Positions 1 through 64,000 of a stretch of DNA of 64,000 bases are shown in pieces. Both the position numbers and the translations under genes were made by a program. Source of the stretch: an uncultured Latescibacterota bacterium (GTDB lineage Bacteria > Latescibacterota > UBA2968 > UBA8231). The stretch spans positions 3,350,548 to 3,414,547 of the forward strand of contig OY282352.1 of assembly GCA_958295495.1 (NCBI GenBank). Direction: 5' to 3'. Each line of letters starts with the position of its first letter. Position 1 is the first letter of the stretch. The notes beneath the pieces were generated by a model that saw only the letters and a program-made list of their open reading frames with translations, was not told where the DNA came from and searched no databases.

Positions 1-109
1 GTTCAAACTCCTCGGTGATCGAGGCGATCTCGTCGGGGGCAAAAAGCCGCGGGAAGTAGAGATAGCCGAAGGTCTTGAAGAAGCGAATCTGCGCGGGCGA
101 AAGTTCCAT
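1..109 (-). CDS. Phytanoyl-CoA dioxygenase family protein, N-terminal part (runs off the window)
   Basis: Only the first 36 codons are present; the gene continues beyond the left edge. The peptide begins MELSPAQIRFFKTFGYLYF and goes on with a 'RLFAPDEIASI' segment. That is the usual opening of PhyH-type Fe(II)/2-oxoglutarate dioxygenases: a helix, then 'GYLYFPRLF', then 'eEi'. The metal-binding part is outside the window, so activity cannot be judged. Two other PhyH genes occur in the window (12952-13764 and 37812-38543). The family call rests on the N-terminal pattern alone. Confidence 0.6.
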   Translation of the reverse strand, partial: MELSPAQIRFFKTFGYLYFPRLFAPDEIASITEEFE

Positions 110-146
110 GAGGGATCGTCTTAGGGTTAGATGCGCCACGGGAAGG

Positions 147-395
147 TCAACCGAGGGGTTCGGTGGAAGCGACCTCCATGGTGCGTAGGTACTCGCAGAG
201 CGTGCGGCCGTCTAAAGGCAGGTCGAGCACATCGGAAAAGGGCCACATATCCCCTGAGAGGAAGTCGATAGCCATCTGCCGTTCCTGATTGCAATCCGCG
301 GTCTGCACGTCTTTGACGGCTTGGATGATGACTGCGGCGGCGAGCCGCCGGTGGCCGTCAAACCGGGCTCGATATGTCGTCTTTTTTTTAGTCAT
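147..395 (-). CDS. Small protein of unknown function (82 aa)
   Basis: I do not recognise this gene with certainty. The 82-residue product has a basic start (MTKKKTTYRARFDGHRR), a helix rich in Ala/Val, and a 'WPFSDVLDLPLDGRTLCEYL' segment. That segment resembles small proteins in which an 'A..FL..D..PFs...l.ld...lr..l' stretch forms a helical DNA-binding-like domain. That likeness is only an impression. It lies 47 bp downstream of the nucleoside-transporter gene on the same strand and could be co-transcribed with it. The start is weakly supported because no strong ribosome-binding site precedes it. Confidence 0.45.
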   Translation of the reverse strand: MTKKKTTYRARFDGHRRLAAAVIIQAVKDVQTADCNQERQMAIDFLSGDMWPFSDVLDLPLDGRTLCEYLRTMEVASTEPLG

Positions 396-442
396 CTGCT
401 TTCTGCTTCAATAGTATATAACGCCCGAAGTACCATTGAGTT

Positions 443-1699
443 TCACAGGTATAGCCCAATCACGCAGCCGGTCGCCATGGTCGCGAGCGTACCGCCCACG
501 AGCGCGCGCAGCCCCAAGCGCGCCAAGTCTCCGCGCCGCTCGGGCGCGATGCCGCCGATGCCGCCGATCATAATGGCCACGGAACCTACGTTGGCAAAGC
601 CGCAGAGGGCGTACGTGGCAATGATGAACGAGCGCGTGCTCAAGGCGGCGTTGCCTTCCATCTGCTGAGCGAGTGCTAGGTAAGCGACAAATTCGTTGAG
701 AATGGTCTTTAGGCCCATGAGTTCGCCGACGAGCCGGGCTTCTCCCCAAGGAATACCCATCAACCACGTCAGGGGGTGGAAGAGGATCCCCGCTATGGTT
801 TGTAAGCTCCAGCCGCTTGGGGTGCTATTGAACAGGGCGTCGAGATAGCTCAGACCATAGTTGACTAAGGCGACTAGACCGAGAAAGGCGATGAGCATGG
901 CGAGGACGTTGAGCACCAAGCGCATGCCCTCGGCCGCGCCGCGGGCGGCCGCGTCGAGGCCATTGAGGGTGTCCTTGGGGGGCAGCTCTACCTTCTCTTG
1001 TGCCGTTTCCGCCGTTTCCGTTTCCGGAATCATGAGCTTGGATACGGCGATGGCGGCCGGTGCGCTGATCAGCGAAGCGACGAAGAGGTGACCGGCAATA
1101 TCCGGGTGGATCGCCCCGAGCATGGTCGCATAGATGGTCATCACGGTGCCGGCGATGGTGGCCATGCCGCCGACCATCAGGCACAACAGTTCGCTTTCGG
1201 TGAGGCGGGCCACGTAGGGGCGGATCAGGAGCGGGGCTTCGGTCATGCCGAGAAAAATATTGGCGGTCATGCCGACGCTCTCGGCAGAGCTGATGCCCAT
1301 TGACTTCTGCATGAAGCGGCTGAGCCGGGCGATGATCCAAGGCAGGAGCCGGTAGTGGTAGAGCACCCTCGAAAGCGAGGCCACAAAGATGAGGATCGCT
1401 GCGATTTCGAGGGCGACGACCGGCCCGTGATCGCGGGCAAACGACTCCGCGCTCACGCCGCTAAACAGCAGCGACTCATTGGCGGTGAGCGCGGTTTTTT
1501 TGAGCAGGGTCGTCAAATCGCTGGCGAGGCCAAACACCAGCGGACGGATGGCTGGTTGCAGCAGAATGGCAGCCAGTAGGAGCTGGAGCACCGTGGCCAC
1601 GCCGAGGGTTTTCCAAGGAACGGAGCGGGTGCGGCGGCCGCTGAGATAGGCAATGGCAAGGAGAGCGCAGTAGCCTAAGGCACTGTGGATAATTGACAT
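443..1699 (-). CDS. Concentrative nucleoside transporter, CNT family (NupC-like)
   Basis: A 418-residue integral membrane protein, close to the usual CNT length. It should import nucleosides by Na+ or H+ symport across the inner membrane. The family signature GMTEAPLLIRPY sits at about residues 151-162, and the C-terminal core has 'GFANVGSVAIMIGGIGG', a glycine-rich stretch typical of CNT proteins. The N-terminus has three hydrophobic segments before the core, as in NupC. An AGGA sits just upstream of the ATG. The substrate cannot be told from the sequence. The downstream neighbour on the same strand is the 82-aa unknown. Confidence 0.9.
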   Translation of the reverse strand: MSIIHSALGYCALLAIAYLSGRRTRSVPWKTLGVATVLQLLLAAILLQPAIRPLVFGLASDLTTLLKKTALTANESLLFSGVSAESFARDHGPVVALEIAAILIFVASLSRVLYHYRLLPWIIARLSRFMQKSMGISSAESVGMTANIFLGMTEAPLLIRPYVARLTESELLCLMVGGMATIAGTVMTIYATMLGAIHPDIAGHLFVASLISAPAAIAVSKLMIPETETAETAQEKVELPPKDTLNGLDAAARGAAEGMRLVLNVLAMLIAFLGLVALVNYGLSYLDALFNSTPSGWSLQTIAGILFHPLTWLMGIPWGEARLVGELMGLKTILNEFVAYLALAQQMEGNAALSTRSFIIATYALCGFANVGSVAIMIGGIGGIAPERRGDLARLGLRALVGGTLATMATGCVIGLYL

Positions 1700-1764
1700 A
1701 ACATCCTAAAAAATAAAGGGTAAAACCGAGAAAAGTCAACCGTGGCGCACGCGGTCCTACGCCT

Positions 1765-2415
1765 TCAGCCGAGGGCGTTGAGGGCGCGTTGGACGACCGA
1801 GTGCAGGGGGCCGTTGGTCGAGATGCAAACGGCACCGGCCCAGACGGGGAGGTTGCCGAGGGCTCGGGCGAGACGGGCAAAGTAGGGAGCGTCGGCGCGG
1901 GAGCCGCGGCTGACCATGCGGGCGCGCCAAATTTCTAGGGGCGGCGGATTGAGGTGGAGGACGCGAAGGGCGGCTGGGGCGATGTTGGCGGCTAGGCCCT
2001 CCCAGAGGTCGTCCGCGCCCAACTCGGGGCCAAAGCCGCCGACGAGGAGGACTTGGCGGGTGCCGACGAGGTTGGCGCAAGCTGCGGAGAGGGCACTGGC
2101 ATATTCGAGGGGACGGAGCTTTTGCCAGTAGTGCGGAGTGCCGTAGGCCGCGGCGGGTGCGTCGCCCCGCAGCGCGGCCGCGTCGAGGATAAAACCAGAG
2201 GCCGTTTGGTCTTTGTCGAGGAGAAAGGTGTTTGGGCAAAGCGCGAGGATGGCTCGGGCGACGGCGGTTTTGCCGACCCCAGGCGGCCCGCCCACAACCA
2301 CGAGGCGGGAAGATGGGCTGCCGGGGCGGGCGGCTTGGAGGAGAGCGGCTATGGTGGGGCCGGGATCGGGTGTGGACTCTGCGTAGCCGCCGCCCAAATG
2401 GGCCGCGTTGGTCAC
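1765..2415 (-). CDS. P-loop NTPase / small-molecule kinase-like protein
   Basis: About 216 residues when started at the GTG at 2413-2415. An upstream extension of the frame would run through the coding end of the epimerase, so I reject it. A Walker A motif GGPPGVGKTAVA lies at about residues 42-53, followed by 'LLDKDQTASG', as in AAA_33/zeta-toxin-like or shikimate-kinase-like phosphotransferases. 'VLLVGGFGPELG' and 'LRVLHLNPPP' look like later strands of the fold. The start codon overlaps the epimerase stop in a GTGA arrangement, so translation is probably coupled. The substrate is unknown; by context it may be a sugar or nucleoside derivative. Confidence 0.65.
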   Translation of the reverse strand: MTNAAHLGGGYAESTPDPGPTIAALLQAARPGSPSSRLVVVGGPPGVGKTAVARAILALCPNTFLLDKDQTASGFILDAAALRGDAPAAAYGTPHYWQKLRPLEYASALSAACANLVGTRQVLLVGGFGPELGADDLWEGLAANIAPAALRVLHLNPPPLEIWRARMVSRGSRADAPYFARLARALGNLPVWAGAVCISTNGPLHSVVQRALNALG

Positions 2416-3146
2416 GGCGAGGGCGCGCCGCGGTCTTGGGGCTCCCAGCCGACGAGTTCTTTGGCGTTGGCGAGATCCCACTTTTTGTCCGCGCCCTGCG
2501 AGACTCCGTAGAAGATGCCGAATTGGGGCCGGGGGGCCTCGATGCAGCAGGCGGTCAGTGCGGAGACATCGCGGGCGCTGAGCCAGCGGTTTTCGCCGGG
2601 GGGATAGGTGCCGTTGACTTCCTCGGTGTCGGGATAGTTGGCGATGCGGAGGCAGTAGGTGGAGATGCCGTACTCGTCGTAGTAGAAGCGGCCGAGCGCT
2701 TCGCCAAATGCCTTGCTGACGCCGTACATGCTGTCGGGGCGGATCGGCATGTCGGGGGTGGTGTAGATGCCTTCTTTCTCGTAGAAGCCGGTTACGTGAT
2801 TGGTGCTGGCAAAGACGACGACCGGGACCTTGTTGATGCGGGCGGCCTCAAAGATGTTGTAGGTGCCTTGGATATTGGTCTCCATGATCATCTGGTTGTA
2901 GCGCGTGCGCGGATAGCCCTGCTGAACGATGGCGATGCCGAGGTGGACGATGGTGTCAATGCCTTCGCAGGCTTCGACCATGTTCTCGAAATTGGCGAGG
3001 TCGGAGACCACGATTTCGTCGTTTGATTCGACCGGGGGGATGTTGCGGTGGAAGAGCAGGCGGAAGTCGTAGCGGTTTTTGAGGTGACGGCGCAGGCCGG
3101 ACCCGACTTTGCCGGCCGCGCCGGTGATAAAAAGTTTCTTTTTCAT
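2412..3146 (-). CDS. NAD(P)-dependent epimerase/dehydratase (extended SDR)
   Basis: A 244-residue extended short-chain dehydrogenase. The Rossmann motif TGAAGKVG is at residues 8-15. The catalytic YxxxK is present as Y141-K145 (YGVSKAFGE), with a Ser/Thr in the 'FASTNHV' strand (about 112-118). The family acts on nucleotide sugars or sugar lactones. This short form with 'MYGVSKAFGEALGRFYY' resembles uronate-dehydrogenase-like or UDP-glucose-4-epimerase-like enzymes of FCB bacteria, but the substrate is not shown by sequence. It is followed immediately by the P-loop gene through a 3-bp GTGA overlap. An MFS exporter gene lies 84 bp upstream. Confidence 0.85.
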   Translation of the reverse strand: MKKKLFITGAAGKVGSGLRRHLKNRYDFRLLFHRNIPPVESNDEIVVSDLANFENMVEACEGIDTIVHLGIAIVQQGYPRTRYNQMIMETNIQGTYNIFEAARINKVPVVVFASTNHVTGFYEKEGIYTTPDMPIRPDSMYGVSKAFGEALGRFYYDEYGISTYCLRIANYPDTEEVNGTYPPGENRWLSARDVSALTACCIEAPRPQFGIFYGVSQGADKKWDLANAKELVGWEPQDRGAPSP

Positions 3147-3230
3147 GTCTCTTTCCTATGTTTTGCTGCGTCTGCTGGGTCGCGGTTTATACTATAGTCA
3201 AAAGCAAGATCGCTAGAAAGCTCCGGTCTC

Positions 3231-4502
3231 TCATTCCCGCTGGTTGGATGCCGAGTGCCGGGCCGTCAGGGACGCGAGGCTGCCCAAGTTTCTCAGCGAG
3301 GGAAAAAAGCCCGTCCAAGCGGCGACGACCAGCAACGTGCCGATGCCTCCGCTGACGACCGAGAAGACCGGGTTGAAAAGCTGGGCCACCAGCCCGGACT
3401 CAAAGCCGCCGATCTCGTTGGAAGCACCGACGAAGATGGCGGAGACGGCTTGGACCCGGCCCCTCATTTCGTTGGGCGTGCCCATCTGCGAGACGACGCG
3501 GCGGATGACCATGCTGACGTTGTCGAAGGCGCCGGTCAGTGCTAGCATCAGCAGTGAGAACCAGAAGTTTTGCGAGAGGCCAAAGAGAATGGTCGCCGCG
3601 CCAAAGCCGGCCACGCACCACAGCAAGGTCTTGCCGGCGCGGCGAATCGGCGGCAAATGGGCTATGGCCAAGGCGGTGATACTGGCACCGATGGCAGGAG
3701 CCGCACGCAGCCAGCCGAGCGCGGCTTCGGGTGCGAGGCCGACGGGGCCGAGGTCGATGATCTCGCGGGCGAAAATGGGCAAGAGGTACACCGCGCCACC
3801 TAGGAGTACGGCGAAGAGATCGAGCGAGATCGCGCCGAGTAGGAGCGGCTGGTCGCGGACAAAGCGCAGCCCGACGGCGATCTGAGCGAACATATTGCCC
3901 CCTCGAATGCGCGAGGCGGGCGGCAAGACCATGGTGCTGATGAAGAGGATGAAGGCCGCAGAGGAAACGGCGCTGAGGAGATAGGCGGCTTGGAGGTTGA
4001 AGGCAATGACAAAACCGGCGATGGCCGGTCCGGCGATGCCGGTGATCTGCATCAGGCTGGTTGACCACTTGGCGGCGTTTTCAAAGAGCGCGTCCGGGAC
4101 CAACAAGGGCGCAATGGCCCGTTGCGCGGGCCAGCCTAGACGGAGGAAGGACGAGTCCAAAAAGAGCAGCAAGTACATCCAATGAACCGGCATCTGGTAC
4201 CAGCTAAAGACGGCCAAGGCCAGCGAAGCCAAGGTCGCGCCGGCCAAGCTGAGCATCATCAGTTTGCGGCGGTCGAAGACGTCGGCTAGATACCCGGCGG
4301 GCAGGGTCAACAGCAGCATGGGGATGGCTTGGACGAGGCCGACCATGCCGAGGGAGAGTGCTTGCCCGGTGCGGTCGTACACCTCCCAACCGATGGCCAA
4401 GCCTTGGGCGGCCGTACCCATTCGCACCAGCGCGGAGGCGATGAGATAACGACGGAAGAGGGGGACGCGCAGGCTGGAGTAGGGGTCGTGTCTTTTGTGC
4501 AA
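3231..4502 (-). CDS. Major facilitator superfamily transporter (EntS/MFS_3-like exporter)
   Basis: About 423 residues with roughly twelve hydrophobic segments. The loop 2-3 signature appears as 'LPAGYLADVFDRRKLMMLS', and a second-half 'RGRVQAVSAIFVGASNEIGGFESG' is typical of the enterobactin-exporter-like MFS_3 group. Known members export siderophores, drugs or unknown small molecules; no substrate can be assigned here. The frame opens with TTG (MHKRHDPYSS) and lacks an evident Shine-Dalgarno, so the start is uncertain. It is divergently oriented to the aminotransferase at 4604, and about 100 bp between them must hold both promoters. Confidence 0.85.
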   Translation of the reverse strand: MHKRHDPYSSLRVPLFRRYLIASALVRMGTAAQGLAIGWEVYDRTGQALSLGMVGLVQAIPMLLLTLPAGYLADVFDRRKLMMLSLAGATLASLALAVFSWYQMPVHWMYLLLFLDSSFLRLGWPAQRAIAPLLVPDALFENAAKWSTSLMQITGIAGPAIAGFVIAFNLQAAYLLSAVSSAAFILFISTMVLPPASRIRGGNMFAQIAVGLRFVRDQPLLLGAISLDLFAVLLGGAVYLLPIFAREIIDLGPVGLAPEAALGWLRAAPAIGASITALAIAHLPPIRRAGKTLLWCVAGFGAATILFGLSQNFWFSLLMLALTGAFDNVSMVIRRVVSQMGTPNEMRGRVQAVSAIFVGASNEIGGFESGLVAQLFNPVFSVVSGGIGTLLVVAAWTGFFPSLRNLGSLASLTARHSASNQRE

Positions 4503-4603
4503 ATCAGTAGCGGTGTTAGTTATAGGCGGAGTGCGATTTTGCTAAATTACCGGTGTGTCTCTGACTAGCGCCAGTGGCCCATCGTCGAGAAAGGAGGTTT
4601 ATA

Positions 4604-5836
4604 ATGTTGGCAATAGACGGGGGACCCAAGGTCCGCGAGACGCCATTTCCCAAGCGGCATCTTTTTGGGGCTGAGGAGTGCCAAGCCGCGCTTGGGCTGT
4701 TCTCTGCGGCGATGGAGAGCGGCGATGCAATCGGCTACAGTGGGCCAGAGGAATTGGCCTATGAGCGGGAGTTTGCCGCGTTCATGGGGGGCGGGTACGC
4801 CGATCTGGTCAACTCGGGTACCGCGGCGCTCTACGCGGCATTGGGAGCATTAAAGCTAGAAGCGGCTGGCGAAGTCGTGATCCCGCCGATTACGGATCCG
4901 GGTGGGGCAATGCCCGCGCCGCTGTTGTGCCAGGTGCCGGTGGTCGCCGATGCTGCGCCGGGGTCGTTCAACGCTGGTGCCGAGCAGATCGAGGCGGTGC
5001 TGACGCCCCACACCCGCGCCATTGTCGTGGCCCATATTGCCGGCGAACCCGCGGATATGACGCCGATTCTGGCGCTAGCCGAGGAGTGCGGCATCCCGGT
5101 CATTGAGGATTGCGCTCAGGCCCACGGGGCGCGCCACAAGGGGCAGCTAGCAGGATCGCTGGGCACGGTGGCGGCCTTTTCGACCATGAGCGGCAAGCAC
5201 CACGCGACCGGTCCGCAGGGCGGGGTGGTCTTTACCCGCGACGAAGAACTCTGCTGGGAGGCCAAGCGCTTTGCCGACCGGGGCAAGCCCTTTAATACGG
5301 ATGCGGCCTCCAACCTGCGCGCCGGGCTCAATCTCAACGGCAACGACCTGTCGGCCGCCATTGGGCGGGTGCAGCTAAAAAAGCTCGATGCGATGGTCGC
5401 TAGGCGACGTCAGGTAGCGGCGCAGATCGCCGAGGCCATTGCCGAGTGCCAAGCGGTGCGGTTGGGATGGCAAGTGGCCGAGTCGGAGGGGGTGTACTGG
5501 TTTATGCGCTTCCACGTAGATGCTGACAAGCTCCGGGTAGAAAAAGACGGCTTTGCCCGGGCTGTGGCCGCCGAGGGCATTCCGGTGACGGCCACGTACC
5601 GCTATATCCCCTCCGAGGCGATCTGGTTTAGGGAGCGGCAGGTCTTTCCCGGCAGCGACTATCCGTGGGGGTTGCCGGCATACAGAGGAGACCGCAATGC
5701 ACAGTTCGCCTGTCCCAACGCTGTCGCTGCGGTTGAAAGCCATTTCATCATGTCGATTCACGAGAATTTTGCCGAACAGGAGGTGGCGGATATTGCCGAG
5801 GCGTTTGCGAAGGTGGAGCAGGCGTATTGGCGGTAA
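4604..5836 (+). CDS. DegT/DnrJ/EryC1/StrS-family PLP-dependent aminotransferase
   Basis: 410 residues from the ATG at 4604, chosen because an AGGAGG precedes it at the right distance; an in-frame ATG ten codons earlier lacks one. The fold-type I PLP signature is complete. 'NSGTAALYAALGAL' binds phosphate, 'VIEDCAQAHGA' carries the pyridine-N aspartate, and the Schiff-base lysine is K198 in SGKHHATGPQGG. Family members aminate keto-sugars or act in aminocyclitol formation. The last 120 bp are repeated, with changes, at 10847-10966 on the other side of the island. The product is intact and ends AKVEQAYWR. Confidence 0.88.
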   Translation: MLAIDGGPKVRETPFPKRHLFGAEECQAALGLFSAAMESGDAIGYSGPEELAYEREFAAFMGGGYADLVNSGTAALYAALGALKLEAAGEVVIPPITDPGGAMPAPLLCQVPVVADAAPGSFNAGAEQIEAVLTPHTRAIVVAHIAGEPADMTPILALAEECGIPVIEDCAQAHGARHKGQLAGSLGTVAAFSTMSGKHHATGPQGGVVFTRDEELCWEAKRFADRGKPFNTDAASNLRAGLNLNGNDLSAAIGRVQLKKLDAMVARRRQVAAQIAEAIAECQAVRLGWQVAESEGVYWFMRFHVDADKLRVEKDGFARAVAAEGIPVTATYRYIPSEAIWFRERQVFPGSDYPWGLPAYRGDRNAQFACPNAVAAVESHFIMSIHENFAEQEVADIAEAFAKVEQAYWR

Positions 5837-5855
5837 CTCATCCGCAAAAATGAAA

Positions 5856-5874
5856 GGGGCTTGTTGTGCTGAAT
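5856..5874 (+). other. Gene-start-like motif shared with the PhyH leader at 37802
   Basis: GGGGCTTGTTGTGCTGAAT matches GGGGCTTATCGTGCTGAAT at 37802-37820 in 17 of 19 positions. At 37812 the GTG CTG AAT is the start of a phytanoyl-CoA dioxygenase gene. Here the same frame runs only MLNRWNFLR before a stop. A weaker relative follows the second aminotransferase tail at about 10981. This suggests that a PhyH-like gene once followed the aminotransferase and was lost when the island came in. The match is seen directly; the history is inference. Confidence 0.4.
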
Positions 5875-5923
5875 CGTTGGAACTTCCTCAGATGAGGGTT
5901 TCTACGAGGGAGTCAAGGTTAGG

Positions 5924-6694
5924 TTACGCCGACTTTCTAAGCTTGCTATGTAGCATGGTTGCTCGCCTTTCGAGTACGCCCGGGCGGTGAAGGTCATAGA
6001 GGTCGAGAATGTCCGACCCCAGCTCATCCTGGATCCATAAGAGGTCGCGGAATTCGTCGGCTCTTAAGACTCGCGGTTTGAACCGGATGTCGCGTGTAAT
6101 GGGGTCGTAGGCCCAACGATTCTGCATGGGCATCAAGGCAAGTTTCCCCATACGAACCGCCTCCTGAAGCAACGTTTCGCCTAGATACAGATCGGCGCTC
6201 GGCCGGCACGCAATCCTGACTACTACCGGCAATGGCAATCGGACCGGATCACAAAGGATTAGTCCGAGTTGGATGCAAAATGCCCGCAACGCGTCGGACA
6301 CCGGTGAAGACGAAACTATAAGCCTCCACCATCGCTCACGTCCAACGGCATAGGGTCGCTCGCAATAGAAGTCCAGTGTCTTTTGATGGAACAGGGTGAC
6401 GTCCGCTTTGGTGACACCACAGCTTTGTGATTTGCATTCTAGGATGATGGAGCCGCTCCAGCCGGCCGCGCCCCCATCTATCTCATGTCCTATGCCGGAG
6501 GCTGGGCGGAAGCCGAACAAAGAGGTCATTCCCGGACCTTGGCGAAAACTGAGTCCGGGACGCCGGAGAAGATCACCAACGGCGCGTTCCCAGATCCTCC
6601 CGTCAACTAAGGTCCCAGACGGGTCTTGCCCTACTCGGGCAAGCAGCCAAGCATCAAGGGTGAGTTCGGCCAGAACATTAGGGACGCATGGCAC
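5924..6694 (-). CDS. PD-(D/E)XK-fold nuclease-like protein (third gene of island operon)
   Basis: 256 residues from a GTG at 6692-6694, which has AGGAGG about 6 bases upstream overlapping the ATPase stop. The nuclease signature is seen as E36 in 'DGRIWERAVGDLL', D73 in 'GHEIDGG' and E86-x-K88 in 'SIILECKSQ'. This is the E...D...ExK layout of restriction-endonuclease-like enzymes, which would cut DNA with Mg2+. A conserved-looking 'DVTLFHQKTLDFY' follows. No specificity domain or methyltransferase is nearby. It is the last gene of a three-gene operon with the ATPase and the 7981-9174 gene. Function in defence is inference; the fold call rests on motif order only. Confidence 0.65.
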   Translation of the reverse strand: MPCVPNVLAELTLDAWLLARVGQDPSGTLVDGRIWERAVGDLLRRPGLSFRQGPGMTSLFGFRPASGIGHEIDGGAAGWSGSIILECKSQSCGVTKADVTLFHQKTLDFYCERPYAVGRERWWRLIVSSSPVSDALRAFCIQLGLILCDPVRLPLPVVVRIACRPSADLYLGETLLQEAVRMGKLALMPMQNRWAYDPITRDIRFKPRVLRADEFRDLLWIQDELGSDILDLYDLHRPGVLERRATMLHSKLRKSA

Positions 6695-6704
6695 GAACTA
6701 CCTC

Positions 6705-7979
6705 CTACCGCGTTCCAAGGAGCAGATCGTCGATATCTTCTGATTCATCGCTCCCATCAGTTGCGGGTTCCAGTTCGTCGCCAGCATCGAACCCTCCTTT
6801 GAGGAACCGTTGGGCCTGTTCGCCAGTTATACGCGGATCACCACGCTCAGCTGCGAAGTTGAGCAATTCGTGCGCACGGTTCAGCAAGATACCTACGCGA
6901 CCCCCGGATACTCCCCTCAGAACGCTGATGGCATCCGGTTCGAAAGGCATAAGGTCATCATTGATCCCAGGATTACGGTGTTTTTCTAAGTACACACGAA
7001 GCAGATCGCGTACTTGGCTGTCATCCCTGAGTCCACGCAGCACGACAACGGAGGCGGTGTTGCTAGGGGAAATCTCGAAGGATGGTAGTCGGTTTTCTTC
7101 CCAGTAGCGTTCAAGCACCTGAGCTGCCCGGTTATGAAAGGTGAAGATGAAATGCACTCTATTCACATAAGGGGCACCTTCAAGCATGTCTCTAATGCGC
7201 CCGATTTCGCGGGACCGCTTTGCCGACGTGATACTGCGCGTCGTGGCTAGATCCTCGAGTTGATCAATCATCAGATAGAGGTGGTCGATACCGGCCGCAG
7301 CTAGAGCACCAAGGGCGAAGTCGAGGTAGTACAGGCCGTTTCGCAGGCGTGCCGTGATCGATACTTCACTCAGCACCTCCAGAACCTGCCTTGCATCGCC
7401 GGAGGCAAAGGCTTTTACCAATTCAGGCCGAAGTGGAGCACCTGTTCCGCAGATGCGGAGCCACGTGTCGCGAAGGTGACTAGTGATTTTGGAGGGATCA
7501 TCCGTGCCCAAGTCTTCGACAATGCGTGCCTTCGCTTGATCGAATACGGCGTCAATACCCTCCTCCGATGGTCGTGCCAGAGCGATTACGGCGTTAAACA
7601 GAACGGGGTAAAGACCCGAGGCATTGAGGTTGTTCAGATTTGAGTAAGCAGCAGCGACCGGCTTCTGTTTCTCCTGCCGTACTCCAGCCTCTGTGAGAGT
7701 TTCGACGCCCAAGTTTCTATTGATCTCTTTGGTGATCTCCTGCATCAGGGTCGTCTTACCGAATCCGGTGTCGGCTTGAGCTCCTTGGGACCATAAGAAA
7801 CCAATATTGACATTCCCGAGTACTGAACCCCGGATGAGCTTGCGGCGAAACTCACGAGATTCCTCGTCGAAGACATCAGGGCTGTAGGGTTGATCCTGAG
7901 TGTGGATAGCTTCGGCCGGAAAAGGATTGCCATCCAGACTCCATGCTTCCTCCATGTGGTCAATCGAATCGACGGTCAT
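6705..7979 (-). CDS. P-loop ATPase (second gene of island operon)
   Basis: 424 residues. Walker A is ADTGFGKTT at about 69-77, and Walker B is 'LYLMIDQLED' with D239 and E242. A region with arginines (RSREIGRIRDML, 'FTFHNRAAQVL') follows and may hold sensors. The C-terminal third ('GGRVGILLNRAHELL') looks like a lid or winged-helix region, and the last 30 residues are acidic and probably disordered. This architecture resembles ORC/Cdc6-like or STAND-type AAA ATPases that act as switches. The ATG follows the upstream stop by one base, with AAGGAGGT inside the upstream gene, so coupling is strong. No named family was recognised. Confidence 0.7.
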   Translation of the reverse strand: MTVDSIDHMEEAWSLDGNPFPAEAIHTQDQPYSPDVFDEESREFRRKLIRGSVLGNVNIGFLWSQGAQADTGFGKTTLMQEITKEINRNLGVETLTEAGVRQEKQKPVAAAYSNLNNLNASGLYPVLFNAVIALARPSEEGIDAVFDQAKARIVEDLGTDDPSKITSHLRDTWLRICGTGAPLRPELVKAFASGDARQVLEVLSEVSITARLRNGLYYLDFALGALAAAGIDHLYLMIDQLEDLATTRSITSAKRSREIGRIRDMLEGAPYVNRVHFIFTFHNRAAQVLERYWEENRLPSFEISPSNTASVVVLRGLRDDSQVRDLLRVYLEKHRNPGINDDLMPFEPDAISVLRGVSGGRVGILLNRAHELLNFAAERGDPRITGEQAQRFLKGGFDAGDELEPATDGSDESEDIDDLLLGTR

Positions 7980-7980
7980 A

Positions 7981-9174
7981 TCAACCTCCTTCAGGTCTAG
8001 GGTGCAGAGTCATTTCGTATCGGCGGTTGCCGCCTCGCCGGTAGACCGGTTCAGAGGCGGGCTGCCTTGTATTGCCGAGGTGAAGCCAAAGTTGGATGCC
8101 AAGGTTCGGCATCTCCCCAGCGGTTATACACTCGATCACCAAGTCGACAAGCGTGCGTGTCACCTTGCAGCGGAATGCCGCGTCGGCGCGCACACGATAA
8201 ATGGGAAGATAGGGTGCGCTGAGACTACTACAGGCCTCGTGCGCCTGAGCTCGGTAGGCGTCGACAATTGCAGCCGACACTTTCTGGTCGTATCTGTTGA
8301 GGGTGCGGCGTTGAATCGAGAGATCACCATCCCCGCATAGGTCAGCGGCAAGCCAGATGACGTTCTGACCCTCGAATCCAGGCACATATCGAGATTGATC
8401 GAACAGCTTTAGCTGCGATCCCCAACTCTTTAGCATCTTTAGATCGGTCGCACCGATGGAAAGTCCCCGGAGTCTCATTGCCGCTTCGGCGAAAGCGTCG
8501 TTGATAGCCTCGGCCATCTCTTTGCTCGTAGGCTGCTTCTCACGGGCCCGCCCAAATCGGCGCCGGACGAATGAAATAATTATCTTGCGAATATCAGCCT
8601 TCTGACTCGTCAACGATTCGTCCTGCGTCAATCGTTCGGTAGCGTAGTTAATCCAGTGTTCAGTGCCTTTATCTAAACGACGCGACTCCTCGATGTCTCC
8701 TTCGGTGGTTTCGGGGCAAGCGAGTGGTCCCTCGTCCAAAACGCAAATGAATCGCTGGAAATAGGGATGGGCGCGATAAACTGCATAGGCGAGTTCATCG
8801 CAAAATGCCGCCATGTCATTCTCTGCTTGGTTTGCGGCCTGTACGCCAAGATCGGTGAGCTTATAGTCGCGGTCGCGATGTGCATCGAGGTACTTCCGAG
8901 CTGAAGGAAGCTGCTGACGCTCAACGAACCCAAGGCGTATCGCCTCGTCAAGCACCTCGCGTGTCGGTGCCCAATATCTGTCTCTATCTCCTACTCGGCT
9001 TGCGGCTCGTCGCCCGAGTCCTTGGTCGGCCAACCTGTCGACGGTGGTGCTGTATCGCAGACGCGCCTCCTCGAAGGTAGTGCCTTTGCGTAGGCCGATA
9101 AGCTGATCGCGCATGTGAGGGACCAACTGCTTCAGCCGCGGAACGGTATCGCGGGGTTCGGGTGCTTTGTTCAT
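7981..9174 (-). CDS. Unknown protein with a winged-helix-like N-terminal region (first gene of island operon)
   Basis: 397 residues from the ATG at 9172-9174; a TTG two codons earlier is possible. No known family was recognised. Residues of about 75-110 (TREVLDEAIRLGFVERQ, then 'YKLTDLGVQAA') have the helix plus 'Y.LT..G' wing pattern of wHTH domains. The middle is helical ('IIISFVRRRFGRAREKQ'), and a C-terminal domain carries several paired acidic and aromatic residues. It could be the DNA-recognition or regulatory subunit of the ATPase/nuclease module. No Shine-Dalgarno is seen and the sequence before the ATG is AT-rich, so the message may be leaderless. A 26-bp palindrome lies about 20 bp upstream. 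Confidence 0.6.
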   Translation of the reverse strand: MNKAPEPRDTVPRLKQLVPHMRDQLIGLRKGTTFEEARLRYSTTVDRLADQGLGRRAASRVGDRDRYWAPTREVLDEAIRLGFVERQQLPSARKYLDAHRDRDYKLTDLGVQAANQAENDMAAFCDELAYAVYRAHPYFQRFICVLDEGPLACPETTEGDIEESRRLDKGTEHWINYATERLTQDESLTSQKADIRKIIISFVRRRFGRAREKQPTSKEMAEAINDAFAEAAMRLRGLSIGATDLKMLKSWGSQLKLFDQSRYVPGFEGQNVIWLAADLCGDGDLSIQRRTLNRYDQKVSAAIVDAYRAQAHEACSSLSAPYLPIYRVRADAAFRCKVTRTLVDLVIECITAGEMPNLGIQLWLHLGNTRQPASEPVYRRGGNRRYEMTLHPRPEGG

Positions 9175-9194
9175 GATCAATAATATATCAATAG

Positions 9195-9220
9195 TTCAGG
9201 TCTCTTGCAAGAGACCTGAA
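9195..9220. promoter_or_regulatory. 26-bp perfect palindrome, candidate operator of the island operon
   Basis: Two 13-base arms, TTCAGGTCTCTTG and its exact reverse complement, meet without a spacer at 9207/9208. The palindrome sits between the operon at 9174 (minus strand) and the plus-strand coiled-coil gene at 9379, flanked by AT-rich DNA that could hold the promoter. There is no U-run on either side, so a terminator is unlikely. A dimeric repressor site is the simplest reading, possibly for the winged-helix-like first gene product. The symmetry is seen directly; the role is inference. Confidence 0.6.
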
Positions 9221-9378
9221 TAAATTTTATATCTTTTTCTTTTGAGATTTATATACTTGACTTGAGTGCCCATGAGTAATGATTATTCGTCTTGGCAGGA
9301 GCTAGGCATGGCACTGTTTGCGTTCTCGTCTCAGGTCTTTACGTTCTTTCCTTTACCATTACACAGAGAGAAGAGGCC

Positions 9379-9765
9379 ATGCAACAGTATGATCGAGTAG
9401 AAGAGGCTCGTAAAAATAAGGAACAAGCCGAAAAGGCAATGGATACCTTGATATGCCAATTATCTGAGTACGCCAAGAATCTGAGAGCCATAGCCGATAT
9501 GCTTGAAGTTCCTTTGCGAATCTCAAATACGGAAACCCGAATGGAAATTAAAATTTTCCCACATCAAAAAGATGGCAAAGACGCCATTGTACAGACCAAA
9601 GGTGGCGTAATATCGGACCCTAACCCTGCCGAATATCCATCTTATGAGGATCTATCGGCTTTCTTGAAGAGATATAGGGCCGCCCAAGACAGTCTGGAGA
9701 AAGCCTATAAGGATTTTGACACTGAGGTCAGGTCGCATCCATTTAATGGTGCTAGTGTTTTATAA
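9379..9765 (+). CDS. Coiled-coil protein of unknown function, last residues replaced by an IS element
   Basis: About 128 residues from the ATG at 9379, preceded by AGAGAAGAGG. The product is a charged helical protein (EEARKNKEQAEKAMDTL, 'YEDLSAFLKRYRAAQDSL') with a short beta-like centre. The IS element begins at 9746, so the final six residues (NGASVL) and the stop come from IS sequence. Joining the flanks without the IS would extend the frame to a different tail of about a dozen residues. It is more AT-rich than the surroundings and points away from the nuclease operon. It may be an immunity or partner gene of the island, or a passenger. Confidence 0.55.
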   Translation: MQQYDRVEEARKNKEQAEKAMDTLICQLSEYAKNLRAIADMLEVPLRISNTETRMEIKIFPHQKDGKDAIVQTKGGVISDPNPAEYPSYEDLSAFLKRYRAAQDSLEKAYKDFDTEVRSHPFNGASVL

Positions 9766-10520
9766 TCCGAACTCAGCGATAGACAACGGGACGAATCCGT
9801 TTTCATCGGGTTGCACTCCGTGCCACTGCGCCAGCAGATTGAACGCCGCCATGGCAAAGCTGAGATGAGCCGCAAAATAGGGCCATGCCCGATGGGTCTG
9901 CTGCTTAAATCGACCCATTCGGGTTAGCATGGAAAAGACCGTCTCGATGACCATCCGCTCGCCCCACGTTCTACGGGGACACCCTTTCAGATTCGCCGGA
10001 TTGCCGGCTTTGGCATGAAAGCCTAGGTCGCTGAGGAGGATCATCCGCTGTTGGAAGCGTCGGATTAGCGGATGAAAGACCGAGTCGTGGACATTCGCCG
10101 TGTTCCAATCCCAATCAACGATCCCGCCCCACTGATTGACGATCATGCACAGCTTGCCCCCGACGATCCAACGGTGATTGGACAGCCCCTTCTTGCCGAT
10201 AGGTTGCCGCGCCCGGCCGTGGCGCACCGGATGGATCAACTCAATGCCATAGCTATCCACCACCCCTACCGTCGTCGTCGCAGCGCGGAAGCGATTCGTC
10301 CAATCGGCATGAGCGGCGAATAAGCGAAACAAGCGTGTGCGCGAGGGCCGGCGTGGGAACAAGGTACGCCAGTCCCGTACCAGCCAGCGATAAAACGCCC
10401 GTTTACTGCCCTCTTTGAGCGCATACAACACCCCGTGGTCATCGGGACGCTCCTTCGCTGAAAGGTCGGACATCCTCAGCGTAGGAACTACCTAGACCAC
10501 GGTTAACATACTAGCACCAT
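9746..10520 (-). mobile_element. Insertion sequence, 775 bp, with 11-bp terminal inverted repeats and TA flanks
   Basis: The left end ATGGTGCTAGT (9746-9756) is repeated inverted at the right end (10510-10520), and TA flanks both sides (9744-9745 and 10521-10522) as a likely target duplication. If the TA is counted the arms are 13 bp long. One transposase gene fills nearly all the element. The insertion sits between two convergent genes, trimming the end of the plus-strand one and abutting the stop of the minus-strand remnant. The element looks complete, which suggests a fairly recent insertion. Confidence 0.75.
9760..10473 (-). CDS. IS transposase, DDE type (IS982/IS5-like)
   Basis: 237 residues preceded by a GAGGATG start region. 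Candidate catalytic residues are D73 (VVDSYGIEL), D149 (ILLSDLGFHAKAGNP) and E177 (MVIETVFSML). The spacing and the 'IETVFSML' helix resemble IS982-type transposases, whose usual length is about 290 residues. The N-terminal domain seems short here, with an in-frame stop seven codons upstream of the ATG. The element is also shorter than typical IS982 members. Family assignment is therefore open, but the DDE transposase call is firm. Confidence 0.85.
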   Translation of the reverse strand: MSDLSAKERPDDHGVLYALKEGSKRAFYRWLVRDWRTLFPRRPSRTRLFRLFAAHADWTNRFRAATTTVGVVDSYGIELIHPVRHGRARQPIGKKGLSNHRWIVGGKLCMIVNQWGGIVDWDWNTANVHDSVFHPLIRRFQQRMILLSDLGFHAKAGNPANLKGCPRRTWGERMVIETVFSMLTRMGRFKQQTHRAWPYFAAHLSFAMAAFNLLAQWHGVQPDENGFVPLSIAEFGL

Positions 10521-10693
10521 TAGTTATAGACGCGCTCTTCAACTTCCTTCAGGGCTTCCTTAGCTCGTTCCACTGTTTCGGCTAAAATCTCTTCACAGTC
10601 AAATATATCGGCCCACTTCCTTAGCTCTTTGGCCACTTGTCTATTATCGTATCTTGCCCAAGCTGCTTCGGCTATGGTGTCTGCGTCAGGGTT
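10520..10693 (-). pseudogene. 3' fragment of an unknown helical protein gene next to the IS
   Basis: An open stretch of 57 codons ends in TAA at 10520-10522. It reads as a well-formed helical C-terminus (DTIAEAAWARYDNRQVAKEL, then 'KWADIFDCEEILAET' and 'AKEALKEVEERVYN'). It has no start codon, and an in-frame stop lies directly upstream, so the 5' part is lost. The stop would be kept even if the IS were removed, so the C-terminus is original. This is likely debris from a gene that once sat convergent to the coiled-coil gene. Confidence 0.55.
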
Positions 10694-10846
10694 TTATCGA
10701 CTCCAAGAGTGGCAATTATTCGCCTTTATTAATATCATTCATTTTTCAATAATCTCCTAAGCTGAGCAAAGACAATATCTTGTGAGGATTTAGGCATTCG
10801 GGTATATAATTCCCTTTTAATTTACCGGGCCAAGATGCTAAGAAAA
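10694..10846. other. AT-rich stretch without a gene at the island's right edge
   Basis: About 150 bp, clearly more AT-rich than the chromosome either side. No gene, repeat or terminator is visible. It ends in an A-run directly against the second aminotransferase tail, which makes this the most likely right junction of the island. Confidence 0.4.
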
Positions 10847-10966
10847 AACGCCGTCGCCGCGGTTGAAAGCCACTTTATCATGTCGATTCACGAGAATTTT
10901 GCCGTACGGGAGGTGGCGGATATTGCCGAGGCGTTTGCAAAGGTGGAGCAGGCGTATTTGCGGTAG
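10847..10966 (+). pseudogene. C-terminal remnant of a second DegT/DnrJ-type aminotransferase gene
   Basis: These 120 bp align without gaps to 5717-5836, the end of the intact aminotransferase gene, with 9 differences. Most are synonymous. The encoded tails differ at only three positions (FAEQ versus FAVR, and AYWR versus AYLR), and the stop is TAG instead of TAA. The pattern says that this was once a working paralogue under protein-level selection, not a fresh copy made by insertion. Everything 5' of it has been replaced by island DNA. Confidence 0.85.
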
Positions 10967-11049
10967 TATAATATTGAAAGAGGGCTTATCGTTCTGGAGG
11001 CCGCTTGCAGCACTATGGCGCAACGCAACTCTCCATCAAAGCGGGGAAT

Positions 11050-11826
11050 ATGAGAAAGAGCAAAGTCTTAAAAAAAATGCGTGCGGGGCGGTGTGCCCGC
11101 ATTTGTGGCCTCGGGCATTATCTGCCGTTCTTCGTGCGCTATGCCGCCCACAACGGCTATGACGGCATCTGGCTCGACTTGGAACACCGGGCGATGGATC
11201 AGCGCGAGGTCCAGGGCCTGTTGGCCTTGTGTCGCGCCTGCGATATCGATTGCATGTTGCGGGCTCCAACGCTTGAGCGCACCCGCCTCTATCGCTATCT
11301 CGAGGACGGGGCGACCGGTCTGATGATGCCACTGGTTTCCGATGCGGCCCTAGCGCGCCAAATCGTCGCGGCGGTGAAGTACCCACCCTTGGGCAATCGC
11401 GGTTTGGACGGGGCGGGTTTGGACGGCGATTTTGGTCTCGACGTATGGCATGAGGGCAGTACCTATATCGACGACGCCAATCGCGAGACCTTCGTGGTCT
11501 TGCAGATTGAAACCCCACAAGCACTGGCCAATGTCGATGAGATCGCGGCGGTCGAGGGGGTGGATGGGCTCTTCGTCGGCCCGGCGGACTTGGGGTTGCG
11601 GCTCGGTTTGGCCGGGGGGGATGTCGATCTCGAGGGGGCCGTCGCCAAAGTCGCGGGGGCGGCGAAAAAACACGGCAAAGCTTGGGGGATACCCGCTGGT
11701 ACGCCCGAGTTGCTGGCCAAATACCGCGCACAAGGGGCGCAGATGCTGGCCTATGGCGGCGATTTTGCCCTGGCGCAGATTTTGGCCGCTTGCCGCCGGG
11801 ATTTCGACCAAGCTCTCGGTGAATAA
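11050..11826 (+). CDS. HpcH/HpaI-family aldolase
   Basis: 258 residues from the ATG at 11050; the frame extends upstream but GGGGAAT just before this ATG supports the choice. The fold is the phosphoenolpyruvate/pyruvate TIM barrel. 'GIWLDLEHRAMD', 'RAPTLERTRLYRYLEDGATG', the metal-ligand 'LQIETPQAL' and 'GLFVGPADLGLRLG' are in the standard order. Known members cleave 2-keto-3-deoxy sugar acids or hydroxy-keto-diacids to pyruvate plus an aldehyde. The adjoining M19-like gene starts 1 bp after the stop, and PhyH and TIM-barrel genes follow in the same direction. The natural substrate is unknown. Confidence 0.88.
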   Translation: MRKSKVLKKMRAGRCARICGLGHYLPFFVRYAAHNGYDGIWLDLEHRAMDQREVQGLLALCRACDIDCMLRAPTLERTRLYRYLEDGATGLMMPLVSDAALARQIVAAVKYPPLGNRGLDGAGLDGDFGLDVWHEGSTYIDDANRETFVVLQIETPQALANVDEIAAVEGVDGLFVGPADLGLRLGLAGGDVDLEGAVAKVAGAAKKHGKAWGIPAGTPELLAKYRAQGAQMLAYGGDFALAQILAACRRDFDQALGE

Positions 11827-11827
11827 G

Positions 11828-12883
11828 ATGACCATGAGATTGCCCTCTGGACGTATTTGGCCGCATCGAGTATGCGATATGCTGGGGTTAAACCTGACCC
11901 ATCCCCGTTTCGTGATTGACGATATTGACCTAGGTAAAAAAGACGCGAGTGGTTGTCGCGGTGACTTTCCCAAGTTTGCCGAATGGGGGGTAGGGGTGGT
12001 GATGTGCAAGGGGGGAGCGGCCTATTACGACGACAACTACAAACCGCTGTGGCGCCGGGAGTCGGAATGGCGTCCGGGCCGCGGCGGCGAGGATATGTTC
12101 CTGAGTCTGGCGATCAAGAATTCGACCCAACTGGTGCTGGGGGTGCTCGACCGCTTTTTGCTAAACGTCGAAGCCCATCCCGAGCAGGTGCTGCTGGTGC
12201 GGACAGCCCGGGACTTGGATGCTGCGCAGGCGGCGGGCAAGGTCGCGGTATTGATGGGGGCCAATCGCAGCGACTGGTTCGGCGACAGCCCCGGCATCTT
12301 GCGGATGTTTGCCCGCCTCGGGCTGCGGATGATCACTTTGGGCCAAGCGACCCGCGAGTTGGGTTGGGACGCCTCCAATGAGACCCGTTCGGGTGGGCGG
12401 ATGACCGAGTTGGGGGTGCGGATGATTGCGGAGATGAACGCGACCGGGATCCTCATCGACTTGGCCCATAGCAATGACCCCTGCGCTCTCGATATCATCG
12501 AAGTATCGGCAAAGCCGGTGGTTGACTCGCACTCGAGTCCGCGGGCATTGGTCGGCGATCTCAGGGCGGCACCCGACGGGGTTATGCGGGCGTTGGCCGC
12601 GCGCGGAGGCGTGTTGGGGATCCCACCGCCGATCCCCCGGCCGCCGGGGGACGCGCCCTATCGGGCGGTCGCGCCAGAACAGTTGGAGCAGACCTTGGTG
12701 CAGGTTCGCTACGCCGCCGATGTGATGGGTGTAGAAGGCGTGGGGATCGGCACTCACTTCAATAGTGCGGTATTGCCTTGGGTGGTAGAGGGCTTGCTGG
12801 ATGCGGGATTCACCGCGGAGGACACGAGCAAAATTTGCGGTGGGAATTACCTGCGGGTCTTGCGCGAGGTGCTGCCCGCGTAA
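11828..12883 (+). CDS. Peptidase M19 (renal dipeptidase-like) protein with missing metal ligands
   Basis: 351 residues from the ATG at 11828; a GTG at 11819 overlapping the aldolase stop is an alternative. The M19 core is recognisable as 'RLGLRMITLG', 'RMTELGVRMIAEMNATGIL', 'DLAHS' (H214) and 'DSHSSPRAL' (H235), with 'GGVLGI' after. However, the N-terminal HxD pair of the zinc site is not seen; the matching strand reads FVIDDIDLG. The bridging-glutamate 'IEG' position reads 'LMGAN' (about 142-146). Two to three of the usual five zinc ligands are therefore lacking, and ordinary dipeptidase activity is doubtful. It may bind one metal or have another role in the cluster. Confidence 0.75.
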   Translation: MTMRLPSGRIWPHRVCDMLGLNLTHPRFVIDDIDLGKKDASGCRGDFPKFAEWGVGVVMCKGGAAYYDDNYKPLWRRESEWRPGRGGEDMFLSLAIKNSTQLVLGVLDRFLLNVEAHPEQVLLVRTARDLDAAQAAGKVAVLMGANRSDWFGDSPGILRMFARLGLRMITLGQATRELGWDASNETRSGGRMTELGVRMIAEMNATGILIDLAHSNDPCALDIIEVSAKPVVDSHSSPRALVGDLRAAPDGVMRALAARGGVLGIPPPIPRPPGDAPYRAVAPEQLEQTLVQVRYAADVMGVEGVGIGTHFNSAVLPWVVEGLLDAGFTAEDTSKICGGNYLRVLREVLPA

Positions 12884-12951
12884 CTGCTTGGACTATTGGC
12901 CCCGTGAGGCTGACGGATGGACCTTAAGGCGCAAGGAGAAACAGGACGACA

Positions 12952-13764
12952 ATGGACGAAGTGGAAAAGTATCTCTTTGAAGTACACGGCTATCTGGTGA
13001 TCAAGGGCGCTCTCTCGCCGGAGGAAGTGGCCGCGGCCAATGCGGCGATTGACCACCACGCCGATCAAATTGGCATCCGCGCCAATGACTTGGCCCACGA
13101 ATCAGAGACGCTCAAGGGCGCGCAGGGACGCGGCGATTTGGGCGGGATGCTGACGTGGGACAAACCGCATTGCGATCCGTTCCGGGCGATGATCGCCCAT
13201 GCGCGGTTCAAGCCTTACCTAGAAGAATTGCTGGGACCGGGTTTTCGCTTGGAGGGTTTGGGGATCATCACCATGGACGAGGGGGCCGAAGGCTTCTGGT
13301 TCCACGAGGGCGGCGAGCCGCTCGACCGCTCGCGGGGTTTCCTCTACCGCAATGGCCGGATGTTTTGCGGGATGACCAACGTCGCCGTGCAGTTGGCGGA
13401 TGTAGGGCCGGAGGATGGGGGTTTCGCCTGTCTGCCCGGCAGCCATAAAGCCAACTATCCCTGCCCGGACGAGATCCGGCTTTACGAGGCGCACCAAGAT
13501 CGCATCGTGCAGCTCCTGGCCGAAGCTGGCGACGCCATACTTTTCGTCGAGACGCTGATGCACGGGGCCTTGCCGTGGACGGCCAAACACCAGCGGCGCT
13601 CGGTGATTTTGCGCTATAACCACGGCGTCCAGGCCGAATCCCTGATGGGGACCTATACACCGCCGGATTTCTACGCCGAGTTGACAAAGGCGCAGCAGGC
13701 GGTGATTGCACCGCCGCAGTACCGGGGAGAAGACAAGGGGTCGCGGCTATACAAGCCGAGATAA
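12952..13764 (+). CDS. Phytanoyl-CoA dioxygenase-like protein (variant metal motif)
   Basis: 270 residues; AAGGAG lies 12 bases upstream of the ATG. PhyH features are 'YLFEVHGYLVIKGALSPEE' at the N-terminus, 'GGFACLPGSHKANYP' (about 157-170) and the distal histidine H204 in 'TLMHGALPW', followed by RRSVILRYN where 2-oxoglutarate-binding arginine is expected. The first metal motif, normally HxD, reads H118-E-G in 'FWFHEGGEPL', so the Asp ligand is not in place. Either a variant ligand set is used or the enzyme is altered. It lies in a co-directional cluster with the aldolase and the M19-like gene. Confidence 0.75.
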   Translation: MDEVEKYLFEVHGYLVIKGALSPEEVAAANAAIDHHADQIGIRANDLAHESETLKGAQGRGDLGGMLTWDKPHCDPFRAMIAHARFKPYLEELLGPGFRLEGLGIITMDEGAEGFWFHEGGEPLDRSRGFLYRNGRMFCGMTNVAVQLADVGPEDGGFACLPGSHKANYPCPDEIRLYEAHQDRIVQLLAEAGDAILFVETLMHGALPWTAKHQRRSVILRYNHGVQAESLMGTYTPPDFYAELTKAQQAVIAPPQYRGEDKGSRLYKPR

Positions 13765-13806
13765 GAAGGTCGAGTTGCAAAGCCATAAACCTAAGGAGAT
13801 GAGACG

Positions 13807-15084
13807 ATGCAATGCTGGATTTTCGTTTTCAATCCGCTCGAACGCTACATGGCCAACTACAAGCATATCTTCGACGCTTGGGAAGAAGGCGGAGTGCGCG
13901 GCATTGTGGTAGGGCGCATGTTTTTTGTGGAGGACGACGGCAGCCGTATTCCCGCCTTTCCACAAGATCCTAAAGCCTACGCCGACTTGGGGCTGGAAGC
14001 GCCCGAGCAGCAGCCCCGCAATTTGGAAAAGGAGCGGGGACTAAGTGCTATGCTCGATGACGCCGCCGGGCGCGGCTGGCATATCATGGTATTCGACAGC
14101 GGCACCACCGCCCACGTGCAGAGCTTGATAAACCGCTATCCCGAGGTCAACGGAGTGATCATTGACGGGCCTGGCGAAAACCACTACGAACTGGCTTGGC
14201 ACCACGGCGGCGAACTCTTTGAATTGCGCGACGGCGAGCGTCGCGAGTTCGCCAATTTGGGCTTTGCCATCGATCGGCTGGAGCGCGGCATTGCCCATCT
14301 GCACCAGCGTTTCCACAACCTCACCCCGGATCTCGTGCGCTATTGGGCCCCGGGCGGGACCTTGGCCGGTCTGAATCTCTTTGATATCAACGAAGACGCC
14401 CTCTACTGGCTGCGGGCCCGGCGGGAAAGGTCGCGGCGTTCTTGGGAGCAAGCCCGCGCCGACTTGGACGGGGTGAACCGCTACGTCGAACTGGGCGGCA
14501 TTCCGCGCATCACCACTTTTTCTTCTCTAACCGGCCAGGATTACCAGCAGATGCCGCCGTACTTCGACTATATCTTTCCCAAGCACTACTACTGGCATCG
14601 CGGCTTCGACGGCATGTACGGCACGATTGCCCGCTGGGTGCAAAAGTTCGCCGAGTGGAACCCCTCCCTGACTGAGGCCGACTGCTTCCTGCTGGTCGAA
14701 TCGCTGTTCGGCCTGCGCCTGCCCAATGTCGAGTCACTGTTGGATATGGAGATGGGTTTTCCCGACGAGTTCTTCGCCGAAGTCGTGTACAGCGAAACGC
14801 GGCGGGCACTAGAGGCCATCAAAGATGCCGACAAAACCATCTTCTGGGTGTCCACCGGCCGCGCCCCGCACGCCGGAGACGCCATGCCGGCCCGCGACTT
14901 GGCCGGTATTCTCAAAACCTCGGAGGCCGCCGGTGCCCAGCGCTTTCTCTTCCACCCAGACCCGGATCCCAGTCCGTCCGAGTGGAGCGTGATCAGCGGC
15001 CTGTGCGGCGCGCAATGGCGTCAATCACGGGACGGGTACTGGCCGCCCAATGCGGCCAAACCAGACGAATACCTGCGCGATTAA
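13807..15084 (+). CDS. Unknown protein, probable TIM-barrel (glycosidase-like)
   Basis: 425 residues with AAGGAG before the ATG. I do not recognise the family. Alternating strand and helix segments such as 'GRGWHIMVFDSG', 'VNGVIIDGPGENHYEL' and 'FDYIFPKHYYWHRGFDGMYG' look like barrel strands ending in acidic or aromatic residues. That is the pattern of glycoside hydrolases with a substrate pocket of Asp, Glu, His and Trp. No signal peptide is seen, so it is likely cytoplasmic. It follows the PhyH gene by 42 bp in the same direction and probably belongs to the same pathway. Confidence 0.55.
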   Translation: MQCWIFVFNPLERYMANYKHIFDAWEEGGVRGIVVGRMFFVEDDGSRIPAFPQDPKAYADLGLEAPEQQPRNLEKERGLSAMLDDAAGRGWHIMVFDSGTTAHVQSLINRYPEVNGVIIDGPGENHYELAWHHGGELFELRDGERREFANLGFAIDRLERGIAHLHQRFHNLTPDLVRYWAPGGTLAGLNLFDINEDALYWLRARRERSRRSWEQARADLDGVNRYVELGGIPRITTFSSLTGQDYQQMPPYFDYIFPKHYYWHRGFDGMYGTIARWVQKFAEWNPSLTEADCFLLVESLFGLRLPNVESLLDMEMGFPDEFFAEVVYSETRRALEAIKDADKTIFWVSTGRAPHAGDAMPARDLAGILKTSEAAGAQRFLFHPDPDPSPSEWSVISGLCGAQWRQSRDGYWPPNAAKPDEYLRD

Positions 15085-15138
15085 TAGGCCCAAAGGGCTT
15101 TGAGGGGCTGGCGCCATGCCGGGCAGGGGAGGGTTTTC

Positions 15139-17094
15139 TTAGATCTGCGTGAGAAAGCTCCCCATGTGTCCGGTTATATAATCCAGCACCAGCCATCCGC
15201 CCGCCGCCACGATCTCGCCCAAGATCAGGCCGAGAAAAAATGGCCGCAAATTCCGGTACAGCTTGGGACCGCCGTAGCGCAGAATTAACAGTTTGAGGAA
15301 CCAAGCGAGAAAGGCGCTGCCAAAGATATGTCCCGTCTTCCAGTTGGCGCTGATGGTGTAGCCGAGAGGATTGAGCGGCCACCAGACGAACTGATGCCGC
15401 GCCCACATCAGTAGGGCCATCACCCCCCCGCCAATGCCCATGAACAGCCAAGCGTCCAGTCTGGGGCCGGGTAGCTCTGCGGCGATGCGCGGAGCCATAT
15501 CCCGAGGACCGAAGGTGGGGGCCTGCCCCACGAAAAAGAGCGGATTGAGATTGATGCCCCCGTATTTGTAGGCCAGCACTAAGGTCATATACGACGAGCC
15601 GACCAGACTGACCACAATGGCAATGACCACGGCCCAGAATAGTCGGCGCTTGGAACCGGTGATAATCTCACCCATCTTCAGCCCGTTGGCTACAGACGCC
15701 ATGACAAAGGAGCGCACTTCGGAGTGCCAGCCGTAGGAAAAGCCCAAGGCCACCAGACCCGAAGCACCCAAGGCCGAGGCACCGGCTCCCGAAATGACAA
15801 AGCTCGAAGTCATGATAGGGGGTCGCATGGCCGGGATGCCCCCTTCAGCCACTACCCGGGTTAGCCCTATAAACAGCATCATGGCACCGAAGAGGAATAA
15901 CAGGGCCGTAGGAAGAGTTAATCCCATCATACATAGGGCGACCACCACTAGGGCGAGCGCGACTAGCAGGCCGAAAAGGGCCTGCCGGTAGGATAGCATC
16001 TCGCCGCTGTCGTCAACCTCTTCGTCGCCATGAAAGGCTTTGCGATATACGTTTTGTAAATGGCCGCGTCCCACCCACAATCCCACTAGCACAAAGACTA
16101 TCATCGAGCCCATACCCTGATGGGCTAGGAAAGGTTCGATAGAGTAGAAATCGATCCGCTGCGTGCTCTGCAAGCCGACGATATTGAAGATGCCCCGCTG
16201 GATGGTGGTGAGGATGTAGAATATCCAGATTGAAGCCGTGATATCGAGGTTGACGAAGTAGAAAAAGCCTGTCCAGGGCGGACTAAACCAGAAACTCAGG
16301 CTGACCGTATCGCGGAACAAGGGCAATGCAAAGGTCTTGGTGAGCTGCGGAAAGTTCGGAAAGTAGGAGTGCAGGCCGTTGACACTGAGCAGAATGAATG
16401 ATACGGCAAAACCGACCCACATGACTTTGTTGGTGAAAAACGACCGGCCGATCATTCCCTCCTTTTCGCGGCCGATCATCTCCATGGGCACTTGGACCAG
16501 TGGATAAACTAGCTTTTCCCGGTCCATCCACTGGCGACGTAGAATGACCATGATGCAGATCATGGCGAAGCTGAGCACTAGAAAAAACCCGTACCAGAAA
16601 CTCAGTGGTACGACCCAGATGCTCCAGGGGATAGCCTCGCCTTCGGGCAGACCTTCAAAGAAAAAACGCGCCGCGTTTTCGCCCTGGGGAATCATCCAAC
16701 TGGGGATGTACTGGTTGTAGAGAAAATCCCAGTTGTTCTCGGGCGTGGCATAGTAGGTGGAGCCGAGTAAGCAGGGTATGATGAATTGGGTGAAACCCAT
16801 ACCGGGAACACAGCAGGCCACCGCTAGCATGATATAGATGGTTACCAACTCGGCTTGGTCCAAAGCTAGGGGACGGCGGAGACAGGCGACCAAGGCACTG
16901 GCAAGCACGACAAAAAAGAAGAAGAATAGGGCCGCCGGGGTGCTGAAGTTCAGGGTTAGATACGAACCTCGGATGAGGGTCGTAGCATAGGCGTCGAGGA
17001 GATTTAGCAGAAAGGCCAGTACCGCCCCCAGCAGGATGGCCCGGGCCGAGATACCTTTGAAGTCCCCGTAGGTCGGCTGGCGTCTTTTTAGCAT
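15139..17094 (-). CDS. Large membrane protein, OPT-like (DUF6784/DUF6785-type)
   Basis: 651 residues with about 14-16 hydrophobic segments. Features include 'ELVTIYIMLAVACCVPGMGF', a large polar loop near residues 100-150, 'LTRVVAEGGIPAMRPP' in the middle and 'FVWWPLNPLGYTIS' near the end. This layout recalls the oligopeptide-transporter-like membrane proteins annotated as DUF6785/6784 that are common in Planctomycetes and Latescibacterota-like genomes. It probably moves a small organic solute across the inner membrane. It is convergent with the TIM-barrel gene (about 55 bp apart) and may serve the pathway on the other strand. Confidence 0.7.
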   Translation of the reverse strand: MLKRRQPTYGDFKGISARAILLGAVLAFLLNLLDAYATTLIRGSYLTLNFSTPAALFFFFFVVLASALVACLRRPLALDQAELVTIYIMLAVACCVPGMGFTQFIIPCLLGSTYYATPENNWDFLYNQYIPSWMIPQGENAARFFFEGLPEGEAIPWSIWVVPLSFWYGFFLVLSFAMICIMVILRRQWMDREKLVYPLVQVPMEMIGREKEGMIGRSFFTNKVMWVGFAVSFILLSVNGLHSYFPNFPQLTKTFALPLFRDTVSLSFWFSPPWTGFFYFVNLDITASIWIFYILTTIQRGIFNIVGLQSTQRIDFYSIEPFLAHQGMGSMIVFVLVGLWVGRGHLQNVYRKAFHGDEEVDDSGEMLSYRQALFGLLVALALVVVALCMMGLTLPTALLFLFGAMMLFIGLTRVVAEGGIPAMRPPIMTSSFVISGAGASALGASGLVALGFSYGWHSEVRSFVMASVANGLKMGEIITGSKRRLFWAVVIAIVVSLVGSSYMTLVLAYKYGGINLNPLFFVGQAPTFGPRDMAPRIAAELPGPRLDAWLFMGIGGGVMALLMWARHQFVWWPLNPLGYTISANWKTGHIFGSAFLAWFLKLLILRYGGPKLYRNLRPFFLGLILGEIVAAGGWLVLDYITGHMGSFLTQI

Positions 17095-17201
17095 GTGCAG
17101 TATTGGAGCGGAATTCTCTTTTTCAACACGCGCCTCTATGGGCTATTATATGGCGTATTTTAACTAATGGAGAAGTAGTTTGAATCATAAAAAGAGGCCG
17201 T

Positions 17202-17996
17202 TTATTTTTTCATCACTAGACGTGCTCCAATAGCACAATAGCGGAGCGACGGATCAAAGCTGAAGCGTTTGGCTGACCGCACGTTGCGGGCGTGATTGAC
17301 AAAGCCGCCTCCGCGCATGACGCGGGCAGAGCCCGAAGCAGCTCCGGTAGGATCTATCTGTTTGGCGCTTGCATAGGCGTTGCTGTACCAGTCTTGCACC
17401 CACTCCCAGACATTGCCGTGCATATCGTACAGACCCCACGGGTTCGGCTGCTTTGAACCCACTGGCTGGGCAAATTTTCCCCTCGCGTCACCCACGTTTC
17501 CTAGGTACCACGCATAGTCGCCCAACTGGCTTTCGTCGTCCCCAAAGGAACGGCTCGTCGTGGCCCCGGCCCGGCAGGCGTATTCCCACTCGGCTTCGGT
17601 AGGTAGGCGGTACAAATCCCCGTCGGCGGCTTCGTTCAAGCGGCGGCAAAATTCCTGCATATCGACCCACGAGATATAGACTGCCGGATGATTTGGTTCG
17701 GCTTGGACATACTTGCGCCGGGTCCACGGCGCTGTCCCCATCACCGCGACCCATTGGGCTTGGGTAATCTCAAATTTACCCAAGTAGAATCCCTTGCTTA
17801 TCGAGACCTCGTGCTGTGGGCCTTCGTCTTCGCCCCGTATAGGGGATGAGGCTGGCGATCCCATCAGAAAAGTACCTGGCTCAATCCACACAAATTCCAT
17901 CGCGACTCCGTCGCGAAGTTCCACGACAATACTCTCGGCTCGCCCCGCAGTCGCGCATGTGATGCCCATCATTAGGGCGGCGAAAATTTGCCTCAT
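17202..17996 (-). CDS. SUMF1/formylglycine-generating-enzyme-like secreted protein without the active cysteines
   Basis: 264 residues with an N-terminal signal peptide (about 1-20, 'RQIFAALMMGITCATAGRAE'). The FGE-sulfatase domain is plain: 'FVWIEPGTFLMGS', 'FEITQAQWVAVMG', 'YRLPTEAEWEYACRAG', 'NPWGLYDMHGNVWEWVQDWY' and 'RVMRGGGFVNHARNVRSA'. True FGEs have two redox cysteines just after the 'RGGSW' segment; here no cysteine is present there. It is therefore more likely a periplasmic SUMF1-fold binding or regulatory protein than a sulfatase maturase. No sulfatase gene is seen in the window. Confidence 0.88.
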   Translation of the reverse strand: MRQIFAALMMGITCATAGRAESIVVELRDGVAMEFVWIEPGTFLMGSPASSPIRGEDEGPQHEVSISKGFYLGKFEITQAQWVAVMGTAPWTRRKYVQAEPNHPAVYISWVDMQEFCRRLNEAADGDLYRLPTEAEWEYACRAGATTSRSFGDDESQLGDYAWYLGNVGDARGKFAQPVGSKQPNPWGLYDMHGNVWEWVQDWYSNAYASAKQIDPTGAASGSARVMRGGGFVNHARNVRSAKRFSFDPSLRYCAIGARLVMKK

Positions 17997-18160
17997 TCCG
18001 CTACCTCTGGCTCCATGAATGGCGAGAGTATATGACTTTTTAGCAAAAAAGCCGCAAAACCACCGCCCGCGTCCTATGATCCCCGTCCTTGCCGCAGCAA
18101 AGGGTAATTTCTATAATTGCGACCATTATCTGCTCAATTCACCTCTACAGCGATGAGTGT

Positions 18161-19852
18161 ATGGACTTTTTTTGTCAGCGCCGGACCCTTGCCTGTGCCT
18201 TGGTGCTGGCCGTGCTGCTGCCGAAATCTGTCCTACCCCAATTCACCGACCAAACGGAGGAGGCGCGCATCGCCTTCCAATACGTGGCTGGCGGACCTGA
18301 GAAAAAGCACATTGTCGAAACCTCCGGCGGCGGCGCTGCTTTTTTTGACTACGATAACGATGGCGATCTCGACCTATACGCGGTCAACGGCGCTACGGTC
18401 AATACCTACCGGCAAAAATCCGGCCCGGGCAATGTCCTCTATCGCAACCGAGGTAATGGAACCTTTGCCGATGTGGCTTTACCAGCCGGCGTCGGGGACC
18501 GCAGTTGGGGCATGGGCTGTACGGTGGGCGACATCGACGGCGACGGGTACCGCGACCTTTACGTGACCAATTATGGTCCCAATGTCCTCTACCGCAACCG
18601 CGGCAATGGCACCTTCGTGGACATTTCCACTGGGGTAGCAGGGAACGATTATAGCTCCAGTGCCGCTTTTTTTGATTACGATGGCGACGGCGATCTCGAC
18701 CTATACGTCGCCAATTATCTGGTCTATGATTTTGACTCCCCGCCGGATAAGGTCTGCACCTACGAGGGAATCGAGATCTTCTGCGGTCCCCAAGGCCTAC
18801 CTGGAGCTGCCGACCTGTTCTACCGCAACAACGGAGACAATACCTTCACCGACGTCACTCGTCCCTCGGGTATCTCCTGGGCCAACCGCTATTATGGGTT
18901 GGGTGTACTGCCCGAAGACTTCGACAACGATGGCGACACCGATCTCTTCGTGGCCAATGACGCAACTCCCAATGTGCTCTTCGACAACAACCGCGATGGC
19001 ACCTTTAGCGAAATTGGCCTAAAAGCAGGCATTGCGTACAACGAATACGGCGAAGAAGAGGCGGGGATGGGGGTCAGCGGTGGAGACTATGACGCCGACG
19101 GTGACCTCGATCTCTATATAACCCATTTTTTTCGCGAGAGTAATACCTTCTACCGCAACGACGGACAGGGCCATTTCAAAGATATAACGGCCCAGATCGG
19201 TCTAGAAGAACCCACGCTTGGAATGCTGGGGTGGGGCACCCAATTCTTCGACTATGACAGGGACGGCGACTTGGATCTATTCGTTGCTAACGGCCATGTC
19301 TATCCGCAGGTGGCTAGCACTATTGCGAGCACTTTCTATCCCCAGCGCAATCAGTTGATCCGCAACGAAGGCTGCGATCGTCTGAGCGACATAGGGGCTG
19401 CGGCTGGCCCGGGAATGGACCTTAAAAGAGTCAGCCGTGGTGCTAGTTTCGGCGACTACGACAACGACGGCGATATAGACATTTTCGTCGTTAATTTGGA
19501 TGAGCTGGCCACCCTGTTGCGCAACGATTTTGCCCCCGCCAACAACTGGCTCGTAGTCCAACTTCTGGGTCGTGGCCCCAATCGCGATGCCGTCGGAGCC
19601 AAGATCCGTTTGCTGGTCGGCGGCCGATCCCAGTGGCGCACGGCTAACGGTGCTTCTAGCTATCTCTCCTATAACGATATGCGTATTTTCTTTGGCCTAG
19701 GTGGGGCGGCAGGGGCAGATGAAGTGGAGATCACTTGGCCCGACGGAACCCGTCAGACCGTGCCATCGGCACCGGCCAATAAGCTGCTGGTAGTCCGCCA
19801 AAACGGCTCCTACGCCTTTGTGGAGTTGGGGGCCAATCTCTACGCAGAGTAG
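18161..19852 (+). CDS. CRTAC1/ASPIC-UnbV family secreted protein with FG-GAP/VCBS repeats
   Basis: 563 residues from the ATG at 18161, chosen because it opens a good signal peptide (MDFFCQRRTLACALVLAVLL); the frame extends upstream without signs of coding. Seven or so repeats carry the calcium-binding loop 'DYDNDGDLDLYAVN', followed by 'VLYRNRGNGTF', which folds as a beta-propeller like integrin alpha. The C-terminal ASPIC/UnbV domain has 'NRDAVGAKIRLLVGG' and 'FGLGGAAGADEVEITWPDG'. Such proteins are extracellular and bind calcium; their ligands are unknown. It is the only plus-strand gene of the 17-37.5 kb surface region, and its stop lies 3 bp from that of the parvulin gene. Confidence 0.9.
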   Translation: MDFFCQRRTLACALVLAVLLPKSVLPQFTDQTEEARIAFQYVAGGPEKKHIVETSGGGAAFFDYDNDGDLDLYAVNGATVNTYRQKSGPGNVLYRNRGNGTFADVALPAGVGDRSWGMGCTVGDIDGDGYRDLYVTNYGPNVLYRNRGNGTFVDISTGVAGNDYSSSAAFFDYDGDGDLDLYVANYLVYDFDSPPDKVCTYEGIEIFCGPQGLPGAADLFYRNNGDNTFTDVTRPSGISWANRYYGLGVLPEDFDNDGDTDLFVANDATPNVLFDNNRDGTFSEIGLKAGIAYNEYGEEEAGMGVSGGDYDADGDLDLYITHFFRESNTFYRNDGQGHFKDITAQIGLEEPTLGMLGWGTQFFDYDRDGDLDLFVANGHVYPQVASTIASTFYPQRNQLIRNEGCDRLSDIGAAAGPGMDLKRVSRGASFGDYDNDGDIDIFVVNLDELATLLRNDFAPANNWLVVQLLGRGPNRDAVGAKIRLLVGGRSQWRTANGASSYLSYNDMRIFFGLGGAAGADEVEITWPDGTRQTVPSAPANKLLVVRQNGSYAFVELGANLYAE

Positions 19853-19855
19853 GAC

Positions 19856-21529
19856 CTATGGGCTCTTCTTTTCCCCGAAAGCGGCGTTGAGGTTATTCTC
19901 CCGAATAACCACTTTCGATGCGTATTTATTCCGCACTTCTTCGGTAAACTGATTGAAGGCCTTTCTGTTCTTTTCTCTTTTAAGTTGGGACCGGACTCTC
20001 CACTCGGCCTCTGCAAAAGTCTCCCGCTTGCGTTCCCTGGAAAGCACCTTAAATATGGAATAACCTTCATTGACCTTGGCCGGACCGGTGAGTGCGCCTA
20101 TCTCGGCTTTTTCGGCGAGTTCTACAAAGCCGCCGAAAAAATTCTTTTCGAAAAGGTGGAAGTGGAATCGGCCTTCTTCATCCCGCTCCTCTAGCGACCG
20201 GATAGAATACTTCTTGGCCAAATCGCCTAATGGGACGCCCTTTTGGAGCTGCTCTATCAACCTCAGGGCCTCGGCCTCCGTCTCTACCAGAATCTCCTGT
20301 ACTTCGATTTGCTCGGGGTGCAGGTACCTTGCCGCATGGGCCTCGTAAAACTGGCGCAACTCGTTTTCAGCGATGGTCACTTTAGCTCTTAGGACTCGCG
20401 CCCTGAGGGCGCGTAGCAAAAATTGCTTGCCCTGATCTTCCAACCACTCGACCGTCTCTGCTTCCTCGTCTATGCCAGCACGCAGGGCCGCTTCCACGAG
20501 CATCGCATTGGGCACGACATGGCGCTCGGCAAAAGCGATCACTTGGCTGGAGTCGCTGAGTTGGGCTAGGGCATTGCCTTGCAGGGCGTGGCCAGCTTCT
20601 GCCAAGTCTCGAGCGGTTATTTCTCCGCCATCGTACCGATAGAGAACTATATTGCGTTCAGTCTCCGGGACAAAAGATGTACCGCCACGCACTTTTTCGA
20701 CAATGAGCGCGAGACCTTCCCGATCCAATTCGAGGTGGTATTTTTCCTTGAGTTCAGCGACTAAAATCGCTTGAGCCCGCTGCTTTTTCTCCTTTTTCAG
20801 TCCCATTTCGAGCGCCAGTTTCCTCTGGGGAGTGAGTTCGATGGCAGAATCGGCGATGACCGTGAAAATCGAATAGTGCCCACCGATTCTTATGGGCTCG
20901 GAGATTTCGCCTACAGCGAGGGAAAACAGCTTGTCCTGAAGGGGCGTGATCATGTTTTCTCGGGTGGTATAACGGCCCAAATCCCCACCTTGGGCCGAGG
21001 TTTTTTTGTTTATGGACCATTTCTTGGCGACTTGCCCGAAAGGCACCCCATTTTTGAGTTCTCGGAGGACGGCCAAGGCATTTTCTCGGCTGGGGACCAT
21101 TATATCGGCCAATCTGATCGCTCTTAGTAAGCCCATCTGTTCAGCGTATTCCCGCACTTTGCTCGCCTCCACTTCCTCTTCTACTTCCAGTGCTCTATCT
21201 TGGAAAGTGCTGACCAACTTTTCCCGCCGGACCCCTTCCAGCCGGGCGCGAAATTCAGGGCTTTCGTCGAGATCGGCCGCCTTCGCCTCCATGATCAGCA
21301 ATTCGATATTGATCATGGTGTTCAAATGATTCCTCGCTTCTTCTACCCCAGTGTGCTCCGCTTTGGCATATTCGGGGAGGTCATTCATAAATTTCCGCAA
21401 CTGGTCAACCGTTATCTCCTCATCACCTATCTGAGCAACGACCCGGTCTCCTATTTCCACTGTGCAACCCATGAGCACGGTAAAAAGCACGAGTGGTAAA
21501 AGACGAAATACAGTCATTTTTCTTGACAT
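19856..21529 (-). CDS. Parvulin-type peptidyl-prolyl isomerase lipoprotein (SurA/PrsA-like) with two PPIase domains
   Basis: 557 residues. The signal sequence ends in a lipobox, LMGC with C22, so it should be a lipoprotein facing the periplasm. An N-terminal SurA-like helical region ('DQLRKFMNDLPEYAK') leads into parvulin domain 1 (about 135-230, 'ADIMVPSRENALAVL', 'FGQVAKKWSINKKTSAQGGDLG') and parvulin domain 2 (about 410-510, 'VQEILVETEAEALRL', 'DLAKKYSIRS'). Its role would be folding of outer-membrane proteins. It lies just downstream of the 902-aa barrel gene on the same strand, 39 bp apart, so it may be a dedicated chaperone for the barrel and the secreted trio. Confidence 0.88.
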   Translation of the reverse strand: MSRKMTVFRLLPLVLFTVLMGCTVEIGDRVVAQIGDEEITVDQLRKFMNDLPEYAKAEHTGVEEARNHLNTMINIELLIMEAKAADLDESPEFRARLEGVRREKLVSTFQDRALEVEEEVEASKVREYAEQMGLLRAIRLADIMVPSRENALAVLRELKNGVPFGQVAKKWSINKKTSAQGGDLGRYTTRENMITPLQDKLFSLAVGEISEPIRIGGHYSIFTVIADSAIELTPQRKLALEMGLKKEKKQRAQAILVAELKEKYHLELDREGLALIVEKVRGGTSFVPETERNIVLYRYDGGEITARDLAEAGHALQGNALAQLSDSSQVIAFAERHVVPNAMLVEAALRAGIDEEAETVEWLEDQGKQFLLRALRARVLRAKVTIAENELRQFYEAHAARYLHPEQIEVQEILVETEAEALRLIEQLQKGVPLGDLAKKYSIRSLEERDEEGRFHFHLFEKNFFGGFVELAEKAEIGALTGPAKVNEGYSIFKVLSRERKRETFAEAEWRVRSQLKREKNRKAFNQFTEEVRNKYASKVVIRENNLNAAFGEKKSP

Positions 21530-21568
21530 TTAGCTCAGCTCTCCTCTGCATTCCTGCGCCCGGGTAGA

Positions 21569-24277
21569 TTAGTCCAAACCGGCAAATACCGTGGCAAAAG
21601 CCATTCTGCCTGTTTCGGTTTCGTTGTCGATGGATCTTCTGGTCAACCTGAGTCCCATCAGGGTCGTCAAACTGTAGCCCAAGTAATTTGAATTATTGGA
21701 GAACTGGGCCGCGCCGACAATCTCACTGAAGTCGTCCAACAGTCCTTCCTTGACCGCTGTATCCGCATCCCTGAGTTGCTGGAAAACGGTATATTCCACG
21801 CCTGCCTGCATAGTGGAGTTATTAAACAATGGCCACCGAGTCAGTAAAGAAAAAATCAGGGTGTCTTCCCGGCGTTTGGGATTTGCTTTAAGCGCTGGAG
21901 ACTCTATCCTCAATTCGTTTTTAATTTTTGGCTGGATATCGAGATTAGCGAATTTGAGAACATAGTCCACCTTATTGATCAGGCCCACAAAAACGAAGTC
22001 CCGTCGCAAATCGGGCTGTCTTTCCCTTTGATGCCAGCGGTCGTATTTCAGCTTGTTGATGAGATTTAGATTCTTCAGCTTGGTATAGCTGAAGCTTATA
22101 TAGGACGAATTTATCCACGTATTCCGGGCCGCCAGAGGATCAATGGTAGGGACGTTGCGCCTCTCGAATTCGTCCCACTGGCGAAGGTCGTTCTCTATAT
22201 TGTCCTTAGCCAGCCTAAAATTCTCAAAAATCCTCACCCTTCCTAAGCCGGGATAGTCCTTTTCTAGGGTAAAAAGCAAATAATGGGTGGTATTTTCTCC
22301 ATCACCGGCAATGAGACTTTCATCGGTGCGGCCGATCGTCAACCTCATCGCTGGAGTAATGTTGACGCCCGCATAAAAATTGTACCCGCTTAAATCCCGA
22401 CCATAGGGAAAATCTGCTTCATCATCGTTTTCGAACCGGTCCACCCATATATTGTTGTTCATATCTATGCCGAACAGATACTCGGGGCGGTCCGTAGAGT
22501 AGCGCAGAAAGGGCTCGTCGTAGTCGGGCACTAAGTTGGGCAGATCTTCACTGTCGTTTTGATTGAAATCGGAGATAAAATCGACGTTTTCATCCAAGCC
22601 GGGAAATACATTCAAGTCGATGCGTTCGTTTATCCTTTGCCAATCGGGGTACCGATCCTGATCGTCGTTGTCGTCGACGAGTTCGTAGTAGAATCTCGTC
22701 CGGTCCTCGTAATCTATGTTGACCTCGCCCCGGGCCAAGATAGCACTTGTATTATAATTGTGGTCCATACTGTAAGCCTCGCCAAAAAAGAACCACGGCT
22801 GAACGGTTCTCGACAGATTCAACATCCAGCCATCGCCTTGGTCAAAAGCCGACAGGTGTTTTGTATGCTGCCTATTGGGGTATTTTCGATAACTCCTACT
22901 GCGGTCGAATTCGCCGTAGAAATCAAGTCCCCCAATGTTGTTCGCCTCCAGCGTGAAACCGAAAATTTCGGTGGCGGTCGGCAAACCGTACGGGATTTTG
23001 AGGACTCTGAGATTAGAGCCATCTTTGACGTTTTCTTGGGCTCTGGCCGCCAGCAGAAACACGTTGCTGTTTTGCCGGTTAGTCTGGCGGTTTGAAGACA
23101 CCTCGATTCTGTAGTCGTTGGCAACCACCAGTTCAAAAGTCACCTTTCTTATTTCCGAAGGGTCGGGGCCGGTGTAGGTTCCCTCGGAAAAATCGTATAC
23201 TAATTCGATCTGCTCAGAGCCGCTGGCTTCCCAGAAACCCAAGCGTTGAAAGCCGCCCTGAGGCGAGGGCTTGAGACCCGCCTCGCTGGCCCGGACAACC
23301 TCTCGCCTAAACGCCCGTTCCCCCTCTTCATCAATGATTTCGACTTCGGCTTCTATGATCATATCCCAAGCAAAGAGGGTAGCACCGCCTTCGTTATCTT
23401 CGGGCGAATCGTCGGTCAGACGGACGAAAAGCTGGGTGATATTTTCAGCGTTTTGACTAGAAGTGATCGAACCACTCCTAGGGGTTCCTTCAAAGGCATC
23501 TAAGAGTTGGAAGGAATTGTGGGCACTTACATAGTTGGCCCCGATGCTGATGAAATCGCCCACTTGGGCAACGGCCCGCCCGCCCATCAGCGTTGTCAGG
23601 CTGGTCGTTTGGTTGACTGAAGGGTTGCGAGGACCGGCTCCGCCGGGAGAAGAGATCCGAGAGAGGATCGTCGTGACTTGGTATTTGTCGGCTTGGTAGT
23701 CCACCTGGATCCCGTCCAAGGCCGGCTTTGAGAAGGTCATTGGGGTAAGGGTTGAGCGGATCTCATTGCCTATGGTGACGGCTAAGTTATGTTGCCCCTT
23801 CTGATCAGAGGCAATGACCAAATTGCTGAAAAAGTTTTGGAATCTCTCGGTCTTAAATAAATTGCTGCCCCCTTGTTGGGGCTGCGTCTGGGACCAGTCG
23901 TAGATCAACCATCCCCTAGTGATGTAGGAGCCGTAAATATCGTAGAAGTAATCCCCGGCTAAATTGATATCCACATAGCGATTGTAGTGATCCCTGGCGT
24001 AGTTGGTGTATTCCCACTGTTTCCAGCGGTATTCCAAGAAAAGTTCTTGCGGTACGTACCACTTTTTGACCGCCGGGTCCAAGGCACCAAACAGCACACC
24101 GGACCCGGTTGGTTCAAAGGTGAGTTCCGCCCCTCGGCGCACACCTTTTATACGCATCGGATCGACATCTTGGGCTTGTGCGTCGGTGTCGAAAGCTAAC
24201 ATGGAAGAGAGAAGACAAATTATGGTAGCTAGACTAATACCGCGCATTAAAGTGATGCAAATATGGCAGGTCAGCAT
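21569..24277 (-). CDS. Large outer-membrane beta-barrel protein of unknown family
   Basis: 902 residues. The ATG at 24275-24277 has GGTGGAG upstream. A signal peptide ends near 'FDTDAQAQ' (about 35). After an N-terminal 'RIKGVRRGAELTFEP' segment, the rest is rich in short amphipathic strands with aromatic girdles ('LFLEYRWKQWEYTNYARDHY', 'YNFYAGVNITPAMRLTIGR', 'SYISFSYTKLKNLNLINKL'), typical of big barrels. I do not recognise a family. It follows the three FlgD-tail proteins on the same strand and precedes the chaperone gene. It could be the pore or anchor for those secreted proteins. Confidence 0.7.
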   Translation of the reverse strand: MLTCHICITLMRGISLATIICLLSSMLAFDTDAQAQDVDPMRIKGVRRGAELTFEPTGSGVLFGALDPAVKKWYVPQELFLEYRWKQWEYTNYARDHYNRYVDINLAGDYFYDIYGSYITRGWLIYDWSQTQPQQGGSNLFKTERFQNFFSNLVIASDQKGQHNLAVTIGNEIRSTLTPMTFSKPALDGIQVDYQADKYQVTTILSRISSPGGAGPRNPSVNQTTSLTTLMGGRAVAQVGDFISIGANYVSAHNSFQLLDAFEGTPRSGSITSSQNAENITQLFVRLTDDSPEDNEGGATLFAWDMIIEAEVEIIDEEGERAFRREVVRASEAGLKPSPQGGFQRLGFWEASGSEQIELVYDFSEGTYTGPDPSEIRKVTFELVVANDYRIEVSSNRQTNRQNSNVFLLAARAQENVKDGSNLRVLKIPYGLPTATEIFGFTLEANNIGGLDFYGEFDRSRSYRKYPNRQHTKHLSAFDQGDGWMLNLSRTVQPWFFFGEAYSMDHNYNTSAILARGEVNIDYEDRTRFYYELVDDNDDQDRYPDWQRINERIDLNVFPGLDENVDFISDFNQNDSEDLPNLVPDYDEPFLRYSTDRPEYLFGIDMNNNIWVDRFENDDEADFPYGRDLSGYNFYAGVNITPAMRLTIGRTDESLIAGDGENTTHYLLFTLEKDYPGLGRVRIFENFRLAKDNIENDLRQWDEFERRNVPTIDPLAARNTWINSSYISFSYTKLKNLNLINKLKYDRWHQRERQPDLRRDFVFVGLINKVDYVLKFANLDIQPKIKNELRIESPALKANPKRREDTLIFSLLTRWPLFNNSTMQAGVEYTVFQQLRDADTAVKEGLLDDFSEIVGAAQFSNNSNYLGYSLTTLMGLRLTRRSIDNETETGRMAFATVFAGLD

Positions 24278-24315
24278 GAGAGCTCCACCCTATTTTTCAG
24301 GTAAAATGGGAATGA

Positions 24316-26079
24316 TCAATAGACTATTGGGACAAGTTTTGTCTTACTCTCGGATCCTGAATCTGCATCAATTTCCACTCGCACCAAATAGATTCCGGGC
24401 AGCACTTTGGCACCGCTCCCGTCTGTTCCATCCCAAGCCCTTTGGTATCTCTTACTGGGATCTAACCCTGAATAGATCGCCTTTACACGCCTTCCAGAAA
24501 GATCGTATATATCCACCGAAACTAAAGCACCCCCTGTCAGATTGACGATGTCGTAGGTCACCAAGACTTCATCATTGAGGCCATCGCCGTTGGGAGTAAA
24601 AGGGACGGGAGTCACTTTCATGGAATGAATGAGGTCTTTGCCCACCGAGATCTCGACCGAAAGGTCATCCCCCTGCGCCTCAAAATCAGAGGCTGCATCT
24701 CCCTCGGTGACTACTTGGGGCAGATTGTCCGGTTTTTGGCTATCGGAGACTTTGCCGGCAAAAAAAGTGTTGTACTGCAAAGCCACGTTCTCAAAGACCA
24801 CTCGCAAGGTGCGGTTCCCCACAATCCGGGGGAAGCTAATTTGGACCCCGTCTTCTGTATCCATCTTTTCCCATTCGACATCGGTCCCGTCTATTTGCAC
24901 GGAGCTCACTACGGCTACCGGTGCCATAGTCTTTAGTTCGAGACGGTTAAATCCTCGGCTGTTGACGGTTCTCACGGCATAGGTAAAGGGGGTATTCTGC
25001 CCGATCAGAGCGTTTTGGGGCCATATCTCGCCCACCACCGAGTCAGCTAGGGCAGGAGACACCTCAAAGGCGATGGAATCAACTGTCGCCGCCGCTAGGA
25101 TATCGCTGGTCTTGAGGAGTAAACGGAACTGAAAAAAGCGACGCGGGCCTGGTGATTCAATCGCCGTGTGGACGCCGGCAGGATAGGGGGAGGACCAAGC
25201 ACTCCAAGACAGCGAGTCGCTGGGGTCCGGTGTGTTGCCGCTCCGAGTCGATAGGATAGCATCTGTTTTCGTTGGTTCGCCGATGCTACTCCTAGCCCAT
25301 GTTATGTCGCCAAAGATAGCGGGCTGTTCTCGATCAAATACTCTTGAGGTATATGATGCCGTAGAGGCGAAACCTGCACCAAAGACTTGAAATTCGTCAA
25401 TCTCCCATTCCCCGCGTACCAGTTGTTTCACCTCTATGAAACGAACAAACTGTAGGGGGACGTCTAGGTCAACGGTCGGCTTGAGGTTGCGTTCCTCGGC
25501 CTTAAAAACCTTGAAATCCGGCGTCCCGGCTAGGGTTTTCTGCTCCTCGCTGCCGTCGTTCAGCAGCAGTTCATAGCCTTTTAGAAAAAACTCTTCAAAT
25601 CCCTTGCGCGGGAAAAATTTGATCCGATTGACCCCGAAGCGCTCGCCCAAATCTATCCTGAAGATAACGCCTGTCGGGGAACCGCCCTTTACTTCAAAGG
25701 CCTTGGTCGTATCGCCGCTGACCATGTGTGCCAATTGTTCACTCAAAAGGCTCTGGGATATTTCGAGCACTATTCTCGCGTTGGGCGATGTTACGGCCCC
25801 TCCTCTTTCAAATATTTTTAGGACGATGTTGTCTTCGGGGCCTGTTTGAGCCGGCTGAATTTGGCCGGGATTGGCGTCAAAATCGATAACCGATATCTCG
25901 GAATAATGGCCATCCCACGCTAGGGAACCTGAACCGCCTCCAATGACGATCGTCTCCCCATAGCCTTGGGTCGGTACAAGTCCCTGCAATAGACAAGACA
26001 ACGCTAATAGCGCGGTCCTGACTAACGGTGGTTTGTTAAACCTGTTCCTCGCGGATCGTAGAAGATCAATAGGAGACAT
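24316..26079 (-). CDS. Secreted discoidin-like protein with FlgD-like C-terminal tail (paralogue 3)
   Basis: 587 residues. A signal peptide lies near residues 15-42 ('ALLALSCLLQGLVPTQGYGE'). One F5/8-type-C-like domain is indicated by 'VIFRIDLGERFGVNRIKFF', a middle Ig-like region contains 'FTYAVRTVNSRGFNRL', and the C-terminal domain shows 'PFTPNGDGLNDEVLVTY', 'IYDLSGRRVK' and 'WDGTDGSGAKVLPGIYLV'. This FlgD/gliding-type tail is used for surface sorting in FCB bacteria. The gene overlaps the end of the preceding paralogue by 14 bp, so the three paralogues form one operon. Confidence 0.82.
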   Translation of the reverse strand: MSPIDLLRSARNRFNKPPLVRTALLALSCLLQGLVPTQGYGETIVIGGGSGSLAWDGHYSEISVIDFDANPGQIQPAQTGPEDNIVLKIFERGGAVTSPNARIVLEISQSLLSEQLAHMVSGDTTKAFEVKGGSPTGVIFRIDLGERFGVNRIKFFPRKGFEEFFLKGYELLLNDGSEEQKTLAGTPDFKVFKAEERNLKPTVDLDVPLQFVRFIEVKQLVRGEWEIDEFQVFGAGFASTASYTSRVFDREQPAIFGDITWARSSIGEPTKTDAILSTRSGNTPDPSDSLSWSAWSSPYPAGVHTAIESPGPRRFFQFRLLLKTSDILAAATVDSIAFEVSPALADSVVGEIWPQNALIGQNTPFTYAVRTVNSRGFNRLELKTMAPVAVVSSVQIDGTDVEWEKMDTEDGVQISFPRIVGNRTLRVVFENVALQYNTFFAGKVSDSQKPDNLPQVVTEGDAASDFEAQGDDLSVEISVGKDLIHSMKVTPVPFTPNGDGLNDEVLVTYDIVNLTGGALVSVDIYDLSGRRVKAIYSGLDPSKRYQRAWDGTDGSGAKVLPGIYLVRVEIDADSGSESKTKLVPIVY

Positions 26080-28741
26080 GTACTAAGAGGTAGTCCGAGG
26101 TATTTCTACTCGATTTTGAATCGACCTTAATGTCGATCCTCAGCACATATATGCCAGGGGCCACCAAAGCCCCGGATTTATCGACTCCGGTCCAGACCAC
26201 GGAATGCCGTCCCGTGGTTATGTGCTCATCGCGCAGTTGGTGAACGAGACGCCCACCTAGATCGTATATTTTCACTTGTAACGGCGTTGATGCCTTCACC
26301 CGCATGAGTGAAAAACTCACAGTTATATCATCGTTGATGCCGTCGCCGTTGGGGGTGAAGATTTTATTTTTAATTTCGATATCCCCCAGTACAGCACCTC
26401 TGTTAAGGGCCAGAATCACGGTTTTTTCGCTATCCGTGGTCTCGTTCGCATCGCCCGGATCCACTCTTTGCCACGAATTGGGAATGGCCGAATGGCCGAT
26501 AGAGCCATTGAAGAATGTGGTAAAATCGAACGTGGTCGCCGCAAACTGAAGCTCGATCAACGCGGCCCCGCCGGTCGTCTTTATGGGAGTGGGCAGACGC
26601 ACCCAAAGCGAATCGGAATCACCGACTACGACCTCAAAACCCTCGCTTTGGGCGGTATAAGTTTGAGTCGGCTGCCCTGTGAGGCTCAGATGGGCTTGCT
26701 TGAATTTCATCTCGACGCCGGAGGGAGCTGCAATGAGAATCTCGTCAAATCCCTCGTTAGCCGCCTCGAAGGTCGTGCGGATGAAATAGGAAAACGATTG
26801 CTCAGCGCCAATCGCTTCGAGTTGGGCGGGCAGGACCTCGCCAACAATCGTTTTGGCGACTGGCGTTACAAAATTGAGTTTCACCCAACGCAGTGTAGCC
26901 GCCACGAGAGGATTTTCCGTGAGAAAGGTCGCTCGGATGGCGACGAATTTACGCGGACTAGGCGAGGTGATTTTGTCTCCCGAATTGAAATAGCGTTGAC
27001 TCCAACTGCTCCAATCGCTGCCCGGGTTGGTCTGGGTAACGACGGGTCCAACAGAGGCATCCCCAAAGAATTTTTTATCTGTAGCGTGCGCTTCCGCTGC
27101 TTCTTCTTCGGTGCCCGGAAACAACTCACCGTTCTTTTTATAGTAGAGCGTAGTCGTTTTGACCGTATTGCCGGTTCGGGTCTGAAGAATAATATCCGTA
27201 CCCGGCGGTACATCCGCATCCCATTCTATAGACGCCAAATTTTGGGGAGTGGCCCCCAATTCTATGAACGCCGAAGGCCCGTCAAAGACCGATTCGATCC
27301 GGGCCTCGGGCATGTACCCCTCACCAAAAAACTGAATCTCTGACAAGCCGTGGCGTCCGGCCCTTACATGGAGCTTATAGGTGAAAGAAAAATGCTCGAC
27401 TTTGGTGAGTGGGAACTTAAAATCGTGGTACGACTCGTTCCCATTGATATTGTCGAGCGATCCCACGGTTTTCCAGGCCAGACTCCCACCGGCATTGGTG
27501 GAGCCATCTGATACTTCAATGCGGTAGGCACGGAAAGGCCCGGGGGGTCTACTGCTGGCATGGAGTACGCGGATATTGTCCAAGAAGAAGGCCCCTCCCA
27601 GATCCACCACTAAGGCGCGCTCGACATCGGGCGGCTCCGAAGGCAGCATCCTGTCGGGATTGTACCCTCCTTGAGCGGGCCAGTACAACGCCTTTTCTAC
27701 ACTATATATTACTCCATCTACCACCACACCCTCAGCTCCGTTGTTTTCCCAACTCGTCACCTTGCCACCCCGCTCCAGTACGCCAATGCCGATATTGTCG
27801 CCGATGGACCAGACTTCCACTTCCGCCAATCGAGGCAACTCGCGGCGGTGGTAAACGACAGGGCCTTGACTGTCCTCGCCGGCCAAAGCCTCCCAATCCT
27901 CGCGTCCCTCTAACAATCGCAGCCGGCCCGAGGTTTCTCGGCGGAAGTATTCTATGTCGCCCTGCTGGTCGGGGTCGAGACCTTCATAAACGGACTGGGA
28001 AACTTGTCTTGCCTTGCCAAAATCGCTGTCCGTGACGCCGACCGAGACGAATCTGATCACATCGCCGGTAAAATCCCCGCGCACCTGTGTCCATTTGGTG
28101 GGCAACTGGCTGGTCAAATCGACTTCAAAGACCCGTTCATTCTTGATGGGCTTGTTCGTTGAGAAGCGTTTCCTGTACACCAGCGGGCCGATGATCGTCT
28201 CCCCCTGAGAGGTGAGAACCTTGAATTGGAGAAAGGGGTCTCCCAAATCCTCCCCGACAAACTTGAGGACGATCTTATTGGCCGATACGGCCCGCCCTAA
28301 ATCGATTTGCACCCACCAATCCCTAATAGGGGCGGAAGTGTCCGGCTCCCAGTAGGTGTCCATCCTGCCGTCCATGAGGTTTTCTGCGCTCAAGCGATTG
28401 GAGCCAGCATCCCATATCCCGCCGCCGAACTCGGAGGCATTCAGAACCGCGTTAATGCCGGGGACTACCTGTTCAGCACCCTCTATTTCGAGCTTGGTGC
28501 TCTTGCGTATAAAGGCCGGTTTCACGCCTTCCTCAGTGATCTGGATGGTCTCTGCCACCGACTGCCAGCGAGCCCAGTGATCGTTGGACTCGATGATAGC
28601 TGCGCCGTCTTGGATAGAAAAGCCCTCTTGCCCCCAAGCCACTTCGCCTAGGATCATCCTACCTAAGAGACAGGCCAAGCTAGTGCTAACCAGCTTGAGT
28701 GTTCTCTGCCATGCCATTGGATCTCCCACGTATTTACTCAC
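26066..28741 (-). CDS. Secreted discoidin-like protein with FlgD-like C-terminal tail (paralogue 2, largest)
   Basis: 891 residues. It has a signal peptide (about 10-38), then two F5/8-type-C-like domains. The first has 'ENLMDGRMDTYWEPDTSAP' and 'WWVQIDLGRAVSANKIVL'; the second has 'RALVVDLGGAFFLDNIRVL'. A region 'FSYFIRTTFEAANEGFDEIL' is shared with the other two, and the tail has 'FTPNGDGINDDITVSF', 'IYDLGGRLVHQL' and 'WTGVDKSGALVAPGIYVL'. Discoidin domains bind carbohydrates or lipids, so a glycan-binding surface protein is likely. The extra domain makes it 250-300 residues longer than its paralogues. It sits 18 bp downstream of paralogue 1. Confidence 0.85.
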   Translation of the reverse strand: MSKYVGDPMAWQRTLKLVSTSLACLLGRMILGEVAWGQEGFSIQDGAAIIESNDHWARWQSVAETIQITEEGVKPAFIRKSTKLEIEGAEQVVPGINAVLNASEFGGGIWDAGSNRLSAENLMDGRMDTYWEPDTSAPIRDWWVQIDLGRAVSANKIVLKFVGEDLGDPFLQFKVLTSQGETIIGPLVYRKRFSTNKPIKNERVFEVDLTSQLPTKWTQVRGDFTGDVIRFVSVGVTDSDFGKARQVSQSVYEGLDPDQQGDIEYFRRETSGRLRLLEGREDWEALAGEDSQGPVVYHRRELPRLAEVEVWSIGDNIGIGVLERGGKVTSWENNGAEGVVVDGVIYSVEKALYWPAQGGYNPDRMLPSEPPDVERALVVDLGGAFFLDNIRVLHASSRPPGPFRAYRIEVSDGSTNAGGSLAWKTVGSLDNINGNESYHDFKFPLTKVEHFSFTYKLHVRAGRHGLSEIQFFGEGYMPEARIESVFDGPSAFIELGATPQNLASIEWDADVPPGTDIILQTRTGNTVKTTTLYYKKNGELFPGTEEEAAEAHATDKKFFGDASVGPVVTQTNPGSDWSSWSQRYFNSGDKITSPSPRKFVAIRATFLTENPLVAATLRWVKLNFVTPVAKTIVGEVLPAQLEAIGAEQSFSYFIRTTFEAANEGFDEILIAAPSGVEMKFKQAHLSLTGQPTQTYTAQSEGFEVVVGDSDSLWVRLPTPIKTTGGAALIELQFAATTFDFTTFFNGSIGHSAIPNSWQRVDPGDANETTDSEKTVILALNRGAVLGDIEIKNKIFTPNGDGINDDITVSFSLMRVKASTPLQVKIYDLGGRLVHQLRDEHITTGRHSVVWTGVDKSGALVAPGIYVLRIDIKVDSKSSRNTSDYLLVHVSY

Positions 28742-28759
28742 CTAGGGGGCGACTAACAA

Positions 28760-30703
28760 TCAATAGGCCACGGCGATAACACCGCTCTTGATACCCTCTT
28801 CCGATTGGATATCTACCGCTATTCGATACACGTATAGTCCCGGGGGGACCAGCCGGTTGGAGCGGTCTGTCCCATCCCAAGGGTGGGAATACTCTCCGAT
28901 GGAAATGTCCCCGGCGTATATTTGCTTAACTAGCCGGCCGGACAAGGCGAAAATTTCCACGGAGACTGGAACCTGAGATGTCACCCGCAAGAGCTTATAG
29001 GAAATATGCGCCACGTCATTGATGGCATCGCCGTTGGGCGTAAAGGGATTGGGCTCAATTTGCGGTGCAGAGACCAGTGAACTAATCAGCGGTGCTTTCA
29101 CCGAAATTCCGTCGCTCTCAATCTCGTCGGCAGCGTTGCCCGGGTTGATGCGCTGGCGTACCTCGTTTGGCTCGGCTCTGTTGAACACCTTACCAGTAAA
29201 CAGCGTACCTACTTCCCGCAGTACCGGTGCGTTGAACACCACCTCGATCAGAGCCCCGCTGTCGGCCGGTTCCAGCTTGCGCGGAAAGTCGATCTCAAAG
29301 CCCAAGCCATCCGCCGTTTTCGTCCAGAAAAAATTGTCGTAATTGATCGCGTCTATGCGCAGCGAATCGACCGAAACCACCCCCGAGGGCGTGGAAATTT
29401 CCACGCCGTCAAAACCCCTGTCGCTGGCCCGGATGGTTGGTCGAATAAAATAGGTGAAGTGCGTCACCTCCCCTACTTGGGTCTCCACTGGGAAAATTTC
29501 CCCTACCAAGCCGCGCACAGCCGGCGGCACGGAGGCCTTGAACTCGACATAATCGATCTTGCCTCCATCCTCGACAGTAGAAGAAAAGTCCACTTTGAGT
29601 TGTAAAAATTGGCGAGGACTAGGAGAAACGATGCTGGTCCCCGAGCTTTCAAACAGATAGGGACTGGACCAGAAACTCCAGTTTTCCGTATCGGGGCTCA
29701 CTCTATCCCGGGGTTCTACCGGCTTGAGAACGTCGAGCAGCTTGCTGTACCGGCGCTTGTATTCGCTCAGGGTCAAATCGCCACCGCCATCGCGAAATTG
29801 CACGCTGTCTCGCTGCTCGGGTCGCAGTTGCCAAAAAACATCGGGATGTGGGTCTGTTCCCGTCCGAGTGCGGATCTCGACCCGGGCGTCGGGATCCTGT
29901 CGGCCCGACCAGCGGATCTCGCCCCAACTGGCCAGATCGTCCAATGCGATTATTTCGGATTCATAGGAGGCTTGGCCCAAGAAACCACCTCCGTAGAGTT
30001 CAAAAGCGGCAAGCCCTATCTCCTTGGGTGTTTCGCGAAAAATCAGCAATTGGACCGTTTGGGTCGATATGGGAGGATCTAGAATCACGCTGACTTCGGG
30101 TTCGGTGTTTTCCTTTACTTCTGCTATGGGGGGGAAATAGGGAACGTTTTGAGCGATGTTGACTAGTCTATTGTCGAAGGCACCAATGGATAGCCGCTCC
30201 AAAAAGTGCTCTGGTTTTTCCGCCAGAGGGCGAAATCTCACCTCTCGGATGAGAAATCGACCGCCTAAATCAAAAGTCACTTGTTCAGTGCCAATATGGC
30301 TCACCTGGAAACTCTCCGGAGCTATAGCTGGCCAGGTAAGGGCCGTAGTCGGATCTGCATCGATCATCGCCTGTCCGATCAGTTTATTTTGATTGGCAAA
30401 CAGCTTTACTCGCACCCAGCCGTCTCGGCTCAAGAGGGTTGCGGCGATGTCCTCGTCCTCATCAAAGTAGTTGGGTTGTAGTGAACCCGCCTGCAAAGAG
30501 TCCAACTCGAGGGCATCCTGCAGTTGGGAGGCTGTCCAGTCAATTTCCCTGAAATCGATGCCGAGGCTTTCAAGGCTGTCCTTTTCTGCTGTTGAAAAGG
30601 GCATGCCAATCCTATAGATAATCACGCTAGAGGCATTGGGGGGCCAGAAGCCGATACCCAGCAAAGCGAGTAGGAGCAAGCCTATTGACTTAGGTGGGAC
30701 CAT
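28760..30703 (-). CDS. Secreted discoidin-like protein with FlgD-like C-terminal tail (paralogue 1)
   Basis: 647 residues with a short signal peptide (about 1-25, 'GLLLLALLGIGFWPPNAS'). A discoidin-like segment has 'VTFDLGGRFLIREVRFRP'. The shared middle region shows 'FTYFIRPTIRASDRGFDGV', and the tail has 'EPNPFTPNGDAINDVAH', 'IFALSGRLVKQIY' and 'WDGTDRSNRLVPPGLYVY'. It opens the three-paralogue operon, 24 bp beyond the strong terminator of the CBM9-like gene. The order paralogue 1-2-3, barrel, parvulin on one strand with short gaps suggests a surface complex made together. Confidence 0.82.
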   Translation of the reverse strand: MVPPKSIGLLLLALLGIGFWPPNASSVIIYRIGMPFSTAEKDSLESLGIDFREIDWTASQLQDALELDSLQAGSLQPNYFDEDEDIAATLLSRDGWVRVKLFANQNKLIGQAMIDADPTTALTWPAIAPESFQVSHIGTEQVTFDLGGRFLIREVRFRPLAEKPEHFLERLSIGAFDNRLVNIAQNVPYFPPIAEVKENTEPEVSVILDPPISTQTVQLLIFRETPKEIGLAAFELYGGGFLGQASYESEIIALDDLASWGEIRWSGRQDPDARVEIRTRTGTDPHPDVFWQLRPEQRDSVQFRDGGGDLTLSEYKRRYSKLLDVLKPVEPRDRVSPDTENWSFWSSPYLFESSGTSIVSPSPRQFLQLKVDFSSTVEDGGKIDYVEFKASVPPAVRGLVGEIFPVETQVGEVTHFTYFIRPTIRASDRGFDGVEISTPSGVVSVDSLRIDAINYDNFFWTKTADGLGFEIDFPRKLEPADSGALIEVVFNAPVLREVGTLFTGKVFNRAEPNEVRQRINPGNAADEIESDGISVKAPLISSLVSAPQIEPNPFTPNGDAINDVAHISYKLLRVTSQVPVSVEIFALSGRLVKQIYAGDISIGEYSHPWDGTDRSNRLVPPGLYVYRIAVDIQSEEGIKSGVIAVAY

Positions 30704-30726
30704 GCCAATCCTTTGGCAAAATTATT

Positions 30727-30756
30727 AAAAAAGGGGGCGAAGATGACCTCGCCCCC
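30727..30756 (-). terminator. Rho-independent terminator of the CBM9-like gene
   Basis: An 8-bp perfect stem, GGGGGCGA (30733-30740) with TCGCCCCC (30749-30756), closes an 8-base loop. Read on the minus strand it is followed by six U residues (A-run at 30727-30732). It lies 33 bp after the stop of 30789-31715 and before the discoidin operon. This suggests that the CBM9-like gene is transcribed separately, and perhaps strongly, with the operon downstream reached by read-through or from its own promoter. Confidence 0.88.
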
Positions 30757-30788
30757 TGAACTGCTCATTTTTCTCTTACTTGTTCTAC

Positions 30789-31715
30789 TTAGCGGGAGAA
30801 ACTCGCCTTGATAGCTCCCCAGCTATCCGACTCGACAGCGCTACTCACGTCTTCGCCCGCTACCCAGATGCTCTCATCATAGGGAAGCAGGACGTAGTCA
30901 ACCATAGCGGTAGCTTTGAAGTAGAGCTCCGTATCGCCGCTGTTGGTCCAATAGCCGTTATAGTTGCCTTCAGCACCGTCGTCGTCGTCCTGAACGGCAA
31001 AGCCGATCCCCATGATTTCGCCCGCTGCCATAGTGTGGACGATCACGTCTTCGTCATCTATGCCCGAAGAGCTGGTAGGCAAATCGTCGAAGGGAGTGAA
31101 CCACATCTCCATGAACAGGGTTCCGGCCCCGCCGTTGATATCGCCTTCAAAACTCCATTTGGCGCCAGAATAAGGCTCGACTCCAGCCCACGGGGCTCCA
31201 CCCCAGAGCCACATGTGATTTTCTTGATGTAGCTGGTAGCGGTAATTCTGGGACAAAGCCCCTTCCCACCTCTCCGGGTCCAAATCCGCCGATTGTACAT
31301 TTTGGAAAATGGCGTCGCCGCTGTGGTCAAAGTCCAAGGTAACTTCGACGGTATCGAAATTGTTCTCGATGGTCCCGTAAAAGAGGTCGTCGAACCGTTC
31401 CTCCATGAAATACAAAATGTTGGTCACTGGACTCCAGCCGAAAATGATGCGCTCAGCTAGGTTGGAAGGGTCGGGGTCCCCTTGGGTGCCGGTGACGGTC
31501 TCGATCAGATCCTCATGGGTCACCCAGAAGATTGAGGGTACGTTGTCCCATTCGCTTATGTCGCCGTCCATCTGGACATCTCTTACGCCATCGACGCCAA
31601 TAGGCACCTGAACAGCGGCCCAGTTTCTGTCTGCCCGTAGGTGAGCCGAACTGGAAGCGACGGTAAAAAGGACAAGACTCAATGCCAAGAAGCTACAACT
31701 CATTACTCTGCTCAT
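30789..31715 (-). CDS. Secreted protein with CBM9-like carbohydrate-binding domain
   Basis: 308 residues from the ATG at 31713-31715, chosen for AAAGGA upstream and for the signal peptide that follows (SCSFLALSLVLFTVASSSAH); the longer frame has no signal. The mature start 'GVRDVQMDGDISEWDNVPSIFW' is the classic opening of CBM9-like sugar-binding domains, followed by 'VEVTLDFDHSGDAIF' and aromatic patches ('HMWLWGGAPWAGVEPYSGAKW'). No catalytic domain is visible. It probably binds glycans at or outside the cell surface. A strong terminator ends it, which hints at high expression. Confidence 0.75.
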   Translation of the reverse strand: MSRVMSCSFLALSLVLFTVASSSAHLRADRNWAAVQVPIGVDGVRDVQMDGDISEWDNVPSIFWVTHEDLIETVTGTQGDPDPSNLAERIIFGWSPVTNILYFMEERFDDLFYGTIENNFDTVEVTLDFDHSGDAIFQNVQSADLDPERWEGALSQNYRYQLHQENHMWLWGGAPWAGVEPYSGAKWSFEGDINGGAGTLFMEMWFTPFDDLPTSSSGIDDEDVIVHTMAAGEIMGIGFAVQDDDDGAEGNYNGYWTNSGDTELYFKATAMVDYVLLPYDESIWVAGEDVSSAVESDSWGAIKASFSR

Positions 31716-31943
31716 CACCGAAATCCTTTCTTGGTGAGAAAACTGCTTTTTGAGTGGTTGGTACTTAAGGGGTTTTCCATCTCCTCCTTTCAAATAATTT
31801 TTCAGTGGCATGGCGAGCGAAGCTACGGAATAAACAGTGAACACACAATTTTTGCAGGAAAATCGCAGTTATGATAAAGAGAAAGTACCAGAAGAGCAAG
31901 CTAATTGCTGACTTTTGGCCCCCGGCGTTGATCGTTTATGGTT

Positions 31944-33650
31944 TTATTTAGGCGTAGCGTCCCCCGAGTTGCCCTTTCCGTCTAGGTTGACAATGCCCTC
32001 GCCCTCTTGAAGCACCACGAGCCTATTGGCAGCGAGATTTTCAAACCGTTCTTCTAGGCCACTTGGCCAGCGCACTACCAACGAGTCGATGGACTCTGTC
32101 TGCCCCAAGCCGAAATGGGCCCTCAAGTCATTGTGCGAAAGATAGCTAGCGCCACTCCGGATTTCGGCACTTTGCGCGACCTCTCCACAGCGGACCTCAA
32201 TCCTAGCCCCTATACCGTCCCTGTTGCTTTCAGTTCCTATAGTTTTGACCATCAACCAGTTGTTCTCATTGCCACCGTCGTTGTGCAACAAAGTGGGGCG
32301 ATCGTTTATATTTAGCACAAATATGTCCAAATCCCCATCATCGTCGTAATCCCCAAAGGAAGCCCCTCTGCTCACTTTTTTAATCCCCAAGCCCTCCCCC
32401 GATAGCTGCGATACCTCGACGAAGGTGCCATCGCCCAAATTTTCAAAGAGTTGATTGGTCTGGGCATAGCTAGTGCCTAGATTGGCCCTGTCCAGTTGTG
32501 GAAAGAGGTGGCCATTGGCCACGAAAATATCTCTATCGCCGTCGTTGTCATAGTCGAAAAACTCAGTGCCCCAAGCCAAAAACTGGAAACTTTCTTTGCC
32601 CACGCCAGCGTCAAAGCTGAGATCGGAAAAGAATGCGCCGTGGTCGTTGTGGTAAAGCGTATTGGTCTGCTCCCAGAAGTTGGTGACTAATATGTCTTGG
32701 TACAGGTCATTGTCGTAATCCCCATAGGCAATGCCCATACAGCCTTGAGCCTCGCCGCTTTCGCCATAGGCAGCGCCGATCATCCAGCCGACATCGGCAA
32801 AGGTGCCATCGCCTTGGTTTTGATAGAGGAAGTTGGGCCCAGTGTCGTTGGCCACATAGATGTCCACATCGCCGTCCCGGTCGTAATCGCCGCCAATCAC
32901 GCCCATACCGTAGAGCTTATCTTGGTCCACCACCCGCGCCTCCACGGTCACATCGGCAAAAGTCCCGTCGCCTTGGTTGCGATACAGGCTATCCCCACTC
33001 CCCTTCATGCCGCGGGGTCCGAAGTGAACCCTTAAGCCTTTCCACATATAGGACTTATTGGGAGTGGTCTGCAGAAAGTGCTTGAAATCGACGTAGTTGG
33101 CTACGTACAAATCTAGATAGCCGTCGCCGTCGTAATCGAGGAAGGCGCATCCTGTGCTGAACCGCTCGTCTCCTACTTGGGCGTACTCGGTTACATCGGC
33201 AAAAGTCCCGTCGCCTCGATTATCGTACAGTACGTTCCTGCCGTAGTTGGTTATATAAATGTCCAAGTCGCCATCGTTGTCGTAATCGCCGACGGCGCAT
33301 CCCATCCCCCAGCCAGCGTCGCCCAAGTTCGCTTCGTCGGTAGCATCGACGAATTTACCGCGCTCGTTTCTATAAAAGGTATTGCGCGGATGCTCTTGGT
33401 CTGGAAAGCCAACCACTTTCGACCCGTTCAAGATGTACAAATCCAAATCACCGTCCTGGTCGTAGTCGAAAAAAGCCGATCCTCCCATCATGCTATCGAC
33501 CAAGTACGTCTGCTCGCTATCCCCAGAGACGTTCTGCGCCACAATCCCTACTTCCTCCGCTACATCCACGAACTGGACTCGCCTCTCTACTTCCCGTCCT
33601 TCGACAGCTAAAAGCCGGGAGGAAATAAGGATTAGAAAAAAGAAGTGCAT
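31944..33650 (-). CDS. CRTAC1/ASPIC-UnbV family secreted protein
   Basis: 568 residues with a short signal peptide (about 1-16). About seven FG-GAP/VCBS repeats bear loops such as 'DYDQDGDLDLYILN', 'DYDNDGDLDIYITN' and 'DYDGDGYLDLYVAN', giving a calcium-binding propeller. The C-terminal ASPIC/UnbV domain has 'NRDGIGARIEVRCGE' and 'HFGLGQTESIDSLVVRWPSG'. It has the same domain order as the protein at 18161-19852 and is probably a paralogue. The TPR gene lies 15 bp upstream on the same strand, so they are likely co-transcribed. Confidence 0.9.
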   Translation of the reverse strand: MHFFFLILISSRLLAVEGREVERRVQFVDVAEEVGIVAQNVSGDSEQTYLVDSMMGGSAFFDYDQDGDLDLYILNGSKVVGFPDQEHPRNTFYRNERGKFVDATDEANLGDAGWGMGCAVGDYDNDGDLDIYITNYGRNVLYDNRGDGTFADVTEYAQVGDERFSTGCAFLDYDGDGYLDLYVANYVDFKHFLQTTPNKSYMWKGLRVHFGPRGMKGSGDSLYRNQGDGTFADVTVEARVVDQDKLYGMGVIGGDYDRDGDVDIYVANDTGPNFLYQNQGDGTFADVGWMIGAAYGESGEAQGCMGIAYGDYDNDLYQDILVTNFWEQTNTLYHNDHGAFFSDLSFDAGVGKESFQFLAWGTEFFDYDNDGDRDIFVANGHLFPQLDRANLGTSYAQTNQLFENLGDGTFVEVSQLSGEGLGIKKVSRGASFGDYDDDGDLDIFVLNINDRPTLLHNDGGNENNWLMVKTIGTESNRDGIGARIEVRCGEVAQSAEIRSGASYLSHNDLRAHFGLGQTESIDSLVVRWPSGLEERFENLAANRLVVLQEGEGIVNLDGKGNSGDATPK

Positions 33651-33665
33651 ATAAACCAGCGGCCC

Positions 33666-35216
33666 CTATGGGTTGTGCGCCTGCTTTTGTTTGGCGTCCA
33701 AGCTCTGGATAATCTCCTGTTGCTCTTCCGCTTCCCGATAGCGCCCTGCTTTGATGTAGGCATCTTTGAGCAATTGGCGGTACTCGAGATTATGCGGCTC
33801 GAGACCGATGGCTAGCTTGTACTCATTGATCGCCTTTATATATCTGCCCTGTTGAGTATAATGAGCGGCCAATTCGCCGTGGAATTTTGGATTGTCGGGC
33901 ACTAAGACGACCCGTTGTTCCATATCTGCTATATTGCCTTCGCGCAGTTTTTTGAAGATCTCCATCGCCTTGGCACCCTCCTCGCCTCTGCCCTGTTTCA
34001 GATAGGTATTGGCCAGACCGAAATGTGCTTCGGCATTATAGTAGTCGAGTTCGATGGCTTTTTTGAATTTGCCAATCGCCTCTTCCCCTCTGCCGATCTT
34101 GGCGCATACAGCCCCCAAGGCGCAATGGAAAATCGACCGGTCGGGCTCGAGCCGGATGGCCTGCTGGTATTCCCCAATAGCTTCTTGGTATTTTTTGTCT
34201 CTTGAGTAGATCATGCCGAGCCGGTAACGAGTGTAGGCCATATCGGGATTGACGGCGAGTGCCTTGACGAACTGCTCCGCTGCTTGGTCGTACTGTCGCT
34301 GGCGTTCATAGGCCATGCCCAGATTGTGCTGGAACCAACCGTTTTCAGGGGCCAATTCCACGGCCTTGCGATGTTCCTCGACGGCGGCGGCTAGCTTGTC
34401 TTGGTCCGCCATGACAGCCCCCAGCAGGGCCAAGGACTGATCGGTGTAAACCAAGCCCAGTTTATCGTGTACATCGGCCCAACTCGGCTCGAGTTGCAAT
34501 GTCCGATGAAATGCTTCTGCGGCCTCTGAAAGCTTGCCTATTGCCATATAGGCGTTCCCCAGGACAAAGTGGATTGATGGTTCGTTGGCAACTACCTTGG
34601 CCGCCTGCCGCAATTCCCCTATGGCTTGAGAATAGTCCCCTTCTTCTAGATATATCGTCCCGAGCCGGTAGCGAGAGGGGCCGTAGTCGGGGTTGATTTC
34701 GATAGCTGCTTTGAAATGCTCTGCTGCTCGAGCCCGCTCTTGGGTCTGCACGTAGATGACACCTAGGCCGTGGTGGGCGGGAAAGTACTTGGGGTCAGCC
34801 TCAATGGCCTTTTGGTAAGAATCGAAAGCCTCGTCGTACTCTTGGCGAATAAAAAAAATTTTACCCAGCTTGTAGTGTGCTGGTGCGTAGCCCGGATCAA
34901 TCTGGAGTACCTTGGCAAATTCCTCTTCCGCCTCGCCCAATCGGCTTTGTAGGGCGTAGATGAAACCGAGGCCGTCGTGCGGATAGATATTATTGGCATC
35001 TAACTCTATCGCTTTCCGGTACTCGCTCTCCGCGCTTTCATAGTCGCCCTTTTGGGCATGGCTTATACCGAGTCTATAATGCTCTTGGCTCCTTGAGGAA
35101 GCCCCCACATCCTGTCCATGCACGGCTCCAATGTGGTACAGGGTACCTATCAATGAAACTGCATGGCCGATTCGACGAATGGTACTCGACGTCTTGTGCA
35201 GACTTGGAAAGTACAT
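33666..35216 (-). CDS. TPR-repeat protein, probably exported
   Basis: 516 residues from the ATG at 35214-35216, with AGAGGA upstream. After an N-terminal hydrophobic segment ('IGHAVSLIGTLYHIGAVHGQ'), about eleven tetratricopeptide repeats of 34 residues follow, for example 'GDYESAESEYRKAIELDANN' and 'YDEAFDSYQKAIEADPKYFP'. Such solenoids hold protein partners. It is sandwiched between two CRTAC1 genes on the same strand with gaps of 15 and 57 bp. A scaffold role for these propeller proteins is plausible but unproven. Confidence 0.85.
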   Translation of the reverse strand: MYFPSLHKTSSTIRRIGHAVSLIGTLYHIGAVHGQDVGASSRSQEHYRLGISHAQKGDYESAESEYRKAIELDANNIYPHDGLGFIYALQSRLGEAEEEFAKVLQIDPGYAPAHYKLGKIFFIRQEYDEAFDSYQKAIEADPKYFPAHHGLGVIYVQTQERARAAEHFKAAIEINPDYGPSRYRLGTIYLEEGDYSQAIGELRQAAKVVANEPSIHFVLGNAYMAIGKLSEAAEAFHRTLQLEPSWADVHDKLGLVYTDQSLALLGAVMADQDKLAAAVEEHRKAVELAPENGWFQHNLGMAYERQRQYDQAAEQFVKALAVNPDMAYTRYRLGMIYSRDKKYQEAIGEYQQAIRLEPDRSIFHCALGAVCAKIGRGEEAIGKFKKAIELDYYNAEAHFGLANTYLKQGRGEEGAKAMEIFKKLREGNIADMEQRVVLVPDNPKFHGELAAHYTQQGRYIKAINEYKLAIGLEPHNLEYRQLLKDAYIKAGRYREAEEQQEIIQSLDAKQKQAHNP

Positions 35217-35273
35217 GGAGCAATTATCCTCTCTTAAAGAGCACCGCGAGTCTTGCCGCACGGGCCGGGGAGG

Positions 35274-37532
35274 CTAGTGGGTGTGTGCCATCCCGTCCGA
35301 CCCGTTGCCCGGGGCCATGGCGAAAGATTTGAACTGCCAGCGAGTCGGACGCGCATCACCTTCGCGGATGTATATGCTTTGGTCCATTTCGATATCGTTG
35401 AAAACCTGCACTTCCCCGCTGGCGGGCCAGACGATTTCAATGGCCCGGATAGACTCAGCCTGTCCCAAGCCTATTTCGCATTGTAGGCTGGAGGCGCCAA
35501 AACTGCCCCCGCTGGTCACCGTGGAATAAATGTCGCGGCTGCTATATGCGGTGTTTACGCTCACCTTTATGCGTGCTCCAATGGCGGCCCGATTGGTACG
35601 CCGGCCCTCGAGCCGAACCTTGATCCAATGATTGCCGTGGCCCGGATTGGCAAAGAGGACGTTCTGATAGGTATCGCCGGTAAAAGCCCCGCCAATGACC
35701 GAAAAAATATCTTGATCGCCATCGTGGTCAATATCGCCAAAAGCCACACCGTGGCCCTTTTGCAAATGCCCAAAGCCGCCCGAGGTGGTGACGTCTTGGA
35801 AGAAATTGCCGTCGGCATTGCGGAACATGCGATTGGGGACCAGCGTAGCCATATACGGGTCGCCGGTGCCGATATAACAATCTTGGTACCCGTCGTTGTC
35901 TAGGTCGCCAAAATTGCTGCCCATGGCTAGGAGGGGCTCGGCGAGCCCTACTTGGCGCGTGACATCGCTAAAAGTACCGTCGCCGTTGTTGCGGTATAGA
36001 CGGGGCTCTTCGGCGCGGTGCGGCAAGCTCAAATAAGCGGCTGCCACATCTGCTACCTCGCCCTTGAAACCGGCGACGAATAGATCCTGCCACCCGTCGT
36101 TGTCGTAGTCCCAGAACCAAGTCGGAAAACTGTAGGGCGGCCCGGCTACACCGGCCGCGGCCGTCACATCGGCGAAACGCCCACTCCCCTGATTGCGAAA
36201 GAGCAGATTGGACTCTTGGGGGGCCAGACGCGAGATGTACAGATCCAGTTGTCCATCGTTGTTGTAGTCGCCCCAGACTACTCCTTTGGTCCATCCGACC
36301 ACATCGAGTCCCACTGCCGCGGCCACGTCAACGAATTGTACCGCCGACACTCCGCGCCCAGAGTCTTCGCCTTTGTTGCGGAACAACTCGCACGGATGAG
36401 TAGCTCGCCCCTGTGATTCGTTGCCGACAAATAGGTCGATCCAACCGTCGTTGTCAAAATCGCCCCAAGCGGCTGTCTGCGTTGGGTGGAAAGTGAGCAA
36501 GCCGGCGGCCTCGGTCGCATCGAAAAATCGCCCATTTCCCCGATTGGCCAACAGCGAGTTGGGGTAACGTCCCTCGTCGAGCCAAGCGCCGCGCAGCACC
36601 AGCACATCCGCATAGCCGTTGTTATCGTAGTCGGCTTGGCAGATATTCAAACCACCCACAATACCCTCCAAGCCTGCCGCTTGTGTGCGATCGGCGAAGG
36701 TGCCGTCGCCTTGGTTGCGGAAGTAGCGGAGTGGGTCGCGCAGTCCCCAAGATGAAGCCACGATGTCGAGATAGCCATCGCCGTCAAAGTCTTCCATGAT
36801 GGCCCCCCCCGAAAGTCCCACCACATCCAGCCCCAACTGGGGAGCGACATCGCGAAACCCCCCAATATCGTAGTCAGAGGTGAAGACTTCGGGTGGTATC
36901 AGCAAGTTCTGCGGCACCTCTTCTGGATACTGTCCCAGCGTCATATAGGCGATATTGAGCAGCCAACGAGCCGACAAATCGCTTGGATTTCTGCTCAGAA
37001 CTCGCAAAAATTCCTCGACAGCGGCGCTCGATCCGCGCTTGATTTGATGCACTCCAGTGCCGCGGATCGGCATTAGACAAGAGTCTATATTGTGTTGCAC
37101 AATGCAGTTTTCTTGTTCGCCCAAACGGAGATAAGCCAAGCCCACTAGTAGCTGGAGAGAATGCCTAAGCCGCGGATGGTGGACCACAGTCTGTAGTTGC
37201 CGGTACTCCTGCACTGCTCGGTCGGATTGGCCGGCTTGCAGCAGTTCGTTGGCAAGGGAAAAGCGAGCTTGCAGGATTTGCTCTCGTCTCTGAGGATTGA
37301 TAGCCGCACCGGACTGGCGTAGGTGGTCCAACCGAGCGCGGAAATAGGCAGCTCGGTCCAAATTCACATAAGGATGCGTGGCGGGATCGACATTGACGGC
37401 TATGTCTTCTAGGAGTTCAGCCATGCGCTGGGTGCTGGCCGCCTGCTCTTGCTCAGCACAGGCTACCAAAACAAAAAACCATCCTGCGACAACTTGGACC
37501 CCGTATAGAGTGCTCTGTCTTATCATTGTCAT
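35274..37532 (-). CDS. CRTAC1/ASPIC-UnbV lipoprotein with an N-terminal TPR-like region
   Basis: 752 residues. A lipobox LVAC (C25) ends the signal sequence, so it is lipid-anchored. About residues 60-215 are helical and TPR-like ('FSLANELLQAGQSDRAVQEY', 'VEEFLRVLSRNPSDLSARWL'). From about 225 on, FG-GAP/VCBS repeats carry calcium loops ('DFDGDGYLDIVAS', 'DYDNNGYADVLVL', 'DFDNDGWIDLFVG'). The C-terminal ASPIC/UnbV region has 'NRAAIGARIKVSVN' and 'IGLGQAESIRAIEIVWP'. The TPR plus propeller fusion in one lipoprotein supports a physical link between the TPR and CRTAC1 products of this operon. Confidence 0.88.
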   Translation of the reverse strand: MTMIRQSTLYGVQVVAGWFFVLVACAEQEQAASTQRMAELLEDIAVNVDPATHPYVNLDRAAYFRARLDHLRQSGAAINPQRREQILQARFSLANELLQAGQSDRAVQEYRQLQTVVHHPRLRHSLQLLVGLAYLRLGEQENCIVQHNIDSCLMPIRGTGVHQIKRGSSAAVEEFLRVLSRNPSDLSARWLLNIAYMTLGQYPEEVPQNLLIPPEVFTSDYDIGGFRDVAPQLGLDVVGLSGGAIMEDFDGDGYLDIVASSWGLRDPLRYFRNQGDGTFADRTQAAGLEGIVGGLNICQADYDNNGYADVLVLRGAWLDEGRYPNSLLANRGNGRFFDATEAAGLLTFHPTQTAAWGDFDNDGWIDLFVGNESQGRATHPCELFRNKGEDSGRGVSAVQFVDVAAAVGLDVVGWTKGVVWGDYNNDGQLDLYISRLAPQESNLLFRNQGSGRFADVTAAAGVAGPPYSFPTWFWDYDNDGWQDLFVAGFKGEVADVAAAYLSLPHRAEEPRLYRNNGDGTFSDVTRQVGLAEPLLAMGSNFGDLDNDGYQDCYIGTGDPYMATLVPNRMFRNADGNFFQDVTTSGGFGHLQKGHGVAFGDIDHDGDQDIFSVIGGAFTGDTYQNVLFANPGHGNHWIKVRLEGRRTNRAAIGARIKVSVNTAYSSRDIYSTVTSGGSFGASSLQCEIGLGQAESIRAIEIVWPASGEVQVFNDIEMDQSIYIREGDARPTRWQFKSFAMAPGNGSDGMAHTH

Positions 37533-37654
37533 TATGGCCCACTGCCGCGCCGTTTATGTTTGCACCGGCAACCGCCGAAAATTACAGCCATAAAGCGCTG
37601 TGCGGCAACTCCTTTAATTTTCGCTATAAATAATCGCAAAATTTAAGGAGTACC

Positions 37655-37690
37655 ATGTATGAATGGCCCGGCCAAACGCGCCATTGTTAA
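37655..37690 (+). pseudogene. Orphan gene start with strong ribosome-binding site
   Basis: AAGGAG lies 5 bases before ATG TAT GAA TGG, with TATAAATAATCG upstream. The frame reads only MYEWPGQTRHC before a stop. It sits in the 279-bp gap between the divergent lipoprotein gene (start 37532) and the PhyH gene (start 37812). It is either the stump of a lost gene or a short leader peptide. Nothing else was recognised in this gap. Confidence 0.35.
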
Positions 37691-37811
37691 GAGGCCCTCT
37701 GATTCTCTAACACTTTTGAAAAGCCGGCCCCGGTCGCCGCCGTTGCAAAATTGGTGAATCAGTGCGTTATTGCGTACATAAATTCGTCCGCAATTTGCGA
37801 GGGGGCTTATC

Positions 37812-38543
37812 GTGCTGAATACCGATGCCGGGTGCTTTGCCGCCGAAGGCTATTGCTTTTTTCCCGATATTTTCGGGCCAGACGCAGTCGAAGCCATGCA
37901 GCATTCGCTGGAGGTGGGTGTGCGGGCGGGTTTTCTCGACCGCGATCAATACTACGGCGAGCCGCACACCAAGGAGGTGTTCTGGCTGGAGGTCTGCCGC
38001 TATCCGCTCCTGCTCGACGCGGTGGAAGCCGTCTTGGGTCCCAACCTGATTCTCGTCTATTCGAGCATGTTCATCAAGCTGCCGGGCGATGGGACCAGCG
38101 TGGGCTGGCACCAAGACAATAACTACTGGCCCAGCGTCCACGGCACCGATGTGGCGACAGTGTGGTTGGCGCTCGATGACGCGGATGCTGAAAACGCCGC
38201 CATGCGCATCATACCCGGCTCACACCGGGGCTATCAGGAGCTGGAAACCGTGCCGGCGGAAGAGACCGAGATGCTGAGAAAGAAGGTCTTGGGTACTCCC
38301 GCAATGGAAGCCGAGGCCGTGATGATGGAGATGAAGGCCGGTAGTCTGTCCATCCACGATTCCTACATTCTGCACGGCAGTCAGGCCAATGAGAGTAGGC
38401 GCCGGCGCGCCGGCTATACGATTCGCTACTGCAGCACAGACACTGCTTGGGTTGACATGGACCAACATCCGATTCCGGTGTTTCTAGTGCGCGGGGAAGG
38501 AGGGCCACGAGGAGAGCGGTACACGGATTTGCGACCTGAATAA
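37812..38543 (+). CDS. Phytanoyl-CoA dioxygenase family protein (intact metal site)
   Basis: 243 residues from a GTG at 37812 with GAGGGGG upstream. All signature residues of the Fe(II)/2-oxoglutarate enzymes are visible: HxD as H100-Q-D102 (GWHQDNNYWP), distal H188 (YILHGSQANES) and the RRRAGYTIRY stretch for the 2-oxoglutarate carboxylate. 'AAMRIIPGSHRGYQ' is the usual linker. The enzyme should hydroxylate an unknown small molecule in the cytoplasm. Its start region resembles sequence left behind after both aminotransferase copies (5856 and about 10981). The alpha/alpha-barrel gene follows 43 bp downstream. Confidence 0.9.
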   Translation: MLNTDAGCFAAEGYCFFPDIFGPDAVEAMQHSLEVGVRAGFLDRDQYYGEPHTKEVFWLEVCRYPLLLDAVEAVLGPNLILVYSSMFIKLPGDGTSVGWHQDNNYWPSVHGTDVATVWLALDDADAENAAMRIIPGSHRGYQELETVPAEETEMLRKKVLGTPAMEAEAVMMEMKAGSLSIHDSYILHGSQANESRRRRAGYTIRYCSTDTAWVDMDQHPIPVFLVRGEGGPRGERYTDLRPE

Positions 38544-38586
38544 TTCACTTCTCGTACAAGGTGCTGACCATTAGGAGGAACCCAAA

Positions 38587-40410
38587 ATGACCCGCGTATC
38601 GATTGCCGCTAAGACCCGCAAGAATCCGCCCCATTGGGCCGTGCGCCAACGCGACTTGATCGCCCTGATGGACCGCGCTGCCCGCCCCTTTGTCGAGCAC
38701 AGTACCCGTCCAGACGGCACCCTGATCCAGCGCACGGAGTGGACCAGCATGGACGGCACGGACAATGGCTATGAGGCCTTCCTATCGTTCCCCCTGTTTT
38801 ACCTGCTCGGCGGCGGCGAGCACATCTACCAGATCGCCTGCAAGGAGTGGGACGCCATCACTTGGCAGTACGCCAACTACGGCACGGTTGAGCGCGAGTT
38901 TGTCACTGGCTTTGACTGGTTCCACCACTCCGAGAGCTATACCTACATTTACTATCTGGCGCTGTCCGATCCCAAGCACCACATCAACCGCACCCGCGCC
39001 CTGCGCTACGCCGCCATGTACACCGGTGCCGACCTGCTGGCACCCAATTGGGACGCCCAGCGCAAAATGATCCGCTCGCCGCTCAACGGCAGCAAGGGGC
39101 CGCGCTTTGTCACCACTCAGGTTGATTGGGATTATCACCGGCCCATCTTGGCCCATTATCTAGCGCCCTTTGAGGATATTTTAGGTGCCGACAGCTCCGA
39201 CCCGCTCTTCAAGGTCGATTGGACGGACGACGAAGTATTCGCCCGGGTCCTCGACTTGATTAACCAGCGCATGACCCGCGGCGATGTGCCCCTCAACTTG
39301 AGCGTCGCCAGCTTGATCACCAACGCCTATCTCTACACCGGTGCCGACCAATACAAAGCTTGGGTGCTCGATTATTTGCAGGCGTGGGAGGAGCGATGCA
39401 AGGCCAACGGCGGCATTCTGCCCGATAACATTGGGCCTGGGGGAACCATTGGCGAGTTGATGGACGGCAAGTGGTGGGGCGGGTACTACGGCTGGCGCTG
39501 GCCGCACGGAGCGCGCAATATCGTCGAGCCGGCCTTGGTGGCCGGCAGTTGCGCCCTACTTATGACCGGCGATGATTCCCATTTGGACTTGGCCCGCTCG
39601 CAGCTCGACATGCTCTGGGAACATCGGCGCGAGGAGGACGGCCTCGTCAAGGTACCGGCCCGCCACGGCGACCAGGGCTGGTTTGATTTTCGGCCGCCCG
39701 ACCCCTATCTGTACATTCATTTATATTACTTGAGCCAAAGCGAGCGGGATTTGGCCCGCCTCGACGAAGTCTTTCTCGACCGCACCGCTTTTGCCGGTCT
39801 GCCCCCCGACTGGGGTGCTGCCAAAGCCGGCATCTGTCCGCCGACGGCTTGGTTCGCCTTTATCGAGGGCAAAAACCCCGGCTACGCCAATCAGGTGCTC
39901 GACTCGACCTACTCCAGCATCTGCCACAGTCTAAATCGCCTAGAAAACGACGACAGCGATCCCGAGACGCGCGAGTGCTACCACTTCCAGAGGCTCAATC
40001 CCGTGCTGCCCGAAGCCCTGATCCAGATGGCCTTAGGCACGCCAGCGGCGATCTACAACGGCGGGATGCTCCAGGCCCATGTGCGCTATTTCGATCCGTC
40101 GCGCCACCGCCCCGGTCTGCCCGAATACGTCGCGGCCCTAGTTGATCGGGTCAGTGCCGATGGGGTCAGCTTGACGCTGGTGAATACGGACCCAGTGGAA
40201 GGCCGCCCCGTCCTGTTGCAAGCCGGTTCCTTTGGCGAGCATCAATTCACTTGCGCCCAGCTCGAAAATGAAGACGGCGAGGAGCAGTCTATTGAGGTAG
40301 AGGACCCGTATCTCGAAGTGCATTTGGGACCAGCGGCTCAGGCTCGCTTGCACCTTGGGCTGAAGCGCTTTGCCCGCTCGCCGTCCTACAGTACGCCTCT
40401 TTTTGACTGA
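38587..40410 (+). CDS. Unknown protein, probable (alpha/alpha)-barrel glycan-active enzyme
   Basis: 607 residues with AGGAGG before the ATG. Repeated helix pairs with aromatic residues ('GYEAFLSFPLFYLLGGGEHI', 'FDWFHHSESYTYIYYLALSD', 'WWGGYYGWRWPHGARNIVEP') look like an (alpha/alpha)6 toroid, as in many glycoside hydrolases and polysaccharide lyases. A C-terminal beta region (about 510-600, 'VSLTLVNTDPVEGRPVLLQA') would match the accessory beta domain. No signal peptide is seen, so the substrate is probably an internalised oligosaccharide. Family and catalytic residues are not identified. It pairs with the upstream PhyH gene. Confidence 0.6.
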   Translation: MTRVSIAAKTRKNPPHWAVRQRDLIALMDRAARPFVEHSTRPDGTLIQRTEWTSMDGTDNGYEAFLSFPLFYLLGGGEHIYQIACKEWDAITWQYANYGTVEREFVTGFDWFHHSESYTYIYYLALSDPKHHINRTRALRYAAMYTGADLLAPNWDAQRKMIRSPLNGSKGPRFVTTQVDWDYHRPILAHYLAPFEDILGADSSDPLFKVDWTDDEVFARVLDLINQRMTRGDVPLNLSVASLITNAYLYTGADQYKAWVLDYLQAWEERCKANGGILPDNIGPGGTIGELMDGKWWGGYYGWRWPHGARNIVEPALVAGSCALLMTGDDSHLDLARSQLDMLWEHRREEDGLVKVPARHGDQGWFDFRPPDPYLYIHLYYLSQSERDLARLDEVFLDRTAFAGLPPDWGAAKAGICPPTAWFAFIEGKNPGYANQVLDSTYSSICHSLNRLENDDSDPETRECYHFQRLNPVLPEALIQMALGTPAAIYNGGMLQAHVRYFDPSRHRPGLPEYVAALVDRVSADGVSLTLVNTDPVEGRPVLLQAGSFGEHQFTCAQLENEDGEEQSIEVEDPYLEVHLGPAAQARLHLGLKRFARSPSYSTPLFD

Positions 40411-40504
40411 GCACCTAGATACACGACGCCTGAGCGGCCTATCTGTGCGCGGCGAGTCCCATCGTAGGGCAAGCCCTCGTACTGGCAACAGCCACGGGGT
40501 TGGG

Positions 40505-41176
40505 CTAGGCAAATACGAGCGGCTGGTAAAAATCTGGCTGGTGAAAGTTGGGGTTGGGTGTATTCACGGGTGCCCAAGTACCCCAGTGGGGGTGGGAGGT
40601 GTGGTCGCCGCACTTGTAGAAGTTGCCCTTCCAGTGCGTGCCGGGTACTGGCGTCTGGGTACCGAAGTACTGGGCGAAGAGGGCGAAGGGAACGCGGTAT
40701 TCGACTGCCCAAGTCGTGGGGGCAGTGCGCTCTGGCTCGACGATCCGGGGAAGCGTTGTGGCGATGCGGATGGTCGCACCGTCGGCATCACTGACGTTTT
40801 CGGTCGCTCGGCCCTGAGAGCGTTCTGCGGCTGAAGGGCAGCGGTGCAGGAGCATGGTGCCGCCGCAGTTGACCTCGAAATTGAAGTAGGCTTGCGAGTC
40901 GGGCAGGGGCGCGACGAAGAACTCGACGCAGGAGTCGGTGCAGACCGAATCTTGGAAGCGCTCGGCCACAGCGCGGACGTAGCGATCCTCAACGCGGAAG
41001 ATGATGGATAGTCCCCGCTCGTTGTAGAGCACGCGCGCCTGAGTGCGGGGACGGTGGCCGGAATCCTGCCAAGAAAAGTGGGCAATCTCCAGCGTCTCGG
41101 CCGCCTGCCATTGGGGACGCTCCCAATCGGCGTCGGGAGGATTGAGGTCTTGGGTGTGATGGATGGTGTAATACAT
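40505..41176 (-). CDS. CBM9-like carbohydrate-binding protein
   Basis: 223 residues, no signal peptide. The pattern 'WERPQWQAAETLEIAHFSW', 'ARVLYNERGLSIIFRVEDRYVRA', 'CTDSCVEFFVAP', 'YFNFEVNCGGTMLLHRCPSA' and 'WKGNFYKCGDHTSHPHWGTW' matches stand-alone CBM9-like (DOMON-related) proteins found beside sugar-metabolism genes. It is cytoplasmic as read, unlike the secreted CBM9-like protein at 30789. It is convergent with the alpha/alpha-barrel gene and divergent from the protease fusion at 41323. Confidence 0.75.
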   Translation of the reverse strand: MYYTIHHTQDLNPPDADWERPQWQAAETLEIAHFSWQDSGHRPRTQARVLYNERGLSIIFRVEDRYVRAVAERFQDSVCTDSCVEFFVAPLPDSQAYFNFEVNCGGTMLLHRCPSAAERSQGRATENVSDADGATIRIATTLPRIVEPERTAPTTWAVEYRVPFALFAQYFGTQTPVPGTHWKGNFYKCGDHTSHPHWGTWAPVNTPNPNFHQPDFYQPLVFA

Positions 41177-41322
41177 GGTTAGGTATAATAACTAACGGCG
41201 CAGCCGCGTGAAAGCGGCCTCTGTGCTGTTTGACGGGGCGTATAGTCTCCAGTATTTTCCTAGCAACTTGTAGAGCGACTGGCAATTGGCTGCTGGTCGC
41301 CTTTTTGCGAAAGGGATACCCG

Positions 41323-44300
41323 TTGCGCCGAGCGATTTTTTCCGCCATTGCCGCGCTGTTCCTCGCCGGACCAGCCCAGGCCCAGATAAAAACCATCGTC
41401 ACAGATCACTTCCGGGTTCATTTCTCGCTTGGGGCCGAGGGTACTGCGCGCCGAGTAGCCGAGACCTGCGAGGAGGTCTTTCCTACCTTGGCGGCGGCCT
41501 ATAACTACTACGATGATTTTCGCACCATCCACGTCATCGTCCTCGACAACTCCGATGTGCTAGGTAATGGTTGGGCCAACTACTACAGCAATACCATGGC
41601 CATTTGGGCCACTAGCCTCGACTTCGAGTTGCGCGGCAGTCACGATTGGATCAAAAACGTGGTCACGCACGAGTTGACGCACATCATTACGCTCAACAAA
41701 GCGCGCAAGAAATGGCCTTTCCAGTTCGCGTTGCTCTCGGTCTCGCGCTTCGACGCCAATCCGGACATTACGTTTCAGTTCCCACTGTACCATCTCAACA
41801 CCCCGCGCGGTTGGACCGAGGGCATCGCCCAGTACGGGGCGCACAAATTCGGCTATGACTCTTGGGATTCGCACCGCGACATGTTGCTGCGGATGGCGGT
41901 GCTCGAAGACGATCTGCTCTCGTGGGAGGAGATGGGGACGGTCTGGGACCGCACGGGCAAGTTCTACGGAGAGTTCGTGTACAATCAAGGCTACGCAATG
42001 ATGGTGTACATCCATCAGCAGTACGGTGCCGAGAAGGTCGATGAGCTGACGCATCAGGTCGGCTCGATGAGCTTCGACCCGGCCATTCGCCGGGTATTGG
42101 GCATTTCCGCCGACCAGTTTTACGCGGATTGGGTCGCCTTCTTGGCCGAGAACTACGGCCGCCTCGAATCCGAGCTCCGCGGGCAGGGCTTCTTTGAAGG
42201 TGCGCCGTTGGACGAGGTCAACGAGGGAGTGCTCGAATACCATCCCGCGCTGTCGCCGGACGGCAAAAAACTGGCGTACCTCACCAGCGAGAAGCAGGAC
42301 TACGCGATCGCGGTCCTCAAGATCTACGATTTCGAGACGCAAAAAGAGACCAAGCTCAAAGGCTGGATAGATACGCGGATTGGCTGGTCTCCCGACGGGG
42401 AGGAGATCGTCTTTGTCCGCAACAAGGGCGGCTTTAACGACCTCTATATCTACAATTTGGCCGAAGACGAGGAGCGCCGCATCAGCGCCAAGCTGCGCGC
42501 CAAAGATCCTTCGTTTTCCCCCGATGGCCAGCGCATCGCCTTTGTACACAATGAGGACGGGACCAACAACCTCGGCCTCATAGATCGCGACGGCACGGAC
42601 TTGGTTTATCTGACGAACAACAACGACGCCACCCAATACAGCGCACCGCGCTTCTCGCCCGACGGCGAGTGGTTGCTCTTCAGCGTGTTCCGCGGCGAAG
42701 ACCGCGACATTGCGATGATCCGCGCCGCTAGCCCGCCGCGGCCAAAGACCTTTGAGAAGGCCAAGAAGGGCGAGGACGAAGAAGGCGAAGAAGAAACCAT
42801 CGACGTCTTTCCCGATACTGTTGCGTTTGCCCATCCCGATTCGTCGGGGTTCCGCGCGGTCGTTGCCTCGTCGGCCGACGAGCGCGATCCGTGCTGGCTG
42901 CCCGATGGGTCTGGTTTTGTGTTTTCGTCGGACCAGAGCGGCATTTTCAACATCTACCGCTATCGCTTGGAAAACGACGAAGTCGAGCAGCTAACCAACG
43001 TCATTGGCGGGGCCTTTGTGCCGACCGTAGCCGCCGACGAGAGCGTAGTGTACAGTGGTTACCACTCCAACGACTATAGTCTCTATCGCTTCAAAATGGG
43101 CGAATTCGAGCGCGATACCCACTTTGAGCCGGTGGCGATGCGCGACTACCGCTCCATCTTCGACGGCCCCAAGCTCGACGACCAGTACCAAGTCGCGTCG
43201 TACCGGGGGCGCAACGTCTTGCGCTACATCCCGATTCTACAGATCGGCCCCACGTTTGTCGGCAACACCTTTGGTCTCAATCAAGCCAGCGGCGGCTTGC
43301 AGTTTAGCACCGGGGACATGTTCGGCGGCCAGGAGCTGACGGCTTGGGGTATTGTCGGTAAGAACATACGCGACGCCACAGATCTCAATACGGATGTTGG
43401 CTTCTACTACGAGCGCCGGCTCCGGCCACAGGTGGGCAACAACCGGACCTTCAACCCCTCGTTTTACATAGCGGGCCGGCGGCGCGAGATCGACAACCTG
43501 CTCGAGGCCGGCCAGATCGAGGTCGATACGCTCGCGGCGTCCACTCTCTACCCGGTCCCGGTCGATTCGGTCTCCAATGTGCTCATCCCGGCCGTCGAGC
43601 AATACGTCTATCAGGCCACGAGTCGCCAAGATTTGTTCAAGACCGCCTTGGGGCAACTCGCCGTGGGCGTCGATGTGCCGCTGACCCGGCGCACCGAGTT
43701 GAATGCCCTCTACCTATGGCGCAACTACGCCGAGAGCTGGACCTTGCGCCGCTTCCGCAGCAAAAATCAGATCTATTTGGTGCAAGACGGCGTCAATGTG
43801 TCGGACTCCCTAGGCTTAGCCCCGGCTCTTTTGGGCCAAGACACCCTGTTGGTTGACAGCGAGGATCCGCTGAAATACTACGGCGACCTCAGCTTTTTTC
43901 GCACCCATCTTTTGAGCGCGTCTTGGCGCTACCAGAAGATCAACCCCACGGCCGACCGCTTGATTAGCCCATCGGGCCGCTCCTTGGCCTTGGTCTATCG
44001 CTACCTGCTGCCGACTGTGGCCGATTCTTTGGCCGAGCAAACGCCCACCGATGGAGTCCCCCGCGATCGGTTCGTCGGCGTCGAGCGCCGCCTGCGGGTC
44101 AACGAATACGTGGCCGCGTACAACGAGCGGATCGGGCTGCCGTTCAATAATTCGCTCAACATCGAGCTAATTGGCGCGTACAAAAACATTCGGCTCAAGC
44201 CTCGCTATACCGAGGAGGGCGGCCTGTTTGAGGGCCGCTTCTACTGGCCCCTGCGCTACTATATCGGCGGGCGCAACTTCCTCAGCGGTTATCCCTATTT

Positions 44301-44682
44301 CACCGCCTCTGGCACCAAGCTGCTCTACGCGCGCATCGGCTACGGGTTTCCGATTCTCGAACGCATCAGCAGCCGCTTTATCAACTTCAGCTTTTCCAAG
44401 CTCTACGCCGAGCTATTCGCCGAAGCCGGAGTGGTGGGCAACTTCTCGCGCTTTGAGGACATTGATTTCTGGTCGGGAAAGCGATGGCGGTCTCGGCCCA
44501 ACACCGACAAATTCCTGACCGACGTGGGCGGCGAGTTGCGGCTACAGCTTTTTACCTTTTACCGCATCCCCATGTTCGCCTATTTACAAGTGGCGCATCC
44601 GCTCAATCGCGACCGGGTTCCTAGGGACCCCGGGGACGCCCCAATCGACAAGTGGCGCTACTACTTTGGGTTTGGGCTGTAG
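41323..44682 (+). CDS. Metalloprotease / beta-propeller / outer-membrane-barrel fusion protein
   Basis: 1119 residues from a TTG at 41323, chosen since it gives a clean signal peptide (RRAIFSAIAALFLAGPAQA) after AAAGGGAT; the frame goes 31 codons further upstream without one. A gluzincin-like peptidase domain (about 25-240) carries HELTH at 116-120 and a third ligand candidate E166 in 'RGWTEGIAQY'. A TolB-like propeller follows (about 250-620), with 'HPALSPDGKKLAYLTSEK' and 'RFSPDGEWLLFSVF'. The last 450 residues resemble a D15/BamA-type barrel ('RYYIGGRNFLSGYPYFTASG') ending in YYFGFGL. It is probably an outer-membrane protein with a periplasmic protease and propeller. Confidence 0.82.
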   Translation: MRRAIFSAIAALFLAGPAQAQIKTIVTDHFRVHFSLGAEGTARRVAETCEEVFPTLAAAYNYYDDFRTIHVIVLDNSDVLGNGWANYYSNTMAIWATSLDFELRGSHDWIKNVVTHELTHIITLNKARKKWPFQFALLSVSRFDANPDITFQFPLYHLNTPRGWTEGIAQYGAHKFGYDSWDSHRDMLLRMAVLEDDLLSWEEMGTVWDRTGKFYGEFVYNQGYAMMVYIHQQYGAEKVDELTHQVGSMSFDPAIRRVLGISADQFYADWVAFLAENYGRLESELRGQGFFEGAPLDEVNEGVLEYHPALSPDGKKLAYLTSEKQDYAIAVLKIYDFETQKETKLKGWIDTRIGWSPDGEEIVFVRNKGGFNDLYIYNLAEDEERRISAKLRAKDPSFSPDGQRIAFVHNEDGTNNLGLIDRDGTDLVYLTNNNDATQYSAPRFSPDGEWLLFSVFRGEDRDIAMIRAASPPRPKTFEKAKKGEDEEGEEETIDVFPDTVAFAHPDSSGFRAVVASSADERDPCWLPDGSGFVFSSDQSGIFNIYRYRLENDEVEQLTNVIGGAFVPTVAADESVVYSGYHSNDYSLYRFKMGEFERDTHFEPVAMRDYRSIFDGPKLDDQYQVASYRGRNVLRYIPILQIGPTFVGNTFGLNQASGGLQFSTGDMFGGQELTAWGIVGKNIRDATDLNTDVGFYYERRLRPQVGNNRTFNPSFYIAGRRREIDNLLEAGQIEVDTLAASTLYPVPVDSVSNVLIPAVEQYVYQATSRQDLFKTALGQLAVGVDVPLTRRTELNALYLWRNYAESWTLRRFRSKNQIYLVQDGVNVSDSLGLAPALLGQDTLLVDSEDPLKYYGDLSFFRTHLLSASWRYQKINPTADRLISPSGRSLALVYRYLLPTVADSLAEQTPTDGVPRDRFVGVERRLRVNEYVAAYNERIGLPFNNSLNIELIGAYKNIRLKPRYTEEGGLFEGRFYWPLRYYIGGRNFLSGYPYFTASGTKLLYARIGYGFPILERISSRFINFSFSKLYAELFAEAGVVGNFSRFEDIDFWSGKRWRSRPNTDKFLTDVGGELRLQLFTFYRIPMFAYLQVAHPLNRDRVPRDPGDAPIDKWRYYFGFGL

Positions 44683-44709
44683 AGTGCGGCAGCAAAAAAT
44701 AGGGGAAAG

Positions 44710-45036
44710 ATGATGCACTTTATCTTGTCGTGGGATATTCGAGATGCAGACGGGGAGTGGGGGCCTGAAAGCGAGGGATGGGGCGAGATCAACGCTCAGC
44801 TAAAAGAGTGTATAGACGACTATTCTTGGGTTCGTCCCCTCAGTACTTTTTACATAGTTAGGGTATCCGGGCCGCAAGAGTGGAAACGGATTAAGGAAGC
44901 TCTTATCGAAGTAGCCGAGCGTTATACTGCCAAAGCCAAGATACATTTCGTCATTAGTCCCTTAATGGTTGGAGGCCAATACGATGGCTGGCTTCCCAAT
45001 GATATTTGGCCCAAAATACAAAAGAGAACGGCTTAA
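44710..45036 (+). CDS. Small protein with possible Cas2-like ferredoxin fold
   Basis: 108 residues after GGGGAAAG; ATG ATG gives two start options. The layout is beta (MHFILSWDI), helix ('WGEINAQLKECIDDYS'), beta ('PLSTFYIVRVSG'), helix ('EWKRIKEALIEVAERYTAK'), beta (KIHFVISPLM). This beta-alpha-beta-beta-alpha-beta order is like the Cas2/VapD/SinR-like group of small proteins. No CRISPR array or other cas gene is present. Composition is more AT-rich than the flanks. It overlaps the next gene by one base (TAATG), so the two form a module of unknown function. Confidence 0.5.
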   Translation: MMHFILSWDIRDADGEWGPESEGWGEINAQLKECIDDYSWVRPLSTFYIVRVSGPQEWKRIKEALIEVAERYTAKAKIHFVISPLMVGGQYDGWLPNDIWPKIQKRTA

Positions 45037-45371
45037 TGGAGGACGCAAGCAAAGACACAGAATCTCATGTAACGCACGATGAGGCCGATTCCGACTCGCC
45101 TCCTAGTAGTTCAAAATTTGCGGAAAGGCTCAACATACTGGTTTCCGTGCCCGAGACCATTGAAGTCGAGCTGGTAAATTCAGCTACCCTTGATGAATAT
45201 GAGTTTCGGGCTTTCCTATCTTCTGTTTTTTTCGCTGTCGTAATAGGCTTCTTCTTCGCAATTGTACAATCTGGCCCGTCATTTCCAATGATATTCTGTG
45301 GGGTTGTATCCGCAGTTTTGTTTGCTTTCTGTACAAAATCCGCACTTGATAAACGACGGCAATTGAAGTAA
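45036..45371 (+). CDS. Small membrane protein with two transmembrane helices
   Basis: 111 residues starting at the ATG that overlaps the previous stop. The N-terminal 50 residues are acidic and Ser-rich ('SHVTHDEADSDSPPSSSK'), then come a short soluble segment and two hydrophobic helices ('FRAFLSSVFFAVVIGFFFAI' and 'FPMIFCGVVSAVLFAFCTKS') joined by a short turn. The C-terminus is basic (DKRRQLK). The family is not recognised. Two-helix membrane proteins paired with a small soluble sensor occur in toxin-antitoxin and abortive-infection modules; whether this is one is open. Confidence 0.5.
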   Translation: MEDASKDTESHVTHDEADSDSPPSSSKFAERLNILVSVPETIEVELVNSATLDEYEFRAFLSSVFFAVVIGFFFAIVQSGPSFPMIFCGVVSAVLFAFCTKSALDKRRQLK

Positions 45372-45471
45372 AAAGCAAAAAAGATATGGCTGAGCGGATA
45401 ACTGTTTTGGCCTCATCGTTTTCCGCATAATTCGCTCACCATTCACCTCCTTATCCCCTATTACTTAGGCT

Positions 45472-45621
45472 ATGACGCGCAGAGAATCAGACGGGAAAAT
45501 CGACCTGCACAAGCTGGCTTTGCGGCTCAAGGTGCTGGAGATGATCAATTGCTACGCCCGGCGTCGCGCCTTGGACGAGCGTGCCCATTTGCGCTGGCGT
45601 CGCTTGATCCAGCCCAACTGA
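45472..45621 (+). CDS. Possible small protein (49 aa)
   Basis: ATG to TGA encodes 49 residues, basic and helical ('KIDLHKLALRLKVLEMIN', then 'YARRRALDERAHLRWRRL'). The composition is even and G+C-rich at third positions, unlike the AT-rich gap before it. No good ribosome-binding site is seen. It ends 2 bp from the pgsA stop, in convergent orientation. It may be a real small gene or chance. Confidence 0.3.
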   Translation: MTRRESDGKIDLHKLALRLKVLEMINCYARRRALDERAHLRWRRLIQPN

Positions 45622-45623
45622 CT

Positions 45624-46148
45624 TCAAGTTCGCTCTCGTTGCAAGAGCCTGAGCGCGAACTGCGCGTAGCTCAAGCTGGAGACGACGACCAAGGCGGCCG
45701 CGGCCATGCCTAATCCCGTGCGCAAGCTGGTCGGGGCTTCGAGGACGTAGCTGAGGGCCGTAAGTCCCATGCAGAGGGTCGTGTATTTGCCCCAGCGGTT
45801 GGCGGCAATGACCAGCCCCTGTGAACGCAAGAGCAACCCCCCCACCAGCACGATTCCCAAGTCGCGGACCAAGAGCATCCCCAAAAGCCATAGCGGCAAA
45901 TCGCGCCAGAGGACTAGGCCGCCGAGTAGGCCGCCGAGGAAAATTTTATCGGCCAGTGGGTCGAGTATCTTGCCGAGGCGGGAGACTTGGTCGTAGCGCC
46001 GCGCAACCCAACCATCGCCGATGTCCGTGGCACCGGCAATGAGCAGCAGGAACGCGGTTTGGAACTGAGCTGCCGGCCCTTGGGCGATGAAGTGGAGTAG
46101 GAAGGGGATGAGCAGAACCCGTAGGATGCTGAGGAAATTGGCCAACAT
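45624..46148 (-). CDS. pgsA: CDP-alcohol phosphatidyltransferase, probably phosphatidylglycerophosphate synthase
   Basis: 174 residues from the ATG at 46146-46148; a longer frame would overlap recN out of frame and is rejected. The full CDP-alcohol phosphotransferase motif D-x2-DG-x2-AR-x8-G-x3-D-x3-D is present (D42, D45, G46, A49, R50, G59, D63, D67). Four to five membrane helices fit an inner-membrane enzyme. Size and context fit PgsA, which makes phosphatidylglycerophosphate from CDP-diacylglycerol and glycerol-3-phosphate. The gene starts 7 bp after recN. Confidence 0.85.
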   Translation of the reverse strand: MLANFLSILRVLLIPFLLHFIAQGPAAQFQTAFLLLIAGATDIGDGWVARRYDQVSRLGKILDPLADKIFLGGLLGGLVLWRDLPLWLLGMLLVRDLGIVLVGGLLLRSQGLVIAANRWGKYTTLCMGLTALSYVLEAPTSLRTGLGMAAAALVVVSSLSYAQFALRLLQRERT

Positions 46149-46155
46149 TGCCGGA

Positions 46156-47847
46156 CTATTGCAGCATTTCGCGGGCGTGTTGGCGCGCTGTATCCGAAAT
46201 GGTCTCGCCGGCCAACAGATAGGCAATTTCTTCGGCGCGGGCCTTTGCGTTGAGTAGCACGACCTCGGTGGTGGTCCGCTGCTGCACCTGCTGCTTGCGC
46301 ACTGAAAAGTGCTGGTCGGCGAGGCTGGCAATCTGCGGCAGGTGGGTGATGACAATGGCTTGGTGCGCCGCAGAGAGGGCTTGTAGCTTGCGGCCGACGG
46401 CCGCGGCGATGCGCCCCGAGATACCGGCGTCGATTTCGTCGAAAACCAAGGTCGAAACGAGGTCGCGCCCGGCGACAGCTTCCTTGAGGGCCAGCATCAC
46501 GCGCGAAATTTCCCCGCCCGAGGCAATGCGCGCTAGGGGGCGCGGTGGTTGGCCGGCATTGGCGGAAATGTGGAAGGCGATGTGCTCCATGCCGTGCTCG
46601 CCAGCCGCGTAGCGACGCCCGTCGCGCTCAACTACTCCCTCCGGGTCCGCGGTGGTTGCCAGTTCGATGTAGAACTGGGCCTTGGCCATGCCCAACTCCC
46701 CGAGGGCGGCGACTAGCGACCGCGACAAGGTAGCGCTGGCCTGTTGGCGAGCCGCAGAAAGGGCGAGGCAACAGGTGGCAAATTCGGCAAGTGCTTGATC
46801 GCGGCGTTCAGCCGCTTTGGCCAGCTCGTCGCGGAGGCGGTCAGCGCGGTCTTCGCGCGCCGCAAGCTCGCGGGCGCGTTCTAAGACGGCGTCGAGAGTG
46901 CCGCCGTATTTCTTTTTGAGGGTGCGCAGCCCGTTGCGCCGCTCGCGCAGTTCGTCGGCTCGCCTGGGGCGCACCTCGATTCTGCGAGCGTAGTCGCGGA
47001 GTTGACCGGCTAGGTCTTCGACCTCGTAGATCAGCTCCTCTAAGGCCGCGGCTTGGGGGCCGAGCGAAAGGTCGATTTCGCGGAGTTGGTCGAGCTGGCG
47101 ACGAACTTGGCCGAGCACCTCGCAAACCGCGCCTTCGCGCTGATAGAGTAGGTCGTAGAGTTGGAGGCTGCCTTGGGATAGGGTCTCGGCGTTTTCGAGG
47201 ACTTGCAACTCGCGCTCCAGCTCGGGCTCTTCGCTTGGTCGGGGCGCGAGGAGGCGGATCTCTTCTATTTGGAAGGCCCGCAGCGCGTCTTCGGCCGCGA
47301 GCGCGTCGCGCTCTGTGTGCAGCCGGTCGAGGCGGGCCGCGCTATCGCGGTACGCTCGCCAGTGCTGTCCCACGAGGCGACGCTGGTCGTCGAGGCCGGC
47401 AAACGCGTCGAGAAAGTGGGCGTGGAGCTTGGGGTCGAGCAGCGATTGGTGTTCGTGTTGGCCGTGTAGGTCAACCAAGATCGAGCCGATTTGCTTTAGC
47501 TGCTTGATTGGCTGGCCCTGGCCGTTGACAAAGGCCCGCGAGCGGCCGCGGCCGCGGATCTCGCGGCGGAGGATGAGTTGGCCATCCTCCAAGAGAACGC
47601 CCAGATCGGCCAAGCGCGCGACTTGGCCTTGGTCGTTGAGTTCAAAAAAACCTTCCACCGCACACCCGCTAGCCCCTTTGCGCACCAACTCGGCATTGAC
47701 CGGGCCGCCGAGGATGGAGTTGAGGGCGCCGATGAGAATGGATTTACCGGCCCCGGTCTCGCCGGTGACGACGTTGAGACCGGGGCCGAATTCGATCGCC
47801 GCCTCTTCGATGAGGGCAAAGTCCTTGATGTAGAGGCGAGTCAACAT
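46156..47847 (-). CDS. recN: DNA repair protein RecN
   Basis: 563 residues, the normal RecN length. Walker A is GETGAGKSI (29-37). A central coiled coil runs through about 150-370 ('RLDRLHTERDALAAEDALR', 'ELRERRNGLRTLKKKYGG'). The C-terminal ATPase half has the SMC-like signature 'ASGGEISRVMLALK', Walker B 'LVFDEIDAGISG' and 'VITHLPQIASLADQH'. RecN is an SMC-like ATPase in double-strand-break repair. It follows xseB by 21 bp, a common arrangement in bacteria. Confidence 0.96.
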   Translation of the reverse strand: MLTRLYIKDFALIEEAAIEFGPGLNVVTGETGAGKSILIGALNSILGGPVNAELVRKGASGCAVEGFFELNDQGQVARLADLGVLLEDGQLILRREIRGRGRSRAFVNGQGQPIKQLKQIGSILVDLHGQHEHQSLLDPKLHAHFLDAFAGLDDQRRLVGQHWRAYRDSAARLDRLHTERDALAAEDALRAFQIEEIRLLAPRPSEEPELERELQVLENAETLSQGSLQLYDLLYQREGAVCEVLGQVRRQLDQLREIDLSLGPQAAALEELIYEVEDLAGQLRDYARRIEVRPRRADELRERRNGLRTLKKKYGGTLDAVLERARELAAREDRADRLRDELAKAAERRDQALAEFATCCLALSAARQQASATLSRSLVAALGELGMAKAQFYIELATTADPEGVVERDGRRYAAGEHGMEHIAFHISANAGQPPRPLARIASGGEISRVMLALKEAVAGRDLVSTLVFDEIDAGISGRIAAAVGRKLQALSAAHQAIVITHLPQIASLADQHFSVRKQQVQQRTTTEVVLLNAKARAEEIAYLLAGETISDTARQHAREMLQ

Positions 47848-47868
47848 CGGGCCGAGGCCGAGGGGCGG

Positions 47869-48099
47869 CTAGTGGTCGTCGCCGTCGTCCAGAAAGGAGA
47901 GGCGGAACTGGCCTTCTGCGCTGGCGGTGAGGACTTGGACGCGCTCGCGGGTCTGGTCGAGCCACTGGCCGCAGGTGCGCGAGGCGGCGACGCCTTTTTC
48001 AAATAGTTCGAGGGCCTCTTCGAGCTTGAGGTCGCCTGCTTCAAGCCGCTGGACGCTCTCTTCGAGCACGGCTAGGGATTCTTCAAAAGACTCACTCAT
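47869..48099 (-). CDS. xseB: Exodeoxyribonuclease VII small subunit
   Basis: 76 residues starting at the ATG at 48097-48099, which overlaps the end of xseA by 8 bp. The classic XseB pattern is there: 'FEESLAVLEESVQRLEAGD' followed by 'LKLEEALELFEKGVA'. Several small subunits bind each XseA large subunit. The C-terminal 15 residues are an acidic extension (LSFLDDGDDH). Confidence 0.95.
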   Translation of the reverse strand: MSESFEESLAVLEESVQRLEAGDLKLEEALELFEKGVAASRTCGQWLDQTRERVQVLTASAEGQFRLSFLDDGDDH

Positions 48100-49336
48100 C
48101 GAGTTTCTCCTCCACATAGCAGATGGCGCCTCCGCGGCGAAAGCGCAGTTGCAGTTTGTCGCCCGGCTGAAGCTCGTTGCTGTCGCGGACGAGGTGTTTG
48201 TTGGCGGCGTGTTCCACTAGAGCAAAACCGCGTGCTAAGCTCGTGAGCGGGCTGAGGTCGTCGAGGCGGGTGGCGGCGTTGGCCAAGCCCTCGACCCGAG
48301 TGCGCAAAAACCAATCGAAAGCAGTAGAGAGGGCTTGGCGTCGCTCGTCGAGATATAGGCTTTGCTGCTGCAAGCGGTCGTCGAGGCGGGCGCGCAGGCG
48401 GCTTGGGTCGCAGTGGCGCAACCGCTCCTCTAAGGAGCTGAGGTAGCGCTCCATTTCCGCTAGCAAGCGACCTTGTTGCTCGGCGACCCGCTCGCGCAGA
48501 GCACTGCGTTCACGGGCGACCATTTCGGCCGCGGCCGAGGGGGTTGGAGCGCGACAGTCGGCTACGTAGTCGGCGATGGTGTAATCGATCTCGTGCCCGA
48601 CAGCGGAGATGACGGGCTGGGGCGACTGGTAGATGGCCCGGGCGACGGATTCGTCGTTGAAAGGCCAGAGGTCTTCTGGAGCGCCACCGCCGCGGCCGAC
48701 GATCAACACGTCGATATCGCCTAGCTGATTCAAATTGGCGATGGCTTCGGCGATCTCAGCGGCGGCCCCCTCGCCTTGAACCCGAGCAGGGCAGAGGACG
48801 ATCTCGATATCCGGGGCGCGGCGGTTGAGGACTTGGACGATGTCGCGGATAGCCGCGCCAGTTGGCGAGGTCACCACGCCGATTTTGCGGGGATACGGGG
48901 GCAGAGGTCGCTTGCGGTTTTCAGCGAAAAGCCCCTCAGCTTCTAGGCGGTTTTTGAGCTGCTCAAAGGCGATGGCCCCCTCGCCGACGCCAGCGGGTTT
49001 GATCTGCTCGGCGTAGAGCTGGTACTTCCCCCCTCGCTCGAAGACGGAGATAGATCCATATACCTGCACCTGCATGCCCTGTTGGGGGCTGAAGGAGAGC
49101 GAGCCGGCCTTCCATTTGAACATCACCGCGCTTAGCTGGCTCGCGTTGTCTTTGAGCGTGAAATAGCGGTGGCCGGAGCTGTGGTGGTTGTACTGGGAAA
49201 TCTCGCCCTCAACCCAGCACTTGGGCAGGTTCTCCTCGAGCAGGCCCTTGACTTGGCTGGTGATTTCGGAGACCGAGTAGGGCCGGTGGGCTGCGTGTTC
49301 GAGATCGGTCCAGAAGATCGGCTCGCGAAAGGACAT
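48092..49336 (-). CDS. xseA: Exodeoxyribonuclease VII large subunit
   Basis: 414 residues. The N-terminal OB-fold has 'YSVSEITSQVKGLLEENLPKC' and 'WVEGEISQYNHHSSGHRYF'. The catalytic domain shows 'IGVVTSPTGAAIRDIVQVL', 'DVLIVGRGGGAPEDLWPFND' and 'PVISAVGHEIDYTIAD', including the conserved GHE and D. A coiled coil (about 270-350) and the C-terminal 'LARGFALVEH' segment complete it. The enzyme degrades single-stranded DNA from both ends. The 110 bp upstream is AT-richer and should hold its promoter. Confidence 0.96.
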   Translation of the reverse strand: MSFREPIFWTDLEHAAHRPYSVSEITSQVKGLLEENLPKCWVEGEISQYNHHSSGHRYFTLKDNASQLSAVMFKWKAGSLSFSPQQGMQVQVYGSISVFERGGKYQLYAEQIKPAGVGEGAIAFEQLKNRLEAEGLFAENRKRPLPPYPRKIGVVTSPTGAAIRDIVQVLNRRAPDIEIVLCPARVQGEGAAAEIAEAIANLNQLGDIDVLIVGRGGGAPEDLWPFNDESVARAIYQSPQPVISAVGHEIDYTIADYVADCRAPTPSAAAEMVARERSALRERVAEQQGRLLAEMERYLSSLEERLRHCDPSRLRARLDDRLQQQSLYLDERRQALSTAFDWFLRTRVEGLANAATRLDDLSPLTSLARGFALVEHAANKHLVRDSNELQPGDKLQLRFRRGGAICYVEEKLDE

Positions 49337-49446
49337 AGGTACTCCGGTTGGGGAAGCGAGGGATCAATTAGGAATGGAATTAGGCGCGGCGAGCACACTA
49401 ATTCCCAATTTTCAATTCACCAGAATAGGCCGCTGAAGAGGCGAGG

Positions 49447-50229
49447 TCAAGGCTCGGCTAGCTGCAACCGCTCAATCCGGGTGGCCCGGCCGCTTGCTTC
49501 GTCGGCCTCGACGAGCGCGCCGCAGAGGATCGCCTTGCCGGTGGCGGGCTTGAAGCGGGTGGGTACTTGGGTGAGGAAGCGTTGGATGGCCATTTCGGGA
49601 CGCACGCCAATCACGGATTCGCGGGTGCCGGTCATGCCGGCGTCGGTCAGGTACGCCGTGCCTTGGGGCAGGATGCGCTCATCAGCGGTTTGCACGTGGG
49701 TGTGGGTGCCGATGACCGCGGTGGCTAGCCCATCGAGGTGGAAGCCCATGGCCATTTTCTCGGCCGTGGCTTCGGCGTGGAAATCCACAAAGATCAGGGG
49801 TGTTTCTGCGCGCAGGCGTTCGACCTCGGCGCGGCCCGTGCGGAAGGGGCAGTCGATGGTGGGCATACCGGTGCGCCCTTGGAGGCAGAGCACGGCTACG
49901 GGGGGGCCGCCGCGTGCGGCGATGACGGTCGCACCTATGCCGGGGGCCTCTGTTGGGTAGTTGAAGGGGCGCAGGACGCGGTCTGACTGCTCTAGGTACG
50001 GGATGAACTCGCGGCGGTCCCAGACGTGGTTGCCGCTGGTGATGATGTCGGTGCCATAGCTGTGCAGCTTGTGTGCGATGCGGTCGGTGAGGCCAAACCC
50101 TCCGGCGGCATTTTCGCCGTTGGCGATCACTAGAGAGACTTCGCGCTGTTGCACTAACTTGGGGATTAGAGCCGCGGCGACTCGGCGACCCGGCTGGGCA
50201 AAGATATCGGCGACGAAGAGAATGTTCAC
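49447..50229 (-). CDS. TIGR00282/YmdB-family metallophosphoesterase
   Basis: 260 residues from a GTG that overlaps the RNase Y stop (GTGA). Metal-binding motifs are in the usual order: 'FVADIFAQPGR', 'IANGENAAGGFGL', 'SGNHVWDRRE', 'VDFHAEATAEK' and 'VIGTHTHVQTADE'. YmdB of Bacillus is a cyclic-nucleotide phosphodiesterase that works with RNase Y, and the two genes are adjacent in many genomes, as here. The coupling of translation supports a shared role in RNA turnover or signalling. Confidence 0.93.
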   Translation of the reverse strand: MNILFVADIFAQPGRRVAAALIPKLVQQREVSLVIANGENAAGGFGLTDRIAHKLHSYGTDIITSGNHVWDRREFIPYLEQSDRVLRPFNYPTEAPGIGATVIAARGGPPVAVLCLQGRTGMPTIDCPFRTGRAEVERLRAETPLIFVDFHAEATAEKMAMGFHLDGLATAVIGTHTHVQTADERILPQGTAYLTDAGMTGTRESVIGVRPEMAIQRFLTQVPTRFKPATGKAILCGALVEADEASGRATRIERLQLAEP

Positions 50230-51800
50230 CGCGCGTAGGACTCGGCGCGCATCTCGCGAATGATGCAGACGCGCAGCTGCCCGGGGTATTCGAGTTGTTG
50301 CTCGAGCTTGCTGGTGATTTCGTCGGCGAGTTGTTCGGCATACGTGTCATCCACCACCCCGCTATTGACTAGGACCCGAACCTCCTTGCCGTTTTGCAGG
50401 GCAAAAGCTTGGTTCACGCCCACGTAGTCGGCCGCAAGCTCCTCAATGTGGTGCAAGCGGCGGATGTACTCCTCGACTTTTTCTTTGCGGGCACCCGGGC
50501 GGTGGGTGGAGATTTCGTTGGCGGCTTCGACTAGTACGGCGATGGCCGAGCGCGAGGGCATGGGCTTGCTGTGGGTTTCGATGATCTGCACGATTTCAGG
50601 GCTTTCGCCGCACTTGCGGGCCAGCACGGTGCTGCTTTGCGCCAGGTCGTTGCCCAACTCGAAGTCCTGTGCCTTGCCTATGTCGTGCAAGAGACCGGCG
50701 CGACGAGCCAGTGCTACATCGAGGTCGAGCATCTCGGCCATCATGCCGGCCAAAAACCCGACTTCCTTGCTGTGGACCAACAAGTTTTGGCCGTAGCTGG
50801 TGCGGAAGCGGAGCTTGCCCAGAATTTCCAATAGCGGCTCAGTCAAGTCGTGAATGCCGAGGTCGAAGGCGGCTTTGGAGCCGGACTCGCGAATCATCTC
50901 CTCGACGGTACTGCGGGTCTTGTCGTACACTTCCTCGATGCGGCCGGGATGGATGCGCCCGTCGCGGATGAGCGTTTTGAGGGTATGTCTGGCCACTTCG
51001 CGGCGCAGTGGATCAAAGCCCGAGAGCATGACCATGTTAGGGGTATCATCGACGATGACTTCGACGCCAGTGATCATTTCAAAGGAGCGGATATTGCGCC
51101 CGTCGCGACCGATGATGCGCCCCTTCATGTCGTCGAAGGGGATGGGCAACACCGAAAGCGTACTCTCGACGGTCAGTTCCCCGGCGAAGCGCTGGATGGC
51201 GCGGGTGATAATTTCTTTGGCCTCTAGATTGGCCGTGGCAATCGCGGTGTCCTTGATTTCGCGGACCTTGCGAGCGGCGACTTGGCGTGCGCCTTTTTCT
51301 AGCTGATTGACGAGTATGCGCCGGGCCTCTTGCTGGCTGAGGCCCGCTAGCTCTTCCAGCCGCCGACTCTGCTCGCGGACAAGGTCCTGTGTTTGTGTCT
51401 CGGCTGTAGTTATGGCCGCCTCACGGCGGTCGAGGTCCTGTTCGTTCTTGAGTTGTTCTCGCTCCTTGCTCGTGAGCAGGTCTATTTTGCGCTCTAGTTG
51501 CTGTTCGCGCTCTAGCAGCTTGGCCGCGAGGTCGCGCAGCGCGCGCCTCTGCGTCTCTTGCTCCTTTTCCAGCGGAGCGCGCTCGCTGTGCCATTCGTCT
51601 CTCGCTTCGAGCAGGGCATTTTTTTTTAGGACCTCGGCTTCTTGGCGGGCGCGGGCGACGATCTGATCGGCAGTAGCTTGGGTGCTGCGCAGTCTGCTGT
51701 TGCGCGTCCGCCCACTCCCTAGCCAGCCGAGGAGACAGCCGCCGGCGAAAAGGGCGAAGGCAGAACAGATTAAGACTATATAGTCAAACCCATTAAACAT
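50226..51800 (-). CDS. rny: Ribonuclease Y
   Basis: 524 residues from the ATG at 51798-51800, where the N-terminal membrane helix begins ('FDYIVLICSAFALFAGGCLL'); a 24-codon longer frame without a helix is rejected. A long coiled coil covers about 30-180. The KH domain has 'GRIIGRDGRNIRSFE' and the HD domain 'RAGLLHDIGKA' with 'ETHSKPMP'. RNase Y is a membrane-anchored endoribonuclease that starts mRNA decay. The gene follows zapA and precedes the YmdB-type gene. Confidence 0.96.
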   Translation of the reverse strand: MFNGFDYIVLICSAFALFAGGCLLGWLGSGRTRNSRLRSTQATADQIVARARQEAEVLKKNALLEARDEWHSERAPLEKEQETQRRALRDLAAKLLEREQQLERKIDLLTSKEREQLKNEQDLDRREAAITTAETQTQDLVREQSRRLEELAGLSQQEARRILVNQLEKGARQVAARKVREIKDTAIATANLEAKEIITRAIQRFAGELTVESTLSVLPIPFDDMKGRIIGRDGRNIRSFEMITGVEVIVDDTPNMVMLSGFDPLRREVARHTLKTLIRDGRIHPGRIEEVYDKTRSTVEEMIRESGSKAAFDLGIHDLTEPLLEILGKLRFRTSYGQNLLVHSKEVGFLAGMMAEMLDLDVALARRAGLLHDIGKAQDFELGNDLAQSSTVLARKCGESPEIVQIIETHSKPMPSRSAIAVLVEAANEISTHRPGARKEKVEEYIRRLHHIEELAADYVGVNQAFALQNGKEVRVLVNSGVVDDTYAEQLADEITSKLEQQLEYPGQLRVCIIREMRAESYAR

Positions 51801-51878
51801 GGGTATCTCTTTCTCATTGGTCTCGACGCCTTCGGCATCGGGCCAAAGCACGGGGCGAACCCGGCTCAGCATACTGCT

Positions 51879-52193
51879 TCAGCTATCGGAACGGGGAACT
51901 TCCACTTCGGCGAAAAGGTGCCCAAGCGAGGCGGTGAGCTGAGAAGTCCGCAGGGCGATATCGGCTTCGGCGGAAGCGTAGTCCTCTCGCAGGGATAGGA
52001 GTTCTTCCACCAAGCTCAGACTGGCCAAGATGGCCACTTGGAGTGGGGAGCCGCCTTTGACCTCGCGCTTGATCTCGTGCATGCGTTCGTCCACTATCTC
52101 GGCGAGCTTTTGCACGTGTTCGGCAGAGTGATCTTGGTCAACTCCTAGGGTGTAGTGCTTGTCGAATATTTTGACCACTACTTGGGACGACAT
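51879..52193 (-). CDS. zapA: Cell division protein ZapA
   Basis: 104 residues with the typical ZapA head ('VVVKIFDKHYTLGVDQDH', 'VQKLAEIVDERMHEIKRE') and C-terminal coiled coil ('SLVEELLSLREDYASAEAD'). It would promote FtsZ bundling at the division site. It starts 1 bp after the stop of the coiled-coil gene at 52195, so the two are made together. Confidence 0.9.
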   Translation of the reverse strand: MSSQVVVKIFDKHYTLGVDQDHSAEHVQKLAEIVDERMHEIKREVKGGSPLQVAILASLSLVEELLSLREDYASAEADIALRTSQLTASLGHLFAEVEVPRSDS

Positions 52194-52194
52194 G

Positions 52195-52533
52195 CTAGAC
52201 CCCTTTCTCAGAGTCTTTGTCCTGTTCGACCGTTATGTGGGCCGCTTCGAGTTGTTCGTTCTCACTACTGACGGCGCTGTCCAAGCGGCTGAGGAGCTGT
52301 TCGATGCGTTCCTTTACCGCTTCTTTGTCCTCTTTGAGCTGTTCGTTCTCACTGCGGGCGGCGCTGGTTTTTTCTTCGAGGCTTTGGACGTCTGCCTGCA
52401 GGCTATCGTTTTTTTCTTTTAGGCTCTGGATCTGCCCATGCAGCTCGCCATTTTCCTTGCGGAGCGTTTCGAGTACTCCCGTCAGGCGGTTGATGTGGTG
52501 CTCGAGGCGTTCAAAAGTTTTGTTTACATCCAT
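52195..52533 (-). CDS. Coiled-coil protein, ZapB-like
   Basis: 112 residues that are almost wholly coiled coil ('FERLEHHINRLTGVLETLRK', 'ELHGQIQSLKEKNDSLQAD', 'EQLKEDKEAVKERIEQLLS'). Small proteins of this kind between pheT and zapA are common and are taken to be ZapB-like division factors. Sequence alone gives only the coiled coil; the division role comes from its 1-bp spacing to zapA. Confidence 0.65.
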   Translation of the reverse strand: MDVNKTFERLEHHINRLTGVLETLRKENGELHGQIQSLKEKNDSLQADVQSLEEKTSAARSENEQLKEDKEAVKERIEQLLSRLDSAVSSENEQLEAAHITVEQDKDSEKGV

Positions 52534-52565
52534 TGGGGCGGCTGTACTCCTGATTGGGGTTGGGA

Positions 52566-54944
52566 TTAGCGCAAACGAGTGCCGAACCGCGCTTCGAGGC
52601 CCTTGAGCATCGAGGAGATCGCCGCGTCGGCCTGAGCGTCCTGCAAAGTATGCTCGCGGTCGCGCAGACGAATGGCGAAAGCCACGCTCTTGTGGCCTTC
52701 TTCTATTTGATCCCCTTGGTAGAGGTCAAAAACCTCGATGGATTCGACGAGGCGGGGTGCGCTATCTCGCATGGTGGCGATGAGTTCGGCGGTTGCAGTG
52801 TCTGTGCGTACGACTACGGCTAAGTCGCGCTCGATGGGCGGAAACTTGGGGAGCGCGGAAAACGAGCGCTCCCGACCGCGCCAATGGCGCGCTAGCGCGG
52901 CGAACGATATTTCAAAAATATGTACTTGACGCTCTAAATCAAATGCCGCGCACAAGTCGGCCGAAACTTGGCCCAACCAGCCGAGGGGCTGACCGCCGAG
53001 GGAGACGCAAGCCGCGTGCCCCGAGCGGCATTCGGGGCGGTCGGCGCGGGCAAAGCCTAGGTTCCCCTCGCCCACTAGCGCTTCGAGCAAGCCCTTGAGG
53101 TCGAAAAAGTCGGCCTCGCGGGCGTCGGCCTGATAGGGAGACGCTGAGACGCGGCCCGACCACAGGGCGGCGAGGTGCCAGCTTTCCTCGGGCCTTGCGT
53201 CCCTTTCCACGCCGGCGACAAAGCACTTGCCCAGTTCAAAAATGGCCACCCCGGCGGCCCGCTGGTTGAAGTTGCGACACGCGACATCCAAGAGGCTCGG
53301 CACCAAGGTGGTGCGCAAGGCATCTTGGGTTTCGGTCGGCGGATTGGCCAAGCGGGCGGCTTGGCCTGCGGCACCGGCCCGCTCGAGCCAGCGGGATTCG
53401 ACGATTGTGTTGCTGACGACTTCGTCCAAACCCAAGCCCAAGAGCCGCTGCCGAGCGACCTGCCTAAAGGTGAGTTCGGGGTCGCGCTGGGTAATCCAAG
53501 GGCCAGACGCCTCTTGGCGGCCCTCTATGCGGTCGAAGCCGTAGATGCGGCCGACCTCCTCAATCAGGTCGGCCGGGCGCGTCAGGTCGGGGCGGAAGCT
53601 CGGGACCGTTACCACGAGAGAACGGCCCGATGTAGCTTGACAGCCAAGGCGTTCGAGAATCTGGATTATCGCAACGGAATCTAACTCCGTAGCCAAGAGC
53701 TGGTTGGTGCGATCGACGCAGAGCGAGATTTGGCGGCGTTGGCCGGGGCGGGGGTACACGTCTAAGGGGGCCGGGGCGACGGTGCCGCCGGCTAGTTCGG
53801 CGATTAGGCGAGCGGCGCGGTCAATCGCCTGTACCGGGGCGTCCCAATCGGCACCGCGTTCAAAGCGCGTGGCCGCCTCGGTGAAAAGCCCTAGACGAGA
53901 CCGGGCCAGCCGCACCCGCGACGGTGCGAAATACGCGCTTTCGAGCAGAATGTCCGCAGTGGTCGCCGAGACTTGGGAATGGGCCCCGCCCATGACCCCG
54001 GCTAGTGCTTGAGGCCGCGTCCCATCGGCGATGACCAGCATCTCTTCGTCGAGCGTACACTCGGTGCCGTCGAGGGTTTCCAAGGTCTCGCCGGAGCGCG
54101 CTCGTCGGACGATGATGCGCCGCTGGTCTAGGGCGTGCAGGTCGAAAGCGTGCAGGGGATGCCCCAACTCCAGCAGCACGTAGTTGGTGATATCGACGAT
54201 GTTGTTGATCGGGCGTTGACCCACGGCTTGGAGTCGGTGCTGGAGCCACTGGGGCGAGGGGCCAACCTCGACGCCGCGCACGATGCGGCCGACGTAGCGC
54301 GGGCAATCGTCCGGGGCCTCGATGTCAATTCGCACGTCTTCCGCGGTGGCTGGTCCGCTTTCGGGCACCTGTGAGTTCGGGGGGCGCAAGGGGTTGCCGG
54401 TGAGCGCGTGGACCTCGCGGGCAATGCCCAAGAGGCTCAGGCAGTCCGGGCGGTTGGGCGTAACCTCGAAGTCGATGACCACATCGCCGAGCCCAGTGGC
54501 CACGGCAAAGGGAGTGCCGACCGAGAAGCCCTCGTCAAGCACCACAATGCCGTCGTGGCTATCGCCCAGCCCGAGCTCGTCTTCAGCACAGAGCATGCCC
54601 TCGGATGCGACGCCGCGGATTTTGGCTTTTTTGATTAGCATGCCCCTCGGCAACTCGGTGCCGGGTAGGGCAACGGCGACGGTTTGCCCGGCCGCGACAT
54701 TGGGTGCTCCGCAGACGATGGTGTTGACCCCGGTCCCCACATCGACTTGGCAGACGGTCAAACGATCGGCGTTTTCGTGTGGGCGACAGGAATTGACGCG
54801 GCCGATGACGACGCCCTCGTAGCGCGCGCCGAGATCCTCGACGCCTTCGAATGCCAAGCCCGCCATGGTCAGGTGCTCGGCTAGCTCGGGCCAATCCCAG
54901 GCGAAGTCCACGTATTCCCTAAGCCAATTGTACGTGATTTTCAT
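52566..54944 (-). CDS. pheT: Phenylalanyl-tRNA synthetase beta subunit
   Basis: 792 residues from the ATG at 54942-54944 ([14 protein letters not shown]); the open frame reaches further up into pheS but the PheT start is unmistakable. It has the tRNA-binding EMAP-like domain ('[20 protein letters not shown]', '[20 protein letters not shown]'), the B3/B4 editing region, B5 and the C-terminal anticodon-binding fold ('[20 protein letters not shown]'). It pairs with PheS to charge tRNA-Phe. pheS ends 17 bp upstream, so this is a standard pheST operon, with zapB-like and zapA genes following. Confidence 0.97.
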
Positions 54945-54961
54945 AAGGCATTGCCGAGATC

Positions 54962-55969
54962 TCAGAACTGGCGGATGAACCGCAAGTCGTTTTCGAGAAA
55001 GCGCCGCACGTCGTCGATGCCGTGTCGGATCATGGCGATCCGCTCCAATCCCATGCCGAAGGCGAAGCCAGTATATTCGTCTGGGTCGTAGCCCACCGCT
55101 GTAAAGACGGCCGGATCGACCATGCCGGCTCCGGCGATTTCGATCCAACCCGTCCCTTTGCAGATGGAGCAGTTCGTGCGTTGCCCCTTGCAGATGCAGG
55201 TGAAATCGTATTCCACGCTTGGCTCGGTAAAGGGAAAGAAGTGAGGCCGAAAGCGCACTTGCGTCTCCTCGCCCATAAGCTGGCGTCCCATGGCCTCAAT
55301 AGTGCCCTTCAAGTCGGCGAAAGAGACCCCGTGATCGACGTATAGGCCCTCAATCTGGTGGAAGGCGAAGTGGTGGGTTGCATCGACCGTTTCCCTGCGA
55401 TAGCAGCGTCCCAACGAGATGATCCGCACCGGCGGCGGCGTTTGCTCCATGACGCGGACTTGCACCGTGGAGGTGTGGGTGCGCAGGAGTCCACCGCCCT
55501 CTAGATAGAAGGTGTCGTGCAGGTCGCGTGCGGGGTGGTCGGCCGGGGTGTTGAGGGCGTCGAAGTTGTGGTACTCGTCCTCGACTTCCGGTCCGTCGGC
55601 CACGTCGAACCCCATGCCTTGGAAGATGCCGATCAACTCATCGGTTAGCTGGGACAGGGGGTGGGCACAGCCCAAGAGAGGCCGTCGGCCCGGGAGCGTT
55701 ACGTCGAGGGCCGCCGCTTCGGCCACCTGCCGGAGGGCTAGAGCCTTGTCGTCTAGAGCCTGCTGAATGGCCTTTTGGGCACAAGCGGTGGCCTGCCCTA
55801 GCGCTGGCCGTTGGGCGGCGGGCCGCTGGCCGATTTGCCGCGCGATCTGGCGCAGCCGGCTCTTGCGCCCGAGGTGGTGAACTCGCAGGGCCTCCAGTGC
55901 CTTATCGTCTCGGGCGGCCTCGATTTCCTCTACGGCTACCGACGCCAATTGTCGCACTTCTTCTAACAT
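54962..55969 (-). CDS. pheS: Phenylalanyl-tRNA synthetase alpha subunit
   Basis: 335 residues. Class II motifs are clear: '[20 protein letters not shown]', '[16 protein letters not shown]', '[20 protein letters not shown]', '[12 protein letters not shown]', and the C-terminal '[20 protein letters not shown]'. An insertion with four cysteines ('[18 protein letters not shown]') may bind a metal, as seen in many PheS proteins. The gene lies after a hairpin at 55989-56023 that separates it from rplT. Confidence 0.97.
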
Positions 55970-55988
55970 GACATAGACCTAATAGAAC

Positions 55989-56023
55989 AAAAAGGGCCCA
56001 GCGCGTATCGCCGGCCCCTTTTT
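55989..56023 (-). terminator. Hairpin between rplT and pheS, probable terminator or attenuator
   Basis: On the minus strand AAAAAGGGGCC pairs with GGCCC and a run of five U follows. The 14-base loop is G+C-rich. It lies 17 bp past the rplT stop and about 20 bp before the pheS start. It could end the rpmI-rplT message or regulate pheST. No T-box or leader peptide with Phe codons is seen in the 71-bp gap. Confidence 0.7.
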
Positions 56024-56040
56024 GTCAGATGAGTATGAGT

Positions 56041-56394
56041 TTAGACGTGGGGCCGAGCTTGTTCGACTACCGCGGCAAAGGCGGCCGGATCGCGCACGGC
56101 TAGATCGGCCAAGACCTTGCGGTTGATGGCAACGCCGGCTTGGTCCAGCCCGTGGACGAGCTGGCTATAAGACATGCCGTTGCGGCGGGCGGCGGCGTTG
56201 ATGCGGACAATCCAGAGGCGGCGGAAGTCCCGCTTGCGCTGGCGCCGGTCGCGGTAGGCATAGGCTTGCGCGCGGTCAACGGCTTCTCGAGCGGTGCGGA
56301 AGAGGCGGCTGCGCCCCCCCCAATAACCCTTGGATTGTTTGAGTACCTTTTTCTTTCGCTTTTTGGTGGCTACGGCGTGACTTACCCGTGGCAT
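56041..56394 (-). CDS. rplT: 50S ribosomal protein L20
   Basis: 117 residues of the standard L20 length with '[20 protein letters not shown]' (basic tail), '[20 protein letters not shown]' and '[20 protein letters not shown]'. It follows rpmI by 23 bp. In many bacteria infC precedes these two, but here the gene upstream of rpmI is a different, unknown one. Confidence 0.98.
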
Positions 56395-56417
56395 GGATTA
56401 TTCTCCGTTAAACTCGC

Positions 56418-56615
56418 TTACTTGAGGTTCAGGGCGCGGCGAACATTGGATAGGTCTGCGGACGAGACGGGGTTGTTTTTGCGAAAAGCCCGTTTGCGCT
56501 TGGCCGAGCGGCCGCCCAAAAGGTGAGTGGCATAGGCGTTGCGTCGCTTCAGGCGGCCCGACCCGCGCTGCTTAAAGCGCTTGGCCGAGGATTTGTGCGT
56601 CTTGATTTTGGGCAT
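56418..56615 (-). CDS. rpmI: 50S ribosomal protein L35
   Basis: 65 residues from the ATG at 56613-56615 (MPKIKTHKSSAKRFKQ), a perfect L35 start; the longer frame is rejected. It is very basic throughout. No infC is present upstream; that side holds a hairpin and an unknown gene on the same strand. Confidence 0.97.
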   Translation of the reverse strand: MPKIKTHKSSAKRFKQRGSGRLKRRNAYATHLLGGRSAKRKRAFRKNNPVSSADLSNVRRALNLK

Positions 56616-56692
56616 GGTGGTCCTTCTGTATTGATTTTGGGCAGGAAAGCAAAAAATAGGCCATGAAATAGGGGCTGTCAAGGAAGGGCAGT

Positions 56693-56707
56693 CCGCCCTT
56701 CGGGCGG
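56693..56707. other. Short G+C-rich hairpin upstream of rpmI
   Basis: CCGCCC and GGGCGG face each other across a 3-base loop. It lies in the 163-bp gap between the unknown gene at 56779 and rpmI. The minus-strand side lacks a U-run; the plus-strand side has a weak one. It may mark the end of the upstream gene's message or be part of the ribosomal-protein leader. Confidence 0.35.
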
Positions 56708-56778
56708 TGAAATTTTGTCGGGAAAGTTTGCGGCCCCGTCTCGGAGCTGGGCGCGATCAGTCGCTGAATTGTAGGCGA

Positions 56779-57039
56779 TTAGGCGGCTGCGTGCGATACA
56801 TTTTCGATCCGCTCCCGCACTTGGGGACGGATAAAGACCGCGTCGAGAGGCAGCCGCGAAAGGACGCGGCAAAACAAATGCACGCGGGCCTTGGTATCGA
56901 GCTCGTGGTTGACGATCAAGTAGGACCTGCCGCCGTAGCGGCAAAGCCCACCGCGGCCCTCAAAATCGTCGTAGCGCACCTCGATATCCAGCCCTTCGGC
57001 GAGAGTTTCAAGTTCCTGTAGGAGAATGGAGTCATCCAT
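56779..57039 (-). CDS. Conserved-looking small protein of unknown function (86 aa)
   Basis: 86 residues from the ATG at 57037-57039 with AGGAG in the region upstream on the opposite reading only; the start is therefore by pattern. Features are 'ILLQELETLAEGLDIEVRYD', 'GRGGLCRYGGRSYLIVNHEL' and 'ARVHLFCRVLSRLPLDAVFI'. This looks like a small alpha/beta protein seen in FCB genomes, without a known role. It is divergent from surE. Confidence 0.6.
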   Translation of the reverse strand: MDDSILLQELETLAEGLDIEVRYDDFEGRGGLCRYGGRSYLIVNHELDTKARVHLFCRVLSRLPLDAVFIRPQVRERIENVSHAAA

Positions 57040-57113
57040 AGCAAAATAATAGGACCGCAGACCGCAGCTAAGCAAGGAAATTGTTGGAAGCCGAATGGCG
57101 GATTGTTATTATA

Positions 57114-58013
57114 ATGACGCCACCTCAGAGCGCGTCTATATCGAAGGGAAAACTGACTGTGCCCACTGCAAAACCCCAAGTATTGGTGACAAACGACGAC
57201 GGTGCCGATTCGCCCATTTTGGTGCCTTTGCTGCGAGAGCTATCCAAGTTGGCCGAGCTGTGCGTGGTCGCGCCGGCTGCGGAATGCAGTTGGACCAGCA
57301 AGAGTATGAGCCGCTTTGAGCCGTTGGTGCTGGCCGAGATCGAATGCGGCGGCTTTCCCGTCCAGACGCTGACCGGCAAGCCAGCCGACTGCGCCAATAT
57401 CGGCATTCACAACCTCTGTTCCGCAAAGCCGAGTATAGTCGTTTCCGGCATCAATATGGGCGTCAACTCTGGCCTCGCTTTTACGCTGAGTTCCGGCACG
57501 ATAGGGGCGGCTGTAGAGGGTTTTCTCGCCGGGGTGCCGTCCGCAGCTTTTTCGCTGGAGTTGCCCGAACCGGCTTTTGCCCTCTGGCGGCGGTCGCGGC
57601 GGCTCGACCCCGCACTTGATGCGCTGGTCGCGGCGGCGGCGGCCAGCGCCGCTGACATCACAGCCGAGATCTTGCGCGGGGGGTTGCCTGTTGGTGCCGA
57701 CATGATCGCGGTGAACATGCCCGCCAATACTAGGCGCGAATCCCCGAGGTGCCTGACCGGCTTGGCGAAGACGAGCTATGGTCCGCTATTCACCCAGCGC
57801 ACGGCCGAGCCGCACTTCGAATACCATAGCTGCCAGTTGCAGCTGGTCGGCGATGGACCTAACAGCGATGTGGAAGCCTTAGCGCGCGGCGCGATCGCGA
57901 TTACGCCGCTTCGCTATTCACTTGGCGCCCCAATAAGCTCGGTTGATCGCCAGCGCTTTGAGCGCGGAGTGTTCACGCCTGAAGTCGCGGTGAAGCGAGG
58001 TGGTTGTGGTTAA
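57114..58013 (+). CDS. surE: 5'/3'-nucleotidase SurE
   Basis: 299 residues from the ATG at 57114; a GTG further in is also possible. The metal-binding NDDG (27-30) lies in 'VLVTNDDGADSPILVPL', with 'VVAPAAECSWTSKSMSRFEP', 'GKPADCANIGIHNL', 'SGINMGVNSGLAFTLSSGT' and 'VNMPAN'. SurE dephosphorylates nucleoside monophosphates. It is somewhat longer than the usual 250-270. Its end overlaps the outer-membrane gene by 14 bp. Confidence 0.92.
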   Translation: MTPPQSASISKGKLTVPTAKPQVLVTNDDGADSPILVPLLRELSKLAELCVVAPAAECSWTSKSMSRFEPLVLAEIECGGFPVQTLTGKPADCANIGIHNLCSAKPSIVVSGINMGVNSGLAFTLSSGTIGAAVEGFLAGVPSAAFSLELPEPAFALWRRSRRLDPALDALVAAAAASAADITAEILRGGLPVGADMIAVNMPANTRRESPRCLTGLAKTSYGPLFTQRTAEPHFEYHSCQLQLVGDGPNSDVEALARGAIAITPLRYSLGAPISSVDRQRFERGVFTPEVAVKRGGCG

Positions 58014-59313
58014 GCGATTTCTCACAAACGGTAGCTGCATAGTCGTCCTAGTGTTTGCAGAGGGCGCGTGGGGTGAGGCTGAGGTTCACGTCGATTCCAC
58101 CCACAGCCGGCCCTCGTCCCCGCTGCTGGCCAAAGTATCGCAGTCGGCGACCGAGCAGACCGTGGAAGCCGTGCGCTGGATGGCAAAGCGACGCCAGTTT
58201 ACCCTGCGGGGCATTCCCTACGGCGTCACCGGTCTTCCTTTCGTTTTTCTCAGCCCCAACACGGGCTGGAATTGGGGGGCGCGCGTACATTGGGCCGACT
58301 ACCGCTCCCAGCCCTATCTCTACAAGCTAACCCTGCACGTACAGCAGTCCTCCGAGGGCAAATTAAAAAACCGCGTGCGGCTGAAAGTACCCCAGATTTC
58401 GGGGACGGGTTTCGGCTTGGGGCTGGAGTTGGTCCGCGAGCGCAATCTGCGTACGCGCTACTATGGGTTGGGCAACGACAGCTCATTTAATAGAGACTTC
58501 GTCGAGCCGAATAGCGCTGATTTCAGAGATGAGAACTACTACTACTACATTCTAGAAAGAAACCCGCGGATCTTGGTGAGTCTTTTTCGCCAGTTGTACG
58601 GTCCGGTATCCATGTCGGTAGGTTTTGGGTTGGAGCGCGTCGATGTGGATCAGAGGGGGACCCAGGCATTCTATTTAGAGCGTGGCACCCCAGACGGAGT
58701 GATAGATGGATTTTCGGGGTTTATCAGTGCGACTCTTCAGTGGGATACCCGCGACGATGAAGTAGTGCCGCGGCGCGGCTTCTTGCAGGAGTGGTCATAC
58801 GAGTCGGCGCGCAACTCACTTCTGGCACTGTTCTTTGAGCCTATTGATTTTAGCCGCGTAACCCTGACTAACGCCTACTACATCCCGCTATTGCCTCGGG
58901 TGAACTTCTCCCATCGCCTCGTGCTGGAGGTACTCAGTGGCGAAGTACCTCTCTACGCCTATGGCGAGATCGGGGGCAGTCGGCGGGTTAAGGGGTTGGG
59001 CGGTAGCGATTCGTTGCGAGGTTTCGACACCCAGCGGTTCACAGACGACGTGCGCTTTTTCTCCAATATCGAATTGCGCTACCAACTGTACGATATCTGG
59101 TTTTACGGGCAGTACATAGAGTGGCAGGGAATGGTTTTTTTCGATTCGGGCCGGGTCTGGCCCGACTTGGATCAGATCGGGTGGTCGGGTATGCACATCA
59201 GCGGCGGTGCCGGGGTGCGAATGGTCTGGGACGCCGATCTCATCATCCGCATGGGCACGGGCGTCGCCGACGAGCAAATGGATGTCTGGCTAAGCCTAGG
59301 CCAGAACTTCTAG
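58000..59313 (+). CDS. Outer-membrane protein, D15/BamA surface-antigen domain
   Basis: 437 residues from a GTG at 58000 that overlaps surE; a second GTG at 58006 is equally possible. A signal sequence ('CIVVLVFAEGAWG') is followed by a barrel with 'GTGFGLGLELVRERNLRTRY', 'ISATLQWDTRDDEVVPRRG' and 'GSRRVKGLGGSDSLRGF', the typical Bac_surface_Ag pattern, and ends in F. No POTRA repeats are seen before it, unlike BamA. Its stop codon overlaps that of accD on the other strand. Confidence 0.8.
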   Translation: MVVVKRFLTNGSCIVVLVFAEGAWGEAEVHVDSTHSRPSSPLLAKVSQSATEQTVEAVRWMAKRRQFTLRGIPYGVTGLPFVFLSPNTGWNWGARVHWADYRSQPYLYKLTLHVQQSSEGKLKNRVRLKVPQISGTGFGLGLELVRERNLRTRYYGLGNDSSFNRDFVEPNSADFRDENYYYYILERNPRILVSLFRQLYGPVSMSVGFGLERVDVDQRGTQAFYLERGTPDGVIDGFSGFISATLQWDTRDDEVVPRRGFLQEWSYESARNSLLALFFEPIDFSRVTLTNAYYIPLLPRVNFSHRLVLEVLSGEVPLYAYGEIGGSRRVKGLGGSDSLRGFDTQRFTDDVRFFSNIELRYQLYDIWFYGQYIEWQGMVFFDSGRVWPDLDQIGWSGMHISGGAGVRMVWDADLIIRMGTGVADEQMDVWLSLGQNF

Positions 59314-60164
59314 GCGTGGCTGGCAGTCTGCGAGGCCAAAAGTGCGATCAAGCGCGCTAGTTCCTCTGCCATGCGGTCGCGCGGGACGATGCGGTCGATA
59401 AAGCCGTGTTCGAGGACGGTTTCAGCTTTCTGAAAGCCCGCAGGGAAGGGGGCATCCGTGCCGAGGAACTGCTGGATGACGGCTGGCCCGGCAAACCCAA
59501 TGCGCGCTCCAGGTTCGGCCAAGGCAATATCGCCGAGCATGGCGAAGCTGGCGGTGACTCCCCCGTAGGTTGGGTCGGTGAGAATGGCGATGTAGAGCAA
59601 GCCGTTTTGGGAGAGCTGGTTGAGCTTGGCACTGATCCGGGCCATCTGCATCAGGGAATAGGCACTCTCCTGCATTCTGGCCCCAGCCGACTGGCAGATG
59701 ACGATTAGGGTGCGGTGCTCGGCAATGGCGCGGTCGATGAGGCGGCAGATCTTTTCGCCGGTCGCGCCGCCCAAAGTGCCCATGAGATAGCGCGTGTCCA
59801 TGATCGCGAGAGCAATGGGCTGCCCGTCGATTTGGCCGACGCCGGTGCGCACTGATTCCTTGGTGCCGCTTTCGCGCCGCCCCTTCTTGATTTTGTCCTT
59901 ATAGCCTTTGAACTTGAGCGGGTCAACGGGCATCACGTCCGGGTCGATTTCGGCAAAGGTCCCTTTGTCGATGAGAATGTCAATGTATTGCTGGGGGCCG
60001 ATGGGGTAGTGGAAGGCGCACTCCGGGCAGATCCAGTGACTGCGGCGCAGGGCCATCTCGTAGTTGGAGCGGCTACACTTTTTGCACTTGATCCAGATGC
60101 CTTGGGGAATTTCGCGCTTTATTAGGGACTTGATCCCGGTTTTCATTTTTTCAAACCAGTTCAA
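59310..60164 (-). CDS. accD: Acetyl-CoA carboxylase carboxyltransferase subunit beta
   Basis: 284 residues from a TTG at 60162-60164 with GAGAGGAAA upstream. The N-terminal zinc finger has C27, C30, C46 and C49 ('WIKCKKCSRSNYE', 'HWICPECAFHY'). The carboxyltransferase fold shows 'GTLGGATGEKICRLIDRAIA', 'VICQSAGARMQESAYSLMQM' and 'LTDPTYGGVTASFAMLGDIA'. With AccA it transfers carboxyl to acetyl-CoA in fatty-acid synthesis. It is convergent with the barrel gene, and the two stop codons share the tetramer CTAG. Confidence 0.97.
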   Translation of the reverse strand: MNWFEKMKTGIKSLIKREIPQGIWIKCKKCSRSNYEMALRRSHWICPECAFHYPIGPQQYIDILIDKGTFAEIDPDVMPVDPLKFKGYKDKIKKGRRESGTKESVRTGVGQIDGQPIALAIMDTRYLMGTLGGATGEKICRLIDRAIAEHRTLIVICQSAGARMQESAYSLMQMARISAKLNQLSQNGLLYIAILTDPTYGGVTASFAMLGDIALAEPGARIGFAGPAVIQQFLGTDAPFPAGFQKAETVLEHGFIDRIVPRDRMAEELARLIALLASQTASHA

Positions 60165-60499
60165 GGCTTTCCTCTCAGATTAGCTCCGCCGTTTGAGTTC
60201 GGCGAAATGAACGTAGCGGTAGCGCGGATAAACGCGCTCGTCGCCATATTGCTATTAAAGTGGATAAAGTGCATTAAAAATAAATACTCGTCAATCTGCG
60301 TATGCGAGGCCAGCCGCGAACGAAAATGTAATGCAGTTGCCATACAGATGTAATCGCAGGGGTTATGATTTGGGTGACCTTTGAAGTTGCATCTCAAACA
60401 GTAAATCCATATTTTGATAGCTCTGCGAAAGGCTGCATTGAGCAACTAACCCGCGAATTGTCGCGGCTCGGAGACCGCAGCCATTGAGGATTGCTCACC
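60165..60499. other. Intergenic region without a full gene
   Basis: The 335 bp between the divergent accD and TPR genes is more AT-rich than its surroundings. Next to accD lies a short coding-like remnant (60180-60251). The rest holds no gene, tRNA or clear hairpin that I can support. The promoters of accD and of the TPR/exbB operon must lie here. Confidence 0.5.
60180..60251 (-). pseudogene. Coding-like remnant of a lost gene upstream of accD
   Basis: The last 23 codons before a TAA at 60180-60182 read QYGDERVYPRYRYVHFAEL and then KRRS. That is a natural-looking C-terminus with Arg/Tyr-rich strand and helix. An in-frame stop lies directly before it and no start is present. The family is not recognised. 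It would have been the gene upstream of accD on the same strand. Confidence 0.3.
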
Positions 60500-61651
60500 G
60501 TGAAATGTAATCTGATGCGTACCCTAGGACTAGTGATCTGCGTCTTAATTTTGGGTGCCGAGGCCGAGGCCGAGGCCGAGGAAGTTGCAACAGCCGATTC
60601 AATCCGCAAGTACAAATACTACGCCAAGACGGCCCGCCAAAACAAAGAGTACGATAGGGCCATAGGCTATTACACGACTCTTCTGCAATATAGTCCCCAA
60701 GATTTGAAGGCCGCCTACTTCTTGGGGCAGATCTATTACGAAAAAAGGGATTCCACCGGCGTGCACATCGCACTGCCCCAAGCACGCATCGCACTGCGTC
60801 AGGCAGTCAGCATCGACTCGCTGCATCTGAATTCCAACCTGCTTCTCTATTCGGTATATCAAGCCATGGACTTGCCCGATTCGGCTGCTTGGAGTTTGGA
60901 GCGCGTACTGTTCAAAAAGCCGGACGCGGCCGAGCACCGGCGCAAGCTGGCCGACCTCTATCGCCGCGAGGGCCACAACCAGCGGGCTGTTGCCCACTAC
61001 GAACAGTTGGTCGCGGATGGGGGCGAGGATGCCGAGCTATTTGAAATACTTGCGGTGTTGCACCAGGAGCTAGGGCAGGTGGAGCAAGCTCTTGCGTGGA
61101 GTAAACGTCAGGTCGAAGGCGGGACGGGCGATGCCGACCAACTGGAGAGCATCGTCGAACTACAGTTAGAGGTTGGCGATGTCAAAGAGGCTTACAAATC
61201 GCTGGTAAAGCTGGCGCGAGTGGATTCGCAGAACGCCTATTCCTATTATAATCGCATCGCATCAATCGCCTCTGAAACGGGCGACAACACTATGCGCGTC
61301 GAAGGCCTCAAGGGCATGATCGAGGCCGATCCCAAGGATCTGGAGAGCGTAGCTGAGCTAGTGGAGTGGCACCAAGGTCGCGGCGAGTTTGCCGCGGCAA
61401 AAGCGTGGTTGAAGCGGGGGCTGAAGGGAAATTCCGAGGATGCACACCTGCTGTTGCTCAAGGGCGATAATCTGGTGAGGGAGGGCGACGAGGAAAGGGC
61501 TATCGCCGCCTTTGAGAAAGCCAAAGCCGATCCGGCTTGGGAGAAGATCGCCCAGCAGCGCATCTGGCAGCTCCGGCCGCCCGAGACCGAGGAAGAAAAG
61601 CTCAAGCGGCAGTTCTTCGGTGGCGAAGAAGCACAAGAGGAGCAAAACTAA
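60500..61651 (+). CDS. TPR-repeat periplasmic protein upstream of exbB
   Basis: 383 residues from a GTG at 60500, which has GAGGA 9 bases upstream; an ATG at 60515 is the alternative. The signal peptide ('LMRTLGLVICVLILGAEAEA') is followed by 'EAEAEEVATADSIRKYKYY' and about eight TPR-like repeats ('AIGYYTTLLQYSPQDLKAAY', 'AAWSLERVLFKKPDAAEHRR'). A four-unit hexamer repeat encodes the Ala-Glu run at the cleavage site. It precedes exbB by 53 bp in the same direction. It may be a periplasmic partner of the TonB system. Confidence 0.85.
   Translation: MKCNLMRTLGLVICVLILGAEAEAEAEEVATADSIRKYKYYAKTARQNKEYDRAIGYYTTLLQYSPQDLKAAYFLGQIYYEKRDSTGVHIALPQARIALRQAVSIDSLHLNSNLLLYSVYQAMDLPDSAAWSLERVLFKKPDAAEHRRKLADLYRREGHNQRAVAHYEQLVADGGEDAELFEILAVLHQELGQVEQALAWSKRQVEGGTGDADQLESIVELQLEVGDVKEAYKSLVKLARVDSQNAYSYYNRIASIASETGDNTMRVEGLKGMIEADPKDLESVAELVEWHQGRGEFAAAKAWLKRGLKGNSEDAHLLLLKGDNLVREGDEERAIAAFEKAKADPAWEKIAQQRIWQLRPPETEEEKLKRQFFGGEEAQEEQN
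60557..60580 (+). repeat. Hexanucleotide repeat (GCCGAG)4 in the TPR gene
   Basis: Four exact copies of GCCGAG encode Ala-Glu four times near the signal-peptide cleavage site. Gain or loss of units keeps the frame, so the length of this linker could vary between strains. Confidence 0.85.
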
Positions 61652-61659
61652 GCATCGCT

Positions 61660-61675
61660 CCGGTCTTTAGACCGG
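61660..61675. promoter_or_regulatory. Hairpin between the TPR gene and exbB
   Basis: CCGGTC and GACCGG pair across TTTA. No U-run follows, so full termination is unlikely. It lies in the 53-bp gap of a probable operon and could set the ratio of the TPR message to the exbB message by partial termination or mRNA protection. Confidence 0.4.
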
Positions 61676-61704
61676 GACTAACGTTATAACCGCGAGGAAA
61701 AAAA

Positions 61705-62322
61705 ATGGTAGATCTTTTTCAAGATGGTGGGTGGGCCATGTACCCCCTGCTTCTTCTGCTCATCCTCGGCGTTGGCGTAGCCGCTGAACGCCTGTACAAT
61801 CTGTCGCGGTCGTCGATTGACGCGGCGAGTTTCTTCACGAACCTCGAAGAGGCACTCGACAGCGGGGGCCCCGACGCCGCGGCTGAGCTTTGCTCAAATA
61901 CGCGCGGTCCGGTTGCCTCAGTCATCCACGCTGGGCTCCTGCGCTTGGAGCGCGGGATCAACCACGTCGAGAAAGCCATTGACAATAGTGGCGCGGTGGA
62001 GATGGCCTTTCTCGAGCGCGGCATGGTCTGGCTTTCGACCGTGGCCAACTTGGCGCCGATGATAGGCTTTTTGGGCACGGTCAGCGGTATGATCAATGCC
62101 TTTCAGGCGATCAAGGAAGCCGGCGACGTAGAGCCTTCTATGGTCGCGGGCGGTATTTCTGAGGCCCTAATCACCACGGCTGCGGGTCTGATCGTAGGCA
62201 TCCTGATCCAGTTTTGCTACAACTTCTGCGCCAATCGCATCGATAAGATCATCGCCGACATGACCGAGCAGACGGCCAACTTCATCGACCTATTGGCCGC
62301 GCGCCAGCACCAAGGGGCCTAG
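61705..62322 (+). CDS. exbB: MotA/TolQ/ExbB proton-channel family protein
   Basis: 205 residues after GCGAGGAAAAAAA. It has three membrane helices: one at the start ('MYPLLLLLILGVGVAAERLY') and two near 'MVWLSTVANLAPMIGFLGTV' and 'ALITTAAGLIVGILIQFCYN', with the signature 'GFLGTVSGMINAF'. It forms the stator channel with ExbD and powers TonB. The two exbD genes and tonB follow with 2-3 bp gaps. Confidence 0.93.
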   Translation: MVDLFQDGGWAMYPLLLLLILGVGVAAERLYNLSRSSIDAASFFTNLEEALDSGGPDAAAELCSNTRGPVASVIHAGLLRLERGINHVEKAIDNSGAVEMAFLERGMVWLSTVANLAPMIGFLGTVSGMINAFQAIKEAGDVEPSMVAGGISEALITTAAGLIVGILIQFCYNFCANRIDKIIADMTEQTANFIDLLAARQHQGA

Positions 62323-62324
62323 AC

Positions 62325-62738
62325 GTGATCGGGAGGCGCCAAAGCCGAGTTCCCCCGGAAATTCCCACGGCTTCAATGGCGGATATCGCCTTTTTGTTGA
62401 TCGTGTTCTTCCTCGTCACGACCACCATGAACCAGGACAAGGGCCTTTCGTTGCACTTGCCGCCGGTGGGCGAGACCAAGGAAGTGCGAGAAAAGAATAT
62501 TCTCAACGTGTGGATCAACGCCCGCGACCAAGTCGCCTTTTTTGAAAATGAACAGCTAACGCCGGTGCCTTTTGCCGAACTCAAGGAGCGAATTGAGGGA
62601 CGTCTGCGGGAAAACGAGAATCTGATCGTCTCGCTCAAGACCGAGCGCGGGGCTACCTATCGGACCTTCGTCGATGTGCTAGACGAGCTCAAACTGGCCG
62701 GGGCTACCAAAATCTCGATTGCCAACCCGGAAGAATAG
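62325..62738 (+). CDS. exbD: ExbD/TolR-family biopolymer transport protein (first copy)
   Basis: 137 residues from a GTG 2 bp after exbB; AAGGGG lies at the end of exbB. One N-terminal helix ('MADIAFLLIVFFLVTTTMNQ') carries the proton-relay aspartate in MADIAFLL. A periplasmic domain follows ('ILNVWINARDQVAFFENEQL', 'LKTERGATYRTFVDVLDELK'). The two ExbD-type genes in a row differ clearly and may form a mixed stator. Confidence 0.93.
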   Translation: MIGRRQSRVPPEIPTASMADIAFLLIVFFLVTTTMNQDKGLSLHLPPVGETKEVREKNILNVWINARDQVAFFENEQLTPVPFAELKERIEGRLRENENLIVSLKTERGATYRTFVDVLDELKLAGATKISIANPEE

Positions 62739-62741
62739 CCG

Positions 62742-63152
62742 ATGAAATTCGCACGCAAAGCCAAGGTAGTTAGTGTTATTCCCACGGCTTCTATGGCCGA
62801 TATATCCTTCTTACTCCTCGTGTTTTTTATGGTCTCGACGGTTTTCGTGCGCTATAGGGGCGTGCCGGTGGAGTTGCCGCAGGCCGAAAAAATTGAGAAG
62901 CTCGAAAGCCGCCGCAACGTATTGCAGGTTTGGGTCAATAGTGAGGGAGTCGTCAATATCGAAGACCGGAACATACCGCTTTCCGACGTGGGCAAGCTGG
63001 TACATAAGTACCTGACGGCCAATCCTCGGTTGATCATCTCGTTGCGGGGCGATAAGGATTCCGAGTTCGGGGTGATTTCCGAGGTCATGGAGGAGTTGCG
63101 CAAGGTCGAGGCTCTGCGGGTCAATTTCTCCACCAAACGGGAGTTGGAATGA
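62742..63152 (+). CDS. exbD: ExbD/TolR-family biopolymer transport protein (second copy)
   Basis: 136 residues starting 3 bp after the first copy. The same layout is seen: helix with 'SMADISFLLLVFFMVSTVF' (Asp present) and periplasmic domain ('QVWVNSEGVVNIEDRNIPLS', 'RGDKDSEFGVISEVMEELRK'). Its stop overlaps the start of tonB (ATGA). Tandem exbD genes are known in FCB bacteria. Confidence 0.93.
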   Translation: MKFARKAKVVSVIPTASMADISFLLLVFFMVSTVFVRYRGVPVELPQAEKIEKLESRRNVLQVWVNSEGVVNIEDRNIPLSDVGKLVHKYLTANPRLIISLRGDKDSEFGVISEVMEELRKVEALRVNFSTKRELE

Positions 63153-63808
63153 TGATTCGCGGCAAACAGCCTGAAGCCAATCTACGGTTGACGTACCGGA
63201 AGACGTTATGGGCTTGCACGGGGCTTGCTACCCTCTTGCACGCGGCCATCTTTGGACTCTTCCCCAGCTTCGAGCCCGAAGCCTACGCCAAATCCGAAGA
63301 GCCGATTATCATTCAACTCGAAGAAATCCCCGAGACTAAGCAAGAGCGTCGGCCCCCACCGCCGGCCCGGCCAGTAGTGCCCGTGCCTACCGACAACCCG
63401 GATGTCCCTGATGACGTGACCATTGAGGACACCGAGCTCGACTTAGGTCTCGACGATTTGGCACCGCCGCCGCCGTTGGAGGAAGAGGTGGTTGAGGAAG
63501 TCGAATTGGAAGAGGAAGAGGAGATCGTCGAGTTGTGGCGGGTCGAGAAGAAGCCCGTGCTCGTCAAAAAAGTAAGGCCTAAGTATCCGGCTACCGCCCA
63601 GAAAGCCAACATCACCGGCAAGGTGTTTGTCACGGCGCTAGTCGGCAAAGACGGCAAGGTCGAGCAGATTGACAAGATCACTGGCCCCAAGGTTTTCCAC
63701 GAGGTCGCCAAAGCCGCCGCTCTCCAGTCAGAGTTTACGCCGGCCATGCAAAACGACAGGCCAGTCAAGGTCTGGGTTAGCCTGCCCTTCACCTTTAGGC
63801 TCAACTGA
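63149..63808 (+). CDS. tonB: TonB-family energy transducer
   Basis: 219 residues from an ATG that overlaps the exbD stop by 4 bp. One N-terminal helix ('TLWACTGLATLLHAAIFGLF') is followed by a Pro-rich ('PPPPARPVVPVPTDNP') and then strongly acidic spacer ('EEEVVEEVELEEEEEIVEL') in place of the usual Glu-Pro/Lys-Pro repeats. The C-terminal TonB domain has 'VRPKYPATAQKANITGKVFV' and 'AVQ'-like 'AALQSEFTPAMQNDRPVKVW'. It would pass energy from ExbBD to outer-membrane receptors. Confidence 0.92.
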   Translation: MMIRGKQPEANLRLTYRKTLWACTGLATLLHAAIFGLFPSFEPEAYAKSEEPIIIQLEEIPETKQERRPPPPARPVVPVPTDNPDVPDDVTIEDTELDLGLDDLAPPPPLEEEVVEEVELEEEEEIVELWRVEKKPVLVKKVRPKYPATAQKANITGKVFVTALVGKDGKVEQIDKITGPKVFHEVAKAAALQSEFTPAMQNDRPVKVWVSLPFTFRLN

Positions 63809-63928
63809 CGGTTGCCATATCTCCCTATTTTTCTTATATTTAGTAGTACTTCCCCTCTCGTTCCTCCCCGCACAAACGCCGGCCGGCCGGCCGCCGTACT
63901 CTGAACAGATTGATGGGAGGATTCGTCT

Positions 63929-64000
63929 ATGCGGTGTCCCTATTGCAATTGTGAAGAAGATCGGGTGGTGGATTCGCGGTCGTGCCGCGAAGGTATAGCG
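63929..64000 (+). CDS. nrdR: Transcriptional repressor NrdR, N-terminal part (runs off the window)
   Basis: 24 codons are present after GGGAGG. They read MRCPYCNCEEDRVVDSR, the first zinc-finger half of NrdR (CPxC) with the invariant VVDSR. NrdR is the ATP-cone repressor of ribonucleotide reductase genes. The second cysteine pair and the ATP-cone lie past the window edge. Confidence 0.88.
   Translation, partial: MRCPYCNCEEDRVVDSRSCREGIA

Follow-up and report, generated by a model that had tools for sequence, protein, structure and literature searches.

Layout of the operon and its insert

The window analysed here, a 64,000-nt stretch of a contig from an uncultured Latescibacterota bacterium, carries a run of three genes on its minus strand. 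Gene 1 extends from 9180 (TTG) or 9174 (ATG) to 7981 and encodes 399 aa, or 397 aa from ATG 9174; gene 2 extends from ATG 7979 to 6705 (424 aa, a predicted AAA+ ATPase), and gene 3 from GTG 6694 to 5924 (256 aa, a predicted PD-(D/E)XK-type nuclease). Gaps of 1 base between genes 1 and 2 and of 10 bases between genes 2 and 3 indicate a tight operon. A preliminary description of this DNA had reported the same one-strand layout and gaps, and both coordinates and spacing proved correct when re-checked; the Shine-Dalgarno sites it had noted were likewise recovered. The ribosome-binding site of gene 2, GAAGGAGGT, is strong and lies within gene 1, and that of gene 3, TAGGAGGT, is also strong and overlaps the gene 2 stop codon.

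The trio is located on an insert of 5,011 bp (5836–10846), which also carries a small divergent gene and a gene of IS982 type. This insert is bounded by 119-nt direct repeats on the plus strand, the left copy (5717..5835) being the 3′ terminus of a gene for a DegT aminotransferase and the right copy (10847..10965) being 93% identical to it. The G+C content is 53% within the insert and 61–64% on both sides. This terminus of the DegT gene is a hotspot for insertions: besides the trio, it is found empty in two genomes of the same genus (G050 and G044), in which the DegT gene continues directly into the sequence of window position 10847 onward, occupied by a FolE2 gene in G043, G047 and G049 (identified with Pfam in G043 and by sequence similarity in the others), or occupied in G048 by a ParE/HTH toxin-antitoxin pair, accompanied by a partial repeat of the DegT end. 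The small divergent gene (9379..9765, plus strand) encodes about 128 aa if read from an inner ATG and matches no family; its open reading frame opens at 9292 and has a low G+C content of 44% (9292–9765). The IS982-type transposase gene (9760..10473, minus strand) was identified by a match below the family cut-off.

Upstream of the operon, 20 nt before ATG 9174, lies a perfect palindrome of 26 bp (9195..9220), TTCAGGTCTCTTGCAAGAGACCTGAA. Its 22-bp core occurs as a single copy in the 5.97-Mb genome, even when 3 mismatches are allowed, and no comparable palindrome was found upstream of the other copies. The palindrome is probably an operator private to the cassette, and it points to repression of the operon by a dimeric HTH protein, which may be the product of gene 1 itself.

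Predicted products of the three genes

The preliminary description had pointed to E36, D73 and an ExK motif (86–88) in gene 3 and to Walker A and B motifs in gene 2, and all of these are present: E86-x-K88 in the former, and GFGKT (K75) and a strand ending in D239-Q-L-E242 in the latter. These motifs are not due to chance, since relatives from three phyla, 23–33% identical overall, keep the residues unchanged. The proposed D73/K75 pair of mutants holds for D73, which is a nuclease residue, but K75 is the ATPase lysine and belongs to the other gene.

In the gene 3 product, E36, H70, D73, E86, K88, K96 and D98 do not vary among three relatives that are 26–33% identical to the window copy, and the catalytic residues E36, D73 and E86-x-K88 appear in the order expected for PD-(D/E)XK. 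A comparison with YraN/UPF0102 in hhalign aligned the GHExD...ExK core with an E-value of 5.5e-4 but a Prob of 30. Motifs and profiles support the prediction of a PD-(D/E)XK-type nuclease. A degenerate DNA pattern of the gene 3 active site, searched against 257 Gb of genomes, gave no relatives among the matches listed, which were mainly DUF4143-type ATPase-nucleases and YraN.

For gene 2, GFGK[ST] and D239-Q-x-E242 (DQxE) are invariant in four relatives, none of which has the first glycine that is usual in a Walker A motif (xxxxGFGK[ST]). Residues 297–400 align to the sensor/lid of RarA (RarA residues 140–232) with an hhalign Prob of 95.6 and an E-value of 1.3e-8, and because this lid matches RarA, the gene 2 product is assigned to the AAA+ ATPases. 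That assignment is supported by the presence of a P-loop, a Walker B acid and a C-terminal helical lid. Gene 2 has no Orc/Cdc6 match in Pfam; a closer placement in Orc/Cdc6 or STAND is suggested by motif and may serve as a lead. Weak matches to residues 320–420 in eight Pseudomonadota were considered as relatives and rejected, as at least seven are RarA; they support the AAA+ lid only.

The gene 1 product, which we compared with four relatives, has no Pfam match above cut-off and is probably a winged-helix DNA-binding protein, with a wHTH-like region at approximately residues 36–120 and a mostly helical remainder. Structure prediction, a check that the preliminary description had proposed, yielded AlphaFold models of genes 1 and 2 from two-row alignments, but their confidence is low (overall pLDDT of 49 and 45, respectively). 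In the best part of the gene 1 model, helices at 36–52 and 66–83 are followed by strands at 86–88 and 106–108, with a local pLDDT of 42–82; this helix-helix-strand-strand pattern of residues 36–108 and the stretch "..LGFVE...YKLTDLG.." fit a winged helix, in a model that is weak. A link between gene 1 and the FokI/SspB-type wHTH was tried and not found (hhalign Prob of 0.2 against the FokI DNA-binding region, a weak test that used a single, approximate FokI sequence).

Pfam-A, NCBIfam (June 2026), PADLOC (2023) and PHROGs returned nothing significant for the window trio, consistent with the earlier statement that it could not be matched to a named system. Against PADLOC v2.0.0 no family was found for the window proteins at E <= 1, and their relatives gave nothing better than E 0.04. 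Profile searches of the PDB with the trio proteins returned no relative, and our literature searches found no paper that describes the exact trio.

Relatives and their surroundings

Each protein was used separately in tblastn searches of 72,556 plasmid records, and the same single record was recovered each time, namely plasmid p1 of Azospirillum brasilense MTCC4039. On this megaplasmid all three genes lie side by side, with the order changed to ATPase, winged-helix protein, nuclease. Directly after them (L002:11381–15248) are a UvrD-type helicase of 925 aa and a protein of 319 aa that matches no family; the latter may be a PD-(D/E)XK protein, as judged by eye from its sequence, and the two are possibly a second defence pair.

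A gene 3 profile search of 347 Actinomycetota genomes recovered a complete trio in G996, in the window order and with overlapping genes, as well as, in G1269, a truncated remnant of ATPase and nuclease with 50–57% identity to the window proteins. A gene 2 profile search recovered a fourth complete winged-helix-ATPase pair on the viral-classed contig IMGVR_UViG_2716884858_000002 (L164), which, judging by genes such as a tyrosine integrase and MobC, looks like an actinobacterial integrative element; no nuclease gene was found within the 17 kb examined. Next after the G996 trio comes a gene of 220 aa whose start resembles a zinc ribbon (L151:10517–11179), and after the L164 pair a gene that is 48% identical to it (L164:9328–10011). 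In both actinobacterial loci the trio or pair is therefore succeeded by a protein of 220–227 aa that begins with a zinc-ribbon-like part and has no family match; it is possibly an alternative effector or recognition part.

The preliminary description had called for a search for the trio in other genomes, and co-occurrence was borne out by the complete copies in Azospirillum p1 and G996, the pair on the integrative element and the remnant in G1269. No copy was found in a phage collection, in 63 other genomes of the window's phylum, or in approximately 1,000 genome searches across Pseudomonadota and Alphaproteobacteria (draws partly overlapping, one protein each); an initial scan of genomes from an alignment of two rows also found nothing. 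The trio is rare and sporadic as far as these sequence searches indicate, and the five loci, which include one remnant, constitute a small sample.

In G996 the trio opens an island in which it is followed by PDC-M33A and C, a C5 DNA methylase that most resembles Druantia DruM, the restriction endonuclease REase-ARP and PsyrT. The PsyrT helicase match is strong (E 1.1e-239), and that of the PADLOC candidate PDC-M33C is weak (E 0.003). The earlier remark that no methyltransferase, helicase or integrase is linked to the operon is true for the window, but among the relatives each of these adjoins the genes.

A candidate anti-invader module and its alternatives

The best reading of these observations, which we consider somewhat better than evenly probable on sequence grounds, is that the trio is a compact, horizontally acquired anti-invader module of restriction type. 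The winged-helix protein would bind DNA and supply recognition, the AAA+ ATPase would assemble or switch with it using ATP, and the PD-(D/E)XK nuclease, recruited or activated by the ATPase, would cut the invading DNA; we infer joint action of the proteins as a complex, foreign DNA as the target, and this order of steps. The sequences show the trio to be mobile, given its sporadic occurrence, the insertion hotspot with an empty site and the copy on an integrative element. It is probably an unnamed virus-defence system, because it has moved between distant bacteria and was once found among known anti-virus genes. Counting against this reading, a clear defence island is present in only one of the five loci (G996), and the folds are assigned from motifs and profiles, both AlphaFold models being poor.

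Another observation that counts against the module is that the copy on the integrative element has no nuclease, which indicates that the nuclease is not always needed. The lack of this gene in one copy is an argument that the winged-helix protein and the ATPase form the core and that the effector may change. A broader proposal, to which we give slightly less than an even chance, is that the loci belong to a very rare, so far undescribed defence family of three phyla in which a wHTH and AAA+ ATPase core is combined with an exchangeable effector, be it the PD-(D/E)XK nuclease, the zinc-ribbon/wHTH-like protein in its place, or both.

One may postulate an alternative scenario of abortive infection or a toxin-antitoxin-like system, in which the nuclease attacks host DNA once the ATPase and wHTH protein sense infection, and gene 1 acts as antitoxin or repressor. 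P-loop switches are common in such systems, a private palindrome is situated at the promoter, and a ParE/HTH toxin-antitoxin pair occupies the same insertion site in G048. The operon nevertheless contains no conserved small antitoxin-like protein, and the wHTH protein and ATPase are kept without the nuclease in L164; we regard this scenario as unlikely. More doubtful still is a module that serves regulation or DNA maintenance in integrative elements, by partition, replication or exclusion, and has no anti-phage role. Integrase and mobilisation genes do adjoin one copy, and RarA-like AAA+ lids are a feature of replication and repair ATPases, but no integrase or replication genes adjoin the copies in the window, Azospirillum and G996, and one copy is in a defence island.

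We found little to recommend a remnant, possibly domesticated, of a Tn7-kind transposition or targeting module, in which the genes would correspond to a TnsA-like nuclease, a TnsC-like AAA+ protein and a TniQ-like HTH protein. The sizes and domain types are loosely compatible, the insert in the window is recent, and in relatives the genes lie on mobile DNA. No TnsB-type transposase was found in any of the loci, however, and the proteins have no matches to the Pfam TnsA, TniB and TniQ models; the Tn7-like module was rejected on these two counts, and the insert ends in a 119-nt host-gene repeat, not in short transposon ends. Least probable of all is a non-functional passenger that has been decaying since insertion, as might be suggested by the truncated remnant of the related actinobacterial copy (G1269) and the IS982-type gene adjoining the trio in the window, given that all three window reading frames are intact, all conserved catalytic residues are retained, and the ribosome-binding sites of genes 2 and 3 are clear.

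Comparison with known systems

The preliminary description had put the trio forward as an undescribed defence system, and its unmatched proteins, recurrence and presence in one defence island are in keeping with that, but the general plan has already been published. An Orc/Cdc6-type AAA+ ATPase combined with a fast-evolving wHTH protein and an REase is a recurrent anti-invader plan (PMC10853773, PMC12839542), exemplified by the "capture" and related systems, in which an Orc/Cdc6 AAA+ ATPase, a DndG/SspB-like wHTH protein and an REase form operons (Nucleic Acids Res. 2024, PMC10853773). The trio shares with these operons an AAA+ ATPase, a probable wHTH protein (400–450 aa in the published sets), a separate predicted REase and a location in mobile or defence DNA. 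Those sets usually include HerA/FtsK, an inactive REase or an ASCH-fused REase as well, and none of these was seen in the trio. No profile link to the Orc/Cdc6-DndG/SspB class was found with PADLOC models or the weak one-sequence FokI test. The plan is thus known, and the protein families of the trio appear from our searches to be unnamed and new to the libraries searched.

Other systems resemble the trio in part. The phosphorothioate-linked restriction systems SspBC and DndFGH also pair a wHTH protein with an AAA+ or P-loop ATPase and add nuclease activity, but the trio loci examined have no recognised sulfur-modification genes, and the window trio gave no PADLOC match at E <= 1. McrBC-type (Type IV) restriction likewise combines an AAA+ motor with a separate PD-(D/E)XK nuclease; in contrast, the trio has no McrB/AAA_5 or McrC match and possesses a third, separate gene for a probable wHTH protein and a RarA-like lid. 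PDC-M33, PsyrTA and the Druantia type II methylase are neighbours of the G996 trio and as such support a defence role, but they are gene families separate from the trio and are not beside it in the other loci.

If the anti-invader reading is true, the trio is a further restriction-type system, small and self-contained, that is invisible to current annotation with Pfam, NCBIfam 2026 and PADLOC 2023. The window copy encodes no modification enzyme, so how self DNA is spared becomes a question, and the modular effector, clean empty site and three-gene size would make cloning and testing easy. Elsewhere in the window (24316–30703), three large proteins with FlgD-Ig/CHU_C C-terminal domains are encoded in a run, one of which also has an F5/8-type domain.
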